Below, in pieces: positions 1-64,000 of a DNA stretch of 64,000 nucleotides. The notes beneath the pieces were generated by a model. The model searched no databases. It saw nothing but the letters and a program-made list of their open reading frames with translations, and was not told where the DNA came from. The stretch comes from Acidisoma cellulosilyticum (lineage in GTDB: Bacteria > Pseudomonadota > Alphaproteobacteria > Acetobacterales > Acetobacteraceae). Position numbers and translations under genes: made by a program. The stretch covers positions 248,001 to 312,000 of the forward strand of contig NZ_JAESVA010000003.1 of assembly GCF_020621385.1 (NCBI RefSeq). Direction: 5' to 3'. Every line of letters begins with the position of its first letter. The stretch's first letter is position 1.

Positions 1-480
1 TATGTTGGCCTCTGCGATAATCTGCCGCAGCTTGAAAACAGCCTGCTATGGACGATGCGGGCCTGGGTGCTCGGGCATTGCCGCAGGCGTGACGTCAGCG
101 ACAGCATCCAGGGTGTTTTCGACCAGCTCCGCGCATCGGAAGCCTGTTTCCATCTCGATCATTTCATGCAGGCCCTCAGCCGCGGCGCCAACCGCAGCCT
201 GGAAGTGAACTGCGTCTGCAATGCCATGTTCAGCGAGGACGAAGCGGCCTTGATCGATGTCTTCGCGCTGCAGCAACGCGAGCAGCACGAGGAGGCTTTC
301 GAGAAGCTTGCGCGGATCACCACCGAATTCGCGGCGATGGCCGGATGCGACCATGCCAATCGCGTCGCGATCGCCCTGTCCGACGGCGGTCATTTGTTCA
401 ATGGTGCAACCGTCGCCGCATCGCCGGGTCGGCGCTGGCAGGCCGTCTCGGTCAGCCCCTCTTCCCTCGCCATCCATTGA
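1..480 (+). CDS. Hypothetical protein, C-terminal part (5' end outside window)
   Basis: The reading frame is open from the first base of the window and ends at a TGA, so the N-terminus is missing. The 159 visible residues are mostly helical in character, with two cysteines in a V-N-C-V-C-N stretch and a conserved-looking W-x-L-G-H-C-R-R segment. I do not recognise the family and assign no function. The region just downstream carries a strong terminator, so this gene is transcriptionally separate from the sugar operon that follows. Confidence 0.6.
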   Translation, partial: YVGLCDNLPQLENSLLWTMRAWVLGHCRRRDVSDSIQGVFDQLRASEACFHLDHFMQALSRGANRSLEVNCVCNAMFSEDEAALIDVFALQQREQHEEAFEKLARITTEFAAMAGCDHANRVAIALSDGGHLFNGATVAASPGRRWQAVSVSPSSLAIH

Positions 481-564
481 TACTGGTGATAGCGGGATAG
501 GACAGGGCAGCCGGAGGCGCTGTCGCTCGTCTTCACCTAACCCTTTTATCGGCAGAGCAAGACG

Positions 565-603
565 CCGCGGCAGCCCAACAGGCTGCCGCGGTTTTGTTTT
601 TTG
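565..603 (+). terminator. Rho-independent terminator after the first gene
   Basis: A perfect 11-bp stem (CCGCGGCAGCC at 565-575, GGCTGCCGCGG at 581-591) with a 5-nt loop is followed by TTTTGTTTTTT. It lies 85 nt past the stop codon of the truncated first gene. Confidence 0.85.
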
Positions 604-818
604 GGCGAAATGCCCGCCATCCGGACCAATATTGTGCAGAGCAAAATCTCAGAACCCGCTCACACGTTCACCCTTTATGATGCAATAGCGCTCGGCCAGA
701 AGGGCGATCACACCACTAAAACCGGATCGAAAGGCAGAGTTCCGGCCAAAACCGCCGCTCGCCCCGGATAGAAGGATGATTCCATCCAGGATCACGACTG
801 CGCATGTGCTCCGGCTAG

Positions 819-847
819 TTGACATTTGCCCGCAGCCAACAGAGAAT
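819..847 (+). promoter_or_regulatory. Candidate sigma70 promoter of the dhaL/sugar operon
   Basis: A perfect TTGACA (819-824), 17-nt spacer and GAGAAT (842-847, 4 of 6 matches to TATAAT). It lies about 75 nt upstream of the dhaL start. This is a sequence match only. Confidence 0.5.
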
Positions 848-885
848 GGCGGCAACTAATGATGATAATGGGAGGCGGTCCTCAT

Positions 886-927
886 ATGCAGAGGCAGCAC
901 AAAATTTCGGCGGATAAACAGCCGTGA
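886..927 (+). CDS. Possible 13-residue leader peptide coupled to dhaL
   Basis: An ATG at 886 follows a good Shine-Dalgarno (GGGAGG, about 870-875) and reads MQRQHKISADKQP before a TGA at 925-927. That stop overlaps the GTG start of dhaL (GTGA), which itself has no good ribosome-binding site. This suggests translational coupling. There is no run of regulatory codons, so an attenuation role is not evident. It may be fortuitous. Confidence 0.3.
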   Translation: MQRQHKISADKQP

Positions 928-1580
928 GCGACGCTTCTACCGTCAATCTGACGACGGCCGCCCCAGTTATGTACGACCTCGTGGACATCATCGTCCGCGA
1001 GCAAGGCAAGCTGAGCGAAATCGACGGGCAGACCGGCGACGGCGACCACGGCGTCAATATGGGCAAGGGCTTCCGCATCGCCGGTGAGCGTCTGCGCGCT
1101 TTGCCATCCTTTACGCTGCCGGAAGGTCTCGCCCTTCTCGGCGATACGCTGCTCAGCGATATCGGCGGCTCCATGGGGCCGCTTTACGGCACGTTCTTCA
1201 CCGACATGAGCGAAGTGCTGGACGGCAAGGACATCCTGACGGCTGCGGATTTTTCCGCCATGCTGGCCGCCGGTCTTGCGGCCATTCAAAGCCTGGGCGA
1301 AGCGAAGCCGGGCGACAAAACGCTGGTCGATGTTCTGGCGCCCGCCCGCACGGCTTTTGATGACGCAATCGCCCAGGGCAAAAGCTTTTCCGAGGCGCTG
1401 CAGGCTTTGCAGACCGCTGCCGCCGCCGGTTTGGAAGCGACACGCGACATGGTGGCCAAAGTCGGTCGCGCCAGCCGCCTGGGTGAGCGGTCGCGTGGCA
1501 CGCTGGATGCCGGTGCGGCCTCCTGCGACATGATTCTGGAAACCCTGGCTGCAGGGCTGATCAAACAGCTCGCCGTCTGA
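924..1580 (+). CDS. dhaL: Stand-alone dihydroxyacetone kinase DhaL-type subunit
   Basis: A 218-residue all-helical ATP-binding subunit of the DAK2/DhaL family. The Mg-nucleotide aspartates are at D34, D39 and D41 (the D-x4-D-x-D spacing of E. coli DhaL), in the motif GDGDHG. GGSMGPLYG follows near residue 90, then GDKT, and GERSRGTLDAGA near the C-terminus. It starts with GTG. It is the first gene of a sugar operon whose last kinase gene (6248-7966) already contains its own DhaL domain, so the role of this second copy is unclear. It may act with the fused DhaK domain, or it may use a PTS-type phosphodonor, although no PTS proteins are visible here. Confidence 0.88.
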   Translation: MSDASTVNLTTAAPVMYDLVDIIVREQGKLSEIDGQTGDGDHGVNMGKGFRIAGERLRALPSFTLPEGLALLGDTLLSDIGGSMGPLYGTFFTDMSEVLDGKDILTAADFSAMLAAGLAAIQSLGEAKPGDKTLVDVLAPARTAFDDAIAQGKSFSEALQALQTAAAAGLEATRDMVAKVGRASRLGERSRGTLDAGAASCDMILETLAAGLIKQLAV

Positions 1581-1582
1581 CT

Positions 1583-1609
1583 AAAAAGGGCGGGTTATTC
1601 CCGCCCTTT
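1583..1609 (+). terminator. Hairpin terminator after dhaL
   Basis: A perfect 10-bp stem, AAAGGGCGGG (1585-1594) and CCCGCCCTTT (1600-1609), with a TTATT loop. It starts a few bases past the dhaL stop. The T-run is short, so it may be an attenuator that separates dhaL from the transporter genes. Confidence 0.65.
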
Positions 1610-1745
1610 ACCGTCTTCGATCCGACAAGAAGGGGCGCAAGTCCCCAGTCCTTTTTTGCTTGCGGGCCTTGTCTCGTTTGCCCGCCAAAAGAATAGAGAT
1701 GTCCTGGGATGCGTATAGTCATGACGCGCCTCTTCATGCCGCCTG

Positions 1746-1770
1746 CCGGCCGCGCTGCGCGCGGGGCCGG
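1746..1770 (+). other. GC-rich hairpin upstream of the DUF2291 gene
   Basis: CCGGCCGCGC (1746-1755), a TGC loop, then GCGC-GG-GGCCGG (1759-1770) form a very stable stem with a GG bulge about 42 nt before the DUF2291 start. It may shape the 5' leader of the transporter mRNA. It could also be chance in GC-rich DNA. Confidence 0.3.
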
Positions 1771-1812
1771 GTCAAGCGGTGACCTGCCCCATTTCCCATA
1801 CGGTTTGATGTC

Positions 1813-2465
1813 ATGAGCGCAAATACAGCCTCCCCTACCGTCACCCGCACGTCCCCCACACGCGGCCGCATCATCGCCGGCGCTGTCGTGGTCGTGCTTC
1901 TTGCCGCCATGGCGCTGAACACGAAGGTCGTGAAAATCGGCAGCCAGGCTGACGCCACGCCCGGCGCTTTCGACCCCGCGACCTACGGCCAAGCGCAATT
2001 CCCCAAAGTGCAGGCCGATATCGAGGCGCGTGCGGTGGATGCCGCAACGCTTGCCGCCGCCATCGCCAAGGACCCGACGGCGGCCGGAAAGCAATATGGC
2101 ATCCCAGCCGATATCGGAACCGAATATTCGGTCAAGTTCACGGCGACCGTCGGCAAGGGCAATTTCGGCGTCTATTTCATGAAGATCGCGGGCGTGCCGG
2201 ATAACCTGATCGTCCGCGTGCAGATGGGCCCGGCGGTCAACGGCACCGCCGTGCGCGACGCGACAGGCAAGATCGATTTCAGCCAGTTCACCAATCAGAT
2301 CGATTATCAGAATGCCGGATCATCGCTGAATAACGAGATCAAGAAGCATGTTCTGGCCAATATCGATGCCAAGGACCTGACCGGCAAGACAGTCAGCATC
2401 ACCGGCGCCTTCCAGTATGTCGTGCCGAACAGCTGGCTCATCACCCCGGTCAAGGTCGCGGTGCA

Positions 2466-2469
<4 letters not shown>
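1813..2469 (+). CDS. DUF2291 family periplasmic protein, sugar-transporter associated
   Basis: A 218-residue protein with an N-terminal membrane anchor (residues about 19-34, IIAGAVVVVLLAAMAL) followed by a periplasmic region, as in DUF2291 proteins. These are commonly encoded beside RbsB/RbsA/RbsC-type sugar importers, as here. The biochemical role is unknown. A part in substrate handling or assembly of the transporter is an inference from linkage. Its stop codon overlaps the start of the ATPase gene, which supports co-translation. Confidence 0.75.
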
Positions 2470-4004
<1,535 letters not shown>

Positions 4005-4041
4005 TCGCCCAATTAGATCGCAGAGAATAGCGGAACACATC

Positions 4042-5130
4042 ATGAGCAACTCCAGCCAGACGCTCCAGCGCAGCCGATCGGGTCTTTTCAGCGACGGGTT
4101 CGATATCGGTCAGATGCTGCTGAAGGGCCGTGCCTTCTTTGCGCTGATCGCGATCATCGCGGTCTTTTCCTTCCTCTCGCCCTATTATTTTTCGGCGAGC
4201 AACTTCCTGACGATGGCGTCGCATGTCGCGATCTACGCCATCCTCGCCATGGGCATGCTGCTGGTGATCCTGAACGGCGGCATCGATCTGTCGGTCGGCT
4301 CCACCCTCGGCCTGTCCGGCATCATCGCCGGCTTCCTGATGCAGGGCGTGACGCTGAAGGCGCTGGGCGTGACGCTCTACCCATCCGTATGGGTGGTGGT
4401 TGTGCTGTCCTGCGCGCTCGGCGCGGTGGTCGGCCTCGTCAACGGCGTGCTGATCGCCCGCTTTCGGGTGCCGGCCTTCGTCGCGACCTTGGGCGTCATG
4501 TATGTGGTGCGCGGCATCGCCCTGCTGATCACCAACGGCCTCACCTACAATAATCTCAGCGGCCAGGCCGATCTCGGCAATACCGGCTTCAACTGGCTGG
4601 GCTTCAACCGCCTGTTCAACATCCCTATCGGCGTGCTGGTGATGATCCTGATCGGCATTATCGGCAGCCTGGTGCTGAACCGCACCGCCTTCGGTCGCTG
4701 GCTCTATGCCTCCGGCGGGAACGAGCGTGCGGCCGAACTGTCGGGCGTGCCGACCAAGCGCGTGCAGATCATGGTCTATATGCTGTCCGGTATCTGTGCC
4801 GCCGTCGCCGGGCTGATCCTGTCGTCGCAGCTGACCTCGGCCGGTCCCACCGCCGGCACCTCCTACGAACTGACGGCGATCGCGGCGGTCGTCATCGGCG
4901 GCGCGGCACTAACGGGCGGTCGCGGCAATATCCGTGGCACGCTGCTCGGCGCCTTCGTCATCGGCTTCCTGTCCGACGGTCTCGTCATCATCGGCATCTC
5001 CTCCTACTGGCAGACGGTTTTCACCGGCGGCGTCATCGTCCTCGCGGTGCTGCTGAATGCCGTTCAGTACAAGAAGCGCGCCAAACCCGCGCCCAAAGCT
5101 TCTCCTCAGCAAACCGGCAAGCCCGCCTGA
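4042..5130 (+). CDS. Sugar ABC transporter permease (RbsC-like)
   Basis: A 362-residue inner-membrane permease of the BPD_transp_2 family, with about eight to ten hydrophobic segments. It has the family motif LNGGIDLSVGS near residue 75 and GGAALTGGRGNIRGTLLGA near residue 290. The N-terminal 25 residues are cytosolic and the tail is lysine-rich. It lies 37 nt after the ATPase gene. The leader contains GAGAATAGCGG, which recurs almost exactly before the binding-protein gene (GAGAATAGCCGG). Confidence 0.93.
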   Translation: MSNSSQTLQRSRSGLFSDGFDIGQMLLKGRAFFALIAIIAVFSFLSPYYFSASNFLTMASHVAIYAILAMGMLLVILNGGIDLSVGSTLGLSGIIAGFLMQGVTLKALGVTLYPSVWVVVVLSCALGAVVGLVNGVLIARFRVPAFVATLGVMYVVRGIALLITNGLTYNNLSGQADLGNTGFNWLGFNRLFNIPIGVLVMILIGIIGSLVLNRTAFGRWLYASGGNERAAELSGVPTKRVQIMVYMLSGICAAVAGLILSSQLTSAGPTAGTSYELTAIAAVVIGGAALTGGRGNIRGTLLGAFVIGFLSDGLVIIGISSYWQTVFTGGVIVLAVLLNAVQYKKRAKPAPKASPQQTGKPA

Positions 5131-5203
5131 CCCAGGCCAGACCGAGACGATGAGAGAATAGCCGGCCTACCGGCAAAGCCTGCAACCAACAAAGGGAACG
5201 ACC

Positions 5204-6175
5204 ATGTCCAAGAAGACCAAAGCCTGGATGCTGACGGCCATGACCTTGGCCACCCCGCTTGTCGCCGGCGCCCTGATGGCGCCGACCGCCGCGCACGCCG
5301 CCGGCGGTCTGATCTCGATCATCGTCAACGACCCGGCCAATAACTACTGGCTGACCGAAGGCAAGGTCGCCGCCGCCGAAGCGCAGGCGCTGGGCTATAA
5401 GGCGACCGTCTCGGCCAACAAGGGCGATACGAATATCGAAAGCAACCTGATCGACACCGCGATCACCAATAAGTCGGTCGCGATCATCCTCGACCCCGCC
5501 AATGCCTCCGGCTCGATCGGCGCGGTGAAGAAGGCGGTTGCCGCCGGCATTCCCGTCTTCCTCGTCAATGCCGAGATCAACCAGCAGGGCCTCGCCAAGG
5601 CGCAGCTCGTCTCCAACAATGCCCAGGGTGCGGCCCTCGGTGCGCAGGAATGGGTCAAGGACGTCGGTCAGCAGGGCAATTATGCCGAGTTGCTCGGCGC
5701 ACCGTCCGACAACAATGCCGCCACCCGTTCCAATGGCTATGAGACGGTGCTGAGCCAATATCCGGGTCTGGTGAAGACCGCTTCCCAGGTCGCGAATTGG
5801 GATCGCACCCAGGGCCATGACAAGATGCAGAGCATGCTGCAGGCGCATCCGGACATCATCGGCGTCATCAGCGGCAATGACGAAATGGCGCTCGGCGCCA
5901 TCGCCGCCCTGAAGGAAGCCGGCAAGATCGGCACGATCAAGGTCGGCGGCTTCGACGGCTCGCCGGACGCGGTTGCCGCCATCAAGGCCGGTGAACTGCA
6001 ATATACCGTTCTGCAGCCCGTCGCGATCTTCTCCAAGAAGGCCGTGGACGAAGCCGACAGCTTCCTCAAGACGGGCAAGACCGGTGCTGCGGCTGAAAAG
6101 CAGCTGTTCGACTGCATCCTCGTCACCAAGGATAACGTCAACGACTTCGTCGCTCCCTTCACGCTGAAGCAGTAA
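5204..6175 (+). CDS. Sugar ABC transporter substrate-binding protein (RbsB-like)
   Basis: A 323-residue periplasmic binding protein (Peripla_BP_4). It has an N-terminal signal peptide that likely ends after AAHAAG near residue 35, then the ribose-binding-like fold (ISIIVNDPANNYW). Repeats typical of the family include ILDPANASGSIGAVKKA and ISGNDEMALGAIAALKEAG. The ATG follows a good AAAGGGA-type ribosome-binding site. The family binds ribose, allose, erythritol, xylitol and similar ligands, so the substrate cannot be read from sequence. Context favours a C4 ketose or its polyol. Confidence 0.92.
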   Translation: MSKKTKAWMLTAMTLATPLVAGALMAPTAAHAAGGLISIIVNDPANNYWLTEGKVAAAEAQALGYKATVSANKGDTNIESNLIDTAITNKSVAIILDPANASGSIGAVKKAVAAGIPVFLVNAEINQQGLAKAQLVSNNAQGAALGAQEWVKDVGQQGNYAELLGAPSDNNAATRSNGYETVLSQYPGLVKTASQVANWDRTQGHDKMQSMLQAHPDIIGVISGNDEMALGAIAALKEAGKIGTIKVGGFDGSPDAVAAIKAGELQYTVLQPVAIFSKKAVDEADSFLKTGKTGAAAEKQLFDCILVTKDNVNDFVAPFTLKQ

Positions 6176-6183
6176 GCCGCATG

Positions 6184-6212
6184 CCGGGGGCATCGCACCG
6201 CGATGCTCCCGG
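6184..6212 (+). other. Intra-operon hairpin after the binding-protein gene
   Basis: CCGGGGGCATCG (6184-6195) pairs with CGATGCTCCCGG (6201-6212), with one G-U pair, around a 5-nt loop 8 nt past the stop. There is no T-run. Hairpins at this place often stabilise the abundant binding-protein mRNA or partly terminate transcription before the enzyme genes. Confidence 0.55.
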
Positions 6213-6247
6213 ACTGGCTGATACTTCGCTTTGGGCAGATTATTCCC

Positions 6248-7966
6248 ATGACCCATCTTTTCGACGATCCTGAAGTTTTCGCGAGTGCGGCACTTCAGGG
6301 TTTCTGTGACATCCACGCCCGTCTGGTGCGCCCGACCCCCGGCGGCGTGCTGCGCGCCACGGCGACCGAGCGCGGCAAAGTCGCCCTCGTCATCGGCGGC
6401 GGCAGCGGACATTACCCGGCCTTCGCCGGCTATGTCGGGCCGGGCCTGGCGGACGGTGCCGTCGCCGGCGATGTCTTCGCCTCCCCCTCCACCCGTCTGG
6501 TCCATGATGTCGCGGCGAAAGCGCATCGCGGCGGCGGCGTCATTCTGGGCTACGGCAATTACGCCGGTGACGTTCTGAATTTCGGTGCCGCCGCCGAGCG
6601 GCTGCGCAGTGCCGGCATCGACGCCCGCACCCTGGCGATCACCGATGACATTGCCAGCGCATCAGCCGATGAATTGGCCAAGCGCCGCGGCGTCGCGGGC
6701 GATGTGGCTGTCTTCAAGATCGCTGGTGCCGCCGCCGAGGCTGGCCTTCCGATCGATGAGGTTGAGCGCGTCGCGCGTCGCGCCAATGACCGCACGCGGT
6801 CCTTCGGTGTCGCCTTCGGCGGCTGCACGCTGCCGGGCGCGGATGGCCCGCTTTTCACCGTGCCTGACGGAACAATGGCGATCGGCCTCGGCATCCATGG
6901 CGAGCCGGGTATTTCCGAAAGCCCCATTTTGCCCGCCGCCGCTTTGGCCGCTTTGCTGGTGGACCGGCTGGTGCAGGAAGCGCCCTCGGACAGCAACGCG
7001 CGTGTCGCTGTCATCCTGAACGGACTCGGCAGCACCAAGCAGGAAGAACTCTTCGTTCTCTGGACCAGCGTCGCCGACAAGCTCCACGCCCATGGGCTGG
7101 TGCCTGTATCGCCGCTCGTCGGCGAATATGTCACCAGCCTCGATATGGAAGGCTGTTCGCTGACCTTGACCTGGCTGGACGACGAGTTGGAAGCCTTCTG
7201 GCGTGCCCCCTGTGACACGGCCGTGCTGACGGTCGGCCAAATCCGCTCTGAACCGGCGGCCGCGGATGAGCAGACAGCCGAAGAGGCCGCGGCGCCGATC
7301 ACCGCGGGCGCCCCCGAATCGCAGGCAGACGGTCAGCGAATCGCGATCGGATTCGCCCGTCTCGCCGACGCTTTGAAAGAGGCCGAAGCGGAACTGGGCC
7401 GTATCGATGCGCAAGCCGGTGACGGCGATCATGGCCAGGGCATGGCCCGTGGCTCCGGCGCCGGTGCGGCAGCGGCCCGTCAGGCAGCCGATGCCGGGGC
7501 CGGGGCCGCGACGGTTCTTGCCTCCGCCGCCAATGCCTGGGCCGACCGTGCCGGCGGCACGTCAGGCGCCATCTGGGGTCTTGGGCTGCTTGCCGCCAGC
7601 CAGGCGTTGAGCGACCAGCAGACGGTCGACAGCGCCGCTGTCGGGCGGGCGGCCGAGCAGGCCTTGAACAGCGTGCTCACGCTCGGTCGCGCGCGTCCGG
7701 GCGACAAGACCCTTGTCGACGCCTTCCTGCCCTTCGTGGAAGCCCTGAATGCCGCACTGGCCGATGGTCAGTCTGCAACCAGTGCCTGGGCAGCAGGCGT
7801 CGCCGCGGCGGCACAGGGCGCCGAACAGACGAAGCAACTGATCCCGCGCCTGGGGCGAGCACGTCCTCTGGCCGAGCGCAGTCTCGGCCACCCCGATGCC
7901 GGGGCCGTGTCTTTCGCGCTTTGCAGCCGCGTGGTTCTGGAATTCATGGGAGAAACCGATGTCTGA
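6248..7966 (+). CDS. DhaK-DhaL fusion kinase, probably a tetrulose (erythrulose) kinase
   Basis: A 572-residue single-chain ATP-dependent kinase. Residues about 1-330 are a DhaK domain with [15 protein letters not shown] and GIHGEPGI, the latter carrying the histidine that covalently holds the keto substrate. Residues about 355-570 are a DhaL domain with [23 protein letters not shown] and [12 protein letters not shown] start at ATG 6248, where the DhaK fold begins, although the frame is open upstream. The 8-nt overlap with an RpiB-like isomerase matches the DerK/DerI and LerK/LerI pairs of threitol and erythritol catabolism (family knowledge). A plain glycerone kinase would not need that isomerase. 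Confidence 0.82.
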
Positions 7967-8438
7967 GCAGAAATTCACCATCGTCATTGGATGCGATGAC
8001 GCCGGTATCCGCTTCCGCGAGGCGCTGGGTGCAGACTTGCGGAAAGACCCACGTGTCGCTGAAGTCATCGATATCGGTGTCACCGGCGATGAGAAGACAG
8101 CCTATCCGCACATCGCCGTCGCGGGCGCGCGCATGGTCGCCGAAGGCCGCGCCGACCGCGCGCTGCTGATCTGCGGCACCGGCCTCGGTGTCGCCATCAG
8201 CGCCAACAAGGTGCCCGGCATTCGCGCCGTCACCGCCCATGACGTCTATTCCGTCCAACGCGGCATCCTGAGCAATAACGCTCAGGTTCTTTGCCTCGGC
8301 GAACGCGTCATCGGCCTGGAGGTCGCCCGCGTCCTGGTCCGCGAATGGCTCGCGCATCGCTTCGATGAAAGCTCGGCCTCGGCTGCCAAAGTGGCAGCCA
8401 TCAGCGCCTACGAATCGGGCGATGCCAGCAATTGCTGA
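7959..8438 (+). CDS. RpiB/LacAB-family sugar-phosphate isomerase
   Basis: A 159-residue protein with the RpiB fold. The catalytic cysteine is C72 in ICGTGLG, and the TAHDVYSV and [10 protein letters not shown] blocks are present. The usual C-D-H-A-G near the N-terminus is C-D-D-A-G here (D14 in place of His), which suggests a substrate other than ribose 5-phosphate. Next to the DhaK-type kinase it probably interconverts tetrulose phosphate and D-erythrose 4-phosphate, feeding the pentose phosphate pathway. The start overlaps the kinase stop by 8 nt. Confidence 0.82.
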
Positions 8439-8459
8439 TCTGATCGAGAGCCGTTCCGA

Positions 8460-8491
8460 GGGGACCTGTCGACCCGACAGGTCCCCTTTTT
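8460..8491 (+). terminator. Rho-independent terminator of the sugar operon
   Basis: A perfect 12-bp stem, GGGGACCTGTCG (8460-8471) and CGACAGGTCCCC (8475-8486), with a 3-nt loop and TTTTT. It begins 22 nt after the isomerase stop. Confidence 0.92.
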
Positions 8492-8612
8492 CTTGTCCGG
8501 TTCCAGGCATCATCCTGAATGAAACCGGACCGCTGCCCTATGCCACTGCCAAGTTTCGGTCGCTACGCGATAGACGCAGGCCTAGCCAGCATTCTCTGAA
8601 TCCCGGTAGGGC

Positions 8613-8640
8613 TTGCACGGTGCCGGAAACTAATTTAGGG
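8613..8640 (+). promoter_or_regulatory. Possible promoter of the HU gene
   Basis: TTGCAC at 8613-8618 is followed 16 nt later by TTAGGG. The -35 is good and the -10 poor. The position, about 30-60 nt upstream of the HU start and past the previous terminator, is right. Confidence 0.3.
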
Positions 8641-8671
8641 GCGGCTCCCGTCAAACTCAGGATATTGAGAC

Positions 8672-8941
8672 ATGAGCAAAGCCTTCCTCGCCTCCGTTCT
8701 TCAGGAGTCTCTTGATTGCACCGGTGTGGCCGCGAACCGTGCCGCGAGCGCCCTTGTTGATTCGATCGTGCATCAGCTGAAGACGACCGGCGGCTTCACC
8801 CTGCCGTCGTTCGGCACCTTCACGGTGAAGAAGACCAAGGCCCGCAAGGCTCTGAACCCGCGCACCGGCGAGCCCGTGAAGGTGAAGGCGGGCAAGACCG
8901 TCCGCTTCAAGGCGAGCCCGTCCCTGAAGAAGGACGTCTGA
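8672..8941 (+). CDS. hup: HU family nucleoid DNA-binding protein
   Basis: An 89-residue histone-like protein of usual HU length. It has helical N-terminal residues (about 1-38), then the beta-arm region FTLPSFGTFTV, the LNPRTGEPVKV arm whose Asn-Pro contacts DNA, and the basic C-terminus VRFKASPSLKKDV. HU dimers bend and compact DNA. It is monocistronic, sitting between the sugar-operon terminator and a downstream hairpin. Confidence 0.95.
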   Translation: MSKAFLASVLQESLDCTGVAANRAASALVDSIVHQLKTTGGFTLPSFGTFTVKKTKARKALNPRTGEPVKVKAGKTVRFKASPSLKKDV

Positions 8942-8960
8942 GGGCTTCAAACGCCCCATG

Positions 8961-8999
8961 CGGCGGCCCCGGAGCCTGTAAAGGTCCGAGGGGTCGCCG
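8961..8999. terminator. Hairpin between convergent HU and bestrophin genes
   Basis: CGGCGGCCCCGGA pairs with TCCGAGGGGTCGCCG, with one G-U pair and a 2-nt bulge, and an 11-nt loop. There is no T-run. The position between convergent genes supports a terminator role. Confidence 0.5.
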
Positions 9000-9055
9000 A
9001 TCCAGGCCCGATCAGCGGCCTATTGCAACGCCGATCATTGGCACGTCACCAATCG

Positions 9056-9967
9056 TCAGAGCAGAACGAAATCCTGCGGCAGCAAGGGTTCCGGAATCTC
9101 TGTCTCTCCCAATGCTTCCAGAACAGAAATTTCGATGATGCGCACAAGCGCATCCAGCGGCACGGCATTGGCGGTGCGCTCGAAGGGTTCCTGAAGCTCC
9201 TGCCCCAGCGCATCAAGTCCAAAAAACGCATAGGCCAGAACGACCGTTGCCAAGGGTGTCAGCCATCCCAGGGTGGAGACGATGCCGATCGGCGTCAGCA
9301 GGCAAAAGAGCCAGGCGGTGCGGTGCAGAAGCAAGGTATAGGCAAAAGGCGTCGGCGTGGACTGCAGCCTTTCGCAGGCAGCCTGGATATTGCCCATCGT
9401 CGCCAGACGCTCGGAAAAGACCCGATACAGGATATCGGTGATCTCACCGGCGCGCAGCGCATCCGCCAATTCCTGTGCCTGGAGATTGAGGATTTCGCTC
9501 GGCTTGCCTCTGAGCCCCGCGAGACCCAGCCATTCGCCGGCCGGCAGCCAGGGCTGGGCAGCCTCGACCCTCTCTCCTCTCAGCTGGCAGCGCAAAGCGT
9601 GAGCGAAGCCCACGATGCGGCGCCCGAGACGCCGCGTCCGGTCGTCCCGGTCTGGCAGGACAGCCCGAAGATCGCGCATGAAGGACCGCGTCTCGGCGAT
9701 CAATCGTCCCCATTGCTGCCGCGCTTCCCACCAGCGCTGGTAACAGGCATTATTGCGGAAACCGAGAAAGATCGAGAGTGCCAGACCCAGCAGGGTGAAA
9801 GGCGCGAGGCTGATGCCGGAAAACAGCATCGGCCTGAAATGGTAGAACCCGGTGATGAGAGCGGCGGCCCCCAGCACGACAACCAGCTCTCCGATGATCG
9901 CATGGATAATCGACCCGCGCAGGATGAAGAGCAGGCTCAGGGGATGGGGATGAGGGCGGACGATCAT
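9056..9967 (-). CDS. Bestrophin-like (UPF0187/YneE) membrane channel protein
   Basis: A 303-residue protein of the bestrophin family. The N-terminal hydrophobic helices (residues about 23-75) hold the family motif LGLALSIFLGFRNNACYQRWWEARQQWG. Another hydrophobic pair lies around residues 220-255. The C-terminus ends with the domain residues LDALGQELQEPFE. Bacterial bestrophins form pentameric ion channels. The opposite frame over the same DNA is also open (9023-10006) but has no recognisable domain. The start lies only 38 nt from the divergent nuclease gene. Confidence 0.85.
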   Translation of the reverse strand: MIVRPHPHPLSLLFILRGSIIHAIIGELVVVLGAAALITGFYHFRPMLFSGISLAPFTLLGLALSIFLGFRNNACYQRWWEARQQWGRLIAETRSFMRDLRAVLPDRDDRTRRLGRRIVGFAHALRCQLRGERVEAAQPWLPAGEWLGLAGLRGKPSEILNLQAQELADALRAGEITDILYRVFSERLATMGNIQAACERLQSTPTPFAYTLLLHRTAWLFCLLTPIGIVSTLGWLTPLATVVLAYAFFGLDALGQELQEPFERTANAVPLDALVRIIEISVLEALGETEIPEPLLPQDFVLL

Positions 9968-10005
9968 AGGCAGGATCTGCTTTTAACGAGTGATTGGGTG
10001 ACCTG

Positions 10006-11718
10006 ATGCGCGGCGGTGCCGAGCCGGGCCAGTCCGGGCAGTTTGATCAGGCGACTAGTCATCCTCGGGATCCTGCCCCAAGGCAAGCCGAGACCGGCCC
10101 CTATTATCTTGAGCATTTCACGCAGGTGCTCTGCTCCGTGGCGAGCCGCTACGGCTTTCTGCTGTCGGACGCAGAGCGCCAGCATATCGATTGCCTGCAT
10201 GGGTTGAGCCAACCGTCGCGGATGCTCTATGCCCGGCTTGTCAATCGCCGCGGTCCCTGTTTTCGGGTGGACAAGCTAAGCTATCCTGAGTTGCCGATGC
10301 TGGAGACGGCATTGGCGGAGTTGCAAAATGCGCGGCTGTTGCGGGGATGCTCACCGGATAAGGATTTAGGCGACAAGCGCCCTCTCCTGCGTTGCTTTAC
10401 CCTGCCTGAGCTGACGACCGAGTTGCGGCGCCAAGGTGTTTCACCGCCAAACCGGCGCGCGGCGCTGCTGGACTGGCTGCACGCATCGGACGGTCAAACG
10501 GACCTTCTCCGCACCCTTCTCGGTCGCTACCGGGTGATCCGCCTGGGCGAGACGGACCCCTGGAATTTCCTGCGTTTCCTGTTTTTCGGCGAATTGCGGG
10601 ACAACCTGTCCGATTTCGTGATCCGCGAGCTTGGCTTTCTGACCCCCGAAGACATCGCGCCTGATCAGCTCGCGCCCCTTTTCCGCAGCCGCGCCGAAGC
10701 CCGGGACGCCTTCCATATGGCGGGTCTCTATGCCGAATTCCGAACCATCAGGGGCGTGCAAAGCGCTCGTGACACCCTGTATTGGTGGCAACACCAGGGC
10801 GTCACCCGTGACGCCCTGGCAGCCGGCCAGGAGAGCTTCGACCGCCTGATCGACCGGCTGGGACGGAGGCTGGAGCGGGAAGGCGAGCCTGCCCTGGCCC
10901 TCGCCCTCTATGCCACGAGCCAGCATGGCATGACCCGAGACCGGCAGGCCCGGCTTCTCATCAAGGAAGGCCGCCGCGCGGAGGCGACCCAGCTTGCCGA
11001 AGCCATGGCGGAAGCGCCGCGCAACTCGGACGAAGCCTATGCGGCGCGACACCTGCTGCGTCGGCTGACCCAAGACCGCCGGACGAGCGATGCCCGCAGC
11101 CTGCAAAAACTCGGCCGCGTCGTCCAATTGCAGACCACGTTCGTTTCGGTTGAATCGGCAACACTCGCCCATTACCGCGCTCTCGGCTGGGACGGCGTTC
11201 ATGCCGAAAATTGGCTATGGAACGCGACTTTCGGCCTTCTGTTCTGGGATATCATCTACGATCCCGGCCTGGGTACTTTCCATTCTCCGCTGCAAACGGC
11301 GCCATCCGATCTTTATGATCGCGATTTTTTCGCCCGCCGGGAAAGCCTGATCGAGAAGCGCTTGATAGACTTGCAGCAAGATCGCGAGGCGCAATTCGTT
11401 GCGACATCGACCTTTAATCTCAAACGCGGTTTGACGAATCCGTTCGTTCCTTGGCAGGACGATATTCTGACCTACGTGCTGATCCTGATAGACCGATTGC
11501 CACGTCCCGGCCTTGTTTCGGTGCTTCGACGCATGGCGCAGGATGTGCTCCACCATGGGCGTGGCTTCCCGGATCTGTTTCTCTGGACCGCCGAGGATTA
11601 CAGTTTTGTTGAAGTAAAATCCAAGACGGATCAACTATCGGCAGCGCAATATGAATGGCTTGTGTTCTTCAAGAAAAGCGGCATTTGCGTCCATATCGAT
11701 AATGTTTTGCAAGCCTGA
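10006..11718 (+). CDS. FAN1-like VRR-NUC structure-specific nuclease
   Basis: A 570-residue protein with the layout of bacterial FAN1. There is a helical N-terminal DNA-binding part with a SAP-like segment (ELTTELRRQGVSPPNRRAALLDWL), a TPR-like middle, and a C-terminal VRR-NUC domain. In that domain FPDLFLW and EVKSKTD supply the PD-(D/E)XK metal ligands and QLSAAQYEWL follows. FAN1 enzymes cut 5' flaps and branched DNA in interstrand-crosslink repair. The in-frame TTG at 9994 is an alternative start. No LexA-type box is obvious in the short gap upstream. Confidence 0.85.
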   Translation: MRGGAEPGQSGQFDQATSHPRDPAPRQAETGPYYLEHFTQVLCSVASRYGFLLSDAERQHIDCLHGLSQPSRMLYARLVNRRGPCFRVDKLSYPELPMLETALAELQNARLLRGCSPDKDLGDKRPLLRCFTLPELTTELRRQGVSPPNRRAALLDWLHASDGQTDLLRTLLGRYRVIRLGETDPWNFLRFLFFGELRDNLSDFVIRELGFLTPEDIAPDQLAPLFRSRAEARDAFHMAGLYAEFRTIRGVQSARDTLYWWQHQGVTRDALAAGQESFDRLIDRLGRRLEREGEPALALALYATSQHGMTRDRQARLLIKEGRRAEATQLAEAMAEAPRNSDEAYAARHLLRRLTQDRRTSDARSLQKLGRVVQLQTTFVSVESATLAHYRALGWDGVHAENWLWNATFGLLFWDIIYDPGLGTFHSPLQTAPSDLYDRDFFARRESLIEKRLIDLQQDREAQFVATSTFNLKRGLTNPFVPWQDDILTYVLILIDRLPRPGLVSVLRRMAQDVLHHGRGFPDLFLWTAEDYSFVEVKSKTDQLSAAQYEWLVFFKKSGICVHIDNVLQA

Positions 11719-11922
11719 CGCATCAACGCGCTCTAATTTTCATTCAGATCGTTTTAATATCAAAAAATCCACAGAGGTTTTCCGATCTAACTTAGTCTGG
11801 CATCTTCTTACCTATTTAGACCGAAGCCTTGCTACCGTTTCTGCTGATTGACGTCGCGAGGAACCGGTTGCTAGAGCTATGCTGCACTGCATCAGCCAAT
11901 TCTGTAACGAGGTCTCTTGCCC
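11719..11922. other. AT-rich intergenic spacer before galE-like gene
   Basis: About 200 bp with clearly higher A+T than its surroundings, especially 11735-11830 (runs such as TTTTAATATCAAAAAATCC). It probably holds the galE-like promoter. I see no ORF, no strong hairpin and no repeat in it. Confidence 0.4.
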
Positions 11923-12942
11923 ATGCCCCGTAAGCGCTTTCTGGTGACCGGGGGCGCCGGCTTCGTCGGCAGCCATCTCGTCGCCGCTCTTCTGGAGCGG
12001 GACGCCGATGTCACCGTGCTCGACAACCTCTCGCTGGGCCATCGGGCGGCGGTGCTGCCCGGCGCCAAGCTTGTCGTGGCGGATCTCTCGGATAGCAGGG
12101 CGGTTGACGACATTCTGGGCGACGGCCCCTGGGATGCCGTGTTTCACTTCGCGTCACTGTCACTGGTCGGGGAGAGCATGAAGCTTCCCTTCAAGTATCT
12201 GCTCGACAATGGCGTCAACGGCATGAAGCTTATCGAGGCCTGCGTGCGCCATAAGGTCTCGCGCTTCGTTCTGTCCTCTACGGCCAATCTCTTTGGCACG
12301 CCGGAGCGTATTCCGATCGATGAGGCCGTGCGCATCGAGCCGCATTCGCCCTACGGCGAAAGCAAGTTCATGATCGAGCGCGCCTTGCATTGGGCCAATG
12401 AAATCTACGGCTTGCGCAGCGCTTGCCTGCGCTACTTCAACGCGGCCGGCGCCGACGCGCGCGGCCGGATCGGTGAAGACCACGACCCGGAAACTCATCT
12501 GATCCCGCTGGCGATCGACGCGGTTCTTGAGCGTCGTCAGGCTCTCGCCATCTTCGGTGACGACTATCCGACACCGGACGGCACCTGCATTCGCGACTAT
12601 ATCCATGTCGAGGATCTGGCCGATGCCCATATCCGCGTTCTGGACCAGCTGACCCATCGCAGCGTGCGCTACAATGTCGGCACCGGGCGCGGCTATTCGG
12701 TGACGGAAATCATCTCATCCGTCAGCCGCATCGCAGGCCGGCCGGTTCCGGCCTATCAAGCGCCAAGACGATTGGGGGATCCGGCCGTGCTGATCGCGGG
12801 TGCCGAAGCGCTGCGTGCCGATACCGGCTGGTCACCGCGCTATACGGATCTCGACGCCGTGGTGGAAACCGCCTTCCGTTGGCGGGACTCTCATGCCAAG
12901 GGCTATAATGACCGCAAGCCGGTCGAGGCTGCCCTGGTCTAA
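11923..12942 (+). CDS. galE: UDP-glucose 4-epimerase-like extended SDR
   Basis: A 339-residue NAD-dependent extended short-chain dehydrogenase. The Rossmann motif GGAGFVGS is at residues 10-17, the serine-rich STANLFG near 126, and the catalytic Y144-x3-K148 in SPYGESK. It also has YFNAAGAD and RDYIHVEDLADAH, hallmarks of GalE. It would interconvert UDP-glucose and UDP-galactose for polysaccharide synthesis. ATG 11923, 10 nt after GAGG, is preferred over the in-frame TTG at 11917. The gene stands alone. Confidence 0.88.
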   Translation: MPRKRFLVTGGAGFVGSHLVAALLERDADVTVLDNLSLGHRAAVLPGAKLVVADLSDSRAVDDILGDGPWDAVFHFASLSLVGESMKLPFKYLLDNGVNGMKLIEACVRHKVSRFVLSSTANLFGTPERIPIDEAVRIEPHSPYGESKFMIERALHWANEIYGLRSACLRYFNAAGADARGRIGEDHDPETHLIPLAIDAVLERRQALAIFGDDYPTPDGTCIRDYIHVEDLADAHIRVLDQLTHRSVRYNVGTGRGYSVTEIISSVSRIAGRPVPAYQAPRRLGDPAVLIAGAEALRADTGWSPRYTDLDAVVETAFRWRDSHAKGYNDRKPVEAALV

Positions 12943-13077
12943 CGAGTTAGTCTGCCGCTTCTATCCTGCCGGCTTGGGCGCTTTTCCCTTTGCGCGCGGC
13001 GCCCTTGCGCGACCCTGGTCAGCCGTGCCTATCTAGGCACTGAAATCCCCAGGATAATCCTGACTACGAGGTCTTAA

Positions 13078-13965
13078 TTGAGGCGCGCGCTTAACCTCAA
13101 CTGGGTCCGGAGCTTTGAAGCCTCGGCCCGGCTGCTCAGCTTCACCAAGGCAGCGTTGGAACTGGGGCTTACTCAGGCCGGCGTCAGCCAGCATATGCGC
13201 ATGCTGGAACAGCAGCTGGGCGAGCGTTTGTTCGTGCGCCTGCCACGCGCCGTGCGGCTGACGGATGCGGGAGAGGCCTATCTGCGCGTCGTGCGCGAAA
13301 GCCTTGAGCGGCTTCGGCTCGGCACCTCCGATATTTTCGGCTCCGGCAGCGAAGGCGCCGTCAGGCTGCGGGCCGAACCCGGCTTCGTCTCCTACTGGCT
13401 GGCCCCGCGCATCAAAGCCTTCCTGTCCAGCTATCCCGAAATATCCCTGCAAATCGCTCCCTTCGTGCAGGGTATCGACACCGATTGGGATGAGTTCGAT
13501 ATCGAGGTCAGCTTCGACAGCGACCGCATGCCCGGGCTGGACGCAATCGCGCTGATGGATGATCCCATTTTCCCGGTCTGCGGACCACAGATCGCTGGCT
13601 GCCTGAACACGCCGAAAGACCTGGCGACCGAGCATCTGCTGCATGTCGCCGGGCAAAGGCGGGGCTGGTCCGAGTGGTTGGCGCTGGCGAAGATTGTGCC
13701 CCACGCGGAAACATCGGTCCTGCAGATCGATTCCATGGAATCGGCCATGGCCTTTGCCGAACAAGGGATCGGGGTTGCGCTCAGCCACGGCTCGTTCGTC
13801 GAACCTCTCCTGAAGCAAGGACGACTTGTCCGGCCCTTTCCAGCGCCTTTGGAGACGATCGGGATTTTCTATCTCATCACGCCCAGCGCTTTTCCGCTCC
13901 GTCGCCAGGCAAGGCTGTTCCGGGACTGGCTGCTGGCCGAGGGTGCCAAAACCGCCGCGATCTAG
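13078..13965 (+). CDS. LysR-family transcriptional regulator (GcvA-like)
   Basis: A 295-residue regulator starting with TTG 7 nt after GAGG. Residues about 6-65 form the LysR winged HTH (LSFTKAALELGLTQAGVSQHMRMLEQQLGERLFVRL), which matches the GcvA subgroup. The effector domain runs from about residue 95 to the end. No target gene stands divergent to it, since its upstream neighbour points the same way, so the regulon cannot be inferred. Confidence 0.88.
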   Translation: MRRALNLNWVRSFEASARLLSFTKAALELGLTQAGVSQHMRMLEQQLGERLFVRLPRAVRLTDAGEAYLRVVRESLERLRLGTSDIFGSGSEGAVRLRAEPGFVSYWLAPRIKAFLSSYPEISLQIAPFVQGIDTDWDEFDIEVSFDSDRMPGLDAIALMDDPIFPVCGPQIAGCLNTPKDLATEHLLHVAGQRRGWSEWLALAKIVPHAETSVLQIDSMESAMAFAEQGIGVALSHGSFVEPLLKQGRLVRPFPAPLETIGIFYLITPSAFPLRRQARLFRDWLLAEGAKTAAI

Positions 13966-14029
13966 ACTCCGTCAGGTTTTGATGGAAGCCAGACCGTTTG
14001 CCTGTCTGCGCTGATCGGCGGAAGACAGC

Positions 14030-15052
14030 TCAGGCTGCGCGACGATCCAGCCAATCCGCCGCACGATGATGGGCGCCTGACGGCAGAGGCTGTTTGGGAT
14101 TCATCAGCCAATGCACGACATCGAGGGTGACGGTGCTGCCCGCCAGATCGCGATGCAGCAGGTGATAGCCGTCAGGGTAATAGGCAAACACGCGATGGCC
14201 GCGGCGCTTCTTCTGCTCCAGCCGCCAGCAAGTCGCCATGGCGCGCTTCGGAACCAGTTGGTCCTTGCCGCCATACAGGAACAAGGTCGGCGGCCGGTGA
14301 TGGCTGGCAGAGCCGAGGGCCGCGTCCATCAGGTCGGCGAGGCCCTTCAGCGCATAGATGCTGGCCGAAGGCCGCCGCAGGCTCGGGTGGCGCATCGCCT
14401 TGATGGCTTCGTGATTGTCGCTCGGCTTGATGCCCAGCCGATCCGCGCTCAACCGAAGCCAAGGGATCGTCTTATGCGCCCACCACAGCGACAGGCGATG
14501 GAGTGCGGCCATTTCCGTCCGGCCCCAGACGGCCGGCGCGCTCAGCACATAGCCGGAAACGGCGAGGTCCGGGTTGCGGGCCGCGAGCACCATCAGAACG
14601 GCAGCGCCCATGCTCTCCCCGGCCAGGAACAGCTTCGCCCTCGGGAAACGCGCGCGCACCACCCGCACCATCTGCTCCGCATCGGCGACCAGCGGCTCGG
14701 TTCCATGCCAGTGGCCGTTGCCGGGTGCGGCGCCAAAGCCGCGCTGATCGGGCGCTATGATCGCGATGCCCGAGGCGGTGAAATGGGCGGACGGCGCTTC
14801 CCAGGCATCGGCACTGTCATTGATGCCGTGCAAAGCGAGGACCACGGTATGCGGCGCATCCTGCGGCAGCCATTCCCGAAACGGCAGCATCACGCCGTCG
14901 GCCATGGCGAAAGCGCCATCGATTTTCCGCGGCCGCGCCGCCTGCGCCCAGGCTTTATTGCCGCGCTTCGCCCGAACAAAACCAGGGAAGGCGCGAACAC
15001 CAAGCCGGTCTGGCGTCGGGAAGGCTGCGATATTGCCGTGGGGGTCTTGCAT
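14030..15052 (-). CDS. Alpha/beta-fold hydrolase, lysophospholipase-like
   Basis: A 340-residue serine hydrolase of the Hydrolase_4 type. The oxyanion/HG motif LALHGINDS is at about 72-80, nucleophile S147 in AGESMG, a likely acid in YGGKDQLVP, and histidine in YPDGYHLLH. The first about 45 residues are basic and poorly conserved in appearance. An internal ATG at residue 50 (14905) would give a compact domain, so the start is uncertain. No lipoprotein signal is visible in this frame. The substrate is unknown, with monoacylglycerol or lysophospholipid likely for the family. Confidence 0.75.
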   Translation of the reverse strand: MQDPHGNIAAFPTPDRLGVRAFPGFVRAKRGNKAWAQAARPRKIDGAFAMADGVMLPFREWLPQDAPHTVVLALHGINDSADAWEAPSAHFTASGIAIIAPDQRGFGAAPGNGHWHGTEPLVADAEQMVRVVRARFPRAKLFLAGESMGAAVLMVLAARNPDLAVSGYVLSAPAVWGRTEMAALHRLSLWWAHKTIPWLRLSADRLGIKPSDNHEAIKAMRHPSLRRPSASIYALKGLADLMDAALGSASHHRPPTLFLYGGKDQLVPKRAMATCWRLEQKKRRGHRVFAYYPDGYHLLHRDLAGSTVTLDVVHWLMNPKQPLPSGAHHRAADWLDRRAA

Positions 15053-15171
15053 GATCCCTTCTGGCTAGCATCGCGACGGGCGGCGGCATAGGAAAAATGA
15101 CATGATACTGTCACATGGCGGCATCACGAGGATTCCGGCTTGCGGCGCGGGCCGGCGCCCCCAAAGCCAGA

Positions 15172-15199
15172 TCCCATCAGGCGAAACCGCCTGATGGGA
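15172..15199 (-). terminator. Hairpin between DUF2852 gene and the hydrolase gene
   Basis: An 11-bp perfect stem (CCCATCAGGCG at 15173-15183, CGCCTGATGGG at 15188-15198) with a 4-nt loop, 43 nt past the DUF2852 stop. No strong T-run follows on the minus strand. It is likely a terminator or mRNA-end structure. Confidence 0.55.
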
Positions 15200-15240
15200 G
15201 AATTTGCATTCTCAATCCGACAGCTGAAATCGGCCGGATG

Positions 15241-15750
15241 TCAGCCTTCGCCGGACGGCGCCTTCTCGTCTCCTGCCTCCGGCCTTGTGCGGCGCTCATC
15301 CATGAACTGGTCGAATTCCGCCTTGTCCTTGGCAAAGCGCAGGCGGTCCAGAAAGCTGGTGAATTCCGCCTGCTCTTCCTCCAGGCGGCGTAGGGTCGCC
15401 GTCCGGTAATCATCGAAAGCCTGGTTACCGCTTGACCGGCGGGCAGAACCGCCCGGTCCCCCGCGCTGACCCCAGGGTCCGTTCCGGCCGCCGCCCCAGC
15501 CGCCACAGCGGAAACGCTGGCCGCCGCCGGCGCCACCATTGGGTTCCATGCCGAATAGCACGCGCCCCAGGCGCCTGTTCCAGATCGCCAGACACAGCAG
15601 CGCGATGCCGAGAGGCCACCACAGCATGAAACTGACAATCGCACCCGCTACGAGAAGAGGCCGCGAAATGTGCCAGAGCGCATAGGCTCGGTCATCTTGC
15701 AGCCAGGTCGGGCCTTGCCCGAAAACGCCTTGGTTCGCCGCGCCAGACAT
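15241..15750 (-). CDS. DUF2852 domain membrane-associated protein
   Basis: A 169-residue protein. One or two hydrophobic helices (about 28-58, ending LAIWNRRLG) are followed by a Gly/Arg-rich linker. The C-terminal DUF2852 signature is FDDYRTATLRRLEEEQAEFTSFLDRLRFAKDKAEFDQFMDERR, given here as two halves: FDDYRTATLRRLEEEQ and LRFAKDKAEFDQFMDERR. Function is unknown. I choose the ATG at 15750, preceded by GGAG, because the frame's upstream ATG at 15783 would lie upstream of the predicted transcription start. A TetR gene precedes it and a palindromic operator covers its promoter. Confidence 0.85.
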   Translation of the reverse strand: MSGAANQGVFGQGPTWLQDDRAYALWHISRPLLVAGAIVSFMLWWPLGIALLCLAIWNRRLGRVLFGMEPNGGAGGGQRFRCGGWGGGRNGPWGQRGGPGGSARRSSGNQAFDDYRTATLRRLEEEQAEFTSFLDRLRFAKDKAEFDQFMDERRTRPEAGDEKAPSGEG

Positions 15751-15768
15751 AGGTTTTAGGCTCCATGT

Positions 15769-15814
15769 TAATGTAAGGCACATTTACATTAGGATCGAAT
15801 GGCGACAGCGTCAA
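15769..15814 (-). promoter_or_regulatory. Promoter with TetR-type operator in front of the DUF2852 gene
   Basis: On the minus strand TTGACG (15809-15814), a 17-nt spacer and TAATGT (15786-15791) form a good sigma70 promoter. A perfect inverted repeat TAATGTAA-N7-TTACATTA (15769-15791) covers the -10 and the start point. This is the usual architecture for repression, and the adjacent TetR/WHG protein is the natural candidate. Confidence 0.7.
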
Positions 15815-15838
15815 GAAGGTTGCTGATCGGCACTGGGA

Positions 15839-16486
15839 CTATCGGCTGCCGCCGGCGAGGCTGCCGCCCGCCAGGCCGAGGCTTTGCAGGTAGACGAGGA
15901 TACCGGCTTCCAGCAGATCGTCCGGCGACATCGGCAATGTGCGGCGGCTGCCGTCCCGTCGCCCGAACAGCGCCGCGACCCCATGCGCCATGGCCCAGAG
16001 ATGCAAAGCCACCATCAGCGGCGGCGGTCGCTCGCCCTTCGGCAGACCAGATGCGACGGCCTCCGCCGCCTCGCGCATCACCGCAAAAGCGCGCTCGCTG
16101 GCGGAGAGCAGGCCGGCATGGTTTTCGGGGTTGAGCCTTGCCTCGAACATCGCGGCATAAAAGGCCGGTTCGCTGCGCGCGAAATTGAGATAGGCGCGGC
16201 CGATGGCTTCCAGCCCGCGCACAGGCGTCGGCCGACCGCCGGCCCAGGCGCGCAGCAGCGCCTCCGCCAGGTGCTCGTAACCGCGCAGCGCCACTTCGGC
16301 GAGCAGGGTTTCGGCATCCCGAAAATGGCGATAGGGCGCGGCGGGACTGACGCCCGCCCGCCGCGCCGCCTCAGCTATGGTGAAAGCCGCAGGCCCCCCT
16401 TCGGCAATCAACACTTGCGCCGCTTCGATCAGCGCTTCGCGCAGATTGCCGTGGTGATAGCCCCGCCTTTGACCAGACCAGTTCAT
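15839..16486 (-). CDS. TetR/AcrR-family regulator with WHG C-terminal domain
   Basis: A 215-residue regulator. Residues about 8-55 carry the TetR HTH (YHHGNLREALIEAA, then FTIAEAARRAGVSPAAPYRHF). The C-terminal domain has the W-x-M-A-H-G-V-A-A-L-F stretch of the WHG class. It sits 39 nt after thiC and 88 nt before the DUF2852 gene on the same strand. The operator found before that gene makes the DUF2852 promoter its probable target. The inducer is unknown. Confidence 0.9.
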   Translation of the reverse strand: MNWSGQRRGYHHGNLREALIEAAQVLIAEGGPAAFTIAEAARRAGVSPAAPYRHFRDAETLLAEVALRGYEHLAEALLRAWAGGRPTPVRGLEAIGRAYLNFARSEPAFYAAMFEARLNPENHAGLLSASERAFAVMREAAEAVASGLPKGERPPPLMVALHLWAMAHGVAALFGRRDGSRRTLPMSPDDLLEAGILVYLQSLGLAGGSLAGGSR

Positions 16487-16525
16487 TCCCGCCCCTTACG
16501 ACAAGATGGGCGGTTTGGCACGCCC

Positions 16526-18364
<1,839 letters not shown>

Positions 18365-18438
18365 TCACCGAGCGAGAAGATGGAGCGGCCGAAAACAAGG
18401 GCACAATCGATAGAATAAGGGCGCCTGCCTTCACCGTA

Positions 18439-18572
18439 CCAGTCCCTCCGCCGGCATAATCCGGATCAGGTTCCCCGGCGCACCCGAAGGCTTGCCGGCA
18501 GGGTCACCGCGCTGCCTTCCATCCGGAAGCGCCAGCGGTATCTCAGCCCCTTGATGGGGGCCCCCCTTGGTA
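18439..18572 (-). promoter_or_regulatory. TPP riboswitch (THI element) of thiC
   Basis: On the minus strand the conserved blocks appear in order: GGGGCTGAGATACC (about 18537-18550), then AACCTGATCCGGATTATGCCGG and CGGAGGGA (about 18443-18472). Between them is a variable P3 stem. The aptamer ends about 84 nt before the thiC start. No poly-U terminator follows, so control is more likely at translation initiation. Confidence 0.93.
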
Positions 18573-18619
18573 ATCGGAAGCATGAGCCCGCGTCGGCAGG
18601 GCTGTCAACAAGCCTGGCG

Positions 18620-19093
18620 TCAGCCCTCCGGCGGGGCTTCGCAGATATCGACCCATTGCCCGCCGACAAGCTCGGCCAGACGCTGCGGCGAAATGCGCAG
18701 AGCCGCGTTGATGGAACCCGCCGCCGGCACGACTTCGGCGAAAGCCTGCAAGGAGAGATCACAATAGACCGGCAGCGGGTGCGGCAGGCCAAAGGGGCAG
18801 ACGCCGCCGATCGGATGACCGGTCATCTCCACCACCTCCTCGGCGTTCAGCATGCGCGGCTTGCCGCCCAGAATGGCCTTCGCCTTGCGGTTATCCAGGC
18901 GCGTTGTCCCGCTCGTCACGATCAGCAGCGGCCGGTCGCCGACGCGCAAGCTCAAGGTCTTGGCGATCTGCGCCGGCGCCACGCCATGCGCCTCCGCCGC
19001 CTGCGCCACCGTCGCCGTCACGCTCTCAAGCTCGATGACGGCGATATCCGGAGCCTTCTCCGCCAGAAAGCGACGCACAGCCTCAACAGTCAT
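18620..19093 (-). CDS. YbaK/EbsC-family aminoacyl-tRNA deacylase-like protein
   Basis: A 157-residue YbaK/ProX-type protein with the family pattern AKTLSLRVGDRPLLIVTSGTTRLDNRKAKAILG, here split as AKTLSLRVGDRPLLIVTSG and RLDNRKAK, then GHPIGGVCPFGLPHPLPVYCD and an AGSINAALRISP block. Such proteins hydrolyse mischarged aminoacyl-tRNAs such as Cys- or Ala-tRNA(Pro). The exact specificity cannot be told. GTG at 19102 is an alternative start. Confidence 0.87.
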   Translation of the reverse strand: MTVEAVRRFLAEKAPDIAVIELESVTATVAQAAEAHGVAPAQIAKTLSLRVGDRPLLIVTSGTTRLDNRKAKAILGGKPRMLNAEEVVEMTGHPIGGVCPFGLPHPLPVYCDLSLQAFAEVVPAAGSINAALRISPQRLAELVGGQWVDICEAPPEG

Positions 19094-19170
19094 TCGTCCC
19101 ACCCTTATACGACCACCGAAAAACTATCCCGTGTAGAACCGCCGACCGCAACCGGCGGCCGTCACGCCTT

Positions 19171-19185
19171 ATTCATCTAGATGTC
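19171..19185 (-). promoter_or_regulatory. Candidate phn operator, copy upstream of phnD
   Basis: On the minus strand this reads GACATCTAGATGAAT, with the 10-bp palindrome CATCTAGATG inside. It matches 14 of 15 bases with the site at 23000-23014 in front of phnG. A poor Pho-box-like pair (CCGTCAC-N4-TATTCAT, 19159-19176) overlaps it. It is likely a PhnF-type GntR operator. Confidence 0.5.
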
Positions 19186-19270
19186 AAAAAGATTGAGGGA
19201 TCTTCGGGCTAGAGAGCCAGCAACCGCGCGCCCACCGTCACAAGGCGCCGATGCGAAGGAATCCGTCACT

Positions 19271-20179
19271 ATGCGCAAACTGCTCCAGGGCGCCGCCTGC
19301 ACGGCGCTGTTCGGCTTGGCGTCCTTGATCGCGACCGGCGCCGCGGCACAAGCCGCCAGCCCCTGCCCGAACGGCGTCATCCGTTACGGCGTCATCCCGT
19401 CCGATGCCTCGGCCGCCTTCGTGCCGCTGTATCACAAGATCGCCCACCTGATCAGCGTCCAGATGGGTTGCCCGGTCGATCTCGAAGTCGGCACCAGCTA
19501 CAATGCGACCATCGAAGCCATGCGCGCCGGCAAGGTCGATGCCGCTGAATTCGGCCCGCTGAGCTATGTCCTCGCTCACCAGCTCGCCGGTGCCGAAGCC
19601 GTTTCCACCTATGCGAATGCCAAAGGCGAGCCCGACACCTATACCGCCAGCGTCGTCACCTGGCCGAATTCCGGCATCACCACCTTGAAGGGCGTTGCCG
19701 GCCATACCTTTGCCTATTCCGATCCGGCTTCGACCTCCGGCCATCTCTTCCCGGCCTTTGCGCTGAAATCCGCCGGGATCGATCCGGACCACGGCGTCAC
19801 CGCGATCTATGCCGGCAGCCATACGGCCAGCTACGAAGCCCTTCTGCATCACAAGGTGCAGGCCGGTGAGATGAACAGCCCCGAGATCCTGTCCGCGACC
19901 TATGCCGGCATCTACGATCCGAAGGACTTCGTCGTCCTCTGGACCAGCCAGCCCATCCCGCAGGATCCGATCACCGTGCGTGATAACCTGCCGCCGGCCT
20001 TCAAGGCGAAGCTGAGCGATGTGCTTGCGCATCTCGACCTCAGCAGCATCCCTGCCGCCGAGCGCAAGGTCGTCGGTCTTTCCGGGAACGGCTATATCCC
20101 GATCAACGACTCCGCCTTTGACGGCATCCGTAGCCTTGTGACGGTGCTGCATCTTGACCTTGCCAAGCTGGCTTCGTGA
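19271..20179 (+). CDS. phnD: Phosphonate ABC transporter binding protein PhnD
   Basis: A 302-residue periplasmic binding protein with a signal peptide (cleavage likely after the AAAQA near residue 26-29). The phosphonate/phosphite/phosphate-binding family pattern is IRYGVIPSDASAAFVPLYHKI, split as IRYGVIPSDASAAF and VPLYHKI, then VDLEVGTSYNATIEAMRAGKVDAAEFGPLSY in pieces. I start at ATG 19271, 10 nt after AAGGA, where the signal peptide begins. Its TGA overlaps the phnC GTG. Confidence 0.93.
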   Translation: MRKLLQGAACTALFGLASLIATGAAAQAASPCPNGVIRYGVIPSDASAAFVPLYHKIAHLISVQMGCPVDLEVGTSYNATIEAMRAGKVDAAEFGPLSYVLAHQLAGAEAVSTYANAKGEPDTYTASVVTWPNSGITTLKGVAGHTFAYSDPASTSGHLFPAFALKSAGIDPDHGVTAIYAGSHTASYEALLHHKVQAGEMNSPEILSATYAGIYDPKDFVVLWTSQPIPQDPITVRDNLPPAFKAKLSDVLAHLDLSSIPAAERKVVGLSGNGYIPINDSAFDGIRSLVTVLHLDLAKLAS

Positions 20180-20946
20180 GCAAACCGCTTATTGAGGTTT
20201 CCGGTCTGGCCATGCGCTACCCCACGGGGCGCATGGCTTTGACGGATACAAGCCTCACGCTGAATGCCGGCGAGTTGGTCGTCATTCTTGGCGCCAATGG
20301 CTGTGGCAAATCGACGCTGCTCCGCTGCGTCGCCGGCATATTGCAGCCGACCGCCGGGCAGGTCCATGTCGCGGGCGAGCCGATGACGGCCCTTGCGGGT
20401 CGTCCGCTCGCCGAAGCGCGCATGGCGCTTGGCATGGTGTTTCAGAACGCCAATCTCGTGAAACGCCGCAGCGTCATCGCCAATGTATTGACCGGCACGC
20501 TCGGCCGCCATCGCAACTGGAAGACCGCTTTGGGCCTTCTGCCGAAGGCCGAACGCCCCTTCGCGCAGCGTTGCCTGGAGGAAGTCGGCCTCGGCAGCTT
20601 TGCCGAGCAACGCGCCGGCACGCTTTCGGGCGGTCAGGCGCAACGCGTCTCCGTGGCCCGCGCCCTGGCCCAACGGCCTTTGGCTTTGCTGGCCGATGAG
20701 CCGGTGGCAAGTCTGGACCCTGAAGCTTCCGAAGAATTGATGGGCCTGCTGCGGCGTCTGGCCCATGAAGACGGGCTCGGCGTGCTGTGCGTGCTGCATC
20801 AGCCCGATCTCGCCCGCCGCCACGCCGACCGTATCCTTGGCATGAAGGGCGGCCGCGTCCAGTTCGACCAGAAGCCAGCGGATGTGCAGGAGGTTGATGT
20901 TTCATCCCTCTACACCAAGCCCGCGCCGGAGGCATTGCCCGCATGA
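20176..20946 (+). CDS. phnC: Phosphonate ABC transporter ATP-binding protein PhnC
   Basis: A 256-residue ATPase with Walker A GANGCGKST, signature LSGGQAQRV and Walker B LALLADEPVASLD, the last typical of the phosphonate-import class. It starts with GTG in a GTGA overlap with phnD and ends in an ATGA overlap with phnE. It powers phosphonate uptake for the C-P lyase encoded downstream. Confidence 0.93.
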   Translation: MSKPLIEVSGLAMRYPTGRMALTDTSLTLNAGELVVILGANGCGKSTLLRCVAGILQPTAGQVHVAGEPMTALAGRPLAEARMALGMVFQNANLVKRRSVIANVLTGTLGRHRNWKTALGLLPKAERPFAQRCLEEVGLGSFAEQRAGTLSGGQAQRVSVARALAQRPLALLADEPVASLDPEASEELMGLLRRLAHEDGLGVLCVLHQPDLARRHADRILGMKGGRVQFDQKPADVQEVDVSSLYTKPAPEALPA

Positions 20947-21764
20947 ATGGTTTCGCACTGAAGACGGTGCCGGCCCCGTCCGAGAAGGGTTCTGCGATGC
21001 CCCGCCGGCGCCTGAACCCGCTCACCTTCCTGTTCATTTTTCTCGGCATCGCGCTGTTTTTGCAATCCGCGATCGTTGTCCACGCAAGGCCGCAGGATCT
21101 GATCACGGGGGCCGCCGGTATCGCCGATATTCTGCGCCGGTCCTTTCCGCCGGATTTCGCAGGCCTGCCGGATGCGCTTTGGCCGGCGCTTGAGACGATC
21201 GACATGGGCCTGTTCGGCACCGCCATCGCCCTCGTCTTCGCACTGCCGGTCGCGCTGCTCGCGGCCCGCAATACCACGCCGGCCAAGCCGCTCTATTTTT
21301 TGTCGCGCGGCCTCATCGCTCTCGCCCGCGTGGTGCCAGATCTGGTCTGGGCACTGATTTTCGTGACCGCCGTCGGCCTCGGGCCGTTTCCCGGCGCGCT
21401 CGCCATCGTCATCCATAGCCTGGGCATGATGGGGCGGCTGTTTGCCGAAACCATCGAGGATATCGACATGGGACCGGTGGAGGCACTGACCATGACCGGC
21501 GCCGGCCGCTTGGCCGTCTTCAGCCATGCCGTCGTGCCGACGGTCATGCCCTCGCTGCTCGGCATCACGCTCTATCGCCTGGACGAGAATATCCGCTCAT
21601 CCCTTATCCTCGGCTTCGTGGGCGCCGGCGGCATCGGTTTCCAGCTACTGACGGCGATGAACCTGTTTCAGTATCGCACCGTGTCCATGCTGCTGATCCT
21701 GACCTTCATCATCGTGGTGGGCGTGGAGCGCATCTCCGCTGCCTTGCGGCAGCGGATTGCGTAA
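20943..21764 (+). CDS. phnE: Phosphonate ABC transporter permease PhnE
   Basis: A 273-residue inner-membrane permease with about six hydrophobic segments. The EAA-type loop is EALTMTGAGRLAVFSHAVVP, followed by the family motif DENIRSSLILGFVGAGGIG. Only one permease is present, unlike the PhnE1/PhnE2 pair of many alphaproteobacteria, so the transporter probably uses a homodimer. Confidence 0.93.
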   Translation: MNGFALKTVPAPSEKGSAMPRRRLNPLTFLFIFLGIALFLQSAIVVHARPQDLITGAAGIADILRRSFPPDFAGLPDALWPALETIDMGLFGTAIALVFALPVALLAARNTTPAKPLYFLSRGLIALARVVPDLVWALIFVTAVGLGPFPGALAIVIHSLGMMGRLFAETIEDIDMGPVEALTMTGAGRLAVFSHAVVPTVMPSLLGITLYRLDENIRSSLILGFVGAGGIGFQLLTAMNLFQYRTVSMLLILTFIIVVGVERISAALRQRIA

Positions 21765-21774
21765 CGGCCCCGCA

Positions 21775-22920
21775 TCAATGCAGGCGGGCAGCGCCTTCGG
21801 CCGAGAGATAGGCCAGCTTGCCGCCCGCGATCGTGGCGACCACATGCGGCGCCGGGTCCCGGCTGACGATCACCATATCGGCGCGCAGACCCTGTGCGAT
21901 CCGGCCACGATCGGTCAGGCCCGCGGCGGCAGCGGGATTGGCCGAAATCAGCGCCCAGCGCGCCGCCAGACCATCCTGGCCGTGACGGTCCGCCAGGATG
22001 AAAGCCGCCCGCAGCATCGCCGGGTAGAAGTAATCGCTCGTCAGGATCTGGCAGAAACCGGCCTCGACCGTCTCGGCCGCGCCCGACCAGCCCATATGCG
22101 ATCCGCCGCGCACGACATTGGGGCTGCCCATGATGACGCTGTCGCCGGCCTCGGTCGCTGCCTTTGCGACCTCGGTGCTCATCGGGAAGTCCGAGATGCG
22201 AGCGCCCATCGCGCGAAAGGCGTCACGATCCGCGACACGCGCGTCATCATGGCTCGCCATCGGAATGCCGGCGCGCTGGGCTGCCTCGGCCATGCGGGCC
22301 AAGGCCGCCGGCACCTCATCGGCGCGCGTGCCGATGGCATTGGCAAGGTCGCGGAAGGCGTCAAGCTTCATGCCCGCACGCTCGCTGTATTTCGCCCCGG
22401 TCGCCGCGTCGGCCATCTTTCGCAGAATGCCGGGCGTATGGTCGTTGAAGGCGAGCAGATGGACCGCCCCCTGTTCGATCGCTGCGAGCGCGAGGTCGAG
22501 CGCCGGCAGATTGAAGGCCTCCCAGCGCAGATGGATGCGCATGTCGCAACTCTGACGCGGGCGGTTTGCGGCCAGCGCCGCCAGCAGGCTGGTCCAGGTT
22601 TCGGCGCTGCGCAGCCCCTTCTCCCAGGACAAGGTCACGCCATGGAAGGTCGTGGTGATGCCATTGGCGAGCAGTTGCGCCTCGGTCTCGGCCACCGCCA
22701 GATCCATCGGGAAGCTGACGCCGGGACGCGGCTGCACTTGCCGTTCGAAGGCATCGCCGTGCAGGTCGATGATACCGGGCAGAACCAGCAGACCCGTGGC
22801 GTCGAAGCGTCGTTCGGGGCCGGAAATCTCGGCAATGACGCCGTCCTGCACACCAATATCGGCGGTAACCAGACCTTGGTCGGACAGCAATGCCCGTCCG
22901 CCGGTGATCGCAAGTTCCAT
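21775..22920 (-). CDS. Variant PhnM-family amidohydrolase
   Basis: A 381-residue amidohydrolase homologous to PhnM, convergent with phnE and divergent from phnG. It has DLHGDAFERQVQPRPGV where canonical PhnM has DLHTDNLERQ, plus AFNDHTPG, ASHDDA and SPNVVRGGSHMGW. PhnM removes pyrophosphate from alpha-D-ribose 1-alkylphosphonate 5-triphosphate before C-P cleavage. A second, canonical PhnM lies at 27498-28634. This copy may have another triphosphate or cyclic-phosphate substrate. A good AAGGAAGG site precedes it. Confidence 0.85.
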   Translation of the reverse strand: MELAITGGRALLSDQGLVTADIGVQDGVIAEISGPERRFDATGLLVLPGIIDLHGDAFERQVQPRPGVSFPMDLAVAETEAQLLANGITTTFHGVTLSWEKGLRSAETWTSLLAALAANRPRQSCDMRIHLRWEAFNLPALDLALAAIEQGAVHLLAFNDHTPGILRKMADAATGAKYSERAGMKLDAFRDLANAIGTRADEVPAALARMAEAAQRAGIPMASHDDARVADRDAFRAMGARISDFPMSTEVAKAATEAGDSVIMGSPNVVRGGSHMGWSGAAETVEAGFCQILTSDYFYPAMLRAAFILADRHGQDGLAARWALISANPAAAAGLTDRGRIAQGLRADMVIVSRDPAPHVVATIAGGKLAYLSAEGAARLH

Positions 22921-22951
22921 GACTTAGCCTTCCTTTTTCGTCGCCCGATCG

Positions 22952-22969
22952 ATGTCAATCGATTGTCAT
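22952..22969 (+). promoter_or_regulatory. Candidate Pho box (PhoB site) upstream of phnG
   Basis: ATGTCAA-TCGA-TTGTCAT matches the two 7-bp direct repeats separated by 4 bp of the PhoB consensus (CTGTCAT-N4-CTGTCAT). It lies in the divergent phnM-variant/phnG spacer and could serve both genes. It fits phosphate-starvation control of a C-P lyase locus. Confidence 0.6.
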
Positions 22970-22990
22970 TGACTTTAGCCGGGCCGGTCG

Positions 22991-23014
22991 TAATGTCTAG
23001 ACGTCTAGATGAAT
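22991..23014 (+). promoter_or_regulatory. phnG -10 element and palindromic phn operator
   Basis: TAATGT (22991-22996) is a plausible -10 with its start point inside the perfect 14-bp palindrome TCTAGACGTCTAGA (22996-23009). The longer motif GACGTCTAGATGAAT (23000-23014) recurs with one change before phnD. Position over the start site suggests a repressor such as PhnF, which is not encoded in this window. Confidence 0.55.
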
Positions 23015-23025
23015 TCTGGGTGACG

Positions 23026-23481
23026 ATGTTGACACAGGACTTCTTGAACCGCCGCCGCACATGGATGGCGACCCTTGCCCGGGCTGACCGCTCGGCGATC
23101 GAGGCACAACTATCGGCAGAACCCGCCTTGCCGGACCACACCCGTCTGCGCGGCCCGGAAGCCGGTCTCGTTATGGTGCGTGGTCGTATGGGCGGCAGCG
23201 GCGCGCCCTTCAATCTCGGAGAGATGACGGTTACGCGCTGCACCATCCGCAATGCGCGGGGCCAGATCGGCCATGCCTATATCGCCGGGCGCGACGGCCA
23301 GAAGGCGGAACTGGCGGCCGCACTCGATGCGGCCTTGCAGGACCCCGAAGACGGCGCTGGGCTTGAGGCGCGCGTCATCGCGCCCTTGGCCGAGGCCTTG
23401 GTCCAGGCAGACAATACGATACGCGCCGAGGCCGAGGCCACGCGCGTCGATTTCTTCACTTTGGCGACGATGCGGTCATGA
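23026..23481 (+). CDS. phnG: C-P lyase system protein PhnG
   Basis: A 151-residue PhnG. The family begins around RRRTWMATLARA and contains GLVMVRGRMGGSGAPFNLGEMTVTRC, seen here as VMVRGRMGGSGAPFNLGE, then GHAYIAGRD. PhnG is part of the PhnGHIJ core complex that, with PhnI, makes the ribose-1-phosphonate nucleotide from ATP. The frame is open far upstream but that part is antisense to the variant phnM. ATG 23026 is chosen because the promoter lies at about 22991. Confidence 0.9.
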   Translation: MLTQDFLNRRRTWMATLARADRSAIEAQLSAEPALPDHTRLRGPEAGLVMVRGRMGGSGAPFNLGEMTVTRCTIRNARGQIGHAYIAGRDGQKAELAAALDAALQDPEDGAGLEARVIAPLAEALVQADNTIRAEAEATRVDFFTLATMRS

Positions 23482-24050
23482 CGCTCGAAAAACCCGGCTT
23501 TATCGATCCCGTCGCCGAGGCGCAGGCCTGCTTCCGCCTGGTGCTGCGCACCATGTCCAGCCCCGGCCAGATCGTCACGCTCGCCAACCCCGTCGCCGCG
23601 CCACCATTGACCCCCGCCACGGCCGCCGTGCTGCTGACGCTGGTCGATGCCGAAGTCTCGCTCTGGCTGGACGAGCCCCTGGCCGATAGCTGGGACTGGC
23701 TGGCCTTTCATGCCGGCGTGGTGCGTGCGACGGATATCGGCTCGGCCGCTTTCCTATGCACGACGAGGCTGCCGCCGCTGGCCGAGGTCTTTGCCGGCAC
23801 GGACGCCGCGCCGGAAACCGGTGCGACCATCATCCTCCAGGTGCCTTCCCTTGAAGGCGGCAAGAAGCTGACCCTCTACGGGCCGGGGCTGGAGACGCCG
23901 ATCGTCATTGCACCGCAGGGCCTGCCCGCGGATTTCGTTGCCCAATGGGAGCAGAACCACCGCATTTTCCCGCGTGGTATCGATCTGCTGCTTTGTGCGG
24001 GTTCTTCATTCTGTGCCCTGCCGCGTAGCGTCAGGATCGGGGAAGGCTGA
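23478..24050 (+). CDS. phnH: C-P lyase subunit PhnH
   Basis: A 190-residue PhnH with FIDPVAEAQACFRLVLRTMSSPG at the N-terminus, seen as DPVAEAQACFRLVLRTMSSPG's core AEAQACFRLVLRTMSSPG, and FPRGIDLLLCAGSSFCALPR at the C-terminus. PhnH is a pyridoxal-transferase-like fold without the cofactor and a structural member of the core complex. It starts in an ATGA overlap with phnG and ends 4 nt before phnI. Confidence 0.93.
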   Translation: MTLEKPGFIDPVAEAQACFRLVLRTMSSPGQIVTLANPVAAPPLTPATAAVLLTLVDAEVSLWLDEPLADSWDWLAFHAGVVRATDIGSAAFLCTTRLPPLAEVFAGTDAAPETGATIILQVPSLEGGKKLTLYGPGLETPIVIAPQGLPADFVAQWEQNHRIFPRGIDLLLCAGSSFCALPRSVRIGEG

Positions 24051-24054
24051 AACA

Positions 24055-25170
24055 ATGGCTTATGTTGCCGTCAAAGGGGGTGAGCGTGCGATCGACGCCG
24101 CTCATGACTGGCTCGCGCGCGTCCGGCGTGGAGCGCCGACCGTTCCTGAAATCAAGACCGACCAGATCGCCGAGCAGCTCGGCCGCGCCGTCGATCGCGT
24201 CATGGCCGAAGGCTCCTGCTATGACCGCGATCTCGGCGCACTCGCCGTCAAACAGGCGCAGGGCGATCTGATCGAGGCCGCCTTCCTGCTCCGCGCCTAC
24301 CGCACCACGCTGCCGCGCTTCGCCTCCTCCCTGCCGGTGGAGACGAGCGCGATGCTGATCCATCGTCGGATCTCGGCGATCTACAAGGATCTGCCGGGCG
24401 GCCAGGTGCTAGGCCCGACCTATGACTACACGCATCGCCTGCTGGATTTCGCACTCGCGGCCGAAGCCGATAGCGGCGTGGCGCCGGCGGCACCGCTGCC
24501 GCCTGCCGAGCCGGATCAGACACCGCCGGCCGTGACGCCGCGCGTGCTCGACATGCTCCACGCCGAAGGGCTGATGGGCGCAGAACCGCAGAGCGACGCG
24601 ACGCCGGGTGACATCACGCGTGAGCCCATGTCCTTTCCGGCCGAACGCGATATCCGGCTGCAGGCGCTCGCCCGTGGCGACGAAGGCTTTCTGCTCGCCC
24701 TCGGCTATTCCACCCAGCGCGGCTACGGCAATAGCCATCCCTTCGTCGGCGAGTTGCGCATGGGCGATGTCTCGGTCGAAATCGAACCGCCCGAGCTCGG
24801 CTTCGCCATCGATATCGGTCGCATCACGCTTACCGAATGCGAGATGGTCAATCAATTCGGCGGGTCTAAGACGGAACCCCCGCAATTCACCCGCGGCTAT
24901 GGGCTGTGTTTCGGCCATGGCGAGCGCAAGGCCATGGGCATGGCGCTGGTTGACCGCGCCATGCGCGCCGAGGAATTGGGGGAGGACGCAACGGCGCCCG
25001 CGCAGGACATTGAATTTGTCCTGTACCACAGCGACAATATCGAGGCGACCGGCTTCGTCGAACATCTGAAGCTGCCGCATTACGTGGATTTCCAAAGTGA
25101 ACTCGAAACGATCCGCGAGATCCGGCGCACATCTCAAAATTCTACGGATGCCGCGGGAGAGCCGCTATGA
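24055..25170 (+). CDS. phnI: C-P lyase subunit PhnI
   Basis: A 371-residue PhnI of normal length, starting MAYVAVKGGERAI. It has the block RGYGNSHPFVGELRMG and the block TECEMVNQFGGSKT. PhnI is the nucleosidase that, with PhnGHL, attaches a phosphonate to the ribose C1 of ATP. The open frame upstream (from 23908) overlaps phnH and is not used. The stop overlaps the phnJ start. Confidence 0.95.
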   Translation: MAYVAVKGGERAIDAAHDWLARVRRGAPTVPEIKTDQIAEQLGRAVDRVMAEGSCYDRDLGALAVKQAQGDLIEAAFLLRAYRTTLPRFASSLPVETSAMLIHRRISAIYKDLPGGQVLGPTYDYTHRLLDFALAAEADSGVAPAAPLPPAEPDQTPPAVTPRVLDMLHAEGLMGAEPQSDATPGDITREPMSFPAERDIRLQALARGDEGFLLALGYSTQRGYGNSHPFVGELRMGDVSVEIEPPELGFAIDIGRITLTECEMVNQFGGSKTEPPQFTRGYGLCFGHGERKAMGMALVDRAMRAEELGEDATAPAQDIEFVLYHSDNIEATGFVEHLKLPHYVDFQSELETIREIRRTSQNSTDAAGEPL

Positions 25171-26018
25171 ACGGCTATAACTTCGCCTATCTGGATGAGC
25201 CGACCAAGCGCATGATCCGCCGCGCCATCCTGAAAGCGGTCGCGATCCCCGGCCATCAGGTGCCCTTCGGCGCAAGGGAAATGCCGCTGCCATATGGCTG
25301 GGGCACCGGCGGCATTCAGGTGACGGCCGCTATCCTCGGCGCGGACGACGTGCTGAAGGTGATCGACCAAGGTGCGGATGACACGACGAACGCTGTTTCC
25401 ATCCGGCGCTTCTTCTCCCGCGTCGCCGGGGTTGAAACCACAACGCGGACAAGGGATGCCAGCGTCATTCAGACCCGCCACCGCATTCCGGAAACGCCGC
25501 TGCGGGATGATCAAATTCTCGTCTATCAGGTGCCGTTGCCGGAACCGCTGGCGAAGCTGGAACCGAGCCGGGCGGAGACCAAGCAGATGCATGCGCTGGC
25601 CGATTACGGCCTCATGCATGTGAAGCTGTACGAGGATATCGCGCGCTTCGGCCATGTCACCATCTCCTATGATTATCCGGTGATGGTGAATGACCGCTAT
25701 CTCATGTCGCCTTCGCCCATTCCGGCCTTCGATACGCTGAAGATGAACCGCATGCCGGCGCTTCAGCTATTCGGCGCCGGGCGGGAGAAGCGCATCTATG
25801 CCGTGCCGCCCTATACGACGGTCCGGCCGCTGGATTTCGACGATCATCCCTTCGCGCTGATCCGCGCACCCCATGCCTGCACGCTCTGCGGTGCGACCAA
25901 CAGCTACCTGGATGAAGTCGTGACCGATGATCGCGGCGGCCGCATGTTCATCTGTTCGGACACCGATTACTGCGCGGACAGACGCGGCGATGCCGCGAGC
26001 GAAGGAGATGCGGCATGA
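25167..26018 (+). CDS. phnJ: Carbon-phosphorus lyase PhnJ
   Basis: A 283-residue radical-SAM enzyme that breaks the C-P bond, giving an alkane and 5-phosphoribosyl 1,2-cyclic phosphate. The essential cysteines C238, C241, C263 and C269 have the same spacing as E. coli PhnJ (241, 244, 266, 272). The N-terminus GYNFAYLDEPTKRMIRRAILKA is typical, seen as YNFAYLDEPTKRMIRRAIL. Overlaps phnI and phnK by 4 nt each. Confidence 0.96.
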   Translation: MNGYNFAYLDEPTKRMIRRAILKAVAIPGHQVPFGAREMPLPYGWGTGGIQVTAAILGADDVLKVIDQGADDTTNAVSIRRFFSRVAGVETTTRTRDASVIQTRHRIPETPLRDDQILVYQVPLPEPLAKLEPSRAETKQMHALADYGLMHVKLYEDIARFGHVTISYDYPVMVNDRYLMSPSPIPAFDTLKMNRMPALQLFGAGREKRIYAVPPYTTVRPLDFDDHPFALIRAPHACTLCGATNSYLDEVVTDDRGGRMFICSDTDYCADRRGDAASEGDAA

Positions 26019-26788
26019 CCCTTCCTCTGCTTGAAGCGCATGACCTTCAGCTCAATTTCGGGTCTATCCGCGCGCTCGACCATGTCTCCATGGCGCTTTG
26101 GCCGGGCGAGGTTCTGGCCATCGTCGGCGAAAGCGGCTCCGGTAAAACCACGCTGCTGAAAGTGCTCTCGGGCAGCGAAAGCCCGGATCACGGCCAGGTT
26201 CTCTACCGCGATCCGGAATTGGCGCTGCACGACGTCCACGCCATGGCCGCCCCCCGACTGCGCGCTTTGCATCGCTCGGACTGGGGTTTCGTCCAACAGA
26301 ATCCGCGCGATGCCTTGCGCATGGGCGTCTCCGCCGGCGGCAATGTCGGTGAGCGTCTCATGGCCCAGGGCGCGCGCCATTACGGCTCGATCCGTTCGTC
26401 CGCGCTCGACTGGCTGCGCGAGGTCGAAATCGACCCGCAGCGGATCGACGATCTGCCGCGTACCTTTTCAGGCGGCATGCTGCAGCGCCTGCAGATTGCC
26501 CGCACGCTGGCGACCCATCCGCGCCTTGTCTTCATGGATGAGCCGACCGGCGGGTTGGATGTCTCGGTCCAGGCGAGATTGCTTGACCTTATCCGTTCCC
26601 TGGTCTCCCGCCTCGGCCTCGCCGTCATTCTGGTGACGCATGATATCGCGGTCGCGCGCCTGCTCGCCGGACGCATCCTGGTGATGCGCCGCGGTCAGGT
26701 GGTCGAGACGGGCCTGACGGATCAGGTGCTGGACGATCCGCAGCATCCCTATACGCAGCTTCTCGTCAGTTCGGTGCTTCAGGCATGA
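26015..26788 (+). CDS. phnK: C-P lyase ATP-binding protein PhnK
   Basis: A 257-residue ABC-type ATPase with Walker A GESGSGKTT, signature TFSGGMLQRLQIAR and Walker B LVFMDEPTGGLD. PhnK binds the PhnGHIJ core rather than a membrane permease. Sequence such as FVQQNPRDALRMGVSAGGNVGERLM is typical, here the core VQQNPRDALRM is visible. Co-translated with phnJ and phnL. Confidence 0.94.
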   Translation: MTLPLLEAHDLQLNFGSIRALDHVSMALWPGEVLAIVGESGSGKTTLLKVLSGSESPDHGQVLYRDPELALHDVHAMAAPRLRALHRSDWGFVQQNPRDALRMGVSAGGNVGERLMAQGARHYGSIRSSALDWLREVEIDPQRIDDLPRTFSGGMLQRLQIARTLATHPRLVFMDEPTGGLDVSVQARLLDLIRSLVSRLGLAVILVTHDIAVARLLAGRILVMRRGQVVETGLTDQVLDDPQHPYTQLLVSSVLQA

Positions 26789-27501
26789 TGAACACGGCCG
26801 GCCATCCCATGCTGAAAACCCATGGCCTCAGCAAATCCTTCACCCTGCATCTGCAGGGCGGCACCACCATGCCGGTGCTGGAGAATGTCGAGCTGACCGT
26901 CAATTCCGGCGAATGCGTTGTTCTGTCAGGGCCGTCCGGCGCCGGCAAATCCACCCTCATGCGCAGCCTTTACGGCAATTATCGCGTCGGCCAGGGCAGC
27001 ATTCTCATCCGTCATCGGGATGATTGGGTCGATCTGGCCCAAGCCGATCCCCGCCGCATCCTAGCCGTGCGCCGCGATACGCTCGGCTATGTCAGTCAGT
27101 TCCTGCGCGTCGTGCCGCGCGTGCCGACCATCGAAATCGTGGCCGAGGCGCTGACCATCCGCGGCGCGGATCACGCGGAGGCGATCACCCGCGCGCGCAG
27201 CCTGCTGCTGCGCCTCAACCTGCCGGAGCGGTTGCACGGCCTGCCCCCGGCCACCTTTTCAGGTGGCGAGCAGCAGCGTGTGAACCTCGCCCGCGGCTTC
27301 ATCGGCGGCCATCCGATTTTGCTGCTGGATGAGCCGACCGCCTCACTTGATGCTATCAACCGTGACGCGGTCGTGGGATTGGTGGCGGAGGCGAAAGCCG
27401 CCGGCACCGCGATCCTCGGCATCGTTCATGATACGCCGACGCGCGACGCCATCGCTGATCGTCTTTTTAAACTTTACCCCGCCCAGATGGCTGCCGCATG
27501 A
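26785..27501 (+). CDS. phnL: C-P lyase ATP-binding protein PhnL
   Basis: A 238-residue ABC ATPase. Walker A is GPSGAGKST, signature FSGGEQQRVNLARG and Walker B ILLLDEPTASLD. The block DTLGYVSQFLRVVPRVP is characteristic of PhnL. It assists formation of the phosphonate nucleotide. ATGA overlaps join it to phnK and phnM. Confidence 0.94.
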   Translation: MMNTAGHPMLKTHGLSKSFTLHLQGGTTMPVLENVELTVNSGECVVLSGPSGAGKSTLMRSLYGNYRVGQGSILIRHRDDWVDLAQADPRRILAVRRDTLGYVSQFLRVVPRVPTIEIVAEALTIRGADHAEAITRARSLLLRLNLPERLHGLPPATFSGGEQQRVNLARGFIGGHPILLLDEPTASLDAINRDAVVGLVAEAKAAGTAILGIVHDTPTRDAIADRLFKLYPAQMAAA

Positions 27502-28634
27502 CCCAGATTGTTCTGACAAACGCCACGATCATTCTGGAGGATGACAGCCTTCGCGGCACTGTCGTGGTGCAGGACGGCGTGATCCGGGACATCGTCTACG
27601 GCAAGGTCGTGGCCGCCGGCGCCGTCGATCTTGACGGCGATATTCTGATGCCCGGCATCATCGACCTGCATACGGATAATCTGGAGCGGCAGGTGCTGCC
27701 GCGCCCCGGCGCGCGCTGGCCGTCGCGCTCGGCCTTTCTGGCGCATGACGCGCAATGCGCGGTTGCCGGTGTCACCACCGTGTTCGATGCGCTTTGCGTC
27801 GGCAATCTCAATTTCGACAATGAAGATCGCATCCGCACCTTCCAGGACGGCGTCACGGATCTGACGGCACTCGCCGAAACCGGATTGTTCAAAGCCGATC
27901 ACCTGCTGCATCTGCGCTGCGAAATGCCGGCGACGGATATGCTGCGCCTCGCGGCCCCGGTGCTGGATCATCCGCTGACACGCATGGTCAGCCTGATGGA
28001 CCATACGCCCGGCGTCGGCCAATACGCGGATTTGGAGCGTTTCCGGCAACGCCGCGCGGTGGACGGCACCTCGCTCGCCCAAGTCGATGCGGAGATCGCG
28101 GAATTACAGGCGCAGCGCACCCGTCTGCGCGCGCCCAATCGGCAGGCCCTGCTGGAACTGGTCCGCGCCCGCAACCTCGTCATCGCAAGCCATGATGATG
28201 AGACGATCGAGGAGATCGAGGCCAATGTCGCCGACGGCATCGGCATCAGCGAATTCCCGGTGAGGCTGGCGGCCGCCAAGCGCGCGAAGGCGCTGGGCAT
28301 GACCGTCATCGCCGGCGCGCCCAATATCGTCCGGGGCGGATCGCATTCGGGCAATGTCTCGGCCGCCGACCTGATCGCGGCAGATGCCGTGGATGCTCTG
28401 GCCTCGGACTACGTGCCCCCCGCTTTGCTGGAAGCGGCCTTCGCCATCGCCGATAGCGGCGTGCCGCTGCACCGGGCCATCGGCTTCGTGACCTCTGGCC
28501 CCGCTCGCATGGCGAGGCTTGACGATCGGGGGCGCATCGCCCCGGGTCTGCGCGCCGATCTGGTCCAGGTGCGCCGCGTCGGCTCGCTTGCCGCCGCCGT
28601 CGCGGTCTGGCGCCAGGGCCAACGCGTCGCATGA
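27498..28634 (+). CDS. phnM: PhnM, ribose alkylphosphonate triphosphate diphosphatase
   Basis: A 378-residue amidohydrolase with the canonical PhnM motifs MPGIIDLHTDNLERQVLPRPGARWP, seen as IIDLHTDNLERQ and PRPGARWP, SLMDHTPGVGQ, ASHDDET and GAPNIVRGGSHSGNVSA. It removes pyrophosphate ahead of PhnJ. This is the operon copy. A divergent homologue lies at 21775-22920. Confidence 0.95.
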   Translation: MTQIVLTNATIILEDDSLRGTVVVQDGVIRDIVYGKVVAAGAVDLDGDILMPGIIDLHTDNLERQVLPRPGARWPSRSAFLAHDAQCAVAGVTTVFDALCVGNLNFDNEDRIRTFQDGVTDLTALAETGLFKADHLLHLRCEMPATDMLRLAAPVLDHPLTRMVSLMDHTPGVGQYADLERFRQRRAVDGTSLAQVDAEIAELQAQRTRLRAPNRQALLELVRARNLVIASHDDETIEEIEANVADGIGISEFPVRLAAAKRAKALGMTVIAGAPNIVRGGSHSGNVSAADLIAADAVDALASDYVPPALLEAAFAIADSGVPLHRAIGFVTSGPARMARLDDRGRIAPGLRADLVQVRRVGSLAAAVAVWRQGQRVA

Positions 28635-29179
28635 GCGGGCTTCTGGTCCTCGTCGTCGGCCCCTCAGGCTCCGGCAAGGATACGCTGCTGGCGGGCGCCG
28701 CCGCCGCGTTGCAGGACGATCCGCGCTTCGTCTTCGCCCGCCGCACCGTGACGCGGGAAGCGGCGAATGAGGATCATGACACGGCGTCCGTGCCCGCATT
28801 CCTGGCGCGCCAGGCAGCCGGCGATTTCGCGATCACCTGGGAAGCGCATGGGTTGCATTACGGCGTCCCGGCCCAGAATCTGCGCGCGCTCGCCGATGGA
28901 CAAACCGTCGTCATCAATGTCTCCCGCGCTGTCATTGCCGAGGTCGCCGCGCGCTTCCCGGTCGCGGTTGTGGAAATCACCGCGCCGATCGCATTGCGCA
29001 GCCAGCGCCTCGCCGACAGGCATCGCGAGACGGCCGCCGATATCGCCGAGCGGCTGTCGCGCGAAGTGCCGCTGCAGGCCGAGCGCCTGCACAGCATCGT
29101 CAATGACGGCAGTATCGCCGAGGGCATCGGCGCCCTGGTGCGGTTGTTGAAGGACCTGCAGCCCGCCCTCTGTCGCTGA
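28631..29179 (+). CDS. phnN: Ribose 1,5-bisphosphate phosphokinase PhnN
   Basis: A 182-residue guanylate-kinase-like enzyme with Walker A VGPSGSGKDT and the RTVTREA substrate segment. It phosphorylates ribose 1,5-bisphosphate to PRPP, the end of the phosphonate pathway. The intervening PhnP phosphodiesterase is not in the window. ATGA overlap with phnM. Confidence 0.92.
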   Translation: MSGLLVLVVGPSGSGKDTLLAGAAAALQDDPRFVFARRTVTREAANEDHDTASVPAFLARQAAGDFAITWEAHGLHYGVPAQNLRALADGQTVVINVSRAVIAEVAARFPVAVVEITAPIALRSQRLADRHRETAADIAERLSREVPLQAERLHSIVNDGSIAEGIGALVRLLKDLQPALCR

Positions 29180-29239
29180 CGCTTTCCATCCGCGGCGTGA
29201 CTTGCGATGGTCGGCGGATCACCGCAAAGGACTTGCCGC

Positions 29240-30244
29240 ATGAGCCATGAAACGGGCGTCTTTCGCCTCGGCGATCTCACGCTGGAGTCGGGGAAAATTC
29301 TGCCTGACGCGCAGATCACCTGGGCCAGTTACGGCAAGCTCTCGCCTGCCCGCGACAATGTCATCGTCTACCCTACCAGCTACGGCGCGCAGCATACCGG
29401 CACGCAATGGGCGATCGGAGCGGACAGCCTGTTCGATCCGGCGCGCTGGTTCGTCGTCATCCCCAATATGTTCGGCAACGGCCTTTCCTCCAGCCCTTCG
29501 AATACGGAAAACTACCCGGATCTGGTCACGACCGCCGATAACGTGCTGGCGCAGCGGCGGCTGCTGGCCGAGGTTTTCGGTGTCGATCAGGTGGCGGCGG
29601 TCTACGGCTTCTCCATGGGCGCGCAGCAGGCCTATCACTGGGCAGCACTCGCGCCCGAAGCCGTCGCCCGCGCCATCATCGTCTGCGGCAGCGCGCGGAC
29701 ATCGCCCCATAATCAGGTCTTCCTGGCATCCCTGATGGCGACGCTGGAGGCCGCCCCCGAGCATCTGGGCCAAGGCCGCTTCTCGGCCGAACCGCTGGCC
29801 GCCCGTCGCGCCTTCACCCGCATCTATGCCGGCTGGGCGATGAGCCAGGCCTGGTATCGCGCCGGGCTGCATCTGTCCTCGACCGGGGCTGCCAGCCTGG
29901 ACGAGTTCCTGGACAAGCATTGGGGACCGGGTTTTTCGCTGGCCGCCAGCGATCTCTATGCCCAGCTTCGCACCTGGTATGCCGGCGATATCAGCGCCAA
30001 TCATTTCTACGGGCAGGATCTGACGGCGGCTTTGTCGGCGATCCAGGCGCGGGTTCTGCTGATGCCCGGCGAGACCGACCTCTATTTCCCGCCCGAGGAT
30101 AATGCGGTCGAGGCAAGCTCCCTGAAACACGGCGTTCTCAAGCCGATCCCAAGCATCTGGGGCCATGTCGCCGGCGCGCCATCCAACCTGCCGGAGGAGA
30201 AGGCTTTCCTGCGTGCGGCGGTACGGGACTGGCTAGAGCATTAA
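29240..30244 (+). CDS. Alpha/beta hydrolase, homoserine acetyltransferase (MetX)-like
   Basis: A 334-residue protein of the MetX-like fold. GFSMG holds nucleophile S125, an acid lies in PGETDLYFPPEDN and the histidine in IWGHVAGAP. True MetX enzymes have longer acyl-CoA and homoserine motifs that I do not see, so the reaction is open. ATG 29240 follows AAAGGA by about 10 nt and is preferred to the in-frame ATG at 29207. It lies 60 nt after phnN and may be co-transcribed, but a link to phosphonates is unproven. Confidence 0.72.
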   Translation: MSHETGVFRLGDLTLESGKILPDAQITWASYGKLSPARDNVIVYPTSYGAQHTGTQWAIGADSLFDPARWFVVIPNMFGNGLSSSPSNTENYPDLVTTADNVLAQRRLLAEVFGVDQVAAVYGFSMGAQQAYHWAALAPEAVARAIIVCGSARTSPHNQVFLASLMATLEAAPEHLGQGRFSAEPLAARRAFTRIYAGWAMSQAWYRAGLHLSSTGAASLDEFLDKHWGPGFSLAASDLYAQLRTWYAGDISANHFYGQDLTAALSAIQARVLLMPGETDLYFPPEDNAVEASSLKHGVLKPIPSIWGHVAGAPSNLPEEKAFLRAAVRDWLEH

Positions 30245-30286
30245 CAGACCCTAACGTGCCTTCCGCCGGTCCGGTCGGCTAAGGCA

Positions 30287-30307
30287 AGTCCTCAACATCC
30301 GAGGACT
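30287..30307 (+). promoter_or_regulatory. Hairpin covering the psiE ribosome-binding site
   Basis: AGTCCTC (30287-30293) and GAGGACT (30301-30307) form a perfect 7-bp stem. Its 3' arm contains the only Shine-Dalgarno-like GAGGA upstream of the ATG at 30317. It could restrain translation of psiE. Confidence 0.4.
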
Positions 30308-30316
30308 CTCCGAATT

Positions 30317-30799
30317 ATGGCTGATTTTCACACAGCGCTGCGCCGCTTCATCGGCAATACGCTGTATGAGACCTTCGAGCATATCGTCATGCTGGTGCTG
30401 ACGCTGGTCATCGTCATCCTCATCGGCTTCGCGACCTGGCATCTGGTTCTGGCGACGATCGGCCTCATTCAGGCAGGCGAACTCGACCCGGCCAATCCGT
30501 CCGTCTATCCGGCGGTCTTCGGCATGTTCTTCACCGTCCTGATCGGGCTGGAGTTCAAACGCTCCTTCCTCATCGTGACCTCCAGCCAGGCCAGCATCGT
30601 CCGCATCCGCTCGATCATCCTCATCGGGCTTCTGGCGACGCTCAGAAAATTCATCGTGATCGATCTGAAGGAGATCAATGTCGGTGAGACGATCGCGGTC
30701 GCCGCCGCGATCCTCGCCCTTGGTCTGGTCTATTGGCTGGTGCGTGACCAGGAACGACGGTCGCACGAAGATCAGGCGACCGACGCACCGCTTGGTTGA
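30317..30799 (+). CDS. PsiE-family (phosphate-starvation-inducible) membrane protein
   Basis: A 160-residue protein with four hydrophobic helices (about 22-48, 65-80, 97-107, 123-142). The PsiE pattern is TFEHIVMLVLTLVIV, then GLEFKR and LRKFIVIDL. E. coli psiE is a Pho-regulon gene of unknown function. Its place a little downstream of a Pho-box-controlled C-P lyase locus fits, but I see no Pho box in its own leader. Confidence 0.82.
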   Translation: MADFHTALRRFIGNTLYETFEHIVMLVLTLVIVILIGFATWHLVLATIGLIQAGELDPANPSVYPAVFGMFFTVLIGLEFKRSFLIVTSSQASIVRIRSIILIGLLATLRKFIVIDLKEINVGETIAVAAAILALGLVYWLVRDQERRSHEDQATDAPLG

Positions 30800-30892
30800 A
30801 CGCCTCAGGCGGCGTCGGGGCGCGTAGCCCACGCCCAGGCTCTCCTGTAGAGAATAAAGCCTCAGTCTTCCAAGCCAAGGAGCCATAAGGCC

Positions 30893-31333
30893 GTGCTACG
30901 TTTCATCGATCCCGTTCTCTCCCCTGACCTTCTCGCCGTTTTGCGCGAAATGGGTCATGGCGACGAAATCGCCATCGTCGACTGCAATTTCCCCGCCGCC
31001 ACGATGGGGGAGCGCGTCCTGCGCGCCGACGGCGTCTCCGCCACCCATCTGTCGGAGGCGATCCTCAAACTCATGCCGCTCGACGATTTTGTCGAGGAAA
31101 CTGCCTTTGTCATGCGTCAGGTTCATGCCCCCGACGAGCTTGCGCCGGTTTGCGTGGAGTTCGAGGGACTGGTCAAGCAATACAGCGAAGACCGGTTCGG
31201 CGTCGTCGCCGTGGAACGGTTTGCCTTCTATGAGCAAGTGCGCGGCTGCTTCGCGGTCGTTCAGACAGCCGAGCGTCGCCTATACGGCAATCTCATTCTC
31301 AAGAAGGGCGTTCTGCGTCCCGGCGAAGGCTAA
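30893..31333 (+). CDS. FucU/RbsD-family sugar mutarotase
   Basis: A 146-residue RbsD/FucU protein with LLAVLREMGHGDEIAIVDCNFPA at the N-terminus (the core MGHGDEIAIVDCNFPA is diagnostic) and YGNLILKKGVL at the C-terminus. Members interconvert sugar anomers such as fucose or ribose. It starts with GTG 10 nt after AAGGAG. No sugar gene is adjacent. The nearest is the sugar operon 22 kb away. Confidence 0.88.
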   Translation: MLRFIDPVLSPDLLAVLREMGHGDEIAIVDCNFPAATMGERVLRADGVSATHLSEAILKLMPLDDFVEETAFVMRQVHAPDELAPVCVEFEGLVKQYSEDRFGVVAVERFAFYEQVRGCFAVVQTAERRLYGNLILKKGVLRPGEG

Positions 31334-31609
31334 CGACTCGAGTTCGCGCGCGGGGATGCGGGTTGCGACAAATTTGTCGCCCCTGCATTCGCCGCGCCGC
31401 AGCAAAAACGCGCATCACAAGGCTTTGAAATCGGCCCGGTTTCACCGAAAAACGTAAATATCTCTGTCCGATACAAAATGTTGTTGATGAAAATCCCGAA
31501 GCCATTGCGCTAGGCTCAATTGCTGCCGCCAAACTTTCCTGAACTGGCTGTAGCCAAAGGAGAGTTGACGACAGCACCTGCCCCCCAAAACGGCTGGAGA
31601 GAGCGCATT
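31334..31609. promoter_or_regulatory. prkA leader with a 16-bp perfect palindrome
   Basis: This 276-bp spacer becomes AT-rich toward the prkA start. It contains the perfect palindrome GCGACAAATTTGTCGC at 31365-31380. I could not assign a sigma54 or general-stress promoter with confidence. Confidence 0.4.
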
Positions 31610-33556
31610 ATGGATAAACCGCACGACGTCTTCTCGCTGCATGCGACCCTTCGGGACCGCACGCGCGAGGTCGAGATGAGCCTTGCGGACTATCTCAAAG
31701 CCTGCCGAGACGATCCGCTTTGCTATGCAAGCCCGGCGGAACGCATGCTGCGGGCGATCGGCGAGCCTGAAATCATCGATACGTCGCGAGAATCGCGACA
31801 AGGCCGTATTTTCCTCAATCGCACGATCCGCGTGTACCCGGCTTTTGCCGAGTTTCATGGCATGGAAGAGACGATCGAACGCATCGTCGGCTTCTTCCGC
31901 CACGCGGCCCAAGGGTTGGAAGAACGCAAACAGGTTTTGTATCTGCTCGGCCCCGTCGGCGGCGGCAAATCCTCCCTCGGTGAGCGGCTGAAATCGCTGA
32001 TGGAAAAAGAACCGATCTATGTGCTGAAAGCAGGGGACGACATCAGCCCTGTGTTTGAAAGCCCGCTCGGTCTTTTCGATCCTGACAGCATGGCGCAGAC
32101 CCTGCTTGAAACCTATAATATCCCTCGCCGCGTGCTGACCGGCATTGCCAGCCCCTGGGCGCTGAAACGGCTGGAGGAATGGGACGGCGATCTGGAGCGT
32201 TTCCGCGTCGTGAAGCTGTACCCGTCGCGCCGCAAACAGGTTGCCATCGCCAAAACGGAACCGGGCGACGACAATAATCAGGATATCTCGGCCCTCGTCG
32301 GCAAGGTCGATATTCGCAAGCTCGAAACCTATAGCCAGAACGATCCGGATGCTTATGGCTTCTCCGGCGGGTTGAGCCGCGCCAATCAGGGCATGCTCGA
32401 ATTCGTCGAAATGTTCAAAGCGCCGATCAAGATGCTGCACCCTTTGCTGACGGCGACGCAGGAAGGCAATTACATCGGCACGGAGAATATCGGCGCCATT
32501 CCCTTCCAGGGCGTCATCCTCGCGCATTCGAACGAAGCCGAGTGGCAGAGTTTCCGCAACAACCGGACCAACGAAGCCTTCCTTGATCGTGTCTGTGTCG
32601 TGAAAGTTCCCTACTGCCTACGCGTGACCGAGGAGAGCAGGATCTACGAGAAGCTGATCGCAGGCTCCGCGCTCGTCGAGGCACCCTGCGCGCCGCATAC
32701 GCTGGAAATGCTGGCGCGGTTCGCCGTGCTGTCGCGTCTCAAGCCGCATGCGAATTCACGGCCCTTCGCCAAGATGCGCGTCTATGACGGGGAAAATATC
32801 CGCGAGACGGACCCCAAAGTGAAGACGATGCAGGAATACAAGGATGCTGCCGGCGTCGACGAAGGGATGGACGGCATCTCCACCCGCTTCGCCTATAAGG
32901 TCCTGTCCGAGACCTTCAACTATTCCTCGGTCGAGGTGGCGGCGGACCCCGTGCATCTGATGTATGTGCTGGAACAGTCGATCCGGCGCGAGCAATTCCC
33001 GCCCGAGACGGAAGCCGCCTATATCGCGACCATCAAGGATGAACTGGCATCGCGTTACGCCGAATTCATCGGCAATGAGATACAGAAGGCCTATCTCGAA
33101 AGCTATGGCGACTATGGTCAGAACCTGTTCGACCGGTATCTGGACTATGCGGATGCCTGGATCGAAGATCAGGACTTCAAGGATCCGGATACCGGGCAAA
33201 TGCTCAACCGTGAGTCTTTGAATGGAGAACTGACCAAGATCGAAAAGCCGGCGGGCATCGCGAACCCCAAGGATTTCCGCAACGAGGTCGTGAAATTCGC
33301 GTTGCGCACGCGGGCGAATAATGGTGGTCGTAACCCGTCCTGGACCAGTTACGAGAAAATCCGCGAAGTCATCGAAAAGCGCATGTTCAGCCAGGTCGAA
33401 GATCTGCTGCCCGTCATCAGCTTCGGCTCCAAGAAAGATAACGAGACCGAGCGCAAGCATAATGATTTCGTCAGCCGTATGACCTCGCGCGGTTATACCG
33501 AGCGCCAGGTCCGCCGGCTGGTGGAGTGGTATATGCGCGTGAAACAGTCAGCGTGA
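31610..33556 (+). CDS. prkA: PrkA serine protein kinase
   Basis: A 648-residue AAA+ kinase of the PrkA/YeaG family, of usual length when started at ATG 31610 (behind GGAGAGAG). Walker A is LLGPVGGGKSSLGERLK, with NRGMLEF-type block NQGMLEFVEMFK. The C-terminal PrkA domain covers the last about 250 residues. In enterics YeaG acts in nitrogen-starvation and stationary-phase survival. It heads the prkA-yeaH-spoVR operon, 10 nt before the next gene. Confidence 0.95.
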   Translation: MDKPHDVFSLHATLRDRTREVEMSLADYLKACRDDPLCYASPAERMLRAIGEPEIIDTSRESRQGRIFLNRTIRVYPAFAEFHGMEETIERIVGFFRHAAQGLEERKQVLYLLGPVGGGKSSLGERLKSLMEKEPIYVLKAGDDISPVFESPLGLFDPDSMAQTLLETYNIPRRVLTGIASPWALKRLEEWDGDLERFRVVKLYPSRRKQVAIAKTEPGDDNNQDISALVGKVDIRKLETYSQNDPDAYGFSGGLSRANQGMLEFVEMFKAPIKMLHPLLTATQEGNYIGTENIGAIPFQGVILAHSNEAEWQSFRNNRTNEAFLDRVCVVKVPYCLRVTEESRIYEKLIAGSALVEAPCAPHTLEMLARFAVLSRLKPHANSRPFAKMRVYDGENIRETDPKVKTMQEYKDAAGVDEGMDGISTRFAYKVLSETFNYSSVEVAADPVHLMYVLEQSIRREQFPPETEAAYIATIKDELASRYAEFIGNEIQKAYLESYGDYGQNLFDRYLDYADAWIEDQDFKDPDTGQMLNRESLNGELTKIEKPAGIANPKDFRNEVVKFALRTRANNGGRNPSWTSYEKIREVIEKRMFSQVEDLLPVISFGSKKDNETERKHNDFVSRMTSRGYTERQVRRLVEWYMRVKQSA

Positions 33557-33566
33557 GCCAAAGCCC

Positions 33567-34847
33567 TTGGAGATCATCGACCGCCGACGCAATCCGCACG
33601 GCAAGAATCTCGAAAATCGCCAGCGCGTGCTGGCAAGGGCGCGGGCAGCCGTGGCCCGCGCCGCGCGCGCCGCGATCGATCAGGGAACGCTTCGGGAGGT
33701 GGGGCATGATCAGACCGTCACCATCCCGGCCGATAGCCTGAACGAACCGAGCTTCCATACCGTCTTTACCAAAGGCCAGCGCCATATCGTCTTCTCCGGC
33801 AATAAGGAGTTTTCGACCGGTGACCGTCTGACGAGGCCGCCCGGCGGCCAGGGCAATGGCGGCGCCGGTGAGGGCGGGCAGGGCAACGGCGATGGGCAGG
33901 ACGGCTTCCGCTTCGTGCTGACCCGCGATGAGTTTCTGGATCTCTTCTTCGAGGATCTGGAACTGCCCGATCTCGTCAAAAGCCAGATCGTCGCGACCGA
34001 GACCATGGCGCCGCAGCGCACCGGGCTGAGCGTTGACGGATCTCCGTCACAGATCGACATGGCCCGCAGCATGCGGCAGTCCATGGCGCGGCGTATCGGG
34101 CTGAAACGCCCGAAGACGCCCGAAATTGTCGCGATGGAAGAGGAAATCGCCCTACTCGAAAAAAGCCGGGACAATCCCGAGCGGCTGCGTGCGCTCAAGG
34201 ACTCGCTCGCGACCGCGCTGATGCGCCAGCGGCGTATTCCCTGGATCGACCCGGTCGATCTGCGTTATCGCCGCTTCACGCAAGTGCCGAAGCCCAGCGC
34301 CAGGGCCGTGATGTTCTGCCTCATGGACGTCTCCGGCTCGATGTCCGAACCGATGAAGGATCTGGCCAAGCGTTTCTTCCTGCTGCTCCATGTCTTTCTT
34401 GAGCGGCGCTACAAGCATGTCGATCTCGTCTTCATCCGCCATACCGAAACGGCCGAGGAAGTGGACGAGAATACCTTCTTCACCGACCCGCGCACGGGTG
34501 GCACGGTCGTATCATCCGCGCTCGCCGAGTTTCTGAAAATCCAAAAACAGCGCTATCCGCAGGACAGCTGGAATATCTATGTCGCCCAGGCGTCGGACGG
34601 CGACAATTCCGGCAGCGACACCCAGAAATCGACCGCAATGCTGGAAAACGACATCCTGCCGGTCGTGCAGTATTTCGCCTATATCGAAGTCGGCACCATG
34701 GCCGTCATTCGCGGCGATACCGACCTCTGGCGGGGCTATAGCCCTGTCGCGCAGCGCGACAGCAAGCTCGCGATGAGCCGCGTCTCCGACCGGCGCGATA
34801 TCTTCTCCGTCTTTCGCCAACTCTTCGCTCGCAAGGTGGCCGCGTGA
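33567..34847 (+). CDS. YeaH/YhbH-family protein with VWA-like domain
   Basis: A 426-residue DUF444 protein starting with TTG. The N-terminus IIDRRRNPHGKNLENRQR matches the family start, followed by a Gly-rich linker (residues about 90-110). The C-terminal half holds the MIDAS-like D-x-S-G-S-M in FCLMDVSGSMSE. Always found with PrkA and SpoVR. The molecular role is not established. It ends in a GTGA overlap with spoVR. Confidence 0.93.
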   Translation: MEIIDRRRNPHGKNLENRQRVLARARAAVARAARAAIDQGTLREVGHDQTVTIPADSLNEPSFHTVFTKGQRHIVFSGNKEFSTGDRLTRPPGGQGNGGAGEGGQGNGDGQDGFRFVLTRDEFLDLFFEDLELPDLVKSQIVATETMAPQRTGLSVDGSPSQIDMARSMRQSMARRIGLKRPKTPEIVAMEEEIALLEKSRDNPERLRALKDSLATALMRQRRIPWIDPVDLRYRRFTQVPKPSARAVMFCLMDVSGSMSEPMKDLAKRFFLLLHVFLERRYKHVDLVFIRHTETAEEVDENTFFTDPRTGGTVVSSALAEFLKIQKQRYPQDSWNIYVAQASDGDNSGSDTQKSTAMLENDILPVVQYFAYIEVGTMAVIRGDTDLWRGYSPVAQRDSKLAMSRVSDRRDIFSVFRQLFARKVAA

Positions 34848-36373
34848 CTGAAAATCGCCTGCTCTATGAGGGCGCAGACTGGGACTTCTCCATCATTCAG
34901 CGCAGCTATGATGCGATCGAAAAGATCGCCTGCGAGGAGTTGGGGTTGGAAGTCTATCCCAACCGTATCGAAATCATCACCGCCGAGCAGATGCTCGATG
35001 TCTATACGGCGCATGGCATGCCCTTGACCTATCGCCACTGGTCCTATGGCAAGCGCTTCCTGCAGCATGAATCGAGCTATAAGCGCGGCTATTCCAGCCT
35101 CGCCTATGAAGTCGTCATCAATTCCAATCCCTGCATCAGCTATCTGATGGAGGAGAATACCGCGACCATGCAGGCATTGGTCATCGCGCATGCCGCCTTC
35201 GGCCATAATCATTTCTTCCGCAACAACCACCTGTTCCGGCAATGGACGGAAGCCTCCGCCATCATCGATTATCTGGAATTCGCGCGCGGCTATATCGCCA
35301 CCTGCGAGGACCAGCATGGCGCCGCGGCCGTCGAACGCGTCATCGACGCGGCCCACGCGCTGTCACGTCACGGGGTGCATCGCCATGGCGGCGCAAGGCC
35401 GCTCAATCTGAAATTGGACCAGAAGCGGGAGCGCGAGCGGCGAGAGCATGACGAGCGCATGTTTGACGATCTGTGGCGCACGGTGCCCGGCAGCAAGCCC
35501 AAGCATACCTCGGATAGCGCAACGGAACGCCGCCGGCGCCTCGGCCTGCCTGAGGAAAACCTGCTCTATTTTATCGAAAAGGTGGCGCCGCGCCTGCAAT
35601 CCTGGCAGCGGGAGATCATCCGCATCGTCCGTCTCATCGCGCAGTATTTCTATCCGCAGCCGCAGGCCAAGTTGATGAACGAGGGCTGCGCCACCTGGGT
35701 GCATCAACGCATCATGCAGCGCCTGCATGAAACCGGGCAGATCAACGACGCGGCCTTCCTGGAGGTTCTGCACTCGACCAGCAACGTCATCTATCAACCG
35801 GATTTCGATCGTCCCGGCGGCGGGCCCGGCTTTAATCCCTATGCGCTCGGCTATGCCATGATGAGCGATATCGAGCGTGTCTGCGCCGACCCGACCGAAG
35901 AAGATCGGCGCTGGTTCCCTGACATCGCGGGCAACGGCGATCCCATCGGCACGCTACGCTATGCCTGGGCCAATTTCCGGGACGAGAGTTTCGTGCTGCA
36001 ATACCTCTCGCCTGCCGTCATCCGGCAATTCCGCATGTTCCGCCTGCTGGATGACACATCGGATTCGGCTCTGGTCGTCGATGCCATCCATGACGATGCC
36101 GGCTATCGCGCCGTCCGCCGCAGCCTGGCCGCAAGCTATGACCCGGCCCTGCATGACGCCGATGTGCAGGTGGTCGATGTCGATCTGGCCGGCGATCGCA
36201 AGCTGCTGCTGCAGCACCGCACCAAGCCGGGAGAGCTGTTGTCGACGCGCGATGCCGAGGCAACACTGCGTCACATCGCCTTCCTGTGGGGTTATGAGGT
36301 TCGCCTGCAGGAAGTGGATACGGCGACCGAGGCCATCCTCTCGACCCATACGGCCAATCCCCCGCCCGCCTGA
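34844..36373 (+). CDS. SpoVR family protein
   Basis: A 509-residue SpoVR/YcgB homologue with GTG start overlapping the previous stop. Typical blocks are YGKRFLQHESSYKRGYSSLAYE, seen as HESSYKRGYSSLAYE, AHAAFGHNHFF and NEGCATWVHQRIM. Named for a Bacillus spore-cortex role, but widely present in non-sporulating proteobacteria as the partner of PrkA and YeaH in starvation response. Confidence 0.95.
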   Translation: MTENRLLYEGADWDFSIIQRSYDAIEKIACEELGLEVYPNRIEIITAEQMLDVYTAHGMPLTYRHWSYGKRFLQHESSYKRGYSSLAYEVVINSNPCISYLMEENTATMQALVIAHAAFGHNHFFRNNHLFRQWTEASAIIDYLEFARGYIATCEDQHGAAAVERVIDAAHALSRHGVHRHGGARPLNLKLDQKRERERREHDERMFDDLWRTVPGSKPKHTSDSATERRRRLGLPEENLLYFIEKVAPRLQSWQREIIRIVRLIAQYFYPQPQAKLMNEGCATWVHQRIMQRLHETGQINDAAFLEVLHSTSNVIYQPDFDRPGGGPGFNPYALGYAMMSDIERVCADPTEEDRRWFPDIAGNGDPIGTLRYAWANFRDESFVLQYLSPAVIRQFRMFRLLDDTSDSALVVDAIHDDAGYRAVRRSLAASYDPALHDADVQVVDVDLAGDRKLLLQHRTKPGELLSTRDAEATLRHIAFLWGYEVRLQEVDTATEAILSTHTANPPPA

Positions 36374-36387
36374 GCTGGCCCATGTTT

Positions 36388-36420
36388 GTCGTCCGCGTAC
36401 TCGTTGCGCGGGTCTACCCG
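36388..36420 (+). repeat. REP-like palindrome, copy 1
   Basis: GTCGTCCGCG-TACTCG-TTGCGCGG followed by GTCTACCCG. It shares the arms and the right-hand GTCTACCCG tail with the copies near 47.4 kb and 56.5 kb. It lies just past the spoVR stop. Confidence 0.7.
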
Positions 36421-36540
36421 CTGCCGCAGGTGCGCCCGCCCTGTTCGGTCACAACCTAGCCAGACGCGGGCCAGACATCTTGCGCGCCGAGAAACCGCGC
36501 CCAACTGGGTTACAGAAATGTCACCTTGGGGGAAACGGCC

Positions 36541-36696
36541 ATGCGGCTTCTTCTGATTATTCTGATCCTGCTGTTGCTCTTTGGCGGCGGCTACGGCTTC
36601 GTTGGCGGCGGCTTCGGCGGATCCTACGGCTATGGCCTCGGCGGTGGGCTTGGCCTCATCGTCATCATCATCATCGTTCTGCTTGTTCTTGGTTAG
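36541..36696 (+). CDS. DUF3309-like small hydrophobic protein
   Basis: A 51-residue ORF with a GGGGGAA ribosome-binding site 8 nt upstream. It has a hydrophobic N-terminal helix (MRLLLIILILLLLFGGG), a Gly/Tyr-rich middle and a second helix LGLIVIIIIVLLVLG. This is the DUF3309 pattern of very small alphaproteobacterial and rhizobial membrane proteins of unknown function. It precedes a strong terminator. Confidence 0.75.
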   Translation: MRLLLIILILLLLFGGGYGFVGGGFGGSYGYGLGGGLGLIVIIIIVLLVLG

Positions 36697-36714
36697 AGCA
36701 GATCCCGGCTGAGC

Positions 36715-36754
36715 AAGGCTGCGGCGCGTGGAGCCTGCGCGCGCTGCAGCCTTT
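36715..36754. terminator. Bidirectional terminator between DUF3309 gene and FNR-like gene
   Basis: AAGGCTGCGGCGCG (36715-36728) pairs with CGCGCTGCAGCCTT (36740-36753), 14 bp with one G-U, and an 11-nt loop, with A and T flanks. It sits between convergent genes. Confidence 0.75.
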
Positions 36755-36765
36755 ATTCTATCGCG

Positions 36766-37779
36766 TCAGCCCGGCACGCCCTGGCTGGTCGAATATTCGA
36801 AATGCAGTGCCTTGCCCGGATAGACGATCGGGTGAATGGCATGGGCGGCCATCGCCCCTTCTGCAAAACCCTGAAGAATAAGCTTGAGCTTTCCCGGATA
36901 GGTCGCGACGTCGCCGATGGCGAAAACGCCCGGCATCGTCGTCTCGCAGGTTGCCGGCGTTACCGGCAGATGATGGCGTTCCAGTGCCAGCCCCCAATCC
37001 GCGATTGGCCCCAGATCCATCGACAGGCCAAAGAAAGGCAGCAGCACATCGGCCGGCAGCACCTTCTGCTCGCCCTGCAGCGTTGCCACGACAACGCCGG
37101 TCAGGCGCCCGCCCTCCCCTTCCAGCCCCTGCAGCTGATAGGGGATGACCATGTCGATCGCGCCCGCCGCCGCCGCCTCATCCAACCGCGCCGCCATCTC
37201 GGGCGCCGCGCGGAATTTGGGACGACGATGCACGACTGCAATCGAAGCCGCGATATCCTTCAGCGCCAGCGCCCAATCGACCGCCGAATCGCCGCCGCCC
37301 GCGATCACCACGCGCTTGCCGCGAAAATCCTCACGCCGGCGGACGTAATATTGCACGCCTCCCGTTACCTCGTACTCCTCCAGCCCATCCATCGGCGGGC
37401 GGTTGGGGCCGAAGGCGCCCGCGCCGGCCGCGATGATCACGGCCTTTGCGGTGACTTGGTCGCCTTTGTCGGTGGAAAGCCGGAAGGCGCCGGCCTCGCC
37501 AGTCAGACCCGTCACGCGGCGGCCCAGCAGGCGTGGCGCGTCGAAGGGTGCTGTCTGCGTTTCCAGATTGGTGATCAGGTCGGCGGCCTCGATCGCGGGA
37601 AGGGCCGGAATGTCGTAGATCGGCTTCTCGGGATAAAGCGCCGTGCACTGGCCGCCCACGGCATCCAGCGCGTCGATCAGCACCGCGCGCATTTTCAGCA
37701 TGCCGCATTCGAAAACGGCGAAAAGCCCGGCCGGGCCTGCGCCCACGATCGCCACATCGGTATCCAAGACCTGAGCCAT
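36766..37779 (-). CDS. Ferredoxin/flavodoxin-NADP+ reductase, TrxR-like type
   Basis: A 337-residue FAD/NAD(P)H flavoprotein. FAD motif VAIVGAGPAGLFAVFECG is at residues 9-26, and the second dinucleotide motif VVIAGGGDSAVDWALAL lies near 155. FAIGDVATYPGKLKL marks the FAD C-terminal motif. It lacks the redox C-x2-C of thioredoxin reductase, so it belongs to the ferredoxin-NADP reductase type 2 group. The electron partner is not encoded nearby. Confidence 0.87.
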   Translation of the reverse strand: MAQVLDTDVAIVGAGPAGLFAVFECGMLKMRAVLIDALDAVGGQCTALYPEKPIYDIPALPAIEAADLITNLETQTAPFDAPRLLGRRVTGLTGEAGAFRLSTDKGDQVTAKAVIIAAGAGAFGPNRPPMDGLEEYEVTGGVQYYVRRREDFRGKRVVIAGGGDSAVDWALALKDIAASIAVVHRRPKFRAAPEMAARLDEAAAAGAIDMVIPYQLQGLEGEGGRLTGVVVATLQGEQKVLPADVLLPFFGLSMDLGPIADWGLALERHHLPVTPATCETTMPGVFAIGDVATYPGKLKLILQGFAEGAMAAHAIHPIVYPGKALHFEYSTSQGVPG

Positions 37780-37852
37780 GCTGCGCCCATCCCCTATTCA
37801 AGCCAGTCCCGGTAGATAGGCTGCGGCCTTCCGATCCGTCCAGCCTTGGGGC

Positions 37853-38338
37853 ATGGTCCGGGCTATGACCGGCAGCCCCCCTCCCCCGCTCGATCTGCGA
37901 CTGCACGCGCTTGACGCGACCGAAGCGCTGGCCGGACGCATTGCCGCGCTGCTGCGTCGCGGCGACGCCATTCTGCTGTCAGGCCCGCTCGGTGCCGGCA
38001 AAAGCGCGCTTGCCCGCGCGATCATCCGGGCAGCCGCTGCCGACCCTGCGCTCGACGTGCCGAGCCCCAGCTTCACCCTGGTGCAAAGCTATGAGACGCC
38101 CAAGGGGATGATCCATCACTACGATCTCTGGCGGGTGGAGCCGGGACCTGACCTGCGCGAGCTTGGGCTGGACGATGCGCTCAGTGAGATCACATTGATC
38201 GAATGGCCGGATCGGCTGGACGCCTATACGCCGGTCGACGCCCTTGAAATCACGCTCGATCCAAGGCCGGATGGCGAACGGCGCGCCCATCTTTCCGGCT
38301 GGCCGGATCGCCTCCATCGCCTTATGGACCAGCCATGA
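37853..38338 (+). CDS. tsaE: tRNA threonylcarbamoyladenosine ATPase TsaE
   Basis: A 161-residue ATPase with Walker A GPLGAGKSALAR, then PSPSFTLVQSYE and HYDLWRVEPGPDLRELGLDD, split as HYDLWR and ELGLDD, and IEWPDRL. TsaE assists TsaB-TsaD in t6A37 tRNA modification. ATG 37865 is a possible alternative start. Its stop overlaps the murU-like start (ATGA), leaving no room for the amgK gene usually present between them in relatives. Confidence 0.93.
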   Translation: MVRAMTGSPPPPLDLRLHALDATEALAGRIAALLRRGDAILLSGPLGAGKSALARAIIRAAAADPALDVPSPSFTLVQSYETPKGMIHHYDLWRVEPGPDLRELGLDDALSEITLIEWPDRLDAYTPVDALEITLDPRPDGERRAHLSGWPDRLHRLMDQP

Positions 38339-39096
38339 CCCAAGCTGCTTTCTCGCCTGCCCAGACCCCGCGCAAAGCCATGCTTCTGGCGGCCGGATTA
38401 GGCACCCGCATGCGTCCACTGACGGCGAAGACGGCGAAGCCTCTGCTGCCGCTGGGCGGCCGCGCCTTGCTCGATCATGCGCTGGATCGGCTGGCCGATG
38501 CGGGGGTGGAAACGGTCGTCGTCAATACCCACTGGCAGGCGGACTCTGTGGAAGCCCATCTCGCCGGTCGCGAGACAGGCCCGACCGTCATCGTGCAGCG
38601 CGAAGACAGCCTTCGCGACACCGGCGGCGCGGTCGCGGCCGCCCTGGCCGCGGGCCATCTGGGAACGGAACCCTTCTACGTCATCAATGGCGATGCTTTC
38701 TGGCTGGACGGCCCGATCCCGGTGCTGCTCCGCCTCGCCAGCGCCATGCAGATCGAAAAGACCGAGGGCGTATTGCTGCTGCATCGGACCACGCAGGTCG
38801 CGAGCGATACCGGTGCCGGGGATTTCGCCCTCGACGTCTGGGGCCATCCGCGCCGCCCGACCGAGCATGAACAGGTCCCCTATACCTATGCCGGCATTCA
38901 GATCCTCTCTCCCCGCCTGTTTCAGGATCTGCCGCCCGCAGCCTTCAGCATGAACCTGATCTGGGACCGCGCGATCGAAGCGGGACAACTCCGCGCCATC
39001 GTGCATGACGGCGTCTGGTTCCACCTCTCCACCCCGCCCGACCTTGCCCGCGCCGAAGTAGAATTGCGGGAGCATGCGGCAGGCAACCGCCGGTGA
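38335..39096 (+). CDS. MurU-like nucleotidyltransferase
   Basis: A 253-residue sugar-1-phosphate nucleotidyltransferase. The signature AMLLAAGLGTRMRPLT lies at residues about 15-30, KPLLPLGG follows, and NGDAFW carries the metal aspartate. Best fit is N-acetylmuramate alpha-1-phosphate uridylyltransferase (MurU) of the peptidoglycan salvage pathway. The family's usual partner kinase AmgK is not here. Overlaps tsaE and addB by 4 nt. Confidence 0.82.
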   Translation: MTQAAFSPAQTPRKAMLLAAGLGTRMRPLTAKTAKPLLPLGGRALLDHALDRLADAGVETVVVNTHWQADSVEAHLAGRETGPTVIVQREDSLRDTGGAVAAALAAGHLGTEPFYVINGDAFWLDGPIPVLLRLASAMQIEKTEGVLLLHRTTQVASDTGAGDFALDVWGHPRRPTEHEQVPYTYAGIQILSPRLFQDLPPAAFSMNLIWDRAIEAGQLRAIVHDGVWFHLSTPPDLARAEVELREHAAGNRR

Positions 39097-42059
39097 AGCC
39101 GCTTGGCCTCTGGTCCATTCCCAGCGGTCTTTCGTTCCTCGATGCATTGGCGCAGCGCTGGCTGCGGGACCACGGCGACGCCCCGCTCGCCCAGGGTCTG
39201 ATTCTGCTGCCGACGCGGCGCGCCGCCCGCGCGCTGATGGAAGCTTTCCTGCGCGCGACCGACGGCAAGCCGCTGCTGCTGCCGCGAATCTCTGCGATCG
39301 GCGCGGCGGATGAAGTGCCGCTGGCGCTCGGCCCCGCAGCGCTCGCCCTGCCGCCGGCCATGCCGGAAGCCCAGCGCCTGGCCACCCTCTCTCGTCTCAT
39401 TATCGCGCTGGAACAGGCGAGCGGCACGGTCAGCCCCAGCCTGGACGCAACCTGGCGCCTGGCCCGCGAACTCGCTGCCCTGATGGATGAGGCGGAGCGT
39501 GCCGAAGTGCCGCTGGCCCAGGCGCTGCATGCCAGCGTGCCGGAGGAATTGGCGGCGCATTGGCAAAAGACGCTGACCTTCCTCGCTATCGCGACCGACC
39601 AATGGCCGCGCATCCTGGATGAATTGCAGCTGATCGACCCGGTCGCGCGGCAGGTCCGGCTGCTCCATGCCCAAGCGAAAGCCTGGGAAGATAAGCCGCC
39701 CGATTATCCGGTCTGGATTGCCGGGCTCACGGCTGCCCGCCCGTCCATCGCCCATATCGCGCGCGTCGTGGCCGGACTGCCCCAGGGCGCGGTCATCCTG
39801 CAGGGCCTCGACCACGGCATGGCCGATGAGGTCTGGACATCGCTGCAGCCGAGCCATCCGCAGGCTGGGCTGCAGCGCTTGATCGCGGCCATGGGCGCAA
39901 GGCGGGACGACGTGCAGCCTTGGGATGAGTCACCGCAGCAGGCGCCCGACCGCTCGGATCTCCTCGCCCGCGCCTTGCTGCCGGCCGAAGCGCTCAGCGC
40001 CTGGCGAGAGGCAGCCCCCCTGGCCCTCGACGGGCTTTATCGCTTGTCTCCCGCCGACCAGCAGCAGGAAGCGATCGCCATCGCGGCCCTGCTGCGCGAC
40101 ACGTTGGAAACGCCTTCCGCCCGCGCCGTGCTGATCACGCCGGATCGCCAGCTTGCCGCCCGCGTCGCGGTCGAGCTTCGCCGCTTCGGCGTCATCGCCG
40201 ATGACAGCGCGGGCGAAGCTTTGGGGGAGACGCCGGCCGGCACCTTCCTGCGCCTCATCGCCCGTGCGGTCGCGGACCGTCTGGCGCCGGTGCCGCTGCT
40301 GGCGCTGCTGAAACACCCGCTGACCGCCGCCGGCCTATCGCTCTCTGCCTGCCGCGCCGGCGCCCGCGCCCTGGAAATGGACTGCTTACGCGGGCCGCGC
40401 CCGGCCGCCGGTCTGACCGGTCTGCGGGATGCGCTGAGCCAGTCGCGCGGCGGCCCCTCGCCGCGCTCGGTCGATCTTTTGGCGCAGATCGAGGCCGCTT
40501 TGCTGCCGCTGCTGCGCCTGGCCGACGGCTATAAGACCCAGTCTGCCTCCGATCTTCTCCGCGCCTTGACCACGGTGGCCGAGGCGCTGGCGACGACCGC
40601 GGGAGACGCCGGTGCCGGACGTCTCTGGGCCGGGGAGGAAGGCGAGGCCTTGGCCTCGGCCATCGCGGAAGCCCTGCCCGCGCTCGACACCTTGCCCGAT
40701 ATCAGCCCCTCCGTTCTGCCCGGCCTGCTGGAGGCGCTGCTGGAAGGCAAGGTCGTGCGCAGCCGCCGCGCCATTCGCGGGTTGGAGGGTGCCAAGATTC
40801 ATCCCCGCGTCTCCATCTGGGGGCTTTTGGAAGCGCGACTGCAAAGTGCCGAGGTCATCGTCCTCGGCGGCTTGGTGGAAGGCGTCTGGCCGCCCGCCCC
40901 CGATCCCGGCCCCTGGCTCAGCCGCCGTATGCGCGCCGAAGCCGGGCTGCCTTCGCCCGAGGAAGAGATCGGCCAGGCCGCGCATGACTTTCTTACCGGC
41001 GCCTGCGCGGCGCCGACCGTCATTCTCAGCGCGCCCTTGCGTGTCGGTGGCGCGCCTGCCGTGCCGGCGCGCTGGCTGAAACGGCTGGAAGCGATGCTGG
41101 CCGGCCAGTCCATCCGCCTGCCCGCCCATCCCGCACTCACCTGGGCGCAGGCTCTGGATCAGCCCGGTGCCGCGCCTCAACCCGCGCGCCCCCCGGCGCC
41201 GAAACCGGCCGTAGCGCTGCGCCCGCGCAGCCTCTCGATCACCGAAATCGAGACCTGGCTCGCCGATCCTTACGCCATCTATGCCCGCCATGTGCTGCAG
41301 TTGAAGGAGCTTGATCCGCTGGATCAGGCGACGGATGCCGCCGATTACGGGCGGTTGGTTCATGCCGGCGTCCAGCATTTCTTGACCGAGGCCGGCGCCG
41401 AATGGCGCGCCGATTCGCCGCATCGGCTGCGCATCGCCATGGACCGTGCGCTCAGCGAAGCGCGCCTTCGCCCCGCACTCGCCAATTGGTGGCGGCCGCG
41501 TCTTCAGCGCATCGCCGATTGGATCGCGGAGGTGGAAACCGCCCGCCGCGCCGGCCTGTCGCTGACCAAAATCGGCACCGAAGTCAGCGGCCGCTGGGCG
41601 CTGTCCGGTCCGGCCGGTCCCTTCACGCTGAAAGGACGTGCCGACCGTATCGAGCGGCGCGCCGATGGGTCACTGACGCTGATCGACTATAAGACCGGCA
41701 CGGTGCCGACCGAAAAGCGCGTGCGCGAAGGCCATGCCCCGCAGCTGCCGCTGGAAGCCGCGATGGCGGCATCTGGCGCCTTCGGGGAGGATTATACAGG
41801 CCCGACGGTCGAGATGAGCTATTGGCGCTTGCGCGGCGGGGCCGAGCCCGGCGCCGTCATCACGCCGATCGAGAGCGCCATTGAACTCGAAGACCTCGCA
41901 AAACAGTCCGCCGACTCGCTCCGCGCCCTGATCGCGGCCTTCGACGATGCCGCGAAACCCTATCTCGCCCGGCCCCATCCCGGCCGAGCGGCGCGGGATT
42001 CGGCTTACGGCCGCCTCGCGCGGCTCGCCGAATGGGCCGGCGGCGGGGATGAGGGTTGA
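39093..42059 (+). CDS. addB: Double-strand-break repair protein AddB
   Basis: A 988-residue alphaproteobacterial-type AddB, starting with GTG. The N-terminal helicase-like part keeps ILLPTRRAARAL but lacks a Walker A motif. The C-terminal PD-(D/E)XK nuclease shows LKGRADRIERR and LIDYKTG near residue 850. With AddA it forms a helicase-nuclease that resects breaks at Chi-like sites for RecA. It lies 4 nt before addA. Confidence 0.93.
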   Translation: MKPLGLWSIPSGLSFLDALAQRWLRDHGDAPLAQGLILLPTRRAARALMEAFLRATDGKPLLLPRISAIGAADEVPLALGPAALALPPAMPEAQRLATLSRLIIALEQASGTVSPSLDATWRLARELAALMDEAERAEVPLAQALHASVPEELAAHWQKTLTFLAIATDQWPRILDELQLIDPVARQVRLLHAQAKAWEDKPPDYPVWIAGLTAARPSIAHIARVVAGLPQGAVILQGLDHGMADEVWTSLQPSHPQAGLQRLIAAMGARRDDVQPWDESPQQAPDRSDLLARALLPAEALSAWREAAPLALDGLYRLSPADQQQEAIAIAALLRDTLETPSARAVLITPDRQLAARVAVELRRFGVIADDSAGEALGETPAGTFLRLIARAVADRLAPVPLLALLKHPLTAAGLSLSACRAGARALEMDCLRGPRPAAGLTGLRDALSQSRGGPSPRSVDLLAQIEAALLPLLRLADGYKTQSASDLLRALTTVAEALATTAGDAGAGRLWAGEEGEALASAIAEALPALDTLPDISPSVLPGLLEALLEGKVVRSRRAIRGLEGAKIHPRVSIWGLLEARLQSAEVIVLGGLVEGVWPPAPDPGPWLSRRMRAEAGLPSPEEEIGQAAHDFLTGACAAPTVILSAPLRVGGAPAVPARWLKRLEAMLAGQSIRLPAHPALTWAQALDQPGAAPQPARPPAPKPAVALRPRSLSITEIETWLADPYAIYARHVLQLKELDPLDQATDAADYGRLVHAGVQHFLTEAGAEWRADSPHRLRIAMDRALSEARLRPALANWWRPRLQRIADWIAEVETARRAGLSLTKIGTEVSGRWALSGPAGPFTLKGRADRIERRADGSLTLIDYKTGTVPTEKRVREGHAPQLPLEAAMAASGAFGEDYTGPTVEMSYWRLRGGAEPGAVITPIESAIELEDLAKQSADSLRALIAAFDDAAKPYLARPHPGRAARDSAYGRLARLAEWAGGGDEG

Positions 42060-42063
42060 GCCG

Positions 42064-45000
42064 ATGACAAATTCCCAGCTTGGCCTGCCCCTGCCGCCGA
42101 CGCCCAGCGCCGATGATGCGCGGGTTCGCGCCAGCCAGCATCAGATGGCGGCGTCCAACCCGCGCGTCTCCACCTTCGTCGCGGCCTCCGCCGGGTCCGG
42201 CAAAACCAAGCTGCTGACGGATCGGCTGCTGCGCCTGATGCTGGGCGGCGTCGACCCTGGCCGCATCCTTTGCCTCACCTTCACCCGCAATGCCGCTGCC
42301 GAAATGGCGCTGCGCCTGCAGGACCGGCTCGGCCGCTGGGTCAGCCTGCCCGATGACCTCCTCAATCAGGCGCTGGCCGAGCTTGAGGTTCTGCCCAGCG
42401 AGGCGCAGCGCAAACGTGCGCGATCCCTGTTCGCCATCGTGCTCGATCTGCCCGGCGGCATGCGGATCGATACCATCCACGCCTTCTGCCAGTCGCTGCT
42501 GCGCCGCTTTCCGCTGGAAGCCGGCATCTCCCCCCATTTCCGGCTGATCGAGGAGCGTGACGCGCTGATCACGCTGCGGGAGGAGCAGGAAATCGTCCTC
42601 TCCCGCATCCATGACGATGCGCCGGGCATGCGCGAGGCTGTGGATGCGTTGGCCGCCGAACTCAGCGCCGATGACCTGGATGGTCTGCTCCGCAAACTGG
42701 ACGGCGCGCGGGAACGAACGGAAGCGCTGCTCGCCCTCGATATCGAGGCCCTGATCGCCAGCCAGCGCCGGGTGCTGGGCGCCGCGCGGGATCGGGCTGA
42801 TATCTGGCGCGATGCGCTGGCCGGTGACAACGCATCCGCGCTGCGCCGCGTCCTCACCACCATTGCCGAACAGGGGCCGCCCACCACGCGCATCCGGGCC
42901 TTGGCCCTTCTGGACTGGCTGGCCGATGACGAGGACGGCCGCAGACAGGATTGGAGCGTCTGGAGCCGCAGTTTCTTCAAGGCGGACGGTGGCCCCCTCG
43001 CCCGTTCGACGCTCATCGGCAAGAAGCTGGATGCGGACCGCCCCGATCTCTGGCCGGTCATCGAAGCCGAGCAGGCGCGTCTAACCGCCATCGAAGACGC
43101 TTTCGCGGCCGACCGGCTGGCCGATCTTTCCGCGTCATTCCTGCGTCTGGCACTTCCGGTGCTGCGTCAGCAGGCGCGGCGGCGGCAGGTGGAAGGGCTG
43201 ATGGATTACGGCGACCTCATCATCCGGTCCAATGAGTTGCTGCGCGATCCCGGCGCCGCCTGGGTATTGTTCAAGCTCGACCACGGGCTGGATCACCTTC
43301 TGCTGGATGAGGTGCAGGACACGGCACCCGCGCAATGGACCATCGCCGGCAGCCTGACGGCCGAATTCTTCGCCGGCACCGGCGCGCGAGAGGCGCAGGC
43401 GCAATCGCAGAAAGATGCGCTCGGCCGCACCGTCTTCGCGGTCGGCGACCGCAAACAGTCCATCTACGGGTTCCAGGGCGCGGATCTCCGCTCCTTCGAC
43501 GATTGGCGCGACAGGCTGCGCCAGCGCGTGCGCCGGGCGCAGCGGGACTGGCATGACGGCGCGCTCGACGTCTCCTTCCGCTCCGTCGTGCCGGTTCTGG
43601 CTTTGGTCGACGCGGTCTTCGCGGACCCCGAAGCCGCGCGCGGCGTGGTGGAGCCCGGCAGCTCGCCGCTGCTCCATGTCTCGGCCCGGCCGGAAGACGG
43701 CGGACAGGTTGAGATCTGGCCGCTGACACCACGCGAAGCGGTGCCGAGCCCTGACGCCTGGACCATTCCGGACAGCAATCTCGGCCAGACTTCGGCCCCC
43801 GGACGACTGGCGCGGGACCTGGCCCTATGGATCGCCCGGCTGACCGATGGCAGCCAGATGCTGGCGAGCCAAGGCCGGCCCGTGCAGCCCGGCGACATTC
43901 TGGTTCTTCTGCAAAAGCGCGCGCCGATCGCCCCTATTCTGGTCCGTGAACTCAAGGCTGCCGGCGTGCCGGTGGCGGGTCTGGACCGGCTGGAACTCAC
44001 GGCCCAGGCCGCCGTGCAGGATCTGATGGCGCTCGCCGATAGCCTGCTGCTGCCCGAAGACGACCTCTCCTTCGCCTGCTGGCTCACCAGCCCCTTGGGC
44101 AATCTCTCGGATGAGAGCCTGATGGATCTGGCGGCCGGACGTCGCCGCCAATACCTGTCGGAAACGCTGCGCCTCCGTGCGGAGGAACGGCCGGACTGGC
44201 TGGCCGCCTGGCATTTCTATGAGGTTCTGCAGGCCGAGGTCGACTACGCCACGCCGCATGCCGTGCTCTCCCGCGCGCTCGGCGCGCTCGGTGGAAGGGC
44301 GCGGCTGTTCCGGCGCCTCGGCGCGGAAGCGGCGGAGCCGGTGGATGAGCTCCTGAATGCTGCCCTGACCTATACGGCCAGCCATGCCCCCTCCCTGCAA
44401 AGCTTCCTGCATTGGCTGCGACAATCGACGGCGGAGGCGAAGCGCGAACCGGGGGCTGCGGGCGATGCCGTGCGCATCATGACCGTCCATGCCTCCAAAG
44501 GTCTGCAGGCGCCGATCGTCATCATGGCCGATGCCGCCAACCGGCCGCCGGGCGATCGCTCGCAACTGCTCTGGATGCAGGATGCGGATAACGGGCTCGA
44601 CCTACCCATCCTTTGCCCACGCAAGGACAGCCATTGCGAGGCGAGCCGCGCCTTCCAGGGCATGGTTCAGGCCCGCGCGGTGGAGGAGCATCACCGCCTG
44701 CTTTATGTCGCCATGACCCGCGCGGAAGACCGGCTGGTCGTCTGCGGCTGGGAAAGTGGCGGCCCGCGCGGCAGCGCACCAAGCTGGCATGAGCTGATTT
44801 CCCGCGGCTTCGACAGGCTGCAAGCCGAGACGGTGGAAGACCCTGATGTCTTCCCACCGAGCCGGAAGGTTTTGGCGGCGCCGCAGCGGCGCCCGCCGCC
44901 GGCGGTCAAAGCCAAGGCCAGCGCGCTGACCACCGACCTGCCGCTTTGGATCGGCCGCGCCCCTCATTGGCAGGCGGTGCCAGCCCCGCGCGAACCGCCG

Positions 45001-45621
45001 CGTCCCACACCTCTAGCCCCGAGTCGACCGGATGACATCGCCTTCGGTCCGGTGCCGGCAAGCGATTCGCCCCTGATCGTCACGGCATCGCGCAGCGCGC
45101 GTTTCACGCGCGGCACGCTCATCCATCAGCTGCTGCAACATATGCCGGAACTGCCGGCCGATACGCGGGCGGAGGCAGCCTTCGATTTCCTGCGTCGCGC
45201 CAGCGCCGGTATCGACCCGGCCGAGATCGAAACCGTCCTCGCGCAATGTGAAGCCGTGATCGGCGACCCGATGCTGGCAAAGGCCTTCGCGCCCGGCAGC
45301 CGTGCTGAAGTGCCGCTAGCGGGCGAGGTTGCCGGCGAGGTCATCACCGGCATCGTCGACCGGCTGGCGGTGACGACAGACAGCGTCACCGCGCTCGACT
45401 TCAAGACGAACCGCCAACCCCCGGCTGCGGTCGAGAAAACGCCGATCCTCTATCTGCGGCAGATGGCGGCCTATCGCGCGCTGCTGGAGAGGATTTTCCC
45501 GGATCGGCCGATCCGCTGCGTGCTGGTCTGGACCGAGAGCGGCACCATCATGCCGCTGCCCGATGCGCTGCTGGATGGCCACAGCCCTCAGGCGCGGGCG
45601 GCGGCAAAATCCTTGAACTGA
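42064..45621 (+). CDS. addA: Helicase-nuclease subunit AddA
   Basis: An 1185-residue UvrD-type helicase-nuclease. Walker A AASAGSGKT is at 40-48, Walker B LLLDEVQDTAPAQW around 420, and motif V/VI region TVHASKGLQAPIV and LYVAMTRAEDRLVV. The C-terminal nuclease has GIVDRL and ALDFKTN. I start at ATG 42064, just past addB, not at the frame's first ATG inside addB. Its last 34 nt overlap the end of the convergent GT9-like gene. Confidence 0.94.
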   Translation: MTNSQLGLPLPPTPSADDARVRASQHQMAASNPRVSTFVAASAGSGKTKLLTDRLLRLMLGGVDPGRILCLTFTRNAAAEMALRLQDRLGRWVSLPDDLLNQALAELEVLPSEAQRKRARSLFAIVLDLPGGMRIDTIHAFCQSLLRRFPLEAGISPHFRLIEERDALITLREEQEIVLSRIHDDAPGMREAVDALAAELSADDLDGLLRKLDGARERTEALLALDIEALIASQRRVLGAARDRADIWRDALAGDNASALRRVLTTIAEQGPPTTRIRALALLDWLADDEDGRRQDWSVWSRSFFKADGGPLARSTLIGKKLDADRPDLWPVIEAEQARLTAIEDAFAADRLADLSASFLRLALPVLRQQARRRQVEGLMDYGDLIIRSNELLRDPGAAWVLFKLDHGLDHLLLDEVQDTAPAQWTIAGSLTAEFFAGTGAREAQAQSQKDALGRTVFAVGDRKQSIYGFQGADLRSFDDWRDRLRQRVRRAQRDWHDGALDVSFRSVVPVLALVDAVFADPEAARGVVEPGSSPLLHVSARPEDGGQVEIWPLTPREAVPSPDAWTIPDSNLGQTSAPGRLARDLALWIARLTDGSQMLASQGRPVQPGDILVLLQKRAPIAPILVRELKAAGVPVAGLDRLELTAQAAVQDLMALADSLLLPEDDLSFACWLTSPLGNLSDESLMDLAAGRRRQYLSETLRLRAEERPDWLAAWHFYEVLQAEVDYATPHAVLSRALGALGGRARLFRRLGAEAAEPVDELLNAALTYTASHAPSLQSFLHWLRQSTAEAKREPGAAGDAVRIMTVHASKGLQAPIVIMADAANRPPGDRSQLLWMQDADNGLDLPILCPRKDSHCEASRAFQGMVQARAVEEHHRLLYVAMTRAEDRLVVCGWESGGPRGSAPSWHELISRGFDRLQAETVEDPDVFPPSRKVLAAPQRRPPPAVKAKASALTTDLPLWIGRAPHWQAVPAPREPPRPTPLAPSRPDDIAFGPVPASDSPLIVTASRSARFTRGTLIHQLLQHMPELPADTRAEAAFDFLRRASAGIDPAEIETVLAQCEAVIGDPMLAKAFAPGSRAEVPLAGEVAGEVITGIVDRLAVTTDSVTALDFKTNRQPPAAVEKTPILYLRQMAAYRALLERIFPDRPIRCVLVWTESGTIMPLPDALLDGHSPQARAAAKSLN

Positions 45622-46472
45622 TCCAGCAAAGGCCCGACCCAGCCGAGGCCCGGACCATCCGGAAACCAGGCATCGTGCACGGCTTTGAGGTCCTCCTCGC
45701 TCCGCACGAATTCCGCGCTTTCCGGCACACCCGTCACGGGCAGCCGATAGGGCAAGCAAAACGGATAGTCCCGCACACGCCATTCCGGCCGGTGCGTCGT
45801 CATGAAGGCGAGACAAGGAACGGAATAGGCATCGGCCAGATGCAAAATCGCCGTATCCGTCGATACCACGGCCCGCGCGCCCGCGACCAAAGCCGCCAAG
45901 GCTTCGATCGTTTCGCAGAAGGGCGCCGCGATGCCGCCCGTCATCGGTGCCCCCTGCGTCACCACGGGGCCGAACCCGCGCGCGGCCAAGCCGCGCAGCA
46001 GAGCGGCCTGCGGCTCCGGCGGCATGTCACGGAGCGCGATGGATGCATGCGGGCAGAGCAGCACATAGGCTTTCGGCAGATCGAGGACCGGCAAAACCCC
46101 CAGCCTTGGCGCCAACCAGCTATTGCGCTTCTGATCTGAAGCGACCGTTGCCGGATCGATACCGAGTTTGCCCAGAAAGAAATCAATCATCGAGATGCAG
46201 GCGAAGCCCGGATCATGCGCGAAATCCCGGATGTCGATCACACGGCCGTCGCGGGGTGCTATCTCCATCGGCATGATCTCTGCCAGATTGGCCGCCCGCT
46301 GATACAGCTGCGGCACCAGGGGCTTCGCCGGGGGTTCCTGACGGCCGAGCACGACCCGCCCTTGAACAGCCCCCATCGCGCGGGCAATCGACAGCGCCTG
46401 CAATCCGATGATGCCATCGCCCAGGCTGATGCCGAAACCGTTCAAAACTGTCGTTAGGCCCAAATCCTGCAT
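45588..46472 (-). CDS. GT9-like glycosyltransferase-fold protein
   Basis: A 294-residue protein starting MQDLGLTTV, GGGI-like GDGIIGLQAL at the N-terminus. The C-terminal half holds SIALRDMP, a GFGPVVTQG strand and VAGARAVVSTDTAILHLADAYSVPCLAFM, seen as ARAVVSTDTAILHLADAYSVP, the ADP-heptose:LPS heptosyltransferase (GT9) motif. The acceptor is unknown. An earlier in-frame ATG (46547) is less likely, given AGGTAATCGAGGA before 46472. Divergent from trxA. Confidence 0.65.
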   Translation of the reverse strand: MQDLGLTTVLNGFGISLGDGIIGLQALSIARAMGAVQGRVVLGRQEPPAKPLVPQLYQRAANLAEIMPMEIAPRDGRVIDIRDFAHDPGFACISMIDFFLGKLGIDPATVASDQKRNSWLAPRLGVLPVLDLPKAYVLLCPHASIALRDMPPEPQAALLRGLAARGFGPVVTQGAPMTGGIAAPFCETIEALAALVAGARAVVSTDTAILHLADAYSVPCLAFMTTHRPEWRVRDYPFCLPYRLPVTGVPESAEFVRSEEDLKAVHDAWFPDGPGLGWVGPLLDQFKDFAAARA

Positions 46473-46610
46473 TCCTCGATTACCTGCCCCCGCGTCACAA
46501 CTGATGCTCGCGGTCGCAAGCTTGCCTGACGGGTGGTAATGTCCCACCTTCAGACCAACGCAACATTAACCGCGTCGCTTCGTGGCGCGGCTTTCAGCAT
46601 GAGGCTCCCC

Positions 46611-46937
46611 ATGGCTGGCAATACCAAGGCTGTGACTGACGCAAGCTTCGATTCGGATGTCTTGAAGGCACCCGGCGTCGTCGTCGTCGATTTCTGGGCC
46701 GAGTGGTGCGGCCCCTGCCGCGCGATTTCCCCGGCGCTTGAAGAAATCTCGGCCGAATATGCAGGCAAGCTCACGATTGCCAAGGTCAATATCGACGAAA
46801 ATCCGATGACGCCGAGCAACTATGCGGTGCGCGGCATCCCGACCTTGATCCTGTTCAAGGACGGCAAACCGGCCGCGACCCAGGTTGGCGCCGCTCCCAA
46901 AAGCGTGCTCAAGGCCTGGATCGAGCGTAGCCTTTAA
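46611..46937 (+). CDS. trxA: Thioredoxin TrxA
   Basis: A 108-residue thioredoxin with the redox motif W-C33-G-P-C36 and the cis-proline segment [12 protein letters not shown]. It is the general cytosolic disulfide reductant. ATG 46611 sits 6 nt after GAGG. Upstream in-frame ATGs (46533, 46599) would add an unusual tail. It follows addBA in this lineage's common order, here separated by the reversed GT9-like gene. Confidence 0.96.
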
Positions 46938-46940
46938 GGA

Positions 46941-47330
46941 ATGACGTCCTTGGCGATTCGTGAGCCTCTGATCCGCGTGATCGCCATGCCGGCGGATACC
47001 AACCCCGCCGGCGATATTTTCGGCGGCTGGCTGCTGGCGCAGATGGACTTGGCGGCGGGCAACCTTGCCCACCGCATCGCCAAGGGCCGCTGCGTCACGG
47101 TCGCCCTCGACGGAATGGCCTTCCTGGCGCCGGTTCATGTGGGGGATGAGGTCAGCTTCTATGCCGACCTTCTCTCCATGGGCCGGACCTCGATGAAGAT
47201 CTCGGTCGAGGCCGAGCGGCGCACCCGTTACCAGGCAGAAACCGTGCCCGTGACCAAGGCCGTCTTTACCTTCGTCGCGATCGACGAGGACCGTAAGCCG
47301 CGCCCCATTAAGGAAGGCGACGGCGGCTGA
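46941..47330 (+). CDS. Acyl-CoA thioesterase, YciA-like hotdog protein
   Basis: A 129-residue single-hotdog thioesterase. The family block MPADTNPAGDIFGGWLLAQMD holds the catalytic Asp and the GG turn, seen as ADTNPAGDIFGGWLLAQMD, then VALDGMAFLAPVHVGDEV. It hydrolyses short- to medium-chain acyl-CoA. The start is 4 nt after the trxA stop, so the two are co-transcribed. Confidence 0.9.
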   Translation: MTSLAIREPLIRVIAMPADTNPAGDIFGGWLLAQMDLAAGNLAHRIAKGRCVTVALDGMAFLAPVHVGDEVSFYADLLSMGRTSMKISVEAERRTRYQAETVPVTKAVFTFVAIDEDRKPRPIKEGDGG

Positions 47331-47356
47331 GGGTTGGTTTAGTCGCCTGCTCGAAA

Positions 47357-47388
47357 GGGTAGATCCGCGGAATGAATCCGCGGACGAC
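47357..47388 (-). repeat. REP-like palindrome, copy 2 (inverted)
   Basis: GGGTAGATCCGCGG-AATGAA-TCCGCGGACGAC is the reverse of the family consensus. With the next copy it forms a head-to-head pair 31 bp apart in the convergent gap between the yciA-like and yaiI genes. Confidence 0.72.
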
Positions 47389-47418
47389 GGAGAAAGAGGG
47401 AGCTCCTCCTTACCAATC

Positions 47419-47451
47419 GTCATCCGCGCACTTGTTGCGCGGACCTACCCG
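47419..47451 (+). repeat. REP-like palindrome, copy 3
   Basis: GTCATCCGCGCA-CTTG-TTGCGCGGACCTACCCG. Together with copy 2 it could fold into a large stem and act as a bidirectional terminator. Confidence 0.72.
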
Positions 47452-47484
47452 ATCACGTCAGCGGAACGGCCCCTAGCTTCGACC

Positions 47485-47976
47485 CTAGAACCCGCCCGGC
47501 GGGATCATCATGCGCCGCGCCGTGGGTTTGCGGGCGGCATTGATCGCCGCATCCAGCGCCGCCAGAAAGCGAGACTTGTCTTCCCGCGTCAGCCCATCCG
47601 GCCCGCGCGTATTGGCACCGAAGGAGCGCAGATGCTCCGCGACCGCCCGCCCTGCCAGCGCCGTCCCGATATTGTCTTCCGTCCAGTGATGCCCGCGCGG
47701 CGATAGCGCCTTGGCGCCCTTCTCCAGACAGCGGGACGCGAGCGGGATATCGGCGGTGATACAGACATCGCCGGACGCGATCTGATCGGCGATCCAATCG
47801 TCCGCGACATCCGGCCCTTCGGAGACCGTGATCATCTCGACATTGGGCCGCCCGGTCGGGCGCAGAGGCCTTGATCCGTTTGCGACGACGAAGACTTTGA
47901 GGGAGAGGCGGTCGGCGACGCGATAGACTTCGTCCCGAACGGGACAGGCGTCACCGTCTACGTAAAGAATGGTCAT
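47485..47976 (-). CDS. YaiI/YqxD family protein (DUF188)
   Basis: A 163-residue DUF188 protein. The N-terminal YVDGDACPVRDEVYRVA gives conserved acidic residues and a PIN-like look, then ITADIPLASRCLEKGAKALSPRG, seen as ADIPLASRC, and ARRMMIPPGGF near the end. Function is not established. The fold suggests a nuclease relative. Monocistronic. Confidence 0.9.
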   Translation of the reverse strand: MTILYVDGDACPVRDEVYRVADRLSLKVFVVANGSRPLRPTGRPNVEMITVSEGPDVADDWIADQIASGDVCITADIPLASRCLEKGAKALSPRGHHWTEDNIGTALAGRAVAEHLRSFGANTRGPDGLTREDKSRFLAALDAAINAARKPTARRMMIPPGGF

Positions 47977-48026
47977 GCGGCTGGTTAGCGCATCCGCACG
48001 AGCAATCTCAAGCCAACAATCTCAGA

Positions 48027-48054
48027 CCCAGAGCCTGATCGATCAAGCTCTGGG
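48027..48054 (-). terminator. Hairpin downstream of livF
   Basis: A 28-bp near-perfect palindrome (CCCAGAGCCTGATC then GATCAAGCTCTGGG, 13 of 14 pairs) about 42 nt past the livF stop. No clear T-run. Likely end of the liv operon transcript. Confidence 0.5.
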
Positions 48055-48095
48055 GTGCGCGAGAGGCGCCTGAAGGGCGTCGCCTGAGCAACAGG

Positions 48096-48818
48096 CTAGG
48101 CTGCGACGACCTGCATCTCGCCCAGATAAGCGTCGCGGACATGCTCGTTTTCGCGCATTTCGGCGGCAGGGCCCGACAGCACGACCCGGCCGGTCTGCAG
48201 GACATAGGCGCGATGAGCAATGGACAGCGCCATGGCCGCATTCTGCTCCACCATGAAGATGGTGACACCCTGCCGGTTGATCTGCTGGATGATGTCGAAG
48301 GTCTGTTCCACGAAGAGCGGCGACAGGCCCATGGACGGCTCGTCCATGCAGATCAGCTTGGGCCGCGCCATCAGCGCCCGGCCAATGGCGACCATCTGCT
48401 GCTCGCCGCCCGACAGCGTGCCGGCCTGCTGCTCCCGCCGCTCCTTCACGCGCGGAAACAGCGTATAGACCCGCTCCAGATCCTGATCGAAATCGGCGCC
48501 GCGCTTGCGCGTGAAGGCGCCCATTTCCAGATTCTCAAAAACCGTCATGCGTGGGAACAGCCGGCGCGCTTCCAGCACCGGCGCGATGCCGCGCTTCACC
48601 CGCTCGGCGGTCGGCAGGCGGTCGATCCGCTCGCCCTCGAACACCACTTCCCCCGAGGTCGGCCGCACGATGCCCATGATTGTCTTCATGGTCGTGGACT
48701 TGCCGCAGGCATTGCCACCCAGCAGGCAGATGATCTCGCCCGCGCCCAGATTGTAATTGACGTCCTTCAGAACGTGCAGATCGCCGTAGTACGTATTGAC
48801 GTTACGGAACTCAAGCAT
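48096..48818 (-). CDS. livF: Branched-chain amino acid ABC ATPase LivF
   Basis: A 240-residue HAAT-class ATPase starting MLEFRNVNTYYG. Walker A GGNACGKST has Asn-Ala in place of the common Asn-Gly. Signature LSGGEQQMVAIGRA, Walker B LICMDEPSMGLSPLF. The ATG overlaps the livM-livG fusion stop by 8 nt. TTG 48839 is an alternative start. Confidence 0.92.
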   Translation of the reverse strand: MLEFRNVNTYYGDLHVLKDVNYNLGAGEIICLLGGNACGKSTTMKTIMGIVRPTSGEVVFEGERIDRLPTAERVKRGIAPVLEARRLFPRMTVFENLEMGAFTRKRGADFDQDLERVYTLFPRVKERREQQAGTLSGGEQQMVAIGRALMARPKLICMDEPSMGLSPLFVEQTFDIIQQINRQGVTIFMVEQNAAMALSIAHRAYVLQTGRVVLSGPAAEMRENEHVRDAYLGEMQVVAA

Positions 48819-50895
48819 GGGCGGCAGCCCCCCGGCCAAGATAAGCTTCCAGAACCTGTTCGTTGCGCCGTACTTCCTCCGGCAAGCCTTCGGTCAGCTT
48901 CTCGCCGTGGTCGAGGACGATGACCTTGTCGGCGATGCGCGTGACCACGTCGAGCTTATGCTCGATGATCAGCACCGTCAGCCCCAGCGCGTGCAGGCCC
49001 TTGATCTGCTCGGCCAGTTCCAGGCTTTCCGAGGTATTCATGCCCGCCGTCGGCTCATCGAGCAGAAGCAGCTTCGGCTTGGAGGCCAGCGCGCGAGAAA
49101 TCTCGACACGGCGACGATTGGCATAGGACAGGCCGACCACCGTCTGACCCAGGCGCGGCATCAGGCGATTGCCGAAGATCTTCGCGATCTCCAGCACCCA
49201 GTCCCGTCCCGCCGCCTCTTCCGTCAGTTTTTTGGGCGAGCGGAAGACGGCCGAGAACGGCCCGGCCCTCAACCGCGCATGCAGGCCGACCATGATGTTC
49301 TCGGCCACCGTCATCGTCGTGAACAGACGGATATTCTGGAAGGTGCGGGCAATGCCCGTCTTCAAAATCTGGTCCGAGCGCAGGCCCAGAATCTCGTTGC
49401 CCTGGAACAGGATGCTGCCCTCACCCGCTCGCACCAGACCAGTGATGGTATTGAAGAGGGTCGATTTGCCGGACCCGTTCGGCCCGATGACGGCGACCAC
49501 GCTGCCAGCCGGCACCGTGATATTGACCTTGTTGAGCGCGACCAGACCGCCGAACCGCACGGTCAGGTCGTTGATCTCCAACATCGGCACCGCGCCAGGC
49601 GCGTGAATATAGCCTTCGCCGCCGATCTGGGAGAGCGTGACGTCTTCCGCCCGCACATGGGTCTGCACGGTCGCATGCTGCTGCTCGAAAGACAGCGCGC
49701 GCTGGCGCCGGTTGGCCGGGATCAGCCCCTCGCGGCGATAGAGCATCATGAGAACGAGGATGATGCCGAAGATAAGCTCGCTCGCCTGGGTCAGGTCGAT
49801 CGAACTCAGGTAATTGTTGTGGATGGCGTCGCCGAAGGCGTTCACCCATTGTGTCAGGTCGCCCAGGAACCAGGACTGCAGCAATTGCAGCAGCACCGCA
49901 CCCAAAACCACGCCCCAGACGCTGCCCAAACCGCCCAGCACGACCATGACCAGGATCATGATGGAGACGGGAAAGCCGAACATATCCGGCGTCGCGGTCT
50001 GCAGCTTGGCGACATAGAAGGTGCCGGCCATGCCGGCGAAGGCCGCGCCCAGGCCGAAGGCGAGAAGCTTGAAGCGCGTCAGGTTGATGCCCATGGCACC
50101 GGCCGCGATCTCATCGTCGCGGATTGCCATCCAGGCGCGACCGATGCGGCTTTCGCGCAGGCGCGTGCTGGCGAAGATCAGGAAGGCCACCACGCCGATG
50201 CCGACATAGTAATAGGGCGTGGCATCGATGCCGAATTTGTAGCTGAACACCGTGGGTGATGCGATGCCGTTCAACCCGGCGGCGCCATTGGTCAGCCCCG
50301 TCCAGTTGCGCGCCACGATCGGCACGATCTCGCCGAAGCCGAGGGTCACGATGGCGAGGTAATCACCGCGCAGGCGCAGCGTGGGCGCGCCGAACAGGAT
50401 GCCGAAAAAGGCGGAGATGACGCCCGAAATCGGCAGCATCAGCCAGAAGGAGACGGTGAAGTGGACCAGCGCATGGTCGTTCTGCACCACCTTGTGCACC
50501 AGGCCGAGGGCCGCGAAAGGTACCCAGAAGCCGCTCCAGTCCGGCGTGATCTGCCAGGAGGTCAAAATGCCATAGGCATAGGCGCCGATCGCGAAGAAGG
50601 CCGCATAGCCGAGATCGAGAAGACCGCAGAAGCCGACGACGATATTGAGGCCGAGGGCGAGTGCGGCATAGGCCGCCGCATTGCCGGCCGCGTCGATATT
50701 CGCCTGATCGCCGGTGATGACGGGGAACAGCACGGCAAGGACCGCGAGCAGGGCAATTGCCCCGGTGCGGACAGCGGGCTTGTCGAAGGGCGCCGTCAGC
50801 CATTGCCACTTCGCGGGCGGCGCCTGAACCGTATGCAGGGCGTTGGTATTCTCATGTCCCGGCTTGGCATCGGGGGGCGCGGTTGTCGTATCCAT
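48811..50895 (-). CDS. LivM-LivG fusion: permease plus ATPase of branched-chain transporter
   Basis: A 694-residue protein combining two normally separate subunits. Residues about 40-390 are the LivM permease (NIVVGFCGLLDLGYAAFFAIGAYAYG, seen as GLLDLGYAAFFAIGAYAYG, and LRGDYLAIVTLGFGEI). Residues about 440-694 are LivG, with Walker A GPNGSGKST near 470 and Walker B LLLLDEPTAGM. The LivG signature reads LSYANRRRVEISRAL where LSYGQQR-type is usual. Start at 50895 fits MDTTTAPP; the upstream frame overlaps livH. Confidence 0.9.
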   Translation of the reverse strand: MDTTTAPPDAKPGHENTNALHTVQAPPAKWQWLTAPFDKPAVRTGAIALLAVLAVLFPVITGDQANIDAAGNAAAYAALALGLNIVVGFCGLLDLGYAAFFAIGAYAYGILTSWQITPDWSGFWVPFAALGLVHKVVQNDHALVHFTVSFWLMLPISGVISAFFGILFGAPTLRLRGDYLAIVTLGFGEIVPIVARNWTGLTNGAAGLNGIASPTVFSYKFGIDATPYYYVGIGVVAFLIFASTRLRESRIGRAWMAIRDDEIAAGAMGINLTRFKLLAFGLGAAFAGMAGTFYVAKLQTATPDMFGFPVSIMILVMVVLGGLGSVWGVVLGAVLLQLLQSWFLGDLTQWVNAFGDAIHNNYLSSIDLTQASELIFGIILVLMMLYRREGLIPANRRQRALSFEQQHATVQTHVRAEDVTLSQIGGEGYIHAPGAVPMLEINDLTVRFGGLVALNKVNITVPAGSVVAVIGPNGSGKSTLFNTITGLVRAGEGSILFQGNEILGLRSDQILKTGIARTFQNIRLFTTMTVAENIMVGLHARLRAGPFSAVFRSPKKLTEEAAGRDWVLEIAKIFGNRLMPRLGQTVVGLSYANRRRVEISRALASKPKLLLLDEPTAGMNTSESLELAEQIKGLHALGLTVLIIEHKLDVVTRIADKVIVLDHGEKLTEGLPEEVRRNEQVLEAYLGRGAAAHA

Positions 50896-50908
50896 GTGCC
50901 GATCTCCT

Positions 50909-51838
50909 TCAGGACTTGGTGGGCGCAAGACGCCCGAGCAGGCCGGCAGGACGGCAGACGAGAACCAGGACGAGCAGGGAGAAGATGATGACATCGGCCC
51001 ATTTGGCGCCGATATACTGCCCGGCCATGGCTTCGATCAGACCGATGAGGAGACCGCCGATCATGGCGCCCGGAATATTGCCGATGCCGCCGAGCACGGC
51101 GGCGGTGAAGGCGCGCAGACCGGCAGTGAAGCCGATGCCGAAATTGGTGAAGTTGTAGTAAAGGCCGAAGATAAATCCGGCGGCGCCGGCCAGCGCCGAG
51201 CCCAGGAAGAAGGCGGTCATGATGACGCGGTTGACGTCCACACCCATCATCAGCGCGGCATCGGGGTCCTGCGCCGTGGCACGCATGGCCTTACCCAGCT
51301 TGCTGCGCTGCACGAATAAATAAAGCCCGCCCATCAACACGGCCGACAGCGCCCAGATGATGAACTGGAACACCGTGATCTGCGCGGTGCCGATGTGCAA
51401 AGCGACGGACGGAATGGGGTTCGGGAAGTTCTTGGTATTTGCCCCCATCGTCAGCATGACCGCATTCGACAGAACGTAGGACACGCCGATGGTGGTGATC
51501 ATCGCCATCGGACCCTGCACGCCGCGCAGCGGTCTCAAGGCCAGTCTTTCGATTCCAACGCCCAGCATGCCGCAGGCGACCATGGTCACGACCAGCGCCA
51601 CCACCAGCACGCCGACCAGCGGGAAGCCGTGCAACAGGACCGTCTGCCCACTGAGGCCGAACAGGCTGAGCACGCCCATCGCGACAAAAGAGCCGATCAT
51701 GAAAACATTGAAATGAGAGAAATTGATCAGCTCCATGATTCCGTAAACGATCGTGAAGCCAAGCGCGAGCAAAGCATACATCGCACCCAGGCTGAGACCG
51801 TTGACGAATTGCTGGAGGAGGAGATCGAAAGGTGACAT
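50909..51838 (-). CDS. livH: Branched-chain amino acid ABC permease LivH
   Basis: A 309-residue permease with about eight hydrophobic helices. Family motifs are QQFVNGLSLGAMYALLALGFTIVYG, seen as NGLSLGAMYALLALGFTIVYG's core GAMYALLALGFTIVYG, and GGIGNIPGAMIGGLLIGL. ATG 51838 is chosen because the longer frame (to 51907) adds a basic, non-conserved tail. It lies 13 nt before the fusion gene. Confidence 0.93.
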   Translation of the reverse strand: MSPFDLLLQQFVNGLSLGAMYALLALGFTIVYGIMELINFSHFNVFMIGSFVAMGVLSLFGLSGQTVLLHGFPLVGVLVVALVVTMVACGMLGVGIERLALRPLRGVQGPMAMITTIGVSYVLSNAVMLTMGANTKNFPNPIPSVALHIGTAQITVFQFIIWALSAVLMGGLYLFVQRSKLGKAMRATAQDPDAALMMGVDVNRVIMTAFFLGSALAGAAGFIFGLYYNFTNFGIGFTAGLRAFTAAVLGGIGNIPGAMIGGLLIGLIEAMAGQYIGAKWADVIIFSLLVLVLVCRPAGLLGRLAPTKS

Positions 51839-52009
51839 TCTTAAAAGATCCCGGATCTCAACAGAAATTTTTAAGGTGAACCGCAGGCAGCGCCATCTCA
51901 TTCCCAAGCTTTGTCAGCGTGAATACTGACGGGCCATCTGACGGAATGAATGCGCGACACGGGCATTGACCAAGCGTCATCTTGCCGGACCGTGCAGCAT
52001 CTTAAGAAG

Positions 52010-52037
52010 AAGGGGCGCCCCTGACGGGACACCCCTT
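52010..52037 (-). terminator. Terminator after livJ
   Basis: AAGGGGCGCCCC (52010-52021) pairs with GGGACACCCCTT (52026-52037) around a TGAC loop, a 12-bp stem with two wobble pairs. It follows the livJ stop by 14 nt on the minus strand and would limit read-through into livH, as is common for abundant binding proteins. Confidence 0.75.
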
Positions 52038-52051
52038 TTACCAAAAATCAA

Positions 52052-53293
52052 TCAGCTCTGCGGCGCAACGCCGATGTATTTGAACTGATGAATCGCGTCA
52101 TCGAGCGGGAAGCTCGGGTTATGCACGATCTGGAACACGCTGACGACGCGCTGCTTCACGTCGCCATTGGCGTCGAAGGAGACCGCGCCCTGCAGCGTAT
52201 CGACGGTGGAGCCCGCAATCGCCGCGCGCACGTTCTCACGCGTCGGCTGCTTGCCTTCCGCGATCACCTTCTTCAGCGCGGCGAGAATAACGAGCACGCC
52301 GTCATAGGCGGTGATCGCGTAGTCATCCGGCGATCCGTTGAAGGCGGAGGTGTATTCGTTCAGCCAGTTCGCGATCTTCGGATCTTCCGTCATATGCGGC
52401 GACGCGTTGGTCACATACCAACCTTCGGCCGCCGGGAAGCCCGCACCGGTCGTGATGTCCGGCGTATACATGCCGTCGCCGCCACCCTTCTTGATGGTCG
52501 GCACGATTTCGTAAGCCTGCTTCACCAGCTTTACGCCGGCGCCGCTGACGCCACCGTAATAGAGCGAGGTCGCGCTGAGCGACTTGATCTTGGTCAGAAC
52601 GGCCGAATAGTCGGACGCGGTCGGGTCGAGACGGTCACGGCCGAGGATCTTCAGGCCCTTGGCTTCGGCCTGCTTCTGGAAGGCATCGGCCAGGCCCACG
52701 CCGTAAGCGCCGCTATCGTCCAGCACATAGACATCCTTCACGCCGAGCGTCTCGGCATAGAAGTTCGCCATGTTCGGGCCCTGGAAGGCGTCGGTCGTGA
52801 CGGTGCGGAAGAAGGTCGGCTTGCCGCTCGGCATATACTGCGCGGCGAATTGCGGGTTGGTGAGGTCCGGATTGGTCGCGGAGGGCGTGATCATCGCGAC
52901 ATTGCCTTCGCTGAGGATCGGCGCCATCGCCTTGGCGGAGCCGCTCATCTCAGGCCCGATCGCGGCCAGAACCTTCTCGTTGGAGACGAATTTGCGGGCA
53001 TTGGTCGCGGCCTGCGCCGGATCATACTGGCCGGCCGTTGCCGTCGCATCGTTCAGCACGAGCGGCTTCAGCGTGTAGCCGGGCAGTTCGTTGGCGTCAT
53101 TGGCCTGCTGAATGCCCAGCAGCGCGCCGTTCATCATGCGCTTGGCGCCGGCGGCATCCGAGCCCGTGATGGGCAGGTTGATGCCGATGATGATGACCTT
53201 GCTATCCGCTGCCATCGCACCGCGCGGCAGGCCGAGCGCTGCCCCCAATGCGGTACCTGCCAGAAGGGTTGCCGCAGAACGTCTCGTAATCAT
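52052..53293 (-). CDS. Branched-chain amino acid-type ABC binding protein (LivJ-like)
   Basis: A 413-residue periplasmic binding protein (Peripla_BP_6). It has a twin-arginine-like MITRRSAATLLAGTALGAALG signal peptide, seen as MITRRSAATLLAG, then GINLPITGSDAAGAKRMMNGA. The ligand may be a branched-chain or other amino acid, amide or urea. Start at 53293, 9 nt after AGGAG. First gene of the liv group, followed by a terminator. Confidence 0.9.
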   Translation of the reverse strand: MITRRSAATLLAGTALGAALGLPRGAMAADSKVIIIGINLPITGSDAAGAKRMMNGALLGIQQANDANELPGYTLKPLVLNDATATAGQYDPAQAATNARKFVSNEKVLAAIGPEMSGSAKAMAPILSEGNVAMITPSATNPDLTNPQFAAQYMPSGKPTFFRTVTTDAFQGPNMANFYAETLGVKDVYVLDDSGAYGVGLADAFQKQAEAKGLKILGRDRLDPTASDYSAVLTKIKSLSATSLYYGGVSGAGVKLVKQAYEIVPTIKKGGGDGMYTPDITTGAGFPAAEGWYVTNASPHMTEDPKIANWLNEYTSAFNGSPDDYAITAYDGVLVILAALKKVIAEGKQPTRENVRAAIAGSTVDTLQGAVSFDANGDVKQRVVSVFQIVHNPSFPLDDAIHQFKYIGVAPQS

Positions 53294-53432
53294 CAATAGA
53301 TCTCCTAGATCAGAACTTGCGCGCTGTGTGAGGGCTGAGGCACGACGCCGCCTGACACAAGCAAGCATCGCGCCACAGGAGAAGTCTAGATGGAAAATAA
53401 CGCTTGGGTTAATCCTTGGGCGTGGTCAAGCC

Positions 53433-54473
53433 TTAGCTTTTGAAGGCTTTGTCCCAAACAACCCGGCTATAGGCACCATCGGGCTGTTTTGTGATCACAG
53501 GTGTCGATTTCGTCGACAGAAGTTCTTCGACTGTACGCTGATAATCTGCAGTCTGCAGATAGCCCCAGGGCGAGGTCCCCAGCAGCTTCGCGATGCCTTC
53601 GACCATGCGGGTCTGATGTTGCTTCGTCAAGACGCCAGCGGTATCCGCCGCAAGCAGTATTTGAACCGCTTCGACCTGATGCGTCGCGGCATAATCCCAG
53701 CCCTCCTTCGAGGCTTTCAGGAATCGCGCGAGCCTATCCACTTTTGCCGGGTCATTCAGGGAGGATTGCAGAACATAAAGGCCATCCTCCAGCGTCGCGA
53801 CATGTTCCGCCTGATACTTGAAGACCAGAAGTTGAGCGGGCTTCATGCCGGCCTCGATCAACTGCCAGTATTCATTATAGCTCATGGTCGAAATACAGGC
53901 GGCCTCCTTCTGCAGCAGCGGATCGACATTGAACCCCTGTTTCAGCACCGTCACGTCCGGATGGGCGCCATCGGTACTGTAGCCCAGCTTCGCCATCCAG
54001 GACAGAAACGGATATTCATTGCCCGAGAACCAGACGCCGAGCGTCTTGCCCTTGAAATCGGCCGGCGTTTTGATGCCGCTATCGCGGCGGCAGGTCAGTT
54101 CCATACCCGAATTCTGGAAGACCTGAGCGATATTGACGATGGGCACGCCCTTCTCGCGCGTTGCCAGCGCCGAAGGCATCCAGTCGATCACGACGTCCGC
54201 GCCACCGCCGGCCAGGACCTGATCGGGATTGATATCCGGGCCACCCGGCTTGATCGTCAGGTCAAGATTCTCGGCTTTATAGAAGCCCTTCGCCAAAGCC
54301 ACGTAATAGCCGACGAACTGGCCCTGCGTGACCCACTTCAATTGCAGGCTGAGCGGATCGGCCGCCTGCGCCGCTCGCGCGGTCAGCGGTGCGGTCGTGG
54401 CCAATGCCCCAACTCCCAGGGCAAAGGCAGCACCGACCCCGAGCAGGAAGCGCCGCCATGGTTGTCGCATCAT
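53433..54473 (-). CDS. NMT1/THI5-like ABC substrate-binding protein, pyrimidine cluster
   Basis: A 346-residue periplasmic binding protein with a signal peptide ending near AAQA (residue 36). The NMT1 family pattern is LQLKWVTQGQFVGYYVALAKGFYKAENLDL, seen as LKWVTQGQFVGYYVALAKGFY. Relatives bind thiamine precursors, but the gene is embedded in a uracil-degradation operon and has no TPP riboswitch, so a pyrimidine or hydantoin-type ligand is more likely (inference). Confidence 0.85.
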   Translation of the reverse strand: MMRQPWRRFLLGVGAAFALGVGALATTAPLTARAAQAADPLSLQLKWVTQGQFVGYYVALAKGFYKAENLDLTIKPGGPDINPDQVLAGGGADVVIDWMPSALATREKGVPIVNIAQVFQNSGMELTCRRDSGIKTPADFKGKTLGVWFSGNEYPFLSWMAKLGYSTDGAHPDVTVLKQGFNVDPLLQKEAACISTMSYNEYWQLIEAGMKPAQLLVFKYQAEHVATLEDGLYVLQSSLNDPAKVDRLARFLKASKEGWDYAATHQVEAVQILLAADTAGVLTKQHQTRMVEGIAKLLGTSPWGYLQTADYQRTVEELLSTKSTPVITKQPDGAYSRVVWDKAFKS

Positions 54474-54616
54474 AATCCCCCCAGATTGAGCTTAGGCGCA
54501 TAGTGAAGCAGCAATCACGCGCCATCGCAGCAAGATTGATGCCGCAGGCCAAGGATCAGCGGGAAATAATGCGGCAAGAAACGGTTCGATCGTTACGGGA
54601 TCGGCCGGACGCCGTG

Positions 54617-55576
54617 CTAGCGACGGTCGGCGCCACGGATCGACGGATGCCAGAAGGTCACGACCCGCTCGATCAGGGTGATCAGCACGAAGGCCGCACA
54701 GCCCGTCACGGCCGCCACCACGATCGTCGCCCAGACGATATCGAGGTTCATGCGCGCGGCTTCGGTCGAGATGCGGAAGCCCATGCCGCGGGTCGGCGTG
54801 CCGAAGAACTCCGCCACCACGGCGCCGATCAAAGCGAGCGTCGCATTCAACTTCAACGCATTGAAGATCATGGGCATGGCCACCGGCAGGCGCAGGCTCA
54901 GCAGCGTCCGCCAATAGCCGGCGGCATAGGTCTGCATCAGATCCCGCTCCATGGCGTCGGTTGAGGCAAGCCCTGCCCGCGTATTAACCAGCATGGGAAA
55001 AACGGTCATCAGCACCACGACCGCCGCCTTGGACTGCCAGCCGAAGCCGAACCACATGACCATGATCGGCGCGATGCCGATAATCGGCAAAGCGCTGATG
55101 AGATTGCCGAGCGGCGTCAGCCCGCGCTGCAGGAAGGGCGAGCGGTCGATGGCCAGCGCCAGCAGAAAGCCGATGCCGCAGCCCAGGGCAAAGCCCGCCA
55201 GCACGGCATGCAGCACGGTCTGGACGAAATCCGCCCAAAGGATCGGGAGATTATGGGCGATCGCGAGAGCGATCCTGGACGGCGGGGGCAAAATGACGAA
55301 GGGCACATGCAGCCCCGTCACCAGCATCTCCCACAGCCAGATCACCAGCAGGCCGAACAGCAAGGGTGAGGCAATACGGTCGGCCCGGTCATCACCGCGC
55401 GCGAATAGCGACAGGCCGGTGAGCGTGAGCACCAGGGCAATCGCGGCCATGATCCAGGGAAGATCGCCGAAATTGCGCAGGGAAATCCACGACAGCGTAC
55501 AAAACAGCAGCCCGGCCGCCGCCATCATCCATTGCGCGCCGCCCCGCTGAACGCCGCGAACGGCGCGGCCGCTCAC
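54617..55576 (-). CDS. ABC permease of the pyrimidine-cluster transporter (second)
   Basis: A 319-residue SsuC-type permease. Six or more hydrophobic segments, with LPPPSRIALAIAHNLP and the EAA-type loop MQTYAAGYWRTLLSLRLPVAMP, seen as TYAAGYWRTLLSLRLP. The GTG start at 55576 overlaps the previous stop (GTGA). The longer frame beginning 55675 lies inside the neighbour. It works with the permease at 55573-56436. Confidence 0.87.
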   Translation of the reverse strand: MSGRAVRGVQRGGAQWMMAAAGLLFCTLSWISLRNFGDLPWIMAAIALVLTLTGLSLFARGDDRADRIASPLLFGLLVIWLWEMLVTGLHVPFVILPPPSRIALAIAHNLPILWADFVQTVLHAVLAGFALGCGIGFLLALAIDRSPFLQRGLTPLGNLISALPIIGIAPIMVMWFGFGWQSKAAVVVLMTVFPMLVNTRAGLASTDAMERDLMQTYAAGYWRTLLSLRLPVAMPMIFNALKLNATLALIGAVVAEFFGTPTRGMGFRISTEAARMNLDIVWATIVVAAVTGCAAFVLITLIERVVTFWHPSIRGADRR

Positions 55577-56436
55577 AACCGTCCGCCCCGCATCAGAACG
55601 ACGCCACGTTCCAGCAGCGTCACCGCCAGCAACCCCGCCAAGGCAAGCAGACTGGCCATGACGAGCGCGCTCCACATCATCATGGTCTGTCCGTAATAGC
55701 TCCCCGCCAGTAAGCGCGCGCCGAGGCCGACCTGCGCGCCCGTCGGCATTTCCGCGACGATGGCGCCCGTCACGGCCAAGGCGACGGCGACTTTAAGGCT
55801 CGGAAACAGAAAGGCCATGCCAGCGGGCCAGCGCAGCTTGGCAAAGACCGTCATCTCTCCGGCGCTATAGGTATGCATCAGGTCAAGCTGCAAGGGGTCG
55901 GGCGTGCGAAAGCCCTTCACCATGCCGACCGTCACCGGAAAGAAGGTGAGATAGGCGACGATCGCGGCCTTCGGCGTCAAACCGGTGACGCCCATGGACC
56001 CCAGCGCCACGACCAGCATCGGCGCGATTGCCAGGATCGGAATGGTCTGGCTCGCGATCACCCAGGGCATCACGGAACGATCCAGCGTGCGGACATGCAC
56101 GATACCGATGGCGAGCAGGATGCCGAAGATAAGCCCGAAGATAAGACCGATAACGGTCGTCGCGGCCGTATAGCCCGCCTGCAGCAGCAGGTTGCGCGGC
56201 GAGGACAAGGGAAAACCGAAGACGCTGTCGATCAGCGCCGAAGCGATCTGATCGGGCGCGGGCAAGACCGGCCTATCCATCGACCAGCAGGCTTGCGCCA
56301 AGGCCCAAAGCCCGTGCGGTTGATCGGGGTCCATCAATGCTTCGGCCTGCGGCGCGTTCAACCAGACCGCCGCCGCATACCAAAGGATCAGCACCGCGAT
56401 CAGCACGGTCACGATCGGCAGGATTTTCTGCGTCAT
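55573..56436 (-). CDS. ABC permease of the pyrimidine-cluster transporter (first)
   Basis: A 287-residue SsuC-type permease with DQIASALID, a hydrophobic GLIFGLIFGILLAIG segment and the loop MHTYSAGEMTVFAKLRWPAGMAF, seen as TYSAGEMTVFAKLRWPAG. Downstream of a REP-rich gap and coupled to the second permease. Two permeases make a heterodimeric importer with the ATPase at 56648-57472. Confidence 0.88.
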   Translation of the reverse strand: MTQKILPIVTVLIAVLILWYAAAVWLNAPQAEALMDPDQPHGLWALAQACWSMDRPVLPAPDQIASALIDSVFGFPLSSPRNLLLQAGYTAATTVIGLIFGLIFGILLAIGIVHVRTLDRSVMPWVIASQTIPILAIAPMLVVALGSMGVTGLTPKAAIVAYLTFFPVTVGMVKGFRTPDPLQLDLMHTYSAGEMTVFAKLRWPAGMAFLFPSLKVAVALAVTGAIVAEMPTGAQVGLGARLLAGSYYGQTMMMWSALVMASLLALAGLLAVTLLERGVVLMRGGRL

Positions 56437-56647
56437 ATGCCCCTACCGTCGCCCGCGGACACATTTTTTCCCGTCGCCCGCGGACTTGTTCCGCGGGTCT
56501 ACCCGTTCGCGCGCCCAGACCAATTTCGTCATGCGCCGCGCACATTTTTTCCCGTCGCCCGCGGACTTGTTCCGCGGGTCTACCCGTTCGGGCACCCAGG
56601 CCAGGTTTGGGCGCCGTAACGGGTCGGTGCCCGGCATGACGGTGATC
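56437..56647. repeat. Tandem REP-like repeat region within the pyrimidine operon
   Basis: Two palindromes of the REP-like family lie at 56473-56505 and 56554-56586, in the same orientation. They are part of a 49-bp direct repeat (56461-56509 and 56542-56590) that I read as identical, with an 81-bp period. A third partial arm begins at 56449. The gap separates the ATPase gene from the first permease gene and could form strong hairpins in the operon mRNA. Confidence 0.8.
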
Positions 56648-57472
56648 TCACGCATGTCCATGGCCGTCATGCAGCGCGGTCCTGACGCGCTTCGACAACG
56701 CCAGAAACTCAGGCGTCTCGCGGTCTTCCAACCGCCGCGCGCGCGGCAGGGTGCTCTCGATCACCTCCACCACCCGACCCGGACGTCGCGACATGACCAC
56801 AATATGGGTCGAGAGGAAGACGGCTTCGGGGATCGAATGGGTGACAAAGACAGCGGTCAATCCGGTGCGCGCCCAAAGCTCATGCAGATGCAGATTGAGC
56901 CCGTCACGGGTAATCTCATCCAGCGCGCCAAAGGGCTCATCCATCAACAGCAGGCTGGGCTTGAAACTCAGCGCGCGGGCGATGGAGACGCGCTGCTGCA
57001 TGCCGCCTGACAATTGCCAGGGAAATTTGCCCGCGAAATCACCCAGGCCGACGAGATCAAGATTGCGCTTGGCCTCCGCCTGCCGCTCGGCACGACCCAT
57101 GCCGATGATCTCCAGCGGCAGGGTGACATTGCGCGCGACCGACCGCCAAGGCAGCAAAGCCGGCGCCTGAAAGACATAGCCGTAAGCCCGCGCCAGACGG
57201 GCGGCCTCCGGCGTCATACCGTTCACCCGCAACAGGCCGGAGGTCGGCTGCACGAGGTCGGCAATGGCGCGCAGCAGCGTCGTCTTGCCGCAGCCGGACG
57301 GGCCGATGAGGGAGACGAAATCCCCCTGGCCGATGGTCAGACTGATGTCAGAGAGGGCAGCCGTCGCAGTCTCGCCCTGCCCGAACCGGATGGAGAGGTT
57401 GTCGGCGACGACTGCCGCCCCCGCCAAAGCGGAGCGATGCGAAAGCTCGGCCAGGCGTTCGGGCGCGTCCAT
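56648..57472 (-). CDS. ABC ATPase of the pyrimidine-cluster transporter
   Basis: A 274-residue nitrate/sulfonate/taurine-type ATPase. Walker A GPSGCGKTT, signature LSGGMQQRVSIARAL, Walker B LLLMDEPFGALDEITR, and the switch FVTHSIPEAVFLS. Between the amidohydrolase gene (3-nt gap) and the REP region. It energises the two SsuC-type permeases. Confidence 0.92.
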   Translation of the reverse strand: MDAPERLAELSHRSALAGAAVVADNLSIRFGQGETATAALSDISLTIGQGDFVSLIGPSGCGKTTLLRAIADLVQPTSGLLRVNGMTPEAARLARAYGYVFQAPALLPWRSVARNVTLPLEIIGMGRAERQAEAKRNLDLVGLGDFAGKFPWQLSGGMQQRVSIARALSFKPSLLLMDEPFGALDEITRDGLNLHLHELWARTGLTAVFVTHSIPEAVFLSTHIVVMSRRPGRVVEVIESTLPRARRLEDRETPEFLALSKRVRTALHDGHGHA

Positions 57473-57475
57473 CGT

Positions 57476-58732
57476 TCAGCTTTGGCCCGAGAGCTTCGCA
57501 TCCATCGCCAGCACCGCCTGCAGCAGCACGGTGGCGCCGGCCGCGACATGGCCAGGCTCGGCGCTTTCGATCTCATTATGGCTGATGCCGCCAGCGCAGG
57601 GCACGAAGATCATCGTCGTGGGTGCGACCGCCGCGACATAGGCCGAATCATGCCCCGCGCCAGAGATGATGTTCCGATGCGCGAAGCCGGCCTGAACCGC
57701 CGCCGCCCGCACCGCGCCCACGCAATCGGCGTCGAAATGCACGGAAGGCGAATTCCAGATACAGGTGAGGTCGGCGGCAACGCCGCTGGAAGCCGCGACC
57801 GTCGCTAAGCGCTCGGTCAGCTTCTGCTCCATCACGGCCAGCACGGTGTCATCGGGGTCCCGGAAATCGACGGTGAAGAAGGTCTCGCCCGGAATAACGT
57901 TGCGGCTATTGGGTCGCGCCTCGATCAGCCCGACCGTGCCGACCGCATTGGGACCGTGTTCCAGCGCGATCTGATGCACGACTTCGATCATCCGCGCGGT
58001 CGCGACCAGCGCGTCCTGGCGCAGATACATGGGCGTGGACCCCGCATGGCTGTCGACGCCCGTCACCGTCACCTCATACCAGCGCATGCCCTGCACGCCG
58101 GTGACGACACCGATGACCTTGTCCTCGGCCTCCAGGATCGGCCCCTGTTCGATATGCAGCTCGAAATGCGCGGCCAGCGGATGGTCGCCGCAGGGCTCCT
58201 CGCCGATGAAGCCGATATCGCGCAGCGCATCGCCGAAGCGCACGCCGTCGCGGTCCTCGCGAGCATAGGCCCAGTCCTTCGTGAACTTGCCCGCGAAAAC
58301 ACCGGAGGAGAGCATGGCCGGCGCGAAGCGGCTGCCTTCCTCATTCGTCCAGTCGATCACCTCGATCGGGTGGGTCGTCTCATAGCCCGCATCCTGCAGC
58401 GTGCGCAGCAGTTCCAGGCCCGAGAGCACGCCGATGATACCGTCGAACTTGCCGCCCGTGGGTTGGGTATCGAGATGGCTGCCGATCGCGATCGGCGGCA
58501 GGCTGTTATCCTTCCCCGGCCGGCGCGCGAAGATATTGCCCATATCGTCGATCTTGACCTCGCAACCAGCAGCCTCGCAGGCGGCTATGAACCAGCGCCG
58601 CACGTCGGCGTCCAGCTCCGTCAGTGTCAGCCGCTTGATGCCGCCCTTAGGCGTGCCGCCGATTTTGGCGGTGTCCAGAATGCTGTCCCAAAGACGGACG
58701 GGGTCGATGGCAAGGTTGGTCGCGAGGCTCAT
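57476..58732 (-). CDS. Zn-dependent amidohydrolase, N-carbamoyl-beta-alanine type
   Basis: A 418-residue M20/M28-like hydrolase of the AllC/HyuC family. Metal ligands are in AIGSHLDTQPTGGKFDG, DWTNEEGSRFAP and FELHIEQGP, and GAGHDSAYVA precedes the last histidine SHNE. In a PreTA-HydA operon it most likely removes CO2 and ammonia from N-carbamoyl-beta-alanine, the third step of reductive uracil degradation. Overlaps preA by 4 nt. Confidence 0.9.
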   Translation of the reverse strand: MSLATNLAIDPVRLWDSILDTAKIGGTPKGGIKRLTLTELDADVRRWFIAACEAAGCEVKIDDMGNIFARRPGKDNSLPPIAIGSHLDTQPTGGKFDGIIGVLSGLELLRTLQDAGYETTHPIEVIDWTNEEGSRFAPAMLSSGVFAGKFTKDWAYAREDRDGVRFGDALRDIGFIGEEPCGDHPLAAHFELHIEQGPILEAEDKVIGVVTGVQGMRWYEVTVTGVDSHAGSTPMYLRQDALVATARMIEVVHQIALEHGPNAVGTVGLIEARPNSRNVIPGETFFTVDFRDPDDTVLAVMEQKLTERLATVAASSGVAADLTCIWNSPSVHFDADCVGAVRAAAVQAGFAHRNIISGAGHDSAYVAAVAPTTMIFVPCAGGISHNEIESAEPGHVAAGATVLLQAVLAMDAKLSGQS

Positions 58733-60027
58733 ACCAAGGCTTTCGTCGATAACGGAGGATTATCCACCCGCAAAGGATTGTTCGGGTGCTCTTTCCAGGT
58801 CGAGAAGGCAAGGCCGGTCTCGGCCGGGTTCATGGTGATGCAATTGTCGACCGGGCAGACATGAGCACATAGGTTACAGCCCACGCATTCCGCCTCGATC
58901 ACCTCATAGTGCCGCTTGCCATCCACGCGCGTGGCGCCGATCGCCTGATGCGCCGTATCCTCGCAGGCGATGTGACACAAGCCGCATTGGACGCAAAGAT
59001 CCTGGTCGATATGGGCAAGCGTCTTGAAATTGATATTGAGGTCTTCCCAATGCACGAAATTGGGAATCGCCTTGCCCTGAAAATCCTTGATGCGGGCATA
59101 GCCTTTCTGATCCATCCAATTGGACAGACCATCCGTCAGATCCTCGATGATACGGAAACCATGATGCATCGCGGCGGTACAGATCTGCACCGTGCCTGAC
59201 CCGAGCGCGATATACTCCGCCGCGTCGTTCCAGGTTGATATGCCACCGATGCCGGAGATCGGCAGACCGGCCATTGCGCGGTCACGCGCGATTTCGCCCA
59301 CCATGCGCAGTGCAATCGGCTTCACGCCCGGGCCGCAATAGCCGCCATGCGTGCCCATGCCGCCCACCACCGGCGTCGGCGCCATGGCATCCAGATCGAT
59401 CGACATGATCGACATGATCGTATTGATCAGGGACACGGCATCCGCGCCACCCCGCCAGGCGGCGCGCGCGGGCGCCAGAATATCCGTCACATTCGGCGTC
59501 AGCTTCACAATGGTCGGCATGCGGCTGTGCTGCTTGCACCAGCGCGTGACCATTTCAACATAGTCGGGCACCTGCCCGACCGCCGCGCCCATGCCGCGCT
59601 CGCTCATGCCATGCGGGCAACCGAAATTCAGTTCGATCCCGTCCGCGCCGGTATCTTCGACGAGAGGAAGAATCTTCTTCCAGGCATCTTCCTCGCAGGG
59701 CACCATCAGACTGACGATGATCGCGCGATCCGGAAAATCCCGTTTCACGGATTTGATTTCGCGCAGGTTCACATCCAGCGGACGATCCGTGATCAGCTCG
59801 ATATTGTTGAAACCCATGATACGGTTGCCGCCATAGCTGGCGGCCCCGTAGCGGCTGGAAACATTGACGATCGGCGGGTCCTCGCCCAGCGTTTTCCACA
59901 CCACGCCGCCCCAGCCCGCCTTTAACGCGCGGACGACATTATATTCCTTGTCGGTCGGCGGCGCGGAAGCCAGCCAGAAGGGATTGGGTGACTTGATGCC
60001 GGCGAAATTGACGGAGAGGTCGGCCAA
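58729..60027 (-). CDS. preA: Dihydropyrimidine dehydrogenase subunit PreA
   Basis: A 432-residue FMN and Fe-S protein. The N-terminal dihydroorotate-dehydrogenase-like barrel has NPFWLASAPPTDKEYN, NFGCPHGMSERGMG and VKLTPNVTD. Two 4Fe-4S clusters at C345-C348-C351-C355 and C381-C384-C387-C391. It reduces uracil or thymine to the dihydro form. At the place of the active-site Cys of mammalian DPD (G-L-A-C-G-Q) it has G-A-A-V-G-Q, as I recall for bacterial relatives. Confidence 0.95.
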   Translation of the reverse strand: MADLSVNFAGIKSPNPFWLASAPPTDKEYNVVRALKAGWGGVVWKTLGEDPPIVNVSSRYGAASYGGNRIMGFNNIELITDRPLDVNLREIKSVKRDFPDRAIIVSLMVPCEEDAWKKILPLVEDTGADGIELNFGCPHGMSERGMGAAVGQVPDYVEMVTRWCKQHSRMPTIVKLTPNVTDILAPARAAWRGGADAVSLINTIMSIMSIDLDAMAPTPVVGGMGTHGGYCGPGVKPIALRMVGEIARDRAMAGLPISGIGGISTWNDAAEYIALGSGTVQICTAAMHHGFRIIEDLTDGLSNWMDQKGYARIKDFQGKAIPNFVHWEDLNINFKTLAHIDQDLCVQCGLCHIACEDTAHQAIGATRVDGKRHYEVIEAECVGCNLCAHVCPVDNCITMNPAETGLAFSTWKEHPNNPLRVDNPPLSTKALV

Positions 60028-60045
60028 GGTTTCGGTCTCCGTTCG

Positions 60046-61377
60046 TCAGGTTGACAGATAACGGTTGATGGCAATCGCGGCGTCCCGCCCGTGGGCGACC
60101 GCCTGCACGGTCAGATCCTCGCCCGCGCTGACGCAATCACCGCCCGCGAAAACGCCAGGCAGCGAGGTCTGATAGGTCTGATCCACACCGATACGATTGG
60201 CGAAGGATGCTGGCGCGCTTGCCGGCGTCAGCGGTTCGGGCAGAAAACTTTGCCCCACGGCCTTCAGCACCAGATCGGCGGGCAAGGTCACGCGCTCATC
60301 GGTCACGACCAGTTTTCCTGCGTCCAGCCTGGTTCGGCCGAATGCCACCGCACTGTGCTCGATCGCGACCGGTGCCAGCCAATGGCGGATCGTCACGCCA
60401 TGCGTCTGCGCCCATTCCTGTTCGACCTTGGTGGCTCCCATTTGCTCCGGCCCACGGCGGTAGGCCAAGGTCACGGTCTCGGCACCGAGCAACCGCACCT
60501 GCGTCGCGGCATCGATCGCGGTATTGCCACCACCGATGACGATGACATTCCCGCGCGCAAGCGCAGCCGCCTGCACAGGGTCCTGCCGCAGCAGCTCGAT
60601 GAAGCCCAGCGCGTCCATGACGCCCGCCTGATCCTCGCCCGGCACGCCGAGCGCATTGGGGTCCGCCAGACCGATCGCGAGAAACACCGCATCGAAGGCC
60701 TGCCGCAGATGATCGAGCGTCAGATCCGGGCCGAGCGGCGTCTCATATTCGATGGTGATACCGCCGATCCCCAGGATGAAAGCCACTTCGCGCTGCGCGA
60801 AATCATCCACCACCTTATAGGCGGCGATGCCGTATTCGTTCAGGCCGCCGGGCTTGGGCCGCGCCTCGAACACCACAACGTCATGGCCGAGCATAGCGAG
60901 CCGGTGCGCGCAGGCGAGGCCGGCGGGGCCGGCGCCGACCACGGCGATGCGCTTGCCCGTCAGCGGCGCGCGGGTGAAAGGCTGCTCACCGGTTGCCATC
61001 AGAACATCGGTTGCATAGCGCTGCAGACTGCCGATGGTGACCGGCTTGCCTTCCTGCGCTTCACGCACGCAAGCTTCCTCGCAGAGGATTTCCGTGGGGC
61101 AGACGCGGGCACAGCCGCCGCCGAAGATATTGCTTTCCAGGATCGTCACAGCTGAGCCGCGCACATTGCCGGTGCGGATCTTGCCGATGAAGCCCGGAAT
61201 ATCGATGCCGGTGGGGCAGGCTTCGACGCAGGGCGCGTCGTAACAGAAATAGCAGCGGTCAGCCTCGACCCGCGCCTCGTCACGCGACAGTGGTGCCGCC
61301 ATTTCCCCAAGCTTGATCGCCACTTCCGCGACCGAAGCGTGCTTGCCTAAAATCTGTTCGCCAAGCCCTTCCGACAT
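60046..61377 (-). CDS. preT: Dihydropyrimidine dehydrogenase subunit PreT
   Basis: A 443-residue GltD-like NAD(P)H oxidoreductase. N-terminal Fe-S cysteines C-Y-F-C-Y-D-A-P-C and GGGCARVCPTEILCEEAC, FAD motif VVGAGPAGLACAHRLA near 148, NAD motif VIVIGGGNTAIDAATQ near 275. It feeds electrons to PreA. The gap to preA is 18 nt. Transcribed divergently from the dihydropyrimidinase gene. Confidence 0.95.
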   Translation of the reverse strand: MSEGLGEQILGKHASVAEVAIKLGEMAAPLSRDEARVEADRCYFCYDAPCVEACPTGIDIPGFIGKIRTGNVRGSAVTILESNIFGGGCARVCPTEILCEEACVREAQEGKPVTIGSLQRYATDVLMATGEQPFTRAPLTGKRIAVVGAGPAGLACAHRLAMLGHDVVVFEARPKPGGLNEYGIAAYKVVDDFAQREVAFILGIGGITIEYETPLGPDLTLDHLRQAFDAVFLAIGLADPNALGVPGEDQAGVMDALGFIELLRQDPVQAAALARGNVIVIGGGNTAIDAATQVRLLGAETVTLAYRRGPEQMGATKVEQEWAQTHGVTIRHWLAPVAIEHSAVAFGRTRLDAGKLVVTDERVTLPADLVLKAVGQSFLPEPLTPASAPASFANRIGVDQTYQTSLPGVFAGGDCVSAGEDLTVQAVAHGRDAAIAINRYLST

Positions 61378-61404
61378 TCAGTCCCCCGCTTTGACGATCC
61401 ATGG

Positions 61405-61433
61405 ATGCTGCTGAAAGCAGCACGAGGTGTCAA
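61405..61433 (-). promoter_or_regulatory. preT promoter candidate with overlapping palindrome
   Basis: On the minus strand TTGACA (61428-61433), 17 nt, CAGCAT (61405-61410). The inverted repeat TGCTGCT-GAA-AGCAGCA (61406-61422) covers the spacer and -10. It lies in the preT/hydA divergent gap and could be an operator controlling both. No regulator gene is adjacent. Confidence 0.4.
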
Positions 61434-61487
61434 CGGACCGAAGGCGGAGCCTTCCCAAGCCCGTCTGGCCAGTACACCATAGGCTAG

Positions 61488-62948
<1,461 letters not shown>

Positions 62949-63347
62949 TTAGCTCAGCAATTGGGCGCTTTGTCCCTGTTGCGTGAGCAGGGACACAGCT
63001 TTCTTGTCAAATGAGACGAAAGTTTCGCCGCCAAGCCAACGCCCCTCAAAGGCGATCACGCCATCTGCAAAATCGCCGCCTGCTTGCAGCACAGCGAAAC
63101 CTGCCTCGACCGCCGCGCGATCAACCGCAACATTCTCCGCACTCACCAAGGTTGTCAGTGCGATTAGGATGTCTTCCTTGCCGAGATTGTAAATCCGCCG
63201 AAGCACGCATACCAACTCGCATAAGGACGAGAGCGAAATCGCGATTGTCTCTGCCTCACTTAGCACTGTCATCGCGGCTGCCGCCTGCCGCGCATCGTCC
63301 TGCATCAAGGCGCGAACAAGGATATTCGTATCGGCCGTAACTTTCAC
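62949..63347 (-). CDS. vapC: PIN-domain toxin, VapC-like
   Basis: A 132-residue PIN nuclease. Acidic residues D6 (TADTN), E44, D92 and D95 (GGDFADGVIA) and D114 (VSFDKKA) make the Mg site. VapC toxins cut tRNA or rRNA. Its start overlaps the antitoxin stop by 4 nt. An inverted repeat at 62971-62995 inside it may serve as terminator for hydA. Confidence 0.9.
   Translation of the reverse strand: MKVTADTNILVRALMQDDARQAAAAMTVLSEAETIAISLSSLCELVCVLRRIYNLGKEDILIALTTLVSAENVAVDRAAVEAGFAVLQAGGDFADGVIAFEGRWLGGETFVSFDKKAVSLLTQQGQSAQLLS
62971..62995 (+). terminator. Inverted repeat past hydA, within vapC
   Basis: TGTCCCTG (62971-62978) and CAGGGACA (62988-62995), 8-bp arms and a 9-nt loop, 22 nt past hydA. 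No T-run. Since no spacer exists between hydA and vapC, this may be the hydA transcript end. Confidence 0.35.
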
Positions 63348-63595
63348 GGCTCGCCAGCCCAGCCCGCCGCAGCCGCTTCATTGATTTCTTCAATCGTCGC
63401 CACTTTATGAGATTTTCCGGCGAGCAGGCCGAAGAAAGCCTCAATCTTCGCGGCTGGGCGCGCTGCCCTCAGACCAACCCGACCATCAGGGAGCTTATCT
63501 ACCTCGATCTTGTCACCAGGACGGATTCCGAGGTGATTGAGTACGTCTTTGCGGAATGTGACCTGCCCGCGTGCCGTCACCGTGAGAATGGCCAA
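63344..63595 (-). CDS. vapB: AbrB/MazE-type antitoxin, VapB-like
   Basis: An 83-residue swapped-hairpin AbrB protein: LTVTARGQVTFRKDVLNHLGI and GDKIEVDKLPDGRVGLRAA form the DNA-binding half, and the acidic C-terminus (EAFFGLLAGKSHKVATIEEINEAAAAG, seen as IEEINEAAAAG) would bind the toxin. Its promoter holds two palindromes, fit for autoregulation. Confidence 0.9.
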   Translation of the reverse strand: MAILTVTARGQVTFRKDVLNHLGIRPGDKIEVDKLPDGRVGLRAARPAAKIEAFFGLLAGKSHKVATIEEINEAAAAGWAGEP

Positions 63596-63610
63596 TACAC
63601 AACTCCCTCC

Positions 63611-63653
63611 ATCATCATTGATGATAATTAATGCATATTTGCATTACTTTCAA
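63611..63653 (-). promoter_or_regulatory. vapBC promoter and palindromic operators
   Basis: On the minus strand TTGAAA (63648-63653), 17-nt spacer, TAATTA (63625-63630). A perfect inverted repeat TAATGCA-N4-TGCATTA (63629-63646) fills the spacer, and a second, ATCATCA-N1-TGATGAT (63611-63625), follows at the start point. This is typical of toxin-antitoxin autoregulation. Confidence 0.7.
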
Positions 63654-63693
63654 CTGCGATTGCTTCTGTCCTGCCTATGCCGGTACATGACGC

Positions 63694-64000
63694 ATGGCCC
63701 AGCGCATCGCCTCCATCACCCTCCTCGTCGACGCCTATGACAAGGCCATCGCCTATTACGTCGGCGCGCTGGGCTTCCGGCTTGCGGTCGATACCGATCG
63801 CGGCGGCGGGGATCGCTGGGTGGAGATCACGCCGTCGGGCGGCGGTGTCGCGATCCGCTTGGCGGTCGCGAAAAACGACAAGCAGCGGCAGGCGATGGGC
63901 GCCCAGTCCGGCGGTCGCGTGTTATGCGTGCTTTATACGGATGATCTGGGGCGGGACGTCCTGGCCTATAAGGCCAGGGGCGTCATTTTTCAGGAAGAGC
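63694..64000 (+). CDS. VOC-family (glyoxalase-like) protein, N-terminal part
   Basis: The frame starts at ATG 63694 and runs off the window end (102 residues seen). It reads AQRIASITLLVDAYDKAIAYYVGALGF, seen as DAYDKAIAYYVGALGF, then a beta-strand pattern RWVEITPSGGGVAIRLA, the first vicinal-oxygen-chelate module. Substrate unknown. Divergent from vapB. Confidence 0.85.
   Translation, partial: MAQRIASITLLVDAYDKAIAYYVGALGFRLAVDTDRGGGDRWVEITPSGGGVAIRLAVAKNDKQRQAMGAQSGGRVLCVLYTDDLGRDVLAYKARGVIFQEE

Follow-up and report, generated by a model that had tools for sequence, protein, structure and literature searches.

A candidate PhnF operator shared by the phnDCE and C-P lyase operons of Acidisoma cellulosilyticum, with phnF encoded elsewhere

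Introduction

In Mycobacterium smegmatis, a GntR-family PhnF is encoded divergently from phnDCE and has sites in the common promoter region, according to a review of work by Gebhard and Cook (PMC7866108). HutC regulators are described, in the excerpted part of PMC4494728, as having the consensus GTMTAKAC, a GT-N4-AC palindrome, with many sites also carrying an extra half-site 7–12 nt from the centre. The operator of NagR (YvoA), a member of the HutC subfamily, is given as GTGGTCTAGACCAC in an excerpt of PMC4333415. In Acetobacteraceae and other Proteobacteria in which phnF is divergent from phnG, an operator of the GTCTAGAC type stands close to where phnG begins and is often preceded, 8 bp upstream, by another unit, and many Acetobacteraceae relatives carry phnF between phnM and phnG. 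A search of the open-access literature by title and start of abstract gave no PhnF operator for this group among the matches listed.

Here we analysed a 64,000-nucleotide stretch of the Acidisoma cellulosilyticum genome (hereafter the window) in which, unlike in these relatives, phnG has no phnF beside it. Two 15-bp sites, one before phnD and one before phnG, are in our judgement probably (about 0.83) both operators of PhnF, a GntR/HutC repressor encoded on contig C1, which would couple phnDCE to the C-P lyase operon, phnF itself having presumably been displaced by rearrangement.

Results

The two 15-mers differ by one base, and an earlier note on this DNA gave their coordinates and strands correctly (Table 1). 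Our reading of the frames best places the phnD start at 19271 and the phnG start at 23026; the distance from the end of the site to the start codon is then 85 bases at phnD and 11 at phnG. Within the C-P lyase operon no NCBIfam model matched phnI or phnJ, which were named by synteny and from relatives; of the last two genes, one is over the cut-off for an amidohydrolase family and the other has an AAA domain below cut-off.

Table 1. Predicted features of the phn locus (window coordinates)
Feature	Position	Strand	Remarks
Site before phnD, GACATCTAGATGAAT	19171–19185	minus	perfect 10-bp palindrome CATCTAGATG; probable PhnF operator
phnD, phosphonate-type substrate-binding protein	19271–20179	plus	TIGR01098, 194 bits, over cut-off; TIGR03431 (PhnD), 171 bits, below cut-off 261
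phnC, ABC ATPase	20176–20946	plus	TIGR02315, 262.6 bits, just below cut-off 266.1
phnE, permease	20943–21764	plus	TIGR01097, 282.7 bits, over cut-off
phnM-type diphosphatase	21775–22920	minus	divergent from phnG; NF011987, 419 bits, over cut-off
Pho-box-like direct repeat TGTCA-N6-TGTCA	22953–22968	plus	possible PhoB site
Inferred phnG promoter TTGACT-N16-TAATGT	22969–22996	plus	weak -10 overlaps first operator unit
Full phnG operator, GTCTAGACGTCTAGATGAAT	22995–23014	plus	predicted; two TCTAGA units 8 bp apart
Site before phnG, GACGTCTAGATGAAT	23000–23014	plus	second unit of double operator
phnG, first gene of C-P lyase operon	23026–23481	plus	TIGR03293, 159 bits, over cut-off
Remaining C-P lyase operon, phnH to phnN	23478–29179	plus	phnH, phnK and phnL over NCBIfam cut-offs

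Across the 6.0 Mb genome these are the sole exact copies of the two 15-mers. Up to two mismatches gave seven matches (two exact, one with one mismatch and four with two), against three for the reversed pattern used as a control. The single one-mismatch copy lies on contig C7 of this genome (G000), within a histidine-kinase-like ORF, and at up to one mismatch no copy in this genome falls in a non-phn promoter. The rarity of CTAG, to which the earlier note had appealed, is real in the window (26 occurrences, against a trinucleotide expectation of 48) but does not extend to TCTAGA (5 seen, 3.2 expected), and we dropped TCTAGA alone as an enriched signal. The bare coincidence of two similar 15-mers was likewise judged insufficient, being weak evidence on its own: the window holds 1967 15-mer pairs with at most one mismatch, versus 792–851 in three Markov nulls, and 14/15 identity between two regions of such size arose in 1 of 400 nulls. 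We take the strength of the pair to come from conservation across species rather than from pair statistics.

For this comparison we used five species of the genus, namely this genome, G283, G299, G300 and G301. Both sites recur exactly before phnD and before phnG in all five, in flanks that have otherwise diverged, with an ungapped identity across species of 1.00 (phnD) and 0.96 (phnG) versus 0.28–0.59 in the flanks; no third exact copy was found in any of the five. Near-identical pairs are common enough in the window to suggest that the resemblance is chance, or functionless leftover ancestry, but five species have kept both sites while the flanks diverged and a cognate motif is found across Proteobacteria, which leaves that explanation barely credible.

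We learned this motif de novo from relatives' phnG promoters, leaving the window out. The result, gTctA.ttGTCTAGACAA.T, had a log-likelihood of 615.5, compared with 72–83 in three shuffled sets, and it ranked the phnG site first in the window (26.3 bits) and the phnD site second (15.6 bits). In a 6 Mb null the maximum was 17.7 bits, and four positions reached the score of the phnD site, which by score alone is indistinguishable from background genome-wide. A genome-wide sequence model put the phnG site top at an E of only 0.12, followed by C2:514183 and C9:147144, and did not list the phnD site at E up to 10. The match before livJ (53384–53392), already suspected of being chance, does look so, since it scores just 7.8 bits and none of the other four congeners has its 17-base context at up to two mismatches. 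Among relatives, 64 of 68 phnG upstream regions whose locus contains a phnF scoring 100 bits or more reached at least 12 bits, versus 2 of 16 others, a contrast that is partly circular because the 68 are the training set. At 13 bits or more the motif also precedes phnC in 8 of 37 relatives' loci with a phnC match (the other 29 have none there), so an operator common to both operons recurs elsewhere. Three loci with the order phnF-phnM-phnG (L097, L098 and L104) have no motif at all.

An operator for a PhnF-type repressor, as the earlier note had guessed, is the best reading of these sites, supported by the ranking of the two sites and by the presence of a PhnF gene in the genome. As the note also supposed, this gene lies outside the window: only one protein passes the PhnF cut-off, and it is encoded on another contig (C1:207102–207794, minus strand; TIGR02325, 221.2 bits, cut-off 156.8). 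In G299 and G301, phnF is divergent from phnD with the common site between them, and these PhnF proteins are 62–71% identical to C1 PhnF over most of their length. In this genome and the two other congeners phnF lies elsewhere and has no such site in its own promoter, unlike in most relatives. Among 119 phnG-bearing genomes of the order, 108 have phnF no more than 2.5 kb from phnG and 7 have it at 2.5–10 kb; in 2 it is unlinked and in 2 not found. Another HutC-type GntR protein might read the sites in place of C1 PhnF: the genome encodes eight UTRA proteins, HutC regulators generally use GTMTAKAC-like sites (PMC4494728, in excerpt), and G299 and G300 each have a second, sub-threshold PhnF-like protein. 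However, a VNRHT recognition helix occurs in C1 PhnF and in none of the remaining seven UTRA proteins, C1 PhnF alone passes the family cut-off, and its relative adjoins the site in G299 and G301, so we regard a different reader as very improbable.

At phnG, the earlier note described a single site, which is correct as far as it goes but misses a second TCTAGA directly upstream, in GTCTAGACGTCTAGAT (22995–23010), that makes the whole a double operator. A GT-N4-AC palindrome of the GTMTAKAC type is present as GTCTAGAC (22995–23002), and this core fits both the HutC consensus (PMC4494728) and the NagR operator (PMC4333415) as excerpted. As at the phnG site, the dre sites of NagR are TCTAGA-centred palindromes with a GTCTAGAC core; unlike it, the idealised dre site flanks TCTAGA with GTGG/CCAC, and its targets are N-acetylglucosamine genes (PMC4333415, in excerpt). 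The extra half-site of many HutC sites is represented at phnG by the second TCTAGA 8 bp off, and at phnD by a remnant GAC only. Lying in the 105-bp gap between the divergent phnM and phnG, the operator could serve both genes. The presumed promoter follows a pattern, TTGAC[AT]-N16-hexamer, seen in all five species and starting 31 bases before the site (29 in G301); a mechanical promoter scan did not report it and gave a single minus-strand match (22999–22972) directed towards phnM. The Pho-box-like repeat just upstream is the sole one of its kind on either strand of the window, and within the 60 bases before the phnG site it is shared by G300 but not by G299, G283 or G301.

The claim of a common operator is less secure at phnD, where the core, ATCTAGAT, departs from the HutC consensus in that the outermost G and C of the GT-N4-AC palindrome are missing. 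The status of the phnD site as a probable PhnF target therefore rests on conservation and context, not on membership of the canonical HutC class. A promoter scan before phnD found no promoter.

A Pho box consists of two TGTCA-like half-sites 11 bp apart with a free spacer, and the phn genes of E. coli are phosphate-controlled. A pho box of the E. coli phn operon is mentioned in an excerpt of PMC9947105. Because the phnD site is the weaker one and has Pho-box-like spacing, PhoB is the main rival there: the site could be a Pho box (TATTCAT-CTAG-ATGTCAA, half-sites 11 bp apart), either by itself or in overlap with a PhnF site, with phnG as the only true PhnF operator. Phosphate control of the E. 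coli genes fits this, as do the six occurrences of [TG]TCA-N7-[TG]TCA in the window (both strands), two of them overlapping within the 168 bp before phnD. Yet the CTAG spacer, which would be free in a Pho box, is conserved in all five species; G283 has no outer Pho-like half-site (CGTCACG); the phnG copy has the same 15-mer without a GTCA half-site; and phnF adjoins the phnD site in two congeners. We consider a Pho box here unlikely. A second de novo motif, tGTCAT.aAA..TTCAt, found upstream of the operator in relatives, is Pho-box-like; we did not use it for PhoB because in many loci, as we read them, it coincides in part with the start codon of phnF and its ribosome site. Its best window match (14.5 bits, minus strand, 23006–23025) overlaps the phnG operator at its right edge and is read as the phnG ribosome-site region, while a 10.6-bit match at 19160–19179 overlaps the phnD site and feeds the PhoB alternative.

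The Acetobacteraceae PhnF clade does not include the PhnF of this genus. Treating it as an ordinary Acetobacteraceae phnG-linked PhnF, placed where PhnJ puts the genus, was rejected (AU p 0.0015), whereas a single clade with all the Acetobacteraceae PhnF used was not (p 0.346); replacement of PhnF in the genus is therefore likely, not proven.

Discussion

The PhnF operators proposed here would add to a known class, in which GntR operators of the HutC type join transport to C-P lyase. From sequence we infer PhnF binding, repression, the promoter and an effector as follows. At phnG the double operator spans the putative -10 and the start region, where bound PhnF would stand in the way of RNA polymerase, and from the phnM-phnG gap it could act on divergent phnM too. 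Through the single weaker site before phnD, the transporter operon would come under this repressor as well. PhnF would be released by an effector, probably a phosphonate or a product of breakdown, and uptake and C-P lyase would thereby switch on together.

The divergent arrangement excerpted for M. smegmatis (PMC7866108) is also that of G299 and G301; unlike there, three of the five species no longer have phnF in the divergon, and the operator type also stands on the C-P lyase operon. More unusual is that the regulator is displaced, and possibly replaced, and has been deprived of its autoregulatory site. In the lineage of this species, phnF would have been moved off by a chromosomal rearrangement while the operator stayed with phnD, so that phnF now lacks a recognisable operator in its own promoter. 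More tentatively, and at somewhat short of even odds, the genus may have swapped a resident phnG-linked PhnF for a PhnF of another lineage, divergent from phnDCE, while keeping the old phnG operator, which is now identical or nearly identical to the phnD site; later rearrangement would then have separated phnF and its operator in three of five species, and what had been an autoregulated divergon would have become a repressor that escapes its own control.

Two operons, for uptake and for C-P bond cleavage, are here assigned to one probable repressor encoded away from both, which annotation based on gene neighbourhood would miss. With two species that have phnF at the operator and three that do not, the effect of losing autoregulation could be compared directly. 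If this history is true, the genus offers a natural series in which regulator replacement was followed by loss of negative autoregulation, with the targets intact.

Two conserved sites upstream of the phn operons

The earlier note had drawn attention to two 15-mers, one before phnDCE (transport) and one before the C-P lyase operon, and had read both as probable operators of a PhnF-type repressor. Their positions and their one-base difference proved correct. Searching the 6.0 Mb genome for the 15-mer pattern at up to two mismatches gave seven matches: the two phn sites, which are the only exact copies, one copy with one mismatch, which lies within a histidine-kinase-like ORF, and four with two mismatches. 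The reversed pattern gave three. What the note had overlooked was a second TCTAGA, as the phnG site is double (GTCTAGACGTCTAGATGAAT, two TCTAGA units with 8 bp spacing).

By itself, the 15-mer pair proves little. The window contains 1967 15-mer pairs with at most one mismatch, more than twice the roughly 800 of a Markov null (792–851 in three nulls), and single shared words are therefore poor evidence in this genome. Identity of 14/15 between two random regions of matching size arose in 1 of 400 draws. The argument that the core is rare held for CTAG, which is under-represented in the window (26 vs 48 expected), but not for TCTAGA (5 vs 3.2 expected).

The genus provides further evidence. In the window's genome and four congeners (G299, G300, G283 and G301), GACRTCTAGATGAAT occurs as two exact copies on opposite strands, 2.6–3.9 kb apart, which stand before phnD and phnG in all five; allowing up to one mismatch adds a single copy across the five, the coding one in the window's genome. 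Across four genomes (G300, close to that of the window, was omitted), mean ungapped identity is 1.00 at the phnD site and 0.96 at the phnG site, against flank identities of 0.28–0.48 and 0.31–0.57, respectively (0.29–0.51 and 0.38–0.59 across all five). The double form of the phnG operator, TGT[CA]TAGAC[AG]TCTAGATGAAT, is present in each of the five.

Coordinates of the sites and neighbouring features (window positions unless a contig or locus is named)
Feature	Position	Strand
phnD site	19171-19185	minus
phnG site, 15-mer	23000-23014	plus
phnG site, double operator	22995-23014	
phnG	23026-23481	plus
phnM, divergent from phnG	21775-22920	minus
phnM-type gene within C-P lyase operon	27498-28634	
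Promoter-like match towards phnM	22972-22999	minus
Pho-box-like repeat	22953-22968	plus
Probable TPP riboswitch before thiC	18425-18577	minus
Match before livJ	53384-53392	
phnF	C1:207102-207794	
Inverted repeat upstream of phnF (L016)	C1, about 207850	
GTCTATACATATA site (L189)	C9:147144-147164	
phn locus of an Acetobacteraceae MAG	L073, 1-6405	

A motif learned from relatives

We fetched the best-scoring 30 of the order's phnG loci, plus 80 phnJ loci belonging to named genomes. With the window excluded, phnG upstreams were readable in 102 of these 110 loci, and 84 were left after near-copy removal; the 68 whose fetched locus has phnF at 100 bits or more formed the training set. Expectation-maximisation on these yielded gTctA.ttGTCTAGACAA.T, with a log-likelihood of 615.5 compared to 72–83 for three shuffled sets. 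At 12 bits or more, the motif was found in 64 of the 68 upstreams and 2 of the other 16, a comparison that is partly circular as the 68 are the training set. The misses were L097, L098, L104 and L129; in the first three, phnG comes after phnF and phnM, all read in one direction, and the motif is absent from the entire locus. The 16 include gammaproteobacteria with a diverged phnF inside the operon itself, and in seven such loci (L119, L123, L130, L135, L141, L143 and L152; five belonging to the 16, two dropped as near-copies) the motif stands before phnF instead. The two positives among the 16 are L078, in whose locus no phnF was seen, and L126, a 3.2 kb contig. Matches of 13.9–23.7 bits away from any recognised phn start (L080, L093, L094, L099, L101, L116, L122, L144 and L148) may be chance, other targets or sites of other HutC regulators.

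The relatives' motif ranked the phnG site first in the window (26.3 bits) and the phnD site second (15.6), supporting the operator reading of both. The livJ match, which the note had suspected of being chance, scored 7.8 bits, and a search with its 17-base context, two mismatches allowed, gave no counterpart in the four congeners. The top score in a 6 Mb Markov null was 17.7 bits, and four positions there reached 15.6. A sequence model of 66 relatives' sites, run over the whole genome, placed the phnG site first (E 0.12 on one strand, 0.28 on the other), followed by C2:514183 and C9:147144 (E 1.1 and 1.4); the phnD site was not listed at E up to 10. By score, the phnG site is the genome's best and the phnD site is indistinguishable from background; the latter rests on conservation and context. 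The third locus directly follows another UTRA regulator gene and is perhaps that regulator's operator.

At 13 bits or more, the motif precedes phnC of the transporter operon in 8 of 37 loci with a phnC match (L113, L115, L119, L123, L130, L133, L137 and L140), so one operator type for transport and C-P lyase recurs but is not the rule. In the Acetobacteraceae MAG locus, phnF, phnD, phnC and phnE are followed in that order by phnJ, which has a weak PhnF-like site (13.7 bits) some 40 bases upstream; the PhnD encoded in this locus is the nearest to the window's among the fetched loci compared (301 bits vs <100 elsewhere).

Promoter context and likely mode of control

In all five genomes, TTGAC[AT], 16 bases and a hexamer stand directly before the phnG operator, so the presumed -10 and the first operator unit overlap. 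These hexamers are weak (TAATGT, TATTGT, TTGTAT), and a mechanical scan did not include the presumed phnG promoter among its matches. The scan did return a promoter-like match facing phnM with its first hexamer inside the phnG operator, and phnM may therefore be a third target under the same control. The window has two phnM-type amidohydrolase genes; in G301, the fetched stretch has no phnM match between phnE and phnG. The window's only Pho-box-like TGTCA-N6-TGTCA lies just upstream of the presumed phnG promoter, is also in G300 and did not turn up in G299, G283 or G301. One arm of the probable TPP riboswitch (47.7 bits, E 1.3e-8, below the Rfam gathering score of 54.3) carries an insert of about 50 bases, which is unusually long.

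The HutC subfamily consensus is GTMTAKAC, with extra half-boxes 7–12 nt from the centre common (PMC4494728), and NagR was crystallised on GTGGTCTAGACCAC (PMC4333415). Measured against these, GTCTAGAC in the phnG operator is an exact match and the second unit corresponds to the extra box, whereas the phnD site reads ATCTAGAT, which lacks the outer G and C. This lack, together with the site's Pho-box-like spacing, makes a role for PhoB at the phnD site, alone or together with PhnF, the main rival. According to a review (PMC7866108), M. smegmatis PhnF represses divergent phnDCE via two sites; this precedent and the consensus fit argue for PhnF repression at phnG and co-repression at phnD. PhnF would block polymerase at phnG and co-repress phnD with it, and a phosphonate-related effector would lift repression.

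A displaced and perhaps replaced regulator

The repressor gene was said to lie outside the window, and a candidate PhnF is indeed found on contig C1. It alone among the genome's eight UTRA-domain matches exceeds the TIGR02325 (PhnF) cut-off (221.2 vs 156.8 bits) and has the VNRHT recognition helix common to most phn-linked PhnF. Its gene stands by itself, flanked by a convergent hydantoinase gene on one side and a dienelactone hydrolase gene on the other. Among the 119 of the order's 299 genomes with phnG above cut-off, phnF above cut-off lies within 2.5 kb of phnG in 108, at 2.5–10 kb in 7, and unlinked in 2, the window's genome and G283; it was not found in G122 and G198 (phnG at a contig end in G198).

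In G299 and G301, phnF and phnD diverge from each other across the phnD site. In the window's genome, G300 and G283, phnF is located elsewhere, and the best motif score in the 400 bp upstream of it is below zero. The hydantoinase gene adjoins phnF in G299 too (the short stretch covered in G301 did not show it), suggesting that the breakpoint probably lay between phnF and the operator, which was left with phnD. A PhnG+PhnH tree splits the three genomes with displaced phnF from G299, G301 and the outgroups (support 89) and places G301 deepest in the genus (support 96), a branching that needs one loss of phnF–phnD adjacency; the direction and cause of the displacement we infer. Upstream of the displaced phnF lies the inverted repeat TCAGACGTT-GTTTTT-AACGTCTGA, altered and still partly paired in G300, which may be the upstream gene's terminator or a regulatory site.

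The genus's PhnJ (three species) nests within Acetobacteraceae (support 98 overall, 92 for the inner group with six of them), but its PhnF (four species) branches outside the clade formed by Acetobacteraceae PhnF (support 100; mixture model 100/99), a placement involving several long branches. Placing PhnF at the genus's PhnJ position was rejected (AU p 0.0015); forcing the genus merely into one clade with all Acetobacteraceae PhnF used was not (p 0.346). Replacement of the regulator is thus likely, though not proven.

We regard the paired sites as confirmed, their interpretation as PhnF operators as supported, and the regulator named here as probable. This kind of system is already known; what merits further attention is the displaced and perhaps replaced regulator.
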